From an uncultured Geobacteraceae bacterium (GTDB taxonomy: Bacteria; Desulfobacterota; Desulfuromonadia; Geobacterales; Pseudopelobacteraceae), in assembly GCA_903845365.1 (NCBI GenBank), contig CAIMXI010000177.1, positions 1 through 33,801 on the forward strand: 33,801 nt of DNA, read 5' to 3'. The position numbers and the translations under genes are program-made. Below the pieces are notes generated by a model. It saw only the letters and a list, made by a program, of their open reading frames with translations. It was not told where the DNA came from and ran no database searches. Below are positions 1 to 33,801 of the stretch, piece by piece. The stretch's first letter is position 1, and each line of letters opens with the position of its first letter.

Positions 1-2989
1 CAAGTTTCATCCCCTCGCGGCGCTTCATTTCGGCAAAATCGATCAGGATGATCGAGTTTCGCACAATGATGCCGGCCAGGGCAATGAAACCGATCATGGA
101 TGTCGCGGTAAAAAACGCCCCGAACAGAGCGTGCCCAGGCAAGATTCCGATCAGGGTCAGCGGAATCGGCGCCATTATGACAAGCGGTGTGGTGAAATCC
201 TTGAACCAGGCCACCACCAGAATATAGATCAGCACCATGACCGCCCCGAAGGCGATGCCGAGATCGCGAAATACTTCATAGGTGATGTGCCACTCTCCAT
301 CCCATTTCATGCCGATATGTTCCTCGCTCCAGGGCTGGCGCGATGCCAGAACTTCAATCTTCTGCCCATCCGGTGTGGCAATGGCGTCAATTTCTTTCTG
401 CATTTTCAAAATAGCGTAGACCGGAGCTTCAATCTGCCCCGCCACATCAGCGATAACATAGACGACATTCTTGAGATTTTTTCGATAGAGAGTTTTTTCC
501 TCGTTCGTTGTCTTAATTTTAACCAGTTGTGACAGCGGTACATTCCCCTTTGCGCCTGGAACATAGATCGATGAGAGCGCCGTAGCAGAACTGCGCTGTC
601 CGATCGGGAGACGTAAATTAATCGACACCGGCTCTTTTTCCTTAGGCAGGTGCAACAGCCCGGCGCTATCCCCTTCCAGTGCAATACGCAATGTTTTCGC
701 CACATCTTCCACGGCAACTCCGGAGAGCGCCGCTTTTTCCTGGTCGACAACAAAGGTCAGTTTGGCCTGATCATCTTCACGATACCAGTCAACATCTACC
801 ACTCCTGGCGTTTTTGCTAAAATCGCCTTGACTTTGGCAGCTATTCCGGCTCTGGCAGCATCCTCCGGGCCGTAAATTTCCGCCACCAGTGTTGCCAGAA
901 CAGGTGGACCTGGTGGTATCTCGGCAATTTTGACCCGTGCGCCGTATTTGTCAGCGATGGCCTTGAGCAGTGGCCTGATACGTTTGGCAATAGCGTGAGA
1001 TTGATCTTTGCGTTCATCCTTGGGAAGCAGATTGACCTGAATATCGGCCAGGCTGGATCCTTTACGCAGGTAGTAATGCCGCACCAGGCCGTTGAAGTTG
1101 AACGGGGCGCTGGTACCGATGTACGCCTGGAAGTCTGTCACTTCAGCTACAGTCCGCAGCGCATCTCCCATCTCCCTGGTTATGCGGGCGGTCTGCTCGA
1201 GCGGAGTACCGTCCGGTGCGTCGATTATAACCTGCAGTTCGTTCTTGTTGTCGAACGGCAGCATTTTAACCGTCACCGCCTTGAAATAGATCAGCGAGCA
1301 GGAGAGGAGCAGCAGGGCAACCACGCCTGCCAGGAAGCCGTAGCGCAGCCCTTTCTCATGAATCAGGCGCCCCATCCAGCGACGATAGAAGGCGGTCAAC
1401 CTGGAATCCTCCGGCTCTGCACGAGTGCCGTGATGTGACTCCCCTTTCATAAAGCGAAAGGCAAAGTATGGCGTAACTATAAACGCTATCAGCATAGAAA
1501 ATAGCATCGCCATACTGGCTCCGACAGGAATCGGCCGCATATAGGGGCCCATCAGCCCGCCGACAAAACCCATCGGCAAGATGGAGGCAATGACAGCAAA
1601 AGTGGCCAGAATGGTCGGGTTGCCAATCTCGTCCACCGCTTTGATCGCCGCATCAAGGGGCTTCATAATGGTGGTTGTAAAATAGCGGTGGATGTTTTCG
1701 ACCACGACAATAGCATCATCCACCAGTATCCCGATCGAGAAGATCAGCGCAAACAATGTGATGCGGTTCAGAGTGTAGCCGATCAGATAAAAAATCAGCA
1801 TCGTCAGCGCCAGAGTGACCGGTATGGCGATAGCCGCCACAGCTCCGGCGCGCCACCCCATGAATAGTGCAATCAGGATGGTGACCGAAATCGCCGCCAG
1901 GAACATATGGAAGAGCAGTTCATTGTTCTTCTCCCGAGCCGTTTCACCGTAGTTGCGGGTTACCGTCACCTGCACATCAGACGGGATGACCTTGCCTTTC
2001 AGCGACTCAACTTTTTTGACCAGATCTTCTGCAACCCAGGTGGCATTTGCCCCTTTGCGCTTGGCGACCGAGATAGTTACTGCCGGATAATCAACCTTTT
2101 GTGATAACCCTTTTCTGGCTATCTTCTCCTTGCGCTCTGCAGGCCCCATACCCATGAACACGTAATCTGCCGGTTCACTGAGAGCATCTTCCACACTGGC
2201 AACATCGGCCAGATAAACCGGCCTGCCATTATGGACGTTTACTACCAGGCGTTTGACCGCTTCGGCGGAGGTAAGAAATCCGCCCGTATCAACCAGCATC
2301 TCTTTGCTGCCGCTGGAAAAACTACCGGACGGCAGGGAAGCGTTACCCTTCTGTAGTGCCCCGACGATCTGCAGAGGCGATAAACCATACCCTGCCAGAC
2401 GGGGGGCATCCAGCGTAACGCGCAACTGGCGGGAGAGCCCGCCTATTATGGTTGTCTCGGCGCTGTTCTCACTCTTCTTCAGTTCGTCGGCAACTTCACC
2501 TGCCAATGCTCTGAGAGTGCCGTGGTCATAACGTTCTGACCAGAGCGTCAACGCCAGAATCGGTACGTCGTCAATCGATTTCGGCACCACAAGCGGCTCG
2601 CTTGCTCCGGCAGGAAGGATGGTACGGTTACTCATGATCTTGTTGTAGAGCTTGACCAGCGACTCTTCCATCGGCTGGCCAACCAGGAAGCGTACCGTAA
2701 TTATTCCCATGCCGGGACGGCTCATGGAGTAAAGGTACTCTACCCCTTTAAGTTCCCACAATTTGGCCTCAAACGGCTTGACTACCCTTTCCTGCACTTC
2801 CTGAGGCGATGAGCCGGGCATAGGCAAATAGATGTCCACCATCGGCACGACGATCTGCGGCTCTTCTTCACGCGGGGTCATCTTTACGGCGAATAGACCA
2901 AGAAGCAGCGATGCGCCGACAATAAGAGGAGTCAGTTTCGAGTTAATAAAGGCGCGCGCTATTTTTCCGGCAAACCCGAGGTTTTCCAT
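1..2989 (-). CDS. RND efflux transporter permease subunit (partial, C-terminus beyond left edge)
   Basis: Inner-membrane proton-driven pump of the RND superfamily (AcrB/CzcA type), the motor of a tripartite efflux system. About 996 residues are visible and the frame stays open to base 1. An N-terminal membrane segment is followed by MTPREEEPQ, common in this subgroup. The TM4 motif [20 protein letters not shown] carries the paired Asp of the proton relay, and the C-terminal [20 protein letters not shown] segment matches the second half. Large periplasmic loops lie between the two halves. The start ATG (2987-2989) is only 3 bp after the adaptor stop, and GGAG of its ribosome site overlaps that stop, so translation is coupled. 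Family membership is clear. Substrate is unknown: the local neighbours do not show whether it exports metals or organic compounds. Probably some tens of residues are missing. Confidence 0.93.
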
Positions 2990-2992
2990 GGG

Positions 2993-4108
2993 CTACTCCA
3001 CCTTTGCCGCTTCAGTAATCTTCTCCATACCGGTTACAACTATGCGATCACCGTCTGACAGACCGGAAAGTATTTCGCATCTTTCACTCATCTCTCTTCC
3101 CACTTTGACCAGCCGTATATGCGCGATGTTCTCTTTGTCTACTGTCCAGACGGAAGTCAGTGCTCCTCGTTCAACAACCGCCTTTTTTGGCACGGAGATG
3201 CCATTCAGAGAAGAACCAAGAGTAATCGAGCCACGACCAAACATCCCGGATTTGAGACCGTTCTGATTTAACGGTATCTTGGCCACAAAGGTACGACTGG
3301 CCGGATCTGCGGTTGGCACAATCTCGGCAATTTTAGCAGCAAATGAGCTGCCAAACGCATCAACTGTTACCTGCAACGGCGTCCCAGGCTTCACTTTTGT
3401 TGCCAGGCTTTCCGGAAGAGCAAGCTCCAGCTGATAGCTTCCTTCATCTTCGATAGTCATGAGCGGCTGCCCCGGAAATACCGTGGCACCGAGATCTGCC
3501 GGTTTACTGGTTATTACTCCTGATATCGGGGCGTTGATTCGGGTATAGTCTGACATGGCGCTGGAAGCCTTAGCCCCTTCCTGCGCCTGTTTAAGTCTCG
3601 ATTCTGCACGGGCAACAGCTTGTGCGGCAACCTCCTTTTCGGTCTGCCTGATATCAAATTCCTGACGGCTGACCGCCTGTTCATTATAGAGGTTCTGATA
3701 GCGGTCAAAAGTTGAGTCAGCCAGTTTTTTGCGTGATTGCGCTTCGTCAACTCCGCGACGAGCCTCATCGATACCGGCAGTTGCCACAGATGCTGTGAAC
3801 TGGTTTTCCTGCGCATCAAGTTGCGCCAGCAGTTGTCCTTTTTTTACCCGATCCCCTTCACGGACGCGCAGCACGCTGATAGTTCCCGGAATACGGGTAG
3901 AAACCATGGCACTGGTGCGGGCACGTACGCTGCCAACGACATCAAGCAGTTCAGGAATGACTGTACTTTTGACTGTTTCCAGAGTCACCCCTTTGACCGT
4001 TACTACCGGTATATTTTCGGTTTTGCCAGCTTCATGCTTGTTTGAACAACCGGTACCGGCAAGGGCAACAGTCAACAGAGCCACAATATAAAAGCCAATT
4101 TTCCTCAT
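2993..4108 (-). CDS. RND efflux periplasmic adaptor (membrane fusion) lipoprotein
   Basis: Periplasmic adaptor linking the RND pump to the outer-membrane channel. It has 371 residues, usual for the HlyD/MFP family. The N-terminus is a lipoprotein signal with lipobox LAGTGC (Cys21), so the mature protein should be anchored to the inner membrane. Next come the biotinyl-lipoyl half motif (RIPGTISVLRVREGDRVKKGQLLAQLD), an alpha-helical hairpin rich in Ala, Glu and Gln (about residues 105-180), the second lipoyl half (APISGVITSKPADLGATVFPGQ) and beta-barrel plus membrane-proximal domains. Its ATG overlaps the TolC-like stop by 4 bp (ATGA), and the permease starts 3 bp after its own stop. The three genes therefore form one translationally coupled operon. 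Substrate cannot be read from the sequence. Confidence 0.93.
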   Translation of the reverse strand: MRKIGFYIVALLTVALAGTGCSNKHEAGKTENIPVVTVKGVTLETVKSTVIPELLDVVGSVRARTSAMVSTRIPGTISVLRVREGDRVKKGQLLAQLDAQENQFTASVATAGIDEARRGVDEAQSRKKLADSTFDRYQNLYNEQAVSRQEFDIRQTEKEVAAQAVARAESRLKQAQEGAKASSAMSDYTRINAPISGVITSKPADLGATVFPGQPLMTIEDEGSYQLELALPESLATKVKPGTPLQVTVDAFGSSFAAKIAEIVPTADPASRTFVAKIPLNQNGLKSGMFGRGSITLGSSLNGISVPKKAVVERGALTSVWTVDKENIAHIRLVKVGREMSERCEILSGLSDGDRIVVTGMEKITEAAKVE

Positions 4109-5445
4109 TTCAGCATCTCCTTCACAAATGTTCCCGTCATATAATAGACTCTTCCACCGGCCAGCGCATAGCCTGCCCGGGTCTCCACCAGATTTGCCCG
4201 CGCCTGGTTGAGAGCGGTCTGGGCATCAAGCAGCTCTACCATGGTTGCCAGAGAATTTTCGTACCGTTTGGTGAGAAGCCGGACTGTTTCCTCGGCATCT
4301 TGTACTACGTTTCCGGCAATTTCCAGATGTTTGCCTGCTTCTGTGCGCCGGATATAACTCTCTTTAAGTTGGTATCTGATCTCTTTTGCTGTCGATTCCA
4401 GAATCTCGCGGGCGGCTGACTGTCCGGAGAGTGCCCGCCGTCGTTCGCTGTTGGTGCGAAATCCGTCAAATATCTGCCATTTAAGAGAGATCCCTGCACT
4501 CCAGGCTTCATTATCCGAGGTAAATGGAGCATCTTTGGCGTTCAACTGATATGAGGCAAAGGCACCCACCGTCGGTAAGTACTCACTCTGTGCGAGCCTG
4601 AGGGCCGCGTCAGACTTTTCGATATCGGTATGAGACTGTTTGATTTCAACCCGATTCAGAAGAGCTTCGTTGATAATCTGGTCACTCATGTCAGGAACTG
4701 CGATGCTGTCCAGCACCCCTGATACTTCACAGGTTTTGTCTTCAGGCAGTCCGATCAACCGTGTCAGTCTCATCTGCGCCAGTGTCAGGTCATTACGTGC
4801 GGTGATCAACTGTTGTTCAACCGTGGCAAAATGTGTCCGGGAGCGTAGTTCATCCGATTTAAGACCGATACCGGTTGATGTTCTTACAGTTGCCAGACGC
4901 ATATTCTCGCGGGCATTGGCAAGGGCTTTATCAGCGGCATCTAACCAGGCGATAGCCTTTTGCACTTCAAGATAGCTCTGGAACACCTGGAAGGCAATGC
5001 CTTGACGGACAGTTTCGAGTTGCAATGCTGATTTTTGGAAATCTTTCACAGCCAACTCTTTCATTGGAGCAAGAGACGGAGCGAACAAAGGCTGCTGAAC
5101 TGACAGGGCGGTTTTGAAATCGTGTGCTGCAGAGGGGTTATTGAGGTTGCTGATCTGGAAATCGTTCTGGGTAAAACGTCCCTCGTCGAGCTTCATCATG
5201 AAGGTGTTAGTCGGCGAGTTTGACCCAATCAGGGTTTCTTCCAGTGAGACGGCAGGCAAGTAGCGCGAATTGGCACTCTGAATACCCTGAGAAGCCGCTT
5301 GCGAAGTAAATCTGGCCGCCTTAATCTGGTTGTTGCCCTCGAGAGCCATGCTGATAGCGTCTTTTATTGACAACTTCAGCGGTTCAGCACCGGCTGTTGC
5401 AACAGAAAACAGTAGAACTGCACTAAAAATCAGTAGACGAGTCAT
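4105..5445 (-). CDS. TolC family outer-membrane efflux protein
   Basis: Outer-membrane channel of the tripartite pump. It has 446 residues from the chosen start, with a signal peptide MTRLLIFSAVLLFSVATAGA and then two repeated OEP units of long amphipathic helices, as expected for a TolC-type trimer. The open frame extends 27 codons further upstream to 5526. I start at ATG 5443-5445 because it has a strong GGAGGGG site 6 bases upstream and opens directly on the signal peptide. The longer start would place the promoter inside the gene. It is first in the operon with adaptor and permease and overlaps the adaptor start by 4 bp. Confidence 0.9.
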   Translation of the reverse strand: MTRLLIFSAVLLFSVATAGAEPLKLSIKDAISMALEGNNQIKAARFTSQAASQGIQSANSRYLPAVSLEETLIGSNSPTNTFMMKLDEGRFTQNDFQISNLNNPSAAHDFKTALSVQQPLFAPSLAPMKELAVKDFQKSALQLETVRQGIAFQVFQSYLEVQKAIAWLDAADKALANARENMRLATVRTSTGIGLKSDELRSRTHFATVEQQLITARNDLTLAQMRLTRLIGLPEDKTCEVSGVLDSIAVPDMSDQIINEALLNRVEIKQSHTDIEKSDAALRLAQSEYLPTVGAFASYQLNAKDAPFTSDNEAWSAGISLKWQIFDGFRTNSERRRALSGQSAAREILESTAKEIRYQLKESYIRRTEAGKHLEIAGNVVQDAEETVRLLTKRYENSLATMVELLDAQTALNQARANLVETRAGYALAGGRVYYMTGTFVKEMLK

Positions 5446-5467
5446 ATCCCCTCCAATAATACTAATA

Positions 5468-5495
5468 ACTATATATATAAAAACTATTATGTCAA
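5468..5495 (-). promoter_or_regulatory. sigma70-type promoter of the efflux operon
   Basis: On the minus strand, TTGACA (5490-5495, perfect -35) is followed after 16 bp by TATAGT (5468-5473, 5 of 6 to the -10 consensus). The predicted transcript start near 5461 leaves a leader of about 16 bases before the ATG at 5445. The spacer is an AT-rich run. No repressor gene lies beside it in the window. Confidence 0.6.
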
Positions 5496-5552
5496 TAAAA
5501 ATCCGTCCATAGTTCGACTTTGTCACATTACGTCACGTAGTGACTGATTGAT

Positions 5553-5577
5553 GGTAGCCCGGCGTTTTAACGCCGGG
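5553..5577 (+). repeat. REP palindrome, left unit
   Basis: A GGTAG head (5553-5557) is followed by CCCGGCGTTTTAACGCCGGG (5558-5577), a perfect 20-bp palindrome. The layout (GTAG tetranucleotide on the 5' side of a GC-rich hairpin) is that of bacterial REP sequences. Confidence 0.7.
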
Positions 5578-5636
5578 ATCGAAGCAGAATAGTCTTTTCG
5601 TCACGTACGTGACGAATGATATTATGGCATTTGAAT

Positions 5637-5661
5637 CCGGGGAATGAATTCCCCGGCTACC
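5637..5661 (-). repeat. REP palindrome, right unit (inverted)
   Basis: On the minus strand, a GGTAG head (5657-5661) leads into a near-palindrome CCGGGGAATTCATTCCCCGG (5637-5656). Its stem sequence differs from the left unit while the head and flanking GATGGTAGCC are shared, so the two units are related but not recent copies. Confidence 0.7.
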
Positions 5662-5716
5662 ATCAGTCTGTCCCTACGGGACTAAAACGTAATGTGACAA
5701 AGTAGAAATAGGTCAT

Positions 5717-5762
5717 AAAAGAAAAACGCCCGCTGAGAAGCTGTCTCAAGTGGGCGGTTTAT
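5717..5762 (-). terminator. intrinsic terminator after the GspE/PilB-like gene
   Basis: On the minus strand an imperfect stem pairs CCGCCCACTTGAGA with TCTCAGCGGGCG around a short CAGCT loop and is followed by a T-rich run (GTTTTTCTTTT). It lies about 20 bp past the ATPase stop codon and just before the REP element. Confidence 0.75.
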
Positions 5763-5782
5763 AAGATTTTTCAGCTAAATTG

Positions 5783-7717
5783 CTATTTAATGCAGACTCG
5801 CCGGATTTCATGGATATCGGTAAGACCGCCAAATACCTTAAGAATTCCATCCTGTTTAAGAGTAGTCATACCGTCACGGGCGGTCTGCGCACGAATATCA
5901 TCCGCATCGGCGCGATGTTTTATAAGCGTTTTCAATTCGTTTGTACATTCAAGCACTTCATGGATACCGAGTCGGCCTTGATAGCCGCTTCTACCGCAAC
6001 TAGAGCATCCAATCGCCTTATACATGGCTATATTTTCTAAAGTTAGGCCGGTGATGGCAAATGCTTCACTGCCATATTCAGACGTCAACTCTTCGAATTC
6101 GGCTTCTGTGGGATAATAGCGCTCCTTACAATGCTTACAGAGTCGACGTCCAAGCCGCTGTGCCAGAATGCAGACGAGAGAATCTGAAAAGCTGTAAGGG
6201 TCAAGACCCATTTCGAGTAGACGGGTGATTGTTTCCGGCGCTGAATTTGTGTGAAGCGTGGAAAAAACAAGATGCCCTGTCAAAGACGCCTCAACCGCAG
6301 TACTGGCGGTTTCTTCGTCGCGCATCTCGCCGACCATTATGACATCGGGGTCAAGTCGGAGAAATGAGCGCAGTGCAGCGGCGAAGGTAAACCCGATGCG
6401 CGGATTCACCTGAACCTGACGCAAGCCTGCCTGGGTAATTTCTACCGGATCCTCTGCTGTCCAAATTTTGCGGTTGGGCTTATTTATCTTGGCAAGTCCG
6501 GAATGAAGGGTTGTAGTCTTGCCGGAACCTGTTGGCCCGACAACAAGAATAAGCCCATGTGGTCGTTCGAGCGATTCTTGAAAAACTCGCATATTTCTTT
6601 CAGTAAGTCCAAGATCACTAAAACTTAAAGGATCACCACTTGCGAGAATACGGATGACAACATCCTCAAGTCCGCCAACTGTCGGCATGGTTGCAACTCG
6701 AAGCTCCACATCGAGAGGACCGAATTTTTTGAAGTCTATCTTGCCATCCTGCGGTTTTCTACGTTCTGCAATATCAAGATCACCCATTATTTTGATACGC
6801 GAGGGAAGAGCAAATTTATATTTATACGGGATTTTTTGATAAACTGAACACTGACCATCAACTCGGATTCGAACTACAACATCATTTTTGCCAGGATACG
6901 GTTCGATATGAATATCAGAAGCCTTTTTCATACAGGCGTCGTAAACAATCTTGTTAACCAGCTTAACAATAACACTGTCTCTTTCAGTGACTTTCTTTGT
7001 CTCTTCCGTTATATCCGGCTCTTCTCCATCCAATGATTTGCTAAGTAGATCGACAATACTGCTAGGCCCCATATCAAAACTTACTTCTTCAGCAGAATCA
7101 GTCTTGCCGGCAATATCAACAGCATAGAGTCGTTTAAGAGAGTTGTCGATGCAGGTTTCGGTAGTGATAACAGAAATTATTTTTAACCGGATACTGTCTT
7201 CCAATTCACGAAGGTCATGCGCTTTAAGCGGATTAACCATTGCCAGGGTGAGCGTGTTACCTATTTTTGAAATTGGGATAATCCGCTGCTTTTGAGCATA
7301 GACTTTACTGATATAACTGGAAAGTTCCTGAGGGAGTTCCTTGAAGTTGATCTGTATGTACGGCATGTCATGCTGACTGGCAACTGCTTTGGCCAAACCA
7401 TCTTCATCGATATATTTTAATTGTAAAGCAGCTCTTCCAATAGGGATACTGTCTCGCTTGCTCAGATCCAAAGCGTTGTCCAGTTTTTCCTGATCAATAA
7501 GCCCCATGGCAATCAGAACATCACCAAGCTTGCGACGTTTATCCTTCTGGTCGAGAAAACTGCTGAGATCACTCTCGTGTATATGGCCGAGTTTGCACAG
7601 TAACTGACCAACCTGCTGAGATGGAAAAAGTTTCTGCAAATCCAGCGCTTCATTCAACTGTTCTTGAGTGATCAGATCATGCTCAACAAGCAATTCACCA
7701 ACTCTTTTGACAACCAT
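5783..7717 (-). CDS. GspE/PilB-family secretion or type IV pilus ATPase
   Basis: Cytoplasmic hexameric ATPase that powers pilus or pseudopilus assembly in type II secretion/type IV pilus machines. In the 647-residue reading there are two tandem N-terminal MshE-type repeats (about 8-60 and 67-125; VGELLVEHDLI and LGDVLIAMGLI), Walker A GPTGSGKT (397-404), the Asp box, Walker B around DPDVIMVGEMRD (459-470), a His box LTGHLVFSTLHTN, and the zinc-binding CxxC pairs Cys530/533 and Cys574/577. I prefer the ATG at 7715-7717 over the one at 7726: GGGAG lies 10 bases before the former but only 1 base before the latter. Two unrecognised envelope proteins lie immediately upstream. No pilin, secretin or GspF/PilC gene is nearby, so the machine it serves is unknown. 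Confidence 0.9.
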   Translation of the reverse strand: MVVKRVGELLVEHDLITQEQLNEALDLQKLFPSQQVGQLLCKLGHIHESDLSSFLDQKDKRRKLGDVLIAMGLIDQEKLDNALDLSKRDSIPIGRAALQLKYIDEDGLAKAVASQHDMPYIQINFKELPQELSSYISKVYAQKQRIIPISKIGNTLTLAMVNPLKAHDLRELEDSIRLKIISVITTETCIDNSLKRLYAVDIAGKTDSAEEVSFDMGPSSIVDLLSKSLDGEEPDITEETKKVTERDSVIVKLVNKIVYDACMKKASDIHIEPYPGKNDVVVRIRVDGQCSVYQKIPYKYKFALPSRIKIMGDLDIAERRKPQDGKIDFKKFGPLDVELRVATMPTVGGLEDVVIRILASGDPLSFSDLGLTERNMRVFQESLERPHGLILVVGPTGSGKTTTLHSGLAKINKPNRKIWTAEDPVEITQAGLRQVQVNPRIGFTFAAALRSFLRLDPDVIMVGEMRDEETASTAVEASLTGHLVFSTLHTNSAPETITRLLEMGLDPYSFSDSLVCILAQRLGRRLCKHCKERYYPTEAEFEELTSEYGSEAFAITGLTLENIAMYKAIGCSSCGRSGYQGRLGIHEVLECTNELKTLIKHRADADDIRAQTARDGMTTLKQDGILKVFGGLTDIHEIRRVCIK

Positions 7718-7737
7718 AAAACGCATGCTCCCGCAAC

Positions 7738-7778
7738 AAAAAAATAACGCTCACCCTTTGGAAAGGCATGAGCGTTAT
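7738..7778 (-). terminator. strong intrinsic terminator between the 9139-7808 gene and the ATPase
   Basis: On the minus strand ATAACGCTCA (7769-7778) pairs perfectly with TGAGCGTTAT (7744-7753). An inner CCTTT/AAAGG stem adds to it, and a run of seven T (7738-7744) follows. The T run ends about 12 bases before the first possible ATPase start codon, so this hairpin is in the leader of the ATPase gene. Confidence 0.85.
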
Positions 7779-7801
7779 AGCAGAATAATTGACAAAGTAA
7801 A
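7774..7801 (-). promoter_or_regulatory. possible ATPase promoter overlapping the terminator stem
   Basis: On the minus strand, TTTACT (7796-7801, 4 of 6) and TATAAC (7774-7779, 5 of 6) are 16 bp apart. Transcripts from here would start inside the left arm of the terminator and so could not form its hairpin. This would explain how the ATPase is expressed despite the terminator. Motif match only. Confidence 0.3.
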
Positions 7802-7807
7802 ACGGTT

Positions 7808-9139
7808 TCAGCGGTTGTTAATGGTAAACCCGCTTTCTTTCAACAGTTCCCTGACAACAGGATTCATGGGACGATCAGTCAGAAAAAGGTCTTCTCCCGA
7901 AAGGTTGGCATTGTCAAGCTTAAACCCGGACATCTGCAGCGAATATCCGGAAGAATCATCCTGCAGCAGGTTATGCTGCGCGAAGGACCCTTTTATTTTC
8001 ATACGTGAGAGTATTTTTTCCGTCACTTTACGAAAATCGTCCTCTGCCGCCAGAATGATTACGTTAAAACCACGGGTTTCCAATATTCTGAACAGGGTAT
8101 AACTTACCGGATCACCATCAAAAGTTGTAATAACATAGCGTTTTTCGCCACGTACAAAAAAACGTTCCGCTCTGACTGAAAGCGAAACTCCGTTATCAGA
8201 TGCCGGAAAAACATCAACGTGCTTATTTTTCTCCGGAAACAATGAAAATGCAGAAAGAATTGAATCCACAATCTCCGGCTGTTTTTTTACAGAGACAGAG
8301 TGGATCGTACGTGATTCCTGCGGCACGAGGGGTCTCAGCGTGGCAAACGGTTCATAGAGCAAGAACCCCCCTTTTTTAAGTAAATTCCCGATGGAGGATG
8401 GAAAAGTGGTGCGACTGTTGCTGATAACAACTACATCCTGATTAATCAGACTATCAGCTTTTTTTTCAACTTTAAAATCGGCACGTACCGTAATTTTGGG
8501 ATCGGTACCGAATTCCATGCTGAAATTTTCTTCAACAGAATAAAATCCGGCGGCTTCAAGGAGTGATGAGATAAATTTTTTCGATCCGCCCGGAAATTCA
8601 GAGACGATTCGTACTGAAGGATCTTTATCCTCAATCAAAAATTTTACAAGTGGTGGGATAGTGCCATTCTGGTCAAGAATTATGCGTCCGCCATTCATTC
8701 TGGCAAAGACAGGATAACGCTCATGGTCAAGAGAGAGCGAAAAGGTCGGCGTCTCAAATGAGAGCGGCTTTTGCTGTTCATGTTGAGGTGGGACCATCAT
8801 TTTCCAGAGAGTTTGTGTTCTGGCAACAGCTTCCTGATCAGTAAGCGCTGGAACGGGAGACTCCAGTTTAAATGATTGCCCCGGAGCATTTCCTGAAGCG
8901 TAATTACCGGATTGACCCTTCCGCAGAGGCACAGTTCCGGCAGATTTGCGCTTAACCGGTTTGGGAGTACGTTTAGCTCCAACTTGCTGAGGCTTGGTTC
9001 TCTCTTTCAAACCGGAAATAACTTGTGAATCAAGTTCAAAACGCGGATCCATAACCGCGTACAGATCGGAGACACAAAATAGCGCCATGAAAGAGATCAC
9101 GGTGATAAAGGCGACCCGGATTTGGAGAAAGAATAGCAT
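7808..9139 (-). CDS. exported or membrane-anchored protein of unknown function (443 aa)
   Basis: I do not recognise this family. The N-terminus has one hydrophobic segment (about residues 5-28, RVAFITVISFMALFCVSDLYAV), consistent with a signal peptide or anchor. A basic low-complexity linker follows (about 42-75). The rest is mixed alpha/beta with two similarly built parts: one around ARMNGGRIILDQNGTIPPLVKFLIEDK and one ending RPMNPVVRELLKESGF. No Cys-rich motif or catalytic signature stands out. It starts 32 bp after the 9172-10467 gene and ends at a strong terminator before the GspE/PilB-like ATPase. The context suggests, without proving, a role with that ATPase at the cell envelope. Confidence 0.75.
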   Translation of the reverse strand: MLFFLQIRVAFITVISFMALFCVSDLYAVMDPRFELDSQVISGLKERTKPQQVGAKRTPKPVKRKSAGTVPLRKGQSGNYASGNAPGQSFKLESPVPALTDQEAVARTQTLWKMMVPPQHEQQKPLSFETPTFSLSLDHERYPVFARMNGGRIILDQNGTIPPLVKFLIEDKDPSVRIVSEFPGGSKKFISSLLEAAGFYSVEENFSMEFGTDPKITVRADFKVEKKADSLINQDVVVISNSRTTFPSSIGNLLKKGGFLLYEPFATLRPLVPQESRTIHSVSVKKQPEIVDSILSAFSLFPEKNKHVDVFPASDNGVSLSVRAERFFVRGEKRYVITTFDGDPVSYTLFRILETRGFNVIILAAEDDFRKVTEKILSRMKIKGSFAQHNLLQDDSSGYSLQMSGFKLDNANLSGEDLFLTDRPMNPVVRELLKESGFTINNR

Positions 9140-9171
9140 TTAGTCTCCAGACTGATATTGCAGATTTGGTG

Positions 9172-10467
9172 TTAGTTTACTGACACAACGAAGGCCTTAA
9201 CTGACCTGTTCTTCCTATATATTATAATTTCACCCTTGTCCTCAACTTTTCCACTTTCGATACGGACACCATCTTTGGTAGAACGCGAGAGTATATGATA
9301 TTTCGATGTCCCGATAAATTCCTGCAGAACTGATTGAATCAACGACTCAGGAATAGCGGAGCTAATCGACAGCACCTGTACAGCTTCTATCCGCTTTGGA
9401 GTAGTGAAAACCCGGAAATCATATTTTTCGCTGACAAAGCGTTTCCAACCCGGATTTTTCTGCGCGAAAGTGCTGTCAAGCCCATCTTGCGGAATGAACG
9501 ATGGCAATGAGGGTGCGGCAACTGGTGGCGGCGTAGGGGGCTGAACCGGTTTTGGTGCAGTAGTGGGGGGCGCTGCTGTCACCGGAGATTTTTTTGCCAC
9601 TGAAGATGGCAGAAACTTCGCTTTCAGCGAGTTAAGCATCTGCGATTTTTGTGTAAGCAGATACCACCCACCGGTAACAGCGACGAGACAAGCCAGTGCA
9701 ATAACATAACTTTGCCACATAAAAAGAAATCTGTACCGATAATTTTGTTTAAAAGCAGAATGAGGATCTTCAGAAATTGTGTCTTCAATGTGTGGAGCAT
9801 TCTGGCTGACTCGAAATGCCTCGGCAGATGGTATCGGTGGTGAAGTGACATGGGTTGAATCTGATTTTTGAAGTGCAGAATCTGCCGGTTTTTTCGATGC
9901 TGTTTTAAGAGAGGGGGGCTTAACAGGTTCCGTTGATTCAGGAATAACAGGGGTAATGCGTTTTTCCGCTAATTTCTCTTCTGTCACCTTGGCTGATTTT
10001 TCGTGCCGATCCGTTTTTTGTTGTGCATCCTGCGATATTTTTTCCGGAGTGACAGCTTGCACAGCTGCCGGCTTTGGCGGGATAAAGACTCTATCCCACT
10101 CACTGCCGAAAAGCTTTTTGAGCGTGATCACAATATTTCCCAATATCATGTCATTTGGCTGACTCAAATCTACAAAATGCTCAAAGACGCCTTTAATCTC
10201 CCCCGCTTTGGCATTCCCTGGATGAAGGAGAATAAACGTCGGAGCACCGCTTCCAAGCAGCATCTGGATATGGCGGGCAACACTTTCAGCCGAAACATTC
10301 CCGATGTTCTCCTGGATGCAGACAGTAGCCGGGCGCTTTTCAAAAACATCCTTCATGCCACGATCGAAGTCTGTGACGACGTCGATTATGACTTTTAGAA
10401 ATGGCTGAAGCTCCTTCTTTAAGAGCTCCACCTTCGGGCTGTCTGATATGAATAGTAAATTAAGCAC
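9172..10467 (-). CDS. single-pass membrane protein with receiver-like N-terminus and proline-rich linker (431 aa)
   Basis: Not a family I can name. The first 125 residues read like a degenerate response-regulator fold: LLFISDSP at the start, PTFILLHPG where beta-4 would be, and no canonical phospho-acceptor pattern. A charged linker (about 130-240) leads to one membrane helix (252-271, VIALACLVAVTGGWYLLTQK). A Pro/Ala-rich stretch (about 295-325) and a conserved-looking C-terminal domain (about 335-431) follow. The topology, cytoplasmic sensor-like domain, one helix, proline-rich spacer and outer domain, recalls inner-membrane coupling proteins of secretion systems; that is inference from shape. 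It sits 38 bp after the YihY gene and 32 bp before the next unknown gene. Confidence 0.75.
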   Translation of the reverse strand: MLNLLFISDSPKVELLKKELQPFLKVIIDVVTDFDRGMKDVFEKRPATVCIQENIGNVSAESVARHIQMLLGSGAPTFILLHPGNAKAGEIKGVFEHFVDLSQPNDMILGNIVITLKKLFGSEWDRVFIPPKPAAVQAVTPEKISQDAQQKTDRHEKSAKVTEEKLAEKRITPVIPESTEPVKPPSLKTASKKPADSALQKSDSTHVTSPPIPSAEAFRVSQNAPHIEDTISEDPHSAFKQNYRYRFLFMWQSYVIALACLVAVTGGWYLLTQKSQMLNSLKAKFLPSSVAKKSPVTAAPPTTAPKPVQPPTPPPVAAPSLPSFIPQDGLDSTFAQKNPGWKRFVSEKYDFRVFTTPKRIEAVQVLSISSAIPESLIQSVLQEFIGTSKYHILSRSTKDGVRIESGKVEDKGEIIIYRKNRSVKAFVVSVN

Positions 10468-10505
10468 ATTCGACCTTGAAATTAGGATTCTTTTTTTTAC
10501 ACGCC

Positions 10506-11822
10506 CTACTTTAAATTGTCAACAGCAATAGCAGATGTAACCTTCAGCAGCAAATCTCGAACCGTTACGCCTCCAAGTCCGGTTCGGCACCCCTCATACC
10601 CCTGTCGTACGACATCTTCAGCAAGCAGGAACACCGGAGTTGTTACCTGAAGTGCTGAATCACCGCGTAACGCCCGAAGGAGTTCGCTCACATGCACCTC
10701 TACCGGGTCGCGCGACGGCAGCCAGCCGGTCTCGCTCCCTGCGGTCGAAACCAGATAGCCAAGCTGTTCCAATTCACTGATAACGGACTCGACCGGCAGT
10801 ATCGGGACATTAAGTTCATCAGCGATCACTCGAGCAGGCGGCGGAGTTCCCCCCTTTTGAAATTGAAGACTTACCTGTAGTATAACCGCTACGGCAAGCT
10901 CCTCTCGAACCGTGGCATTTAAATGAAAGGCACTGCTTCCTGCGCCCCCATGACCGCGATGCTGATGGGCAAACACGATTTCAAGACCAAAGAGCACGAT
11001 GAGCCAACTTGTATAGATCCAGACCAGAAAGACCGGAAGCGCCGACAATGTACCATAAATTGCGTTATAGTTGGCAACACCGACCTGAAAGTGAAAGTAC
11101 CCCCACTGAGCCAGTTCCCAGGCAGTCCCGGCGATAACCGCTCCAATGATTGCTGATCCAAGCCTGATTCTGATATTTGGAATAAAAATATAGAGGAACA
11201 CCATAGCGATCCAAACGCTGAGATAGGGTAATAAGCGGAACAGCAGCAGGATCGCGTCGCCAAGATAGGTATTCTGAATGAGCCACTGCAACAGCCATTG
11301 GCTCTGCAGCGAAGAGGTCATACTGGTGGCGGCAAGCAGCAGGATCGGCCCGACGATAACGACGCTCAGGTAATCACTGAAGCGCCTCTGCAGTGTGCGG
11401 GTTTCACTAACTCCCCAGACCGCATTAAAAGCCTCATTGATGCTGTCCATCAGAGAGATCACCGTGACAATAAGCATAACAAGACCGACAGCCCCGAGAG
11501 ATTTCACATTTGTATTATTTACGTAGGCAATAATTCGTGCAATTGTCTCTTCAGAATCACCGGCAAACTGTTGGAGAATCGGCTCCAGAGCATTTTGCGC
11601 ACCAAAAACTTTGAGTACGGCAAAAGTAATGGCAAGAAACGGCACAAGTGACAGTACGCTGGTATAGGTGAGAGCGGCTGCGCGTAGCGGCCCTTTGTGG
11701 GTAATAAAATTGCCTGTAATGGCATAGATGACTCTAAAAATCGGAAAAAAGCGCCCTTTCAAGCTGCCCAGGTCATCAGGGGATCCCGTTTGTAATAGAG
11801 CTGGAATTTTCGAATTTTGCAT
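10506..11822 (-). CDS. YihY/BrkB family membrane protein
   Basis: Polytopic inner-membrane protein of the YihY/virulence factor BrkB family, formerly mislabelled ribonuclease BN. It has 438 residues. The family signature RAAALTYTSVLSLVPFL is at about 45-62, and six predicted helices run to about residue 285, including AVIAGTAWELAQWGYF and YGTLSALPVFLVWIYTSWLIVLFGLE. The last 150 residues are soluble and look like a winged-helix tail (RVIADELNVPILPVESVISELEQLGYL), which some family members carry. Its molecular role is not settled. It lies 33 bp after the small membrane protein gene and in the same minus-strand run. Confidence 0.9.
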   Translation of the reverse strand: MQNSKIPALLQTGSPDDLGSLKGRFFPIFRVIYAITGNFITHKGPLRAAALTYTSVLSLVPFLAITFAVLKVFGAQNALEPILQQFAGDSEETIARIIAYVNNTNVKSLGAVGLVMLIVTVISLMDSINEAFNAVWGVSETRTLQRRFSDYLSVVIVGPILLLAATSMTSSLQSQWLLQWLIQNTYLGDAILLLFRLLPYLSVWIAMVFLYIFIPNIRIRLGSAIIGAVIAGTAWELAQWGYFHFQVGVANYNAIYGTLSALPVFLVWIYTSWLIVLFGLEIVFAHQHRGHGGAGSSAFHLNATVREELAVAVILQVSLQFQKGGTPPPARVIADELNVPILPVESVISELEQLGYLVSTAGSETGWLPSRDPVEVHVSELLRALRGDSALQVTTPVFLLAEDVVRQGYEGCRTGLGGVTVRDLLLKVTSAIAVDNLK

Positions 11823-11855
11823 GCTGAGCCTCGCCGACCTTCACGGAACATCTTT

Positions 11856-12221
11856 TCAGATTGTGATAGTTTCCCCTGGACGTACACGCCTCTGTTCATC
11901 TCTGGCCGGGCTGTCGATTTCGTTCGATAACAGATAAAAAAAGAGGAATATCAGGGTTGCAATGCCTATAAGCAGTGGAAAGAGTCGGACTTCTACATCG
12001 TTTTTTCGAGGTGCAAGCAAGAAACCGAGGACTGTCACCATAGCGCCACATCCGCCAAGCGCAGCCGCCCAAAACATTACGTTTTGATAGACACTGTTCT
12101 TGGCAGTTGCTGACAATGAAAAAAAGTCAGTTACCTGTGAGTGAAAAAAACTCGCCGCTATAATCATGATCAAGGCAGCCAGAACAAGACGCATGCCATT
12201 TCTGACGGTACGCTTACGCAC
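11856..12221 (-). CDS. small membrane protein of unknown function (121 aa)
   Basis: Unrecognised. About three hydrophobic segments are visible (LVLAALIMIIAASFF, MFWAAALGGCGAMVTVLGFLLA, LLIGIATLIFLFFYLL), followed by a charged C-terminal tail. The start is GTG at 12219-12221, supported by GGGGG about 8 bases upstream. The gene begins 12 bp after the YrdC/YciO stop and ends 33 bp before YihY, so it is probably co-transcribed with both. Confidence 0.75.
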   Translation of the reverse strand: MRKRTVRNGMRLVLAALIMIIAASFFHSQVTDFFSLSATAKNSVYQNVMFWAAALGGCGAMVTVLGFLLAPRKNDVEVRLFPLLIGIATLIFLFFYLLSNEIDSPARDEQRRVRPGETITI

Positions 12222-12233
12222 CAGTTACCCCCA

Positions 12234-12845
12234 TTATCTGCCGCACCATGACACATCGCCAAGGCCTGCTCGCAATACTTCAGGAACCGCTCCGATCAGG
12301 CTTACCACAGAACTGACATCTGTTGTCAACAGACCACCGTCAAGAATAAAATCGAGTTGCTTGCCGAAGGTTTCGGCAATGTTGCGCGGATCGCCTTCAG
12401 GCTCCTCTCCGGAGATGTTGGCGCTGGTGGTTATAATCGGATTGCCGAGTGCGGTGACGAGATCAATGCATATTCTGTTATCCGGGATACGGATGCCAAC
12501 GGTCTTCTGCCTGGCTAACAGTAAATCAGGAACTTCACGAGTCGCCTCAAAGACAAAGGTGTACGGACCTGGAAGATAGCGTTTAATTATCTTAAAGGCT
12601 GAGTTACTGACCCTGGCATACTCGGAAATTTCCGAGAGTGATGAGCAGATAACCGAGAACGGCTTGCGTCGATCACGCTGTTTCATCTGATAGATGCGTT
12701 CGATACTTTTTTTACAGAAGATCGAACAGCCGATGCCATATGTTGTATCAGTCGGATAGGCGATTACCTTACCTTCCTTAAGGCTCTCGACGACCCGTGA
12801 GATCTGATGCGGCTGGGGAAATTCCTGGTTTATTTCCAGTATCAT
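12234..12845 (-). CDS. YrdC/Sua5-domain protein, YciO type (threonylcarbamoyl-AMP synthase-like)
   Basis: The YrdC-like domain makes threonylcarbamoyl-adenylate from Thr, bicarbonate and ATP for the t6A modification of tRNA. The 203-residue protein has only this domain, without the Sua5 C-terminal domain. Visible motifs are YPTDTTYGIGC near the N-terminus, the basic KQRDRRKPFSVIC segment, and ITTSANISGE, the nucleotide-binding SxN loop. Overall layout and the ending (VLRAGLGDVSW) are closer to YciO than to TsaC, and YciO proteins are less certain to carry out t6A synthesis. Its start codon overlaps the rmuC stop by 4 bp. Confidence 0.88.
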   Translation of the reverse strand: MILEINQEFPQPHQISRVVESLKEGKVIAYPTDTTYGIGCSIFCKKSIERIYQMKQRDRRKPFSVICSSLSEISEYARVSNSAFKIIKRYLPGPYTFVFEATREVPDLLLARQKTVGIRIPDNRICIDLVTALGNPIITTSANISGEEPEGDPRNIAETFGKQLDFILDGGLLTTDVSSVVSLIGAVPEVLRAGLGDVSWCGR

Positions 12846-14254
12846 GGCTTTGCTACCTGCGTTTCGCTATCATTTGCAGCTTCTTCTGATATTTCTGTTA
12901 TATCTTCCAGCTCAAAAACATCCTCCACCACTACCGCCTCAGTTCCCTGGCGAGGATCATCCTGCACATCGCGCAGTTTCCGTTCAATGACCCTTGTTCG
13001 GGTAGCGGCCTGATCAATATGATTGCCCGCCTCAACCAGCTTTTTGCGTGTTTTTTCCAGAATAATGCCAAATTTTGAAAATTCTGTACGCACCGCGCCA
13101 AGCAGATTCCAAACTTCGGCAGACCGCTTTTCAATGGCAAGCGTCCTGAACCCCATCTGTAGACTGTTCAAGAGCGCCGCCAGGGTGGTCGGCCCGGCAA
13201 CCATAACCTTGAATTCACGCTGCAGTGCATCAAAGAGACCAGGCAGGCGCAGCACTTCTGCGTATAACCCTTCTGTCGGCAGAAACATGACGCCAAAATC
13301 AGTTGTATGAGGTGGATCCAGATATTTATCCCGGATATTTCTTGCCATCTCCCTTACCGCACGATCAAGCTGTTTTTTTGCCTCGGCAGCAGCAAATATA
13401 TCTGCCGCCTCCTCCGCTTCAATCAAACGGAGATAATCCTCCTGAGGAAATTTGGCGTCCAGCGGCAGCCAGACCATGCCATCAGAGGTGCCGTCACGCC
13501 CAGGGAGCTTCAGGGCAAATTCCACCCTCTGGCCGCTCCCCTTTCTCGTTTCCACATTTGAGTCATATTGACCTGGGGCAAGGATCTGCTCAAGCAGGCT
13601 CGCCAACTGAATTTCACCGAAAGTGCCACGACTCTTTACATTTGTCAGCACTTTTTTCAGGTCGCCGACGCCGTTGGCAAGCGACTGCATTTCTCCCAGA
13701 CCGCGCTGTACGAGTTCAAGACGTTCACTAACCAGCTTGAAAGATTCACCAAGGCGCTTTTCAAGGGTGTCATGCAGCTTTTCATCAACAGTAGCCCGCA
13801 TCTGTTCCAGTTTCCGGGCATTATCTTCCTGAATGAGACGCAGGCGGGCATCAACAGCTTCGCGTAATTTATCAAGCCTCCCTTCGTTACTCGAAGTAAG
13901 CTCTTTCAACTGAGCGGCAAACAGTTCCAGTTGATTTTTCTGCAAGCCAGCAATGTCACTCATTCGTTTTGACAGAGAGTCACCCAGCAGAGTGACAGTG
14001 CCGGTCATCTCTTCCCTCAAAAGGCGGGAACCGGTAACAGCCTCCTCACGACCACGCGCCGACTCCTCACGAAACATCCGCTCATGCCGTTCAAGCAGTT
14101 TTTCAATGCCGTCAATCTTTTGCGGCAGATCCGCATTGCCGGCAGCCCCGCGTCTGCCCCTGACAAACAGCGCAGTGAGCAACCCGAAACAGGCAAGCAG
14201 GAGCAGAATAATGCTATAGGCGATCAGTTTTTCATCTTGCAAACATCTACCCAC
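12842..14254 (-). CDS. rmuC: DNA recombination protein RmuC
   Basis: RmuC-family protein, linked by genetics in E. coli to limiting inversions at short inverted repeats; the core has a nuclease-like fold. It has 470 residues: an N-terminal membrane anchor (about 10-30), a long coiled coil (about 45-200), then the conserved core beginning SRGTFGEIQLASLLEQIL and including LDAKFPQEDYLRL and FLPTEGLYAEVLR. The tail is acidic. The start given is a GTG (14252-14254) with no good ribosome site. A TTG at 14242 is also possible. Either start overlaps the YbaK/EbsC gene, and the stop overlaps the next gene by 4 bp. Confidence 0.92.
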   Translation of the reverse strand: MGRCLQDEKLIAYSIILLLLACFGLLTALFVRGRRGAAGNADLPQKIDGIEKLLERHERMFREESARGREEAVTGSRLLREEMTGTVTLLGDSLSKRMSDIAGLQKNQLELFAAQLKELTSSNEGRLDKLREAVDARLRLIQEDNARKLEQMRATVDEKLHDTLEKRLGESFKLVSERLELVQRGLGEMQSLANGVGDLKKVLTNVKSRGTFGEIQLASLLEQILAPGQYDSNVETRKGSGQRVEFALKLPGRDGTSDGMVWLPLDAKFPQEDYLRLIEAEEAADIFAAAEAKKQLDRAVREMARNIRDKYLDPPHTTDFGVMFLPTEGLYAEVLRLPGLFDALQREFKVMVAGPTTLAALLNSLQMGFRTLAIEKRSAEVWNLLGAVRTEFSKFGIILEKTRKKLVEAGNHIDQAATRTRVIERKLRDVQDDPRQGTEAVVVEDVFELEDITEISEEAANDSETQVAKP

Positions 14255-14694
14255 TTTCTGGGCTTTGCCAGCTCTTCCAATTCAGCGCAATTCAATTGAA
14301 TGGCAGAGTTAGGGCTGCCACAGGCAGGATAGAGCGTAGCCAGGCGCTTTAAAGACATGTCGAGATAAACCTCTACATCCTCATTTATGCCAAAAGGACA
14401 GACACCACCGATTTCATGACCGATCATCGCCTCAACTTCCACAGGAGAGAGCATTACCGCTTTGCAACTGAATTCATCCTTGAACTTCCTGTTGTCAACT
14501 TTTACATCCCCCGCGACAACGATCAATATTCCTCTGTTTTCAATTCTAAAGGAGAGAGATTTGGCAATATTGGCCTCTTCGGTATTCAGCGCTTCGGCAG
14601 CCAGCGCCACCGTCGCACTTGATGTCTCAAACTCTTGTATATCTCTATCTTTATTCCATTTTTTCAAATATTCGCGAGCTCTGTCAATGCTCAT
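14224..14694 (-). CDS. YbaK/EbsC-family aminoacyl-tRNA deacylase
   Basis: Trans-editing domain related to YbaK/ProXp, which hydrolyses mischarged tRNAs; substrate varies among members. It has 156 residues, a normal length. Motifs seen: AKSLSFR with the conserved Lys (about residue 45), VVAGDVKVD, LSPVEVEAMIGHEIGGVCPFG, and the late ACGSPNSAIQL. GGGG lies about 10 bases before the ATG at 14692-14694. It starts 15 bp after the yciA stop and overlaps rmuC by about 31 bp. Confidence 0.9.
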   Translation of the reverse strand: MSIDRAREYLKKWNKDRDIQEFETSSATVALAAEALNTEEANIAKSLSFRIENRGILIVVAGDVKVDNRKFKDEFSCKAVMLSPVEVEAMIGHEIGGVCPFGINEDVEVYLDMSLKRLATLYPACGSPNSAIQLNCAELEELAKPRKWVDVCKMKN

Positions 14695-14709
14695 ACATAG
14701 ATTCCCCTA

Positions 14710-15132
14710 TCAAATAGTCCGTTCATTCATTTGGATCAACCGCTTCCTTCCTTCATGATCCACCGCCACATATGTGTAGGATGCTTCCGTAACCATAAAA
14801 GGCGCGGTATCCTTACCGATTTTCATTTCCCGAAAAACTGGTTTCACCCAGACCTCCAGCCTGATGGTGACTGATGAGCTTCCTATCCTCGCCACTTTGC
14901 CGTAGCAACAGACCACATCACCCACTTTTACCGGTTTGATAAATTTCATGGCGTCTACCGCAATGGTAACAACGCGGCCGCCGCCGATTTCGATTGCCAT
15001 CATGCCGCCGGCAATATCCATCTGCGACATAATCCATCCGCCGAATATATCGCCATTGGCATTTGTGTCACCAGGCATCGGAGATGTGCGGAGCAGCAGC
15101 TCTCCCTCCGGATTCGTACTGTTGTTAGTCAT
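14710..15132 (-). CDS. yciA: YciA-type acyl-CoA thioesterase
   Basis: Hotdog-fold thioesterase that hydrolyses acyl-CoA to free acid and CoA, in the cytoplasm. The 140-residue protein has the YciA signature GDTNANGDIFGGWIMSQMD (about 21-39), the active-site region of this family, followed by VTIAVDAMKFIKPVKVGDVVCCY. The family acts on a broad range of acyl-CoAs; the preference here is unknown. AAGGAG lies 6 bases before the ATG. It is the first gene of the long minus-strand run that continues toward the GspE/PilB-like ATPase. Confidence 0.92.
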   Translation of the reverse strand: MTNNSTNPEGELLLRTSPMPGDTNANGDIFGGWIMSQMDIAGGMMAIEIGGGRVVTIAVDAMKFIKPVKVGDVVCCYGKVARIGSSSVTIRLEVWVKPVFREMKIGKDTAPFMVTEASYTYVAVDHEGRKRLIQMNERTI

Positions 15133-15291
15133 GGTAGCTCCTTACTTGCAGATTTCCTGATCCGGAACGGGCTATTTCGTTGTTTTCAGTAAACTGAACC
15201 GGCACATATCAATGCTACTTCATGGCTGCTGTTCCTGCCAACGGGCTTGTTGGATCATCTGCTTTTCGGTGTTTCTTCATTTTTTTGCTTA
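15133..15291. other. intergenic region upstream of yciA
   Basis: This stretch holds a 14-bp inverted repeat, TTCAGTAAACTGAA (15185-15198), about 55 bp before the yciA start. It could be an operator; I see no convincing promoter pair next to it. No gene is visible. Confidence 0.3.
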
Positions 15292-15729
15292 TTAATTTTG
15301 CAATTCAAGAAACTTCTGTGGAGTTAATACTTGGATTTCTCCGATTCTCATGAAATCTGTGTCAAAGGTGATCAGGCAGGAACAACGGGTTTCAATGGCT
15401 GTTGACAGAATGATCGCGTCAGCGATAGCCAGTCCGTTAGCTTTTTTTAGGGCGGCTGTACGCAAAATCCATCCATTGCGAAATTCTACGATGGAAAACA
15501 GTGGGAGTGATTCTATGGATTTGACTATTCGTTCAGCTTCAACGGATTGATCGGCAGCGGTGAGAATGGCAGCAAGTTCCAAGATGGTAATAGTAGCAAC
15601 AACGGATTTGATGCGTTTGGTGAAAAGTAGCTGAAAAAAAGCCGCACAGCTTTCCACCTTGTCCGGCTCGTTATTAAAAAAGCCGAGCAGCACATTGGTG
15701 TCAATGCAAACAGTCACAGACCGCGCCAT
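15292..15729 (-). CDS. PIN-domain ribonuclease toxin (VapC-like)
   Basis: Predicted Mg-dependent RNase toxin. It has 145 residues, and the acidic PIN residues are in place: Asp10 (VCIDTNVLLGFF), Glu51 (ILELAAIL), Asp104 (AIADAIILSTA) and Asp123/125 (ITFDTDFM). The start ATG (15727-15729) lies inside the antitoxin gene, a 16-bp overlap typical of toxin-antitoxin operons. A GTG four codons later is a possible alternative. RNA target unknown. Confidence 0.88.
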   Translation of the reverse strand: MARSVTVCIDTNVLLGFFNNEPDKVESCAAFFQLLFTKRIKSVVATITILELAAILTAADQSVEAERIVKSIESLPLFSIVEFRNGWILRTAALKKANGLAIADAIILSTAIETRCSCLITFDTDFMRIGEIQVLTPQKFLELQN

Positions 15730-15950
15730 TCGCTACGGATATTTTTCTGCATTTCAACTGAGTCTGTCCCTGAAAAATTATGGCTGATACCTCGCAGTGC
15801 AAGAAAACTTATTTCTGCTTTAGTTAACTGATTTCGTTTTGATGTTATTTTAGGGAGCAGCAGCTCTACCTCGGTATGTTCCGGCAGATCCACCGGTATT
15901 CGAGGCACGAATACACCATGTTCATACGTGGCAGCAATGGTCTGTGGCAT
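15714..15950 (-). CDS. AF2212-like (DUF104) antitoxin
   Basis: Small antitoxin paired with the downstream PIN toxin. The first 35 residues match the DUF104 pattern (TIAATYEHGVFVPRIPVDLPEHTEVELLLP). The remaining 40 residues, with EISFLALRGISHNFSGTD, presumably bind and neutralise the toxin. At 78 residues it is at the usual size. GGGAGG is 8 bases before the ATG, and a promoter overlapping a palindrome lies just upstream. Confidence 0.85.
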   Translation of the reverse strand: MPQTIAATYEHGVFVPRIPVDLPEHTEVELLLPKITSKRNQLTKAEISFLALRGISHNFSGTDSVEMQKNIRSEWRGL

Positions 15951-15974
15951 TGTAAAATCCTCCCTTTTGATGAA

Positions 15975-16006
15975 GTTACTGTAACACAGAGGGCGGTGTG
16001 AGGCAA
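15975..16006 (-). promoter_or_regulatory. toxin-antitoxin promoter with overlapping palindrome
   Basis: On the minus strand, TTGCCT (16001-16006) and TACAGT (15978-15983) are spaced 17 bp, each 4 of 6 to consensus. The -10 box is covered by the perfect inverted repeat GTTAC-T-GTAAC (15975-15985). That arrangement suits autorepression by the toxin-antitoxin complex. Motif-based only. Confidence 0.4.
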
Positions 16007-16042
16007 GCTTCCTTGTGCCACAAACCGCATCTCAAGCGGCAT

Positions 16043-16168
16043 TTAGGCGCTATTTTGAAGCCAGAGACTTTCAGAGTTAAGCCGACGGTCATGTTCAGTT
16101 CTGGACTGCCATTCCCCTGCCACCAGCGGCGCAATCAACTGCTGGTAGTTAAGGATCCAGTTGAACAT
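16043..16168 (-). CDS. possible small protein (41 aa) directly after kup
   Basis: An ATG (16166-16168) 3 bp after the kup stop opens a 41-codon frame ending at TAA. GGAG at the end of kup is 8 bases upstream, a good ribosome site. The peptide has a hydrophobic start (MFNWILNYQQLIAPLV) and a charged middle (QSRTEHDRRLN). I recognise no family. It could be a translated small protein or chance. Confidence 0.3.
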   Translation of the reverse strand: MFNWILNYQQLIAPLVAGEWQSRTEHDRRLNSESLWLQNSA

Positions 16169-16170
16169 AA

Positions 16171-17991
16171 CTACATCTCCACCCGTGTAACGACCCCCTG
16201 CAACTTAGCCGCCGGGAGTTTGTTGAACTGCACGAAGTTGGGAGTCAGCTTTTTGATAGTGGCAAAAATCTTCCAGATAGGATTCTTAGTCTCAATATCC
16301 TCGATACCGTAAAAGATGACCTTTTCTTTGATGCCATTGATTGAAAGCAATTTCTCGATATCCAGCACTTCCATGTATCCGGCATTTATCTCGAAGAACT
16401 CCAACCCGGTCCCCACTTCTTTATTGTGATGGCAGTCGACATCGAACGGCTCGTCGGTTCTGATGATAGAGATAAAGATGTTACGTTCGTAGATAATGTT
16501 GGAGCGGATCACGCAGTGGACTATGTAGGGAGGTATCATCTCCAGCCCCTTAAGGAAGAAGAGCGCAGTGCCCGGTATGTTTTTGCCCTTGGCGTAGATC
16601 TGTTCGTAGGAAAGCATGAAAATATCCTTATCGAGGGGGCGCAAGGCGCGGTACAGAGCCCGCTGGCCATTGGTCCATATCAAGATGGTGGCAAAGGGTA
16701 TCGAGGCAAGGATGATCGACCAGTAGGCTCCATGCGGAAATTTGGAAAAAGTGGAGCTGAAGTAAACCAGGTCGAGCAGGGCAATCAGCACAACAATCGG
16801 TACCTTCCATTTTTTTGTGGTCTTGGAAAAGACCATGATCATCATGAGGGCCGTGATGGTCATTGAACCGGTGACCGCCATACCGTAGGCCGCCGCAAGG
16901 TTGCCGGATTTCTGGAAGAAGAACATCACAAAGATGACAGCGACCATCAAAATCCAGTTGATCGCGCCTATGTAGATCTGGGATTGAATCTGGCTTGACG
17001 TGTAATCAACCTTGAACAGCGGCATGAGGCGGGTGGTTATCCCCTGGTAAACTATTGAGAAAACACCGCTGATAATTGATTGTGATGCGATGATGGTGGC
17101 CATTATCGTAAGCAGCAGAAAGGGGATGTAGAGAAGTGAAGATTCACTCTGGAGCATGGCGAAGAGGATGTTTTTGGCTTCTGGGTTGCGCAGTATAAAG
17201 GCGCCTTGACCCAGGTAGTTAATATACAGGGCGGCAAACACGAAATACCAGGCTCTGATGATCGGTTTTTTTCCCAGGTGTCCCATATCAGCGTAGAGAG
17301 CTTCGCCGCCGGTGGAACAGAGGATGACCTCCGAAAGGACTATGTAGCCGGCAAAACCATTCTGGCGGAAGAACTCAAATGCGTGCCAGGGGTTTACCGC
17401 CGAGACGATATCTGGGGTACCGGCAATCGAGATTACTCCCGACAGCAGCAGAGAGGCGAAATAAACGACCATGATCGGCCCGAAGATGCGGGCCACCTTA
17501 TCGGTGCCTCGTGACTGGAAGAAAAACAGGGTAAAGGCTATCAGAGCGGCAATGACCACCAGAACCGACTGTTTGGTGGCGGCTAGGGAAGGGATCAAAA
17601 GCAATCCTTCGACCGCTGAGAGGATCGAAATGGCCGGTGTGATGACTCCGTCACCCAGTAACAGCGAGACCCCAAGAAAGGAGAGAAAACCGGCAAAAGC
17701 CAGGATGCGCCCCTTTTTGAAGAGTTTGATGATGATCTCTCTGAGGACGATCTCGCCCCCCTGCCCCTTCTTGCCCAGGCTCATCGCCAACCAGGCATAC
17801 TCGGCTGTCACCAGAATAGTCATGGTCCAGAAGATCAGCGAAAGTATGCCGTACACATTGGCAACTGTCGGCTTCGTCACGGCAAAGACCACCGTAAGAG
17901 TATATATCGGGCTGGTGCCGATGTCACCGAACACCAGGCCAAGAGCCTTAACGATGCCGCCCCAAAATGAGTCTTCATGTTTCTGGATCAT
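16171..17991 (-). CDS. kup: Kup-family potassium uptake transporter
   Basis: Low-affinity K+/H+ symporter of the KUP/HAK/KT family in the inner membrane. It has 606 residues from the chosen start, with the family opening LGLVFGDIGTSPIYTLTVVF, GVSLLLGDGVITPAISILSAVEGL, and STGGEALYADMGHLGKKPIIRAWY. About 12 helices are followed by a soluble C-terminal domain of roughly 150 residues. The frame extends 20 codons further to 18051, but the ATG at 17989-17991 begins right before the conserved core and has AAGG about 8 bases upstream. I looked for a c-di-AMP riboswitch in the upstream gap and could not recognise one. Confidence 0.93.
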   Translation of the reverse strand: MIQKHEDSFWGGIVKALGLVFGDIGTSPIYTLTVVFAVTKPTVANVYGILSLIFWTMTILVTAEYAWLAMSLGKKGQGGEIVLREIIIKLFKKGRILAFAGFLSFLGVSLLLGDGVITPAISILSAVEGLLLIPSLAATKQSVLVVIAALIAFTLFFFQSRGTDKVARIFGPIMVVYFASLLLSGVISIAGTPDIVSAVNPWHAFEFFRQNGFAGYIVLSEVILCSTGGEALYADMGHLGKKPIIRAWYFVFAALYINYLGQGAFILRNPEAKNILFAMLQSESSLLYIPFLLLTIMATIIASQSIISGVFSIVYQGITTRLMPLFKVDYTSSQIQSQIYIGAINWILMVAVIFVMFFFQKSGNLAAAYGMAVTGSMTITALMMIMVFSKTTKKWKVPIVVLIALLDLVYFSSTFSKFPHGAYWSIILASIPFATILIWTNGQRALYRALRPLDKDIFMLSYEQIYAKGKNIPGTALFFLKGLEMIPPYIVHCVIRSNIIYERNIFISIIRTDEPFDVDCHHNKEVGTGLEFFEINAGYMEVLDIEKLLSINGIKEKVIFYGIEDIETKNPIWKIFATIKKLTPNFVQFNKLPAAKLQGVVTRVEM

Positions 17992-18251
17992 TCTATCTAC
18001 CTTGATCAAAAAGTAATGGCGACATTTCTGCCGCCCCCGCTTATACAACATTTATTTGTGTATTGCCACCAGAAGAGTTCTGCATCTCCACACTCGAACC
18101 CGCTGTCAATGTTGCGTTTCATGATGTCACCAAGCTTGATATAAAAGCGAAGTTATTCTATGCTGCGGCGCCTAAAGGGAATACAGCAATGATGGCGACT
18201 AATACGGATTACTCCGCTGCTTCTTATTTATTAATGCTCTGAGGAGTTGCT
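17992..18251. other. divergent intergenic region between kup and the ChrA-type gene
   Basis: It must hold the promoters of both divergent genes, but no clear -35/-10 pair stands out. A short plus-strand frame of 17 codons, MMATNTDYSAASYLLML (18189-18242), ends just before the GGAG site of the ChrA-type gene. AAGGG lies 9 bases before its start. It could be a leader peptide or chance. Confidence 0.25.
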
Positions 18252-18842
18252 ATGCAGTTACTTTGGGATATTTTCCTACTATACACAAGGGTGTCGCTCT
18301 TTTCATGGGGTGGCGGCCCCGCTTCACTTGCGCTGATGCAGCGGGAAACCACCTCGGCTCTATGGGTGCCGCCGGGAACAACGGAAGCGGTGCCGTGGGT
18401 GACACCTATGGAATTTTCCGATGCCGTTGCTTTGGGTAATGCCTTGCCGGGGCCGGTTGCTCCGCAGGTTTCGGCCTATATCGGCTACAAGATGGCCGGG
18501 GTGCCTGGCGCTATCGCAGCGGCAGCAGGCACGGTGCTTCCAACGACTTTATTGATGCTGGTGATGATTGTCTATTTTTTCAAGATCAAGGACAGCACTA
18601 CCATACAGGCGATGCTCAAGGCTGTCAGGCCGGTTGTGGTCGGTCTGCTGCTCTGGACAGCTTACGATATGGCTTACAGTGTATTCGGGGTGAAAAAATT
18701 GGGTTTTTCCGCTGCTACCGTGGCTGGTTGGGATAAGCTGCTCTTTGTTCTGGCCACCTTCCTGCTGCTGACCATGAGCAAAATCAATCCGGCTTTTGTA
18801 ATTTTTGGAGCTGCAGTACTGGGGGGAGTGGTCTACCGGTAG
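18252..18842 (+). CDS. short-chain ChrA-type (chromate transporter family) protein
   Basis: Single-domain member of the chromate ion transporter family, inner membrane, 196 residues. The characteristic motif LYTRVSLFSWGGGPASLALM is at the N-terminus, followed by SDAVALGNALPGPVAPQVSAYIGYKMAG, the family's PGP region. About six helices are predicted. Short ChrA proteins are known to work as gene pairs encoding the two halves; only one half is here, between kup and the hemerythrin gene. Whether it exports chromate or another anion cannot be read. GGAG is 6 bases before the ATG. Just past the stop, two TACCGGTA boxes (18834-18841, 18848-18855) could form a hairpin, without a T run. Confidence 0.85.
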   Translation: MQLLWDIFLLYTRVSLFSWGGGPASLALMQRETTSALWVPPGTTEAVPWVTPMEFSDAVALGNALPGPVAPQVSAYIGYKMAGVPGAIAAAAGTVLPTTLLMLVMIVYFFKIKDSTTIQAMLKAVRPVVVGLLLWTAYDMAYSVFGVKKLGFSAATVAGWDKLLFVLATFLLLTMSKINPAFVIFGAAVLGGVVYR

Positions 18843-18862
18843 CTGGATACCGGTACATCCAT

Positions 18863-19264
18863 CTAACCTTTAAAGGCAGGGATATCCTTCTCCATAATGT
18901 GCTGGATCAGCCAGTCCTGCAGAAATCCCCCGACAGACATACCCAAAGATTCTAAGGCATCCCGGTCATGATCGCACTCAAAAACACTTTTGCGATAGGC
19001 AGCGACTCGATCTTTCAAATCCTGATGAATCTCTTGATGTTGAACCAAGAAAGCATAGTTCCTCTGAGCCAACTGTTTCTCTTCACCATCAAAGTGAAAA
19101 ATAGTATATTCCAAAACATCATCCAGAATGCTCGCCACTACGGAAGCACCCAATCCTTCACTACAGGCATCACCGAATATCTCAAACATGGAAAACAGTT
19201 TGTTATGTTCAGCATCAATATTCTCAACTCCGGTATTCCAATCTGAGTTCCACTTGAATGCCAT
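18863..19264 (-). CDS. bacteriohemerythrin
   Basis: Di-iron oxygen-binding four-helix protein, used for O2 storage, transport or sensing in microaerophiles and anaerobes. It has 133 residues. The ligand set is complete: His20 (DAEH), His57 and Glu61 (HFDGE), His76 and His80 (HQEIH), His122 and Asp127 (HIMEKD). I start at ATG 19262-19264 because GGGGGG is about 8 bases upstream; an ATG six codons earlier (19282) lacks a site. Its first 11 codons and leader are part of a 61-bp direct repeat found again at 20726-20786. Confidence 0.92.
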   Translation of the reverse strand: MAFKWNSDWNTGVENIDAEHNKLFSMFEIFGDACSEGLGASVVASILDDVLEYTIFHFDGEEKQLAQRNYAFLVQHQEIHQDLKDRVAAYRKSVFECDHDRDALESLGMSVGGFLQDWLIQHIMEKDIPAFKG

Positions 19265-19293
19265 TGCTCTATCCCCCCTCATTTCAACAATTT
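19233..19293 (-). repeat. 61-bp direct repeat, copy A (5' end of the intact hemerythrin gene)
   Basis: Identical to 20726-20786 except one base (A at 19286, T at 20779). It covers about 30 bp of leader, including the ribosome site, and the first 11 hemerythrin codons. Its upper edge abuts the hsdS-like relic. Confidence 0.95.
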
Positions 19294-19369
19294 TTACTTC
19301 CCACCCCTACGGAATCTCCCCGATCCACTCAACCCCGGAATCCTTGTATTTCTCGTACTTCCTGATCAT
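19294..19369 (-). pseudogene. hsdS: relic of a type I restriction specificity subunit gene (hsdS), N-terminus only
   Basis: An ATG at 19367-19369 overlaps the ATPase stop by 4 bp (ATGA) and reads MIRKYEKYKDSGVEWIGEIP, then a TAG (19307-19309), then in frame GWEVK. The string YKDSGVEWIGEIPxGWEVK is a well-known start of HsdS proteins, where the TAG position is normally Glu or similar. Similarity stops where the 61-bp repeat begins. Only about 25 of some 400 codons remain, so it cannot work as a specificity subunit. The 4-bp overlap suggests hsdS was once translated with the ATPase gene. Confidence 0.7.
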
Positions 19370-20622
19370 ACCGTAACCTCACATCCCCACAAAGTTGAGA
19401 TGGGAACTGCGCAAAGGCGATCTCCTATCGGCATGATTTCTTCGCCGTCATACAACACCACCCCCATTTTAAAACAGTCGCCGGCAGTTGAGGCCAGTCG
19501 CTTGAGTCCCCTCAGGTCACTTGACTTTATTGAGGCGGCAGCCTTAACCTCCACCCCTATTAACTGACCGCCTGCATTTTCGATAACTACATCAACCTCA
19601 TATTGATCATGATCCCGATAGTAAAGCATCTGGTAATCACCATCGGCAGTTGTCGCATGTTTGCGAAGCTCTCCATATACGAAGGTTTCCAGGACGTTGC
19701 CGAACCGGCTTCGATCCTGCCTTGCCACGGCTGGCGAAAAATCAAGCAGGGTAGCAAGCAGCCCCGAATCAATAAACTGAAGCTTGGGGGTTTTTACCAC
19801 CCGGTTCAGACGATTGGCTGAATAAACGTCAATTCGCCGGAGCAGAAACATCTGTTCAAACAGGCCAACATAGCGGGCTGCTGTCTTGTGGTCCAGCAGC
19901 AACTGGCCGCCCAACTGGCTATAGTTGCAGAGCTGCCCGGAAACCTGCGCCAACGCACGCAGAAAGCGAGGGAGTGAATCGAGACGGTCAACGCCAGCCA
20001 GGTCGCGCACATCCCGCTGGATAAGAGCATCAATATACTGCCGGGACCACGCTGTGCGACGTCGTGCCGTTGAGCGGGAAACAGATTCCGGATAACCTCC
20101 GCGCAGCACCGCTTCAACAAGTTCATCGCCTGTAAGCACCATACGAGGTTCAGGAAGGCGACCGCTGAAAACCGAGTCAAGCCAGTTGGCCGTGCCGCCA
20201 TGCATCTCGCTTTGCGACAGGGGAAGCAATGACAGAGTTTCCATTCTACCCGCCAGAGAGTCTGTCACTGCCGGTAGCGTCATAAGATTTGCCGAACCGG
20301 TCAGCAAAAAGCGGCCAGGTCGCCGGTCTTCATCAATTGTTTTCTTAATGGCCAGCAACAACTGCGGCGCGCGCTGAATTTCATCAATGACCGCTCTGTC
20401 TTGGGCGCGAATCATCCCCACCGGATCTTCCACTGCAGCCAGTCGGGTTATTTCGTCATCAAGTGTAAGGTAGCGTATTCCGTGATTAGCTGCTATCCGA
20501 CGGACCAATGTCGTTTTTCCAGCCTGACGCGGTCCGGAAATCATGACAACGGGTGTGTCTGTCAATGCTTCAACAACTCTCGGTTCAATATGTCTGGGAT
20601 ATACGGCTAAAGGAGTGTTCAT
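19366..20622 (-). CDS. AAA-type ATPase with DUF4143 domain
   Basis: P-loop ATPase of the AAA_14/DUF4143 family, 418 residues, a usual length. Walker A is GPRQAGKTT (30-38), Walker B-like AVIDEIQ (77-83), and a sensor-like FLLTGSAN is at 105-112. The C-terminal DUF4143 part ends in a nuclease-fold-like signature, EVDVVIE (342-348) and GVEVKAA (356-362). Biological role of the family is unclear; members are scattered, often horizontally acquired, and seen near restriction or toxin-antitoxin genes. The start ATG (20620-20622) has no clear ribosome site and lies a few bases after the predicted transcript start, so the mRNA may be nearly leaderless. The gene and an hsdS relic are bracketed by a 61-bp direct repeat. 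Confidence 0.9.
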   Translation of the reverse strand: MNTPLAVYPRHIEPRVVEALTDTPVVMISGPRQAGKTTLVRRIAANHGIRYLTLDDEITRLAAVEDPVGMIRAQDRAVIDEIQRAPQLLLAIKKTIDEDRRPGRFLLTGSANLMTLPAVTDSLAGRMETLSLLPLSQSEMHGGTANWLDSVFSGRLPEPRMVLTGDELVEAVLRGGYPESVSRSTARRRTAWSRQYIDALIQRDVRDLAGVDRLDSLPRFLRALAQVSGQLCNYSQLGGQLLLDHKTAARYVGLFEQMFLLRRIDVYSANRLNRVVKTPKLQFIDSGLLATLLDFSPAVARQDRSRFGNVLETFVYGELRKHATTADGDYQMLYYRDHDQYEVDVVIENAGGQLIGVEVKAAASIKSSDLRGLKRLASTAGDCFKMGVVLYDGEEIMPIGDRLCAVPISTLWGCEVTV

Positions 20623-20631
20623 AGCCAGGAC

Positions 20632-20660
20632 ATTCTATCGTGTAATTGGGAATGTATCAA
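20632..20660 (-). promoter_or_regulatory. sigma70-type promoter of the DUF4143 ATPase
   Basis: On the minus strand, TTGATA (20655-20660, 5 of 6) and TAGAAT (20632-20637, 5 of 6) are 17 bp apart, ideal spacing. The predicted start near 20625 is about 3 bases before the ATG. One of three 22-bp-spaced repeats lies wholly in the spacer. Confidence 0.6.
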
Positions 20661-20698
20661 CACATAATTGGTAATGTATAGTCTTGCTATTGGGAATG
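20645..20698 (-). repeat. three 10-bp direct repeats with exact 22-bp period (possible operator array)
   Basis: Minus-strand CATTCCCAAT, CATTACCAAT, CATTCCCAAT at 20689-20698, 20667-20676 and 20645-20654. The 22-bp period is about two helical turns, so a protein would meet all three on one face. The last copy is between the -35 and -10 boxes of the ATPase promoter. Confidence 0.7.
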
Positions 20699-20709
20699 CT
20701 ATGCTCTCA

Positions 20710-20757
20710 TCAATCCAGGCATCCAGTATTCCAATCTGAGTTCCACTTGAATGCCAT
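20710..20757 (-). pseudogene. truncated bacteriohemerythrin 5' fragment
   Basis: It starts with ATG 20755-20757 and reads MAFKWNSDWNTG, identical to the intact hemerythrin, then leaves the homology and stops after 15 codons (CLD, TGA). It lies in the second copy of the 61-bp repeat with the original ribosome site. Confidence 0.85.
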
Positions 20758-20786
20758 TGCTCTATCCCCCCTCATTTCTACAATTT
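20726..20786 (-). repeat. 61-bp direct repeat, copy B
   Basis: Second copy of 19233-19293 (60 of 61 bases identical), same orientation, 1493 bp away. It carries the hemerythrin leader and first 11 codons with nothing of the rest of the gene. Confidence 0.95.
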
Positions 20787-20885
20787 GCCTCACTCTGCAT
20801 AATAGCCAGCAAGGTTTTTTACAGTATCATAAACCATGCTGCCGACCAAAACACTTTCGGGGCGTTCCTTTATGAAACTTCACGG

Positions 20886-21224
20886 TTAACATTCATACAA
20901 CACCCTTCCGTCACTCATAGCATGGTGAACCACATGATTTTGGGAAGTTGCCAATTTTGCAATTTCCTCGGTTGAGTACACCAGAAAGTCAATGGGTATC
21001 CTCACATCGGGAAAGAGCATCCAGAGACGCGCCATCTCGGCACGGCGGCTGCGCTGTGCGTTGAATGGGTCATCTTCGATAATCAGAAAATCGAGGTCTG
21101 AATCGGGGCGGGCTGTTCCCTTCGCAAATGATCCGAACAGCACGACCTTGCGAGGGTTAACCTCTTTGACAATTTTTTCTGTCATCTCTTTGAGAAGTTC
21201 TTCAGTTACGGGCTGATTTTGCAT
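20886..21224 (-). CDS. MNT-type minimal nucleotidyltransferase
   Basis: Small nucleotidyltransferase of the Pol-beta superfamily, 112 residues. The catalytic signature VVLFGSFAKGTARPDSDLD (about 27-45) has the GSF...DxD motif. Such proteins often act as antitoxins that AMPylate a HEPN RNase toxin (MntA-HepT type). No HEPN gene follows or precedes it here. The frame stays open to 21377, but ATG 21222-21224 has AGGAG 10 bases upstream and is where family members begin. ATG 21264-21266 with AGAGGAG about 11 bases upstream is an alternative. Confidence 0.87.
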   Translation of the reverse strand: MQNQPVTEELLKEMTEKIVKEVNPRKVVLFGSFAKGTARPDSDLDFLIIEDDPFNAQRSRRAEMARLWMLFPDVRIPIDFLVYSTEEIAKLATSQNHVVHHAMSDGRVLYEC

Positions 21225-21470
21225 GTAATTTAATCTCCTATCGTTCACATTTTCAAGTAAATGCATCGTGTTGCTATCTCCTCTTTTTGCTTTTGGATTG
21301 TTTATGAAAGGGAGCAGGTTTTGTTTTACTGTGGGTCGTGTTGACGATAAATAAGGTACTACACATCCTGGCGGCATATATCAAGAACCCGATGGCTGTG
21401 TGGCAAAGGGGTCGGAGGTATCATGTGTTTATTTAAGTAGGTATTTTTTCCTCAAATCCAATTGATATGA
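21225..21470. other. gap between the nucleotidyltransferase and the Cache/HAMP sensor
   Basis: No gene is supported. On the minus strand the nucleotidyltransferase frame is open through part of it but lacks family similarity. No clear terminator for the sensor gene was found. Confidence 0.4.
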
Positions 21471-22856
21471 TCAGGAAAGGACTTTCTTCTGATCTGGGTA
21501 ATGTACTTCAAGACAACTGGGGCAGATTCCATGACTGAAGAGCGCTTCTGAGTGCTCCGTTATGTAAGTTTCAATCTGTTGCCAGGCGTTATCATCTTTG
21601 CGAATCTTTTTACAATACATGCAGACAGGAAGAATACCTTCCAGAAGTTTGACTTTTGACAAGGCTTCGCTTAACTCAATATTTTTTCTAACCAATTCGT
21701 CCCGATGTTGTATTAGGTCTAAGTTTGATGCCTCTGTTGCCTTTTGCGCCAGTAGCAGCTCATTGGTGCGTTCGGCAACTTTTGATTCCAAAGAAGAGTA
21801 CGAAATCTGAAGCTGTTTACTCATTCTATTAAATTCGTAAGCCAATTCTTCGAGCTCGTCACCGGTTTTGACCGAAATATGGTGATCTAGAAAACCGCTG
21901 CCGATCAGTTTGGCACCATCCTGAAGGGATTTTATTGGCCGCATCATTCTACGCACTACAACAAGGCAAACTAACAGAGTAAACAACATGCCGATTACTA
22001 TCAGCAAAGCACTGCGAATTACTTGGGTGTGTAAAGGGCGATAAGCTTCAGAGATTGGTTCTTCAACGAAGACTAACCAACCAAGTTGAGGTATCGTCCC
22101 AAAAGCGGTCAGCACCGGCTTGCCGTCAAGGCTGAGAGCTTGAACATTTTCATTGTTGTTGTGGGTAGCGTTATTGAGTGCGGCCTGAACCTGGGGCAAG
22201 ACCGCCATTCTGGTATTTTTGAACACCAGTCCAATATCAGGATGGGCAATAAGGAGTCCTGAATTATCAACTGCATAGGCGTGTCCGGAACTGCCAACCT
22301 TAATTCTACTGATCCCGTCAAGCAGAAATTCAAGATAGACTTCAGCAACTGTGATCCCCGTCTCCTCGGGGCCAACGGCCATTGCGACCTTCATATAAGG
22401 GGCTCCGTCTCTAAAATAGATCGGACTGCGATAGGGGTGCCCTGATTTGGGTCGAAGGAATATATCGGAGGTGGAGTAATCATTGCCGCTGCGCAAGACG
22501 TCGGGAGCATTGCGGGATACTCTTAAATATTCTTTGCCCAGTGGATCAAGCAAATAGACTTCGCTAATCGCGGCGATGTGACGCAGGAACTGAATCTCCT
22601 GACAACGTTGCTCAAGTGCCGAGGCCCCTTGTTTTGAAACCGAAGTGGCCCCGATTCTCTGTTCGATGTCAAACAGGTACTGGCCAATCCTTGCTGCCGC
22701 AGCTTCCGCTTTTTCATGTTGGAGCCCAATGATAGCCCGTTTGTTTTCCTGATAGGAGAGATTGATGTTCAACAGGCCGCTCAACAGCAGGGCACAGCCT
22801 GTCAGCGTGCCGAAAGCCAGAAAATATTTTTTAAAGAGCGAGATTCTTATGGGCAT
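21471..22856 (-). CDS. Cache-HAMP membrane sensor with C-terminal CxxC/CxxC domain and no kinase
   Basis: Membrane receptor of 461 residues: TM1 (about 11-33), periplasmic double-Cache-like sensor (about 40-270, with YLLDPLGKEYLRVSR and AYAVDNSGLLIAHPD), TM2 (280-302), HAMP (about 300-353) and coiled coil (about 353-405). It ends in a short module with Cys412/415 (VCMYCKKIR) and Cys445/448 (HGICPSCLE). This tail resembles zinc-ribbon-like ends found in bacterial PAS/receiver signalling proteins. No histidine kinase, GGDEF, EAL or methyl-accepting domain follows. It starts about 18 bp after the binding-protein gene, so it is probably in the same transcript. Output presumably passes through a partner protein. 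Confidence 0.85.
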   Translation of the reverse strand: MPIRISLFKKYFLAFGTLTGCALLLSGLLNINLSYQENKRAIIGLQHEKAEAAAARIGQYLFDIEQRIGATSVSKQGASALEQRCQEIQFLRHIAAISEVYLLDPLGKEYLRVSRNAPDVLRSGNDYSTSDIFLRPKSGHPYRSPIYFRDGAPYMKVAMAVGPEETGITVAEVYLEFLLDGISRIKVGSSGHAYAVDNSGLLIAHPDIGLVFKNTRMAVLPQVQAALNNATHNNNENVQALSLDGKPVLTAFGTIPQLGWLVFVEEPISEAYRPLHTQVIRSALLIVIGMLFTLLVCLVVVRRMMRPIKSLQDGAKLIGSGFLDHHISVKTGDELEELAYEFNRMSKQLQISYSSLESKVAERTNELLLAQKATEASNLDLIQHRDELVRKNIELSEALSKVKLLEGILPVCMYCKKIRKDDNAWQQIETYITEHSEALFSHGICPSCLEVHYPDQKKVLS

Positions 22857-22874
22857 GTTTGAAGTGTAGGACTC

Positions 22875-23786
22875 TTAATCAAATGGTTTGTCGTTCGGAT
22901 TCTTAAAGAGACTGTTCATCGCCTCACTCATCGGAAAACCAAGGTTGCCCCCCTTGGGCGGGATAGGCGACATCAGCCATTTCCGGTATAAAACTTCTGC
23001 CTCGCCGGATTTCATTATCCGTGCGATTTCCTGATCTACCACTTTCTTGAAAGCAAGGTCGTCCTTTCGTATGACGCAGCCGTATGCTTCAAAGGATTGG
23101 GGGGTGCCGGTCACAATCCATTCTTCCGGCCGCCATGTGTCATTTAGAGTAGCGTAAAGGAGTACGTCGTCCATCATAAACGCATCAGCCTGGCCGGTCT
23201 GGAGTATCGATAACGGAGTTACTCCCCGGTCGAAGGATGATATTATATTGATGCGGGATTTATTTTCGCTGTTCATTTTTTGCAGTTTTTTTTCAGAGGT
23301 TGATTTAGCGAAAGTCACAACATTCTTTCCGGTCAAGTCGCGGAAGTCGCGGATGCCAGAGTCTTTTCGCGTTAGGAGCCGTGAACCGGCAATGAATATT
23401 GTGTTGGAAAAGGCCACAATCTTCTGCCGTTCTGTCGTGTTGGTGGTAGCGCCACAGGTAATGTCCACAGTGCCGTTTTGTATGACCGCAAAACGGGTCT
23501 GCGTCGTGAATGGTACTGGCTTAATCTGTAGCTTCTGTAATTTCAGCTCGCGCTTCACGGCGTCGGCAATCTTAAGCGTTATGTCGTATGAGTACCCCAT
23601 TATCTTCCCGTCACTTGTAATAAAGGTAAAGGGGGGTGTGGACTCGTGGTATCCGATCGCAATTGTGCCACTGTCGGATATTTTGCGCATGGTCCCGGAT
23701 AATTCACCGGCGGCAGTAGCGACGTGAAAGGACGTAGTCAGAAAGACCAAGGATGCAATCAGGAGGAATATAGTACACTTAATCAT
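22875..23786 (-). CDS. periplasmic substrate-binding protein, amino-acid ABC type (SBP_bac_3)
   Basis: Family 3 extracellular solute-binding protein, GltI-like, about 303 residues from the chosen start. A signal peptide runs to about AAG. Motifs seen: GTIAIGYHESTPPFTF, MGYSYDITLKIADAV, DITCGATTNTTERQKIVAFSNTIF, all typical of glutamate/aspartate-type binders. I prefer ATG 23784-23786 (GAG 7 bases upstream) over 23804. No ABC permease or ATPase gene is nearby. With sensors on both sides it may feed ligand signals rather than transport. Confidence 0.87.
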   Translation of the reverse strand: MIKCTIFLLIASLVFLTTSFHVATAAGELSGTMRKISDSGTIAIGYHESTPPFTFITSDGKIMGYSYDITLKIADAVKRELKLQKLQIKPVPFTTQTRFAVIQNGTVDITCGATTNTTERQKIVAFSNTIFIAGSRLLTRKDSGIRDFRDLTGKNVVTFAKSTSEKKLQKMNSENKSRINIISSFDRGVTPLSILQTGQADAFMMDDVLLYATLNDTWRPEEWIVTGTPQSFEAYGCVIRKDDLAFKKVVDQEIARIMKSGEAEVLYRKWLMSPIPPKGGNLGFPMSEAMNSLFKNPNDKPFD

Positions 23787-23904
23787 CACGCATCTCGAAA
23801 GCATGGGATTTTATTACAAACGGCAAATGAAAAACTCCGGTCAATAAGGGCTTAATCAGGATAACTCTGTTGACGATTCTTTGTAAAGACTTTTCGGTTG
23901 ATCA
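23787..23904. other. gap between the hybrid kinase and the binding-protein gene
   Basis: About 100 bp. I see no strong terminator, so read-through from the kinase gene is likely. No clear promoter. Confidence 0.35.
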
Positions 23905-26900
23905 TTAAGTTGTCTCTGATTTGCTATCCAACACTTCTCTCACCTTGGTTGCCAGAGCAGCCAGCGAGAACGGCTTCTGGATAAAATTTACTCCCTCATC
24001 AAGTACCCCGTGTTGTGCAATAGCGTCGGCCGTGTATCCTGACATAAAGAGTTTCTTGAGTTGAGGGTATAGGGACAGCAGTTTTTGGGCCAGATCTTTG
24101 CCATTCATTTCGGGCATTATCACGTCTGTAATGAGCAAACTGATCTCGCCAGCGTTTTCTTTAGCCAAGCGAATAGCTTCCTGGTGAGTGTTTGCAGATA
24201 ATACCGTGTATCCCTGTTTACTAAGCAGGGTCGAAGCCATATTCAGGATAGCCAATTCATCTTCCACTATTAAGATTGTCTCCAAGCCAACTGGGGCAGA
24301 CATCACCAAGTTATCCTTATTATTCTGCACAGATTGCCCCACGTACCGGGGCAAATAGATCGTAAATGTTGTACCTGTTCCAGGTTCGCTATCGACGTTA
24401 ATAAAGCCCTGGTTCTGTTTAACAATGCCAAATACCGTTGCAAGCCCAAGGCCGGTACCTTTGCCAGCTTCCTTGGTCGTGAAGAACGGCTCGAAGATTC
24501 GATCCATCGTTTCTTTGTTCATACCGCAGCCGTTATCGCTGACAGCAAGCCACACATATTCACCAGGTAAGACATCAACGTGCCTGGCGCAATACACTTC
24601 GTCAATAATGCTGTTTCCTGTTTCAATGATGATCTTACCGTCTCTGCTAATGGAGTCACGCGCATTTACACACAGGTTGGCAAGAATCTGGTCAACCTGC
24701 GACGGATCGAACTTGAGTAACCAAAGGTTTGGTTCAGGTTGCCATGTGAGATGGATGTCTTCTCCGATGAGTCGGCTCAGCATCTTTAGCATGCCCGTTA
24801 CGGTCTCGTTCAGGTCGAGCACCTTGGGAACTATGGTCTGTTTGCGTGCAAAGGCGAGTAATTGCCTGGTAAGGTCAGCCGACTGTTCGGCTGCCTTTCG
24901 AATTTCTTCCAGGAAATGCCGTTGCTTAGCTGGATCTGACTCAGCGGAAGCCAGATACGTACATCCAAGAATGACGCTCAGCTTGTTGTTGAAGTCATGT
25001 GCGACACCGCCAGCCAAGCTTCCCACCGACTCCATCTTTTGGGCTTGGTGGAGTTGGGATTCAAGTTTATCCCTCTCTTCTTCACCCCGTTTGCTTTCGA
25101 CATGTTTCCAGACTGAATTCATAAGCAGTGTAAGCTGAAGAACGTTCTCTTCGTCGTAGTCGCTTGCTTTGTTGGCAACGCCTACTACCGCAACAATTTT
25201 GTCATTACTAAATATCGGAACAGTCATGAATCTGGTTAGATGGACGTGACCTCGAGGATATCCTTTTTTGAGAGAATTTTCGGCTGTGAAGTCATTTACG
25301 ATAATCGGTTTGCGTTGACGGACAGCTTCTCCCCAAATACCGGTTTTATCAAGATGATAAATTGTCTGATATTCTAATACGGTACATTCAATCATGACTT
25401 CTTTGGACCAGGAGTTCAGCTCGAATTCCTGTCGTTCTTCATGGTAAAAATAGATGTAGCCAATCGTGCTGTCAGTAAGCTTCACGGCTTCATTTAGTGC
25501 GTTATCGAGGAACTCCCGGATTGTTTTGGCAGGGAATTGAAGAATCTCTACGAGGCTTTTAAGTCGTGTCTCATTTCGGAGAAGTTTTGCTTCCGTCTCT
25601 TTTTTAGTGGTGATGTCACGGCCAATACCGATTGTACCGATGATGGCACCTTTTTCATCGAATAACGGCACTTTGCTTGTCAGAAGGTAGCGAGTTTCTC
25701 CGGACTGCTCCCAAAGTTCCTCAGACTCGAATTGTTGTCCGGTCATCACAACTGACTGGTCATCTGCTCGATATTTTGCCGCCAACTCCGGCCTGTAGAA
25801 ATCCTCATCCCGGCGGCCTTTAATTGTCTCAAGCGTAACTCCATGCACTTTGGCGTAATTGCTATTGCAGGAGAGATAATTGCCGTTGGTATCTTTCTGC
25901 CAGATCATATCGGGCATTTGTTCAATAAGAGTACGATATCTTCCTTCACTGACCCGCAGGAAAGACTCTGCCTGTTTGCGGTGGTATATACTGACGACGA
26001 GTGCAGCGATTACAGAAATCAAGATTATGAAAGCAATGAGGGTGGCGATGACGAGTTGTCGGTATTGCTCAAAAATGGATGGACTCTTGTACATCACGAT
26101 ACTGTCGGCGGGTAAGTTGTCTTTCGTAATGTTCCATCTCGCCATCTGCCGGAAGTCGAACATAAAGTGGTTGATACTTTCCTTCACTACAGGGATCTGG
26201 GAGGGTGAAGTTACGTTCAGGATCTTAATAGCAATTTGTGCGGCTTTTTCCCCCTGGAAGAGTGCGCTGTTGAGCTTACCACCCACCGTTCCGAGTCCAA
26301 AGATTAAACTGTAGGGCGAGTAGATCGGGCGGCGGCTTTCCCTGGAGAGGATCGGAATAATGTCTGTTTGGTCGAGAAAGCCGTTCTTATCCCTGAAAAA
26401 ATCCCCATAGTAGACGATGGAGTCATCATCAAGTTTCGACAGTCGGCTGCGCAGCTCTTCAAGCGTTATCCCTGTTCCGTTTTCATCGAGAAAGTCAAAC
26501 TTTATGCGACCTTCATAGAGCTTGGCCAGCTCTTTCAGGATGAGACGGTTGCCGATGCCGTTTGTCGTCGTATCGGTAATGACAGCAAGTTTTTTTGTTC
26601 CAGGATGAAGGGCAAGCGCAGCATCTATGGTTTCTTTACGATCCAGAACCTCCATCACCCCCGTTATAACCTTGCTGGCGGCTATTTTGCCCTCGTCCAC
26701 AGGATTGTTGACTCCACAGAAGACGACTGGCACCCGGGGAAAGATGGCTTCATGACGATCGAGCATGAATCGCAGCGCATCATCATCAACGGTGATAACG
26801 ACATGAGGTTGAAGGCTACGATATTTCTCCGTTAAATGTTGCTGTATGGAGGCGAGTTGCTCTTTGTCAAGCTGTTTCGGAAAACGCTTGGTATCCATGT

Positions 26901-27135
26901 ATTCGACATAGAATTCAGCATTCTGATCGGATTTATCAAAGACCTTGTGGATTCCCTTCATAATGTCATCTGTCCAGGCAAAATCGGCATGGTAGGAATG
27001 AAGGACTACAATCCGTTGCGGGGCTCGAACTGCGGCATCTGCCGTTAACGAACAGACATAAAGCAGTAAAATAACCAGCGTAAAGAGAGTCACTTGTAAC
27101 TTAATCGAGCGAATCGGAAAAAAATCAAAGTTCAT
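23905..27135 (-). CDS. hybrid histidine kinase with periplasmic ABC-type binding domain
   Basis: A 1076-residue membrane hybrid kinase. Order: signal/anchor (about 14-35), periplasmic ABC_sub_bind-like domain (about 40-325, [15 protein letters not shown] and [11 protein letters not shown]), TM (about 360-383), PAS (about 396-512), GAF (about 540-680), HisKA with phospho-acceptor His713 ([16 protein letters not shown]), HATPase with N box near 820, DNGCG (867-871) and GKGTGLGL (891-898), then a receiver with Asp1004 ([13 protein letters not shown]). The ABC_sub_bind family is best known from uptake systems; here it is fused directly to a kinase. It is upstream of the binding-protein and Cache genes. 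AAGGAAA precedes the ATG. Ligand and target regulator are unknown. Confidence 0.92.
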
Positions 27136-27167
27136 ACTGTTTCCTTTGCGGTGCGACCACAGACGTC

Positions 27168-27173
27168 ATTATA
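27168..27173 (-). promoter_or_regulatory. possible -10 box for the 1076-residue kinase gene
   Basis: TATAAT, perfect to the -10 consensus, on the minus strand 33 bases before the ATG. No good -35 box is at the right distance, so activator dependence or chance are both possible. Confidence 0.3.
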
Positions 27174-27198
27174 TTCTATTTGCAACCTACGGGCGGGA

Positions 27199-30100
27199 TC
27201 AGGATACCCACATAGTGCTGTAGACGCGGTTTCTGCCGCCGGCCTTGGCAGCATAAAGCTGTTCGTCGGCCAGAGCTACTACTTGCAATGCCGATCTGCC
27301 AGGCACACAGCGGACAGTGGCCACTCCGAGGCTGGCGGTAACGTGATCTGCAACTGTTGATTTGCAGTGCGGAATTGCCAGGCTGCCGATGCCCTGGCGA
27401 ATCTTCTCCGCTATTGCAACTGCGGCATCATGGTCGGTCATCGGCAGCAGACAGACAAATTCCTCGCCGCCATAGCGGGCCGCGAGGTCTGTGGATCGTA
27501 CAATTGTTTCACTGATTTTGCGTCCCACTTTCCGGAGGCAATCGTCGCCACCGATGTGTCCGTAGCTGTCGTTATAGAGTTTAAAGTGGTCAATATCGAG
27601 CATGATCAACGACAGTTCAGCACCGGAGCGCGTGTTTCTGGCGTATTCATGTTCAAGCATTTCGTCGAAGCGGCGGCGGTTTGCCAGCCCGGTCAGGCCG
27701 TCAGTGGTAGCCAGCCTGGTCAACTGATCCTGTGCTTGTTTCAGCGCAATATGATTCTTGACTCTGGCTTTTACTGCCGCCGGGCTGATCGGCTTGGTGA
27801 CATAATCAACCGCCCCATATTCAAGCCCTCTGGTTTCTGCTGTCACATCGCCCAGACCTGTAATGAAGATGACCGGGATGTCGCTCGTCAGCGGATCCGC
27901 TTTGAGGCGCCTGCAGACTTCATAGCCGTCTATTCCGGGCATCATGACGTCAAGCAGGATAACATCCGGCATACTGGTGACTGCTGCCTCCAGACCGGCC
28001 ATCCCCTCGCTGGCGGACAGTACTTCATAGGCAGTACCAAAGATATCAGCCAGCAGTTCTATGTTCGACGACTCATCGTCAATCACCAGAATGCGCGGCC
28101 TCGGTGCCACTGACATGGATGTGGCAGAGATTAAACCGGGCTGCGGAGTAACCACCGTCGTCCCGCCCAGAGATGAGGCGGCAACTATGGCAGGGATAAG
28201 TTCCCTCTCCAAAGTGTCGATCAGTTGATGCATTTCTGCCGTCTCCCCGGTGCGAAAAGCATGCTCAACGGCAGCAGCGGCGGCAGAAAGCTCTCTTGCC
28301 TCCAGCGTGGCTGTGGTGCTCTTCAGAGTATGCGCCAACCGTTCAGCATCCTCGCCCTTCCCTTCCTCCACTAACTTACGCAGTTCGGCTGCCGCATTGC
28401 TGAATTTGTCGCGGAAACCGAGTATCATTTTACGCAGCAGTTTCGGCTTGCCATTGGTCCATACCAGAGCCGCCTGGATATTGAATGGGGGAAGTTGCTC
28501 TGGAAGACCGTCTACTGGTACGGCTGCCTCCGTCGGCTGAACCGGAGTTTCAGGGGATGGCGCCGGCTTCACCGGCATCCAGCGCAAAAGGGTTTCCGTC
28601 AGCTTGTCGGGCGCAATCGGCTTGGTGATATGGTCGTTCATACCGGCTTCCAGGCTGCGTTCGCGGTCACCGCTCATGGCATGGGCGGTCATTGCAATAA
28701 TCGGCAGGCTGCGAAAGCGGCCATCGTTGCGAATAAGCCGTGTTGCAGTCAATCCGTCCATAACCGGCATCTGTATATCCATCAGCACCAGATCGAAGTT
28801 TTCGATTGCGATACGATCCACCGCCTCACGACCGTTATTCGCAATCGTAACTGAGAGGCCGAGATCCGTCATCAATTCAGTCGCCAACTCGCAGTTGATC
28901 TCGTTGTCTTCGACCAGGAGAATCTTCCGACCGGCAAGTTCGGCGGAATCATGCATTGATGCGGCTTGACACGGCTCACAGTCAGGGCGTGGCCGTTCCT
29001 TGCCAAAAACTTCGGCGATGCAGAAGTCTGCCGTAAAAGTGAAGGTGCTCCCCTTGCCCGGCTCACTCTCCACGCGGATCTCTCCCCCCATCAATTCACA
29101 GAGCTGCCTGCTGATGGAGAGACCCAGGCCGGTTCCGCCGTATTTGCGGGTGATCGATGTGTCTGCCTGGCTGAAAGACTGAAACAGGTTGGCAACCTGC
29201 TCCGGAGTCATGCCGATTCCGGTGTCACTGACAGTAAACATCAGCCTGCCAGCCACATCATGTTGTGCCACCTTTACGACGATCTCCCCATGTTCTGTGA
29301 ATTTAATGGCGTTATTTACCAGATTGATCAGGATCTGTCCAAGCCTCAGCGGATCACCGATAAGGTTGTGCGGCAGATTCTGCGCCACTGAGAATACGAT
29401 TTCAAGACCCTTCTCCTCAGCCTTGTGGCAGACGATGTCGGCCAGACTGCTCATCACCTTGTCAAGTGAGAACTGGATCTGCTCCAGCTCCAGCTTGCCT
29501 GCTTCAATCTTGGAGAAGTCCAGTATGTCGTTGATGATGCTGAGCAGAGAGTGGGCGGCATTGTCGATCTTGGTCAGATAGTTCTGCTGTTTTGGCGTCG
29601 GATCGGCCTGCCTGGCCAGGTGGGTCATGCCGATGATTGCGTTCATCGGTGTGCGGATCTCGTGACTCATATTGGCCAGGAAGTCGGCCTTGGCCCTGGT
29701 GGCCGCTTCGGCTGCCTCCTTTGCCAGTAGCAATTCTATCTCTGTTTTTTTGCGCTCGGTTATATCCCTTACAATCTTTGATGCTCCTACGATGGTTCCG
29801 ACCTTGTCTCTGATCGGGGAAATGTTAACTGAAACGTGGAAGATCTCGCCGTTCTTCCTCTTACGCAGAGTTTCAAAATGCTCTATCTGCTCGCCACGCC
29901 TGATTTTAACGAGTATTTCCTGCTCTTCATGTTCACGTCCCGGCGGGAAGAGTATTGTCATTGAACGCCCGATTATCTCTTCCGGAGAATAACCGAACAT
30001 ACTTGCGGCCGCCGGGTTCCAGCTCGTAACGATCCCATCCAGATTCTTGCTCATGATTGCATCGGTTGAAGATTCTATTATCGCTTCGAAACGGGATCTG

Positions 30101-31344
30101 ATGGACTCAATTTTCTTGCGCTCAGTGATGTTTCGGAGCAGACCGACGAAACACCGCTCACCTTTGAAGCTGACTTCAGTAACAGTCAATTCAATGGGAA
30201 AGCGTCTGCCCCCCTTGGTTAGCCCCTCCATCTCGCGACCGACGCCGATGACATTGCTTCCGGTTTTCGCATTATAACGGGCAAGATAGCCGTCATGATT
30301 GCCACTGTCAGGTTCCGGCATAAGTATCCTGACGTTTTGCCCGATCACTTCAGACTCATCGTACTCGAACATCTGCAGCATGGCCGGGTTTACGTAGGTA
30401 ATGTATCCCCTGGAATCAATGTTGATGATCCCCTCAGATAAGTTCTGCAGGATACCTCTACGACTTTCTTCTGCATCTCTTAGTATATTCTCCGCATGCT
30501 TGATCTGTGTTACGTCGTTTACCAGAGCGAAGAAACCACTAACTACACCCTGCGGATCAATGTCCGGAACATAGTTGGCCAGAACATAGCCAATGCTGCC
30601 GTCTGTTTTGGTCAGGGTACGCTCGAAATGCTGCGGCTGACCAGTCTGTGCACCCCTTATGTAGGGTTCGTTCAATGCAAACAGGTGATCTCCCAGGAGA
30701 TCAATCATCTTTTTCCCAACCACCTCTTCAGGCTTTTTGCCGAACCATTCCAGATAGCCCCTGTTTGCAAAACGGCACCGCAAATCTTTGTCCCAATATG
30801 CAACCAGGCCTGGTGAGGCATCAGTAATCCCAATAAGGAACCGTTGGCTTTCCAGCAGGTATCTTAAAGCCAATTCGCTTTCGACGCAGTTGGCGAGATC
30901 GCGCAGGATTCTTTGATCTGCTGAGTCAAGTTTACGAGGGTTAGGATCGATTATGCACAAGGTGCCGATGCGGGCTCCACTTGGTGCATGCAGCGGAGCG
31001 CCTGCATAAAAGCGGATGAACGGCGGACCGGTTACCAGTGGGTTGTCAGCAAAATCGGGGTTCCCGGCTGCGTCGTTGATTATGAATATCTCTTCGGAAA
31101 GTATGGCGTGGCCGCAGAACGAGATATTTCTGGGCGTCTCCGAAGCATCCAGCCCCTGGCAGGACTTGAACCACTGGCGGTTTTCATCCACCAGGCTCAC
31201 AAGAGCTATGGCAACGCCAAAATGAGCCTTGGCGACGCGGGTGACACGGTCAAAGCGTTCCTCGGCCTCGGTATCCAGAATGTCGAGGGTGTGCAGAGAA
31301 GCAAGGCGTGACGCCTCATTGGCGGGTATCAGTGGTTCTTTCAT
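27199..31344 (-). CDS. GAF-PAS hybrid histidine kinase / receiver / Hpt / receiver-GGDEF protein
   Basis: A 1381-residue soluble signalling protein. Order: GAF (about 20-160), three PAS domains (about 170-285, 292-410, 417-532), HisKA with His561 ([13 protein letters not shown]), HATPase (about 665-775), receiver 1 with Asp856 ([13 protein letters not shown]), Hpt with His1005 ([11 protein letters not shown]), receiver 2 with Asp1132 ([12 protein letters not shown]), and GGDEF (about 1210-1378) with active-site GGEEF (1292-1296) plus an RxxD inhibitory site (RSTD, 1283-1286) five residues before it. So a full phosphorelay and a likely active, feedback-inhibited diguanylate cyclase are in one chain. 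GGGGG is about 10 bases before the ATG. No membrane segment is seen. Confidence 0.93.
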
Positions 31345-31472
31345 TATACTTTATCCCCCTAAATGAATAAAGAATCAGGCTGAAACAGTCATTAATAGCT
31401 GGGCGACAATATAACGAATTGGCCTTTTAACCGCCACACATAAAATATTTTGTCGCAAAGATACCAGTAGAC

Positions 31473-31604
31473 AGCGCTGTGATCATGCTTGATATAGACC
31501 ACTTTAAACTGTATAACGACCGTTACAGGCACATCGGTGGCGACGATTGCCTCCGGAAAGTCGGACAAACCATCAACGCTATGATTGTACGCTCCTCAGA
31601 CCTT
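31473..31604 (+). pseudogene. GGDEF-domain fragment (inverted partial copy of the upstream GGDEF)
   Basis: The plus strand reads [20 protein letters not shown], then [23 protein letters not shown], closely matching residues about 1245-1287 of the 27199-31344 protein. A 32-bp stretch (31530-31561) is identical to 27527-27558 in inverted orientation. The match is lost right where the catalytic GGEEF should be, and the front of the domain is absent. It is not functional. Confidence 0.85.
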
Positions 31605-31634
31605 CTGTATGTACAGTGGTGGGTGAACGAACTA

Positions 31635-31672
31635 AACCGACGTTGCGGCTTTCCCGTGCGCCGGTTTTTTTT
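31635..31672 (+). terminator. intrinsic terminator after the GGDEF relic
   Basis: AACCG (31635-31639) pairs with CGGTT (31662-31666), with further CG pairs inside and a run of eight T. It is about 30 bp past the GGDEF fragment and probably belonged to the lost gene. Confidence 0.6.
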
Positions 31673-31804
31673 ATAAGAGCAGAAATGAAAGGAATCAAAA
31701 TGGAAGAAAACATAACGGCGAGCCGGATTGACAAAGCCTGTCTCGGGGAAACTGCTTGAAGAGACCATACGAAGAGTCATGAATAGTTAAAAAGGACATC
31801 TATC

Positions 31805-33801
31805 ATGCGTGGAGAAGTAATCATGAATAATATAAACACTAACAGTACCGACCCCGCCATCGGCATCTCGCTGCGTTCGCGGTTCTCTTCAGTCATTCTG
31901 CCGCTTGCGACGCTTGTGGTGGCGCTGAGCATTACACTCCTCATGTGGAGAGCCTACGACAATAGCCTGAAGGCCCGATTGGAAACGGTGTACCAGGATA
32001 AAACTGCCAGAATCTCCGGCAGCATAATCGATAGGATGCGTGATCACGAACAGGTGCTGCGGGGGGCGACCGGCCTTTTCGGTGTCAAGGAGGATGTTTC
32101 CCGCGCCGACTGGTTCCATTACGTGGCAGCGTTGCAGCTTGAGAAAAATCATCCCGGTATTCTCGGTATCGGCTTTTCCAAATGGCTTACGCCAGCGGAG
32201 AAAGATGCCAATATCCGCGAGATCCGCACCGAGGGTTTTCCGGAATATTCAATCCGCCCCGAGGGGGAACGATCGGTCTACACCTCAATAATCTATCTTG
32301 AACCGTTTGACTGGCGCAATCAGCGGGCCTTTGGCTATGACATGTATAGCGAACCGCTGCGCCGGGCAGCCATGGACAAGGCACGCGATGAGAACATCGC
32401 AACAATTGCCGCAAAAATAATCCTCGTTCAGGAGACCGACACTGACAAACAGAGCGGCATGTTGATGTATATGCCGGTCTATCGTAAGGGAATGCTGTTG
32501 GACAGTGTGGAACGTCGGCGTTCGGCGTTCATCGGCTTTGTGTACAGCCCCATCAGGATGAATGATTTTGTCGGCGGCACTCTTGAAAAACTTCCGCGCG
32601 ACATCGCCTTCGATATCAGCATCATCGGTAATCAGACATCAGACAGCTTGATGTTCAATTCCGTTCGGGCGCAAAAGCTGACTCTGCCTGAAAGATACCA
32701 GGCAGCAATTACCTCGTCAACGACGGTACAAGCCTACGGCAGCGCCTGGAAATTCTCCTTCAAAACACTCCCCGATTTTAACAAGGAAATTAACCGGGGG
32801 AAATCGTATCTGATACTTGCCGCCGGTATTCTCATCAGCACCCTCTTCTCCTGCCTGATTTTTTTGATACTTAAAACCAGAAACCAGGCGATAAAGTTAG
32901 CGAATGAAATGATCTCAAGCCTGAACAATCGCCTTTCCCTCGCGGCTGACTCGGCTCAGATAGGTGTCTGGGACTGGCTGATACCGGAGAACCAGCTCAT
33001 CTGGGATAAGTGGATGTATGTCTTGTATGGCGTGAGGGAAGAAGATTTTTCCAGTTCATATCAGGCATGGCAGAATGGACTGCACCGGGACGACAAGGCA
33101 CGCGGCGACGAGGAAATAAGCCTGGCGCTAAGAGGAGAACGGGAGTTTAACACGGAATTTCGGGTTGTATGGCCGTCGGGTGAAGTCCGGCATATCAAGG
33201 CCAATGCGCTTGTGCTACGTGATGCCGTGGGGATACCGTTCAGAATGATCGGGGTAAATTACGATATCACCGAGCGAAAACGTTCTGAGGAGCTGGTTCA
33301 TGAACAGGCGGTTCTGCTGGAGCTTGAAGTGGCGGAGCGGCAGATGGCACAGGAAGCGCTTTCCGTCAAACAGATGCAACTGGAAGCCCTCAATAACTCT
33401 CTGCAGGAGCGAGTATCCGAGGCGTTGGCAGAACTGCGCCAGAGGGATCAGATGTTGATCTCGCAGAGCAGGCAGGCCGCCATGGGTGAGATGATCGGCA
33501 ACATCGCCCACCAGTGGCGGCAGCCGCTGAACGCTCTGTCAATGCTGTTGGCCAATATCCAGATGGCGTATATGTACAACGAAATTACCGCCGACTTTAT
33601 GAAAGGTGTCATTGATAAGGGTAATCAACTGATCCAGAAGATGTCCACCACCATCAATGATTTCCGTAATTTTTTCCTGCCGGACAAAGAGTCGGTATCA
33701 TTTTCGGCAAACAGTCAGATCAATCACGCCCTGTCGCTGGTGGAAGCGGGATTGAACAGCCAGAACATCCAAATTCATCTGGAAGCCGAATGTGAAATGC
33801 C
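31805..33801 (+). CDS. CHASE-PAS sensor histidine kinase (partial, C-terminus beyond right edge)
   Basis: Membrane histidine kinase, 665 residues visible. TM1 is at about 28-50 (VILPLATLVVALSITLLMW). A periplasmic CHASE domain covers about 75-270 (FGVKEDVSRADWFHYV, GILGIGFSKWL, FGYDMYSEPLRRAAMDKARD), then TM2 (about 336-358), a PAS_3-like domain (about 375-495), coiled coil, and a HisKA-like region with the variant H box NIAHQWRQPLNAL (His569). HATPase is off the edge. Two in-frame ATGs have ribosome sites at 8 bases: 31805 (AAGGA) and 31823 (GGAG); I give the longer. CHASE domains bind small ligands such as cytokinin-like molecules in known cases; the ligand here is unknown. Confidence 0.9.
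   Translation, partial: MRGEVIMNNINTNSTDPAIGISLRSRFSSVILPLATLVVALSITLLMWRAYDNSLKARLETVYQDKTARISGSIIDRMRDHEQVLRGATGLFGVKEDVSRADWFHYVAALQLEKNHPGILGIGFSKWLTPAEKDANIREIRTEGFPEYSIRPEGERSVYTSIIYLEPFDWRNQRAFGYDMYSEPLRRAAMDKARDENIATIAAKIILVQETDTDKQSGMLMYMPVYRKGMLLDSVERRRSAFIGFVYSPIRMNDFVGGTLEKLPRDIAFDISIIGNQTSDSLMFNSVRAQKLTLPERYQAAITSSTTVQAYGSAWKFSFKTLPDFNKEINRGKSYLILAAGILISTLFSCLIFLILKTRNQAIKLANEMISSLNNRLSLAADSAQIGVWDWLIPENQLIWDKWMYVLYGVREEDFSSSYQAWQNGLHRDDKARGDEEISLALRGEREFNTEFRVVWPSGEVRHIKANALVLRDAVGIPFRMIGVNYDITERKRSEELVHEQAVLLELEVAERQMAQEALSVKQMQLEALNNSLQERVSEALAELRQRDQMLISQSRQAAMGEMIGNIAHQWRQPLNALSMLLANIQMAYMYNEITADFMKGVIDKGNQLIQKMSTTINDFRNFFLPDKESVSFSANSQINHALSLVEAGLNSQNIQIHLEAECEM

Follow-up and report, generated by a model that had tools for sequence, protein, structure and literature searches.

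A 195-bp element with IS701-type ends around an inverted pair of REPs in an uncultured Geobacterales bacterium

The insertion site and the parts of the element

The window, by which we mean the whole stretch of 33,801 nucleotides analyzed here, carries a short repeat inserted between a gene for a TolC-like outer membrane efflux protein (positions 4105–5445, minus strand) and one for a GspE/PilB-like ATPase (5783–7726, minus strand), both named by reading their translations. A consensus scan places a promoter-like site for the efflux operon, TTGACA-16-TATAGT, at 5468–5495 on the minus strand (11 of 12 consensus matches); its first base, 5495, lies 17 bp from the end of the element. The first-pass annotation of this DNA had set the element between a terminator and the efflux promoter. 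The promoter half of that placement agrees with our scan; a terminator scan of the element's surroundings found none, and inspection by eye yields one candidate, a minus-strand imperfect hairpin with TTTTTCTTTT after it (≈5716–5760). An open frame that starts at 5526, inside the element, relies on an alternative GTG, and the ATG at 5445 is the likelier start of the efflux gene. An empty-site comparison found the TolC gene beside a GspE-like gene in none of 29 loci from relatives. The element probably has no role at this site beyond its position upstream of the efflux promoter.

The element spans 195 bp (5513–5707) and is flanked on both sides by a 4-bp duplication, ATAG (5509–5512 and 5708–5711). 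It had first been drawn as a 187-bp element at 5517–5703, with boundaries slightly short, since the inverted repeat runs on for four bases with one mismatch (TTCG.../...AGAA) and ATAG lies outside these. The 17-bp perfect inverted ends that had been described are present at 5517–5533 and 5687–5703, as are the motifs GATGGTAGCC and GGCTACCATC shared by the two arms. The left terminal inverted repeat, TTCGACTTTGTCACATTA (5513–5530, plus strand), is an IS701-type end with one mismatch, identical in 17 of 18 bases to an end of an intact IS701 element in another genome of the genus (G038); the right one is TTCTACTTTGTCACATTA (5690–5707, minus strand). In short form, the IS701-type termini that bound the element read TTCTACTTTGTCAC.

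Between these ends, two hairpins described at first pass, GTCAC-GTA-GTGAC (5532–5544) and GTCCC-TAC-GGGAC (5670–5682), are both present and both show covariation. They enclose two REPs. REP 1 (5554–5577, plus strand) consists of a GTAG head, nearly invariant over 28 copies of the core, and the hairpin CCCGGCGTT-TT-AACGCCGGG; REP 2 (5637–5660), delineated by core alignment and covariation, is inverted, with the hairpin CCGGGGAAT-GA-ATTCCCCGG and its GTAG head on the minus strand. The 20-bp palindrome noted earlier, TTCGTCACGTACGTGACGAA, is perfect and central (5597–5616). As single-stranded DNA, the element folds with z = −11.5, and none of 200 shuffles is equally stable. The element is one mobile repeat packed in another, with IS701-type ends outside and, inside, a REP pair associated with a second, unrelated transposase.

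Copies, target-site duplications and IS701-type ends

A search of the element's own genome (G000; 5.5 Mb, 511 contigs) recovered six complete copies and one nearly complete copy. The six complete copies occupy mutually unrelated sites, which bears out the reading of the feature as a repeated mobile element, as opposed to a single occurrence within a conserved untranslated region. Five of the six are flanked by exact 4-bp duplications (ATAG, TTAA, GTAG, TTAG, and CTAA), and the sixth by CTAT/CTAC, which agree in three of four bases. None of the six overlaps an open frame of at least 120 codons, save for 20 bp of the alternative start at the window copy, so the unit is short, noncoding, multicopy, and intergenic. 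Further pieces adjoin other repeats or the ends of contigs; these are not all separate sites, because those at C370:34, C480, and C66 have one flank in common. Two copies (L018 in G000:C60 and L012 in G000:C222:1589) are cut short by a different palindromic repeat, TTCCCACGCTGGAGCGTGGGAACGAT, which takes the place of part of the element.

The same end is found in two longer elements. In the own genome, IS701 is represented only by a fragment at a contig end (C469), where the end stands beside a frame that matches DDE_5 and the NCBIfam IS701 model (NF033540; 203 bits against a cut-off of 150). The complete element in G038 measures 1533 bp, has the same ends and a TTAA duplication, and contains a long frame assigned by reading; all 18 bases of TTCTACTTTGTCACATTA are common to the MITE and one of its ends. 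The first guess for the outer family, IS5, came from the YTAR target and was dropped when the transposase matched IS701. Among named genomes, the 17-base end occurs in at least 117 stretches from many phyla, and four larger units among those matches encode IS701 transposases that score above the cut-off. In 40 pairs of such ends less than 400 bp apart, the 4-bp duplication is exact in 24, always with a central TA (24/24), differs at one base in 4, and at two or more in 12, the count of 24 being taken over all pairs, misses included, where an earlier listing of end pairs had kept only those with at most one mismatch. With ends of the IS701 family and 4-bp duplications of the NTAR type, the unit is therefore built like an IS701-type MITE, and, judged from these sequence features, an IS701 (DDE) transposase is the most likely agent of its movement.

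Other arrangements of these ends were also observed. The own genome contains a 253-bp MITE (G000:C234:197–449; L049) with the same IS701-type ends, a CTAA duplication, and an unrelated interior. A 2.8-kb IS701-ended unit from Limisphaerales (L094:3220–6036), with a TTAG duplication, may carry passengers, since its transposase is accompanied by further frames of 135 and 130 aa. A further type of IS701-ended MITE, with AACCCCCCTAACCCCCCTT-rich hairpins, is found in Geobacterales and Desulfocapsa (G042:C648, G040:C17, L067, and L128).

The REP core, its Y1 gene and its recurrence inside other ends

The interior of the element, here the core, comprises the two inverted GTAG-headed REPs that flank the central palindrome. 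Core matches at E ≤ 1e-10 occur in 15 of 76 genomes of the family. Most family matches stop close to the inner border of the terminal repeats (query ≈16–170 of 195), and among the matches listed, only those from the own genome, G028, and G019 span the ends. Contig C315 of the own genome harbors a gene for a Y1 transposase (54082–54576) with a core on each side and no IS701 ends. Orthologs flanked by the core on both sides are found in G034 (86% identity), G028 (83%), and G024 (72%), the cores of G034 and G024 again lacking IS701 ends, so that every genome with at least 72% identity, the own one included, has the gene between the same repeats (4/4). In G014 (71%), the cores are diverged and partial, and nine other Y1 loci examined gave no core at E ≤ 1. 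The nhmmer model used for these loci, and for collecting the cores aligned below, combines both cores of C315 with that of the window, and matches at these three cores follow by construction. Counting the Y1 gene at ≥71% identity, a cut chosen post hoc, all five gene-bearing genomes have the core, which is present in 10 of 39 genomes (P = 4e-4); at E ≤ 1e-10, the corresponding figure is six of nine. Of the ten core-bearing genomes of the same genus, five lack a close (≥71%) Y1 gene.

The Y1 protein matches PF01797 and NF033573 (IS200/IS605) as well as solved IS200-type transposases, and E. coli TnpA-REP is absent from the six solved chains that it matches at E ≤ 0.01; we call it REP-associated because of its flanks, the protein itself looking IS200-like. 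The search for a REP-associated transposase gene proposed at first pass found a candidate in the own genome, and with their conserved GTAG heads and this gene bounded by the same repeats, the GGTAG-headed palindromes of that annotation are REPs. Its suggestion that a Y1 enzyme acts on the element holds in part: the Y1 gene with the same REPs exists, and the terminal repeats are IS701-family ends, outside the Y1 system. In G028, one of the two Y1-flanking cores has IS701 ends, with TTAA and TTAG outside; this copy (G028:C86:148–342) lies directly upstream of the Y1 gene, and the locus is a possible birthplace of the MITE. On C315, CTTTGTCAC, between the start of the Y1 gene and the core from ≈54581, resembles an IS701 end and may be a chance match or a decayed end.

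To gauge conservation of the fold, we aligned 28 of 34 nonredundant core matches, dropping six as near-duplicates or truncated and widening one row (L237) by a few bases. T25, A26, and G27 and their counterparts C144, T145, and A146 are invariant in the 28 cores, and the GTAG and CTAC heads are invariant or nearly so, adjoining a hairpin in each of the two inverted units as in REPs and BIMEs. Pairing holds in 94.7% of cells across the 36 proposed pairs, of which 14 have changed on both sides; within the first hairpin, a single position of the stem shows A-T, G-C, and C-G. The covariation score of 0.288 exceeds that of every shuffle (mean 0.110) and of every slid version (≤0.094), although the fold scored is that of the window copy, a choice that gives it an advantage over slid versions in the fraction of cells paired. 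The paired stem changes noticed in the two arms at first pass are therefore genuine compensatory changes. Elements derived from IS200/IS605 that keep both ends and lack tnpA carry the guide tetramer of both end hairpins on the same strand. The two GTAG heads of the present element lie on opposite strands, as do those of BIMEs and REPINs, unlike IS605 ends.

A related core fills a different MITE in G129, where 77 core matches (both strands counted) were obtained and the core lies inside a MITE of ≈30 copies. In 17 of 21 core loci examined, 18 of them drawn from 20 stretches of one search and three from another, GTTGTCCGGTTTGG is exact at both ends and preceded by CAGC; in the other four, it is absent or diverged. 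This MITE measures 178 to 235 bp end-to-end (end pairs plus one base on each side) and has the ends CAGCGTTGTCCGGTTTGG and 9-bp duplications, read by eye in its flanks (for example, ATATCTGCT and ACTTGAAAT). Its partner is an IS of ≈1335 bp with similar ends, 9-bp duplications in all three copies read and a transposase of the IS4 family (235 bits, cut-off 115). The G129 core has GTCCC and GCCCC arms, whereas both arms of the window core are of the GTCNC kind, a difference that suggests separate captures. In the one G129 core cluster examined for a Y1 gene flanked by cores, none was present, and the frame there reads as a DNA methylase. Geobacter argillaceus (G089, also sampled as L077) has 67 core matches, some with IS701-type ends.

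Beyond Geobacterales, the interiors of IS701-ended MITEs often hold REPs. CGTC-type pairs (e.g. CGTCATCCCCGCGAAAGCGGGGATCCA) are found within IS701-type ends in Magnetococcales; Desulfobulbaceae and KSB1 have single or TGTC forms, and two Gammaproteobacteria (L061 and L153) and Syntrophus (L068) have GTAG-type pairs. Three Magnetococcales genomes contain 194 (none for the reversed control), 56, and no exact copies of the CGTC motif, respectively. Around 138 exact ends, a REP-like hairpin lies within 200 bp on the inside of 24 and on the outside of 6, counts that are nonindependent, with several ends per element and several loci per genome, and that include chance hairpins admitted by the GTAG rule (e.g. 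L088, L124, and L155). Many MITEs in this set, the Achromatium ones among them, lack a convincing REP. In Magnetococcales HA3dbin1, tandem units that each combine a REP pair with one IS701-type end (L145:7180–7400) are arranged as if amplifying in tandem. The packing of REP pairs between the ends of DDE transposons, seen for the Geobacterales BIME family in IS701- and IS4-type ends and for other REPs in IS701-type ends of other phyla, may represent a recurrent route of REP spread, to which we give a little less than even odds. For CGTC-type REPs, to which the accessible parts of PMC3733652 and PMC8266576 assign no partner enzyme, such packaging, if recurrent, would supply a double-strand route of transposition.

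Origin of the element and relation to known systems

We consider the feature, with a probability of roughly 0.87, to be a nonautonomous IS701-type MITE that carries as cargo a BIME, in which two GTAG-headed REPs of opposite orientation surround a palindrome. In this model, a full element would provide, in trans, a DDE transposase of the IS701 family that recognizes the TTCTACTTTGTCACATTA ends, and the 195-bp unit would insert at NTAR tetramers, which would become the 4-bp direct repeats. The REPs would belong to the type on which a single-strand (HuH, Y1) transposase works, and copies of the same core bound the gene for such an enzyme elsewhere in the genome; that enzyme would cut the REPs and act on the folded hairpins, which would be why the stems change in pairs. 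The two layers would have come together when IS701 ends captured a BIME or when a BIME entered a MITE. The second order, a Y1-mediated jump of the BIME into a pre-existing IS701 MITE, is compatible with the model and seems to us possible, if rather doubtful. IS701 MITEs with other interiors in the own genome, such as that on C234, speak for it; the G028 arrangement, an IS701-ended copy upstream of the Y1 gene and a bare core in relatives, fits either order; and against it, 17 to 18 bp of end in common with the IS precede the hairpins, with no trace of an older MITE interior. A partial search of the loci examined revealed no MITE with the same subterminal sequence that lacks the BIME.

Three other explanations were weighed. 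Were the whole 195-bp unit REPIN-like and moved by the Y1 (HuH) enzyme alone, with the terminal repeats as part of its folded ends, the core around the Y1 gene, the nearly invariant GTAG heads, and the strong single-strand fold would all be expected; yet the cores beside the Y1 gene, like those of most relatives, stop close to the inner border of the terminal repeats, and the ends themselves are IS701 ends accompanied by 4-bp duplications. We know of no target duplications made by the Y1/IS200 route, and this explanation is very unlikely. That the element is simply the described Chunjie MITE of Geobacter uraniireducens is highly improbable: a homologous core does fill the G129 MITE, whose 178 to 235 bp equal the size range of Chunjie in the accessible part of PMC10969869, so that the two are probably the same MITE, but the ends, the 9-bp duplications, and the IS4-family partner of the G129 MITE all differ from those of the window element, as do the core arms, making it a cousin by content on another transposon. 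A conserved regulatory RNA or UTR element of the efflux operon, an option raised at first pass, has the strong fold and the nearby promoter-like site to recommend it and is barely credible for a sequence that recurs beside unrelated genes and lies upstream of the promoter, hence outside the efflux transcript; a search of 5400–5800 gave no Rfam match above the gathering score, and of the first-pass argument for RNA, only foldability remains.

Taken as an IS701-type MITE with BIME cargo, the element invites comparison with four known systems. It shares the terminal inverted repeats and 4-bp NTAR duplications of the IS701 family (NF033540) and differs in having no transposase gene and REPs in place of the interior. 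With the REP, BIME, and REPIN systems and their Y1 enzymes, as far as described in the accessible parts of PMC3733652, PMC8266576, and PMC3116915, it has in common inverted GTAG-headed pairs that also occur beside a Y1 gene; unlike them, its REPs are wrapped in DDE-transposon ends with a target duplication, and the Y1 protein is IS200-like. Y1 enzymes cut REPs in vitro, and the mechanism of REP spread is unsettled according to the sections available of PMC3733652 and PMC8266576. Chunjie (G. uraniireducens Rf4; Chen et al. 2008, via the accessible part of PMC10969869) is likewise a MITE of ≈200 bp from the same order, mostly intergenic and, as judged through G129, with a homologous BIME core; it has other terminal repeats, 9-bp rather than 4-bp duplications, and an IS4-family rather than an IS701 partner, differences that also rest on the probable identity with the G129 MITE. 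On this comparison, the published Chunjie MITE would have a BIME as its interior.

A fourth parallel is offered by the REP dimers within long palindromes of Anabaena variabilis and Halothiobacillus neapolitanus (PMC3733652), where REP pairs are likewise nested in a larger inverted repeat; in the accessible part of that paper, the palindromes are read as targets, and no transposon family or duplications are given. A literature search over titles and the openings of abstracts, with subscription papers mostly out of reach, returned no description of REPs between IS701 ends. Both kinds of component are known, and what stands out is the nesting of a REP pair within IS701 ends and the return of this layout in ends of another type: placed between the ends of a DDE transposon, REPs could ride an ordinary cut-and-paste system.
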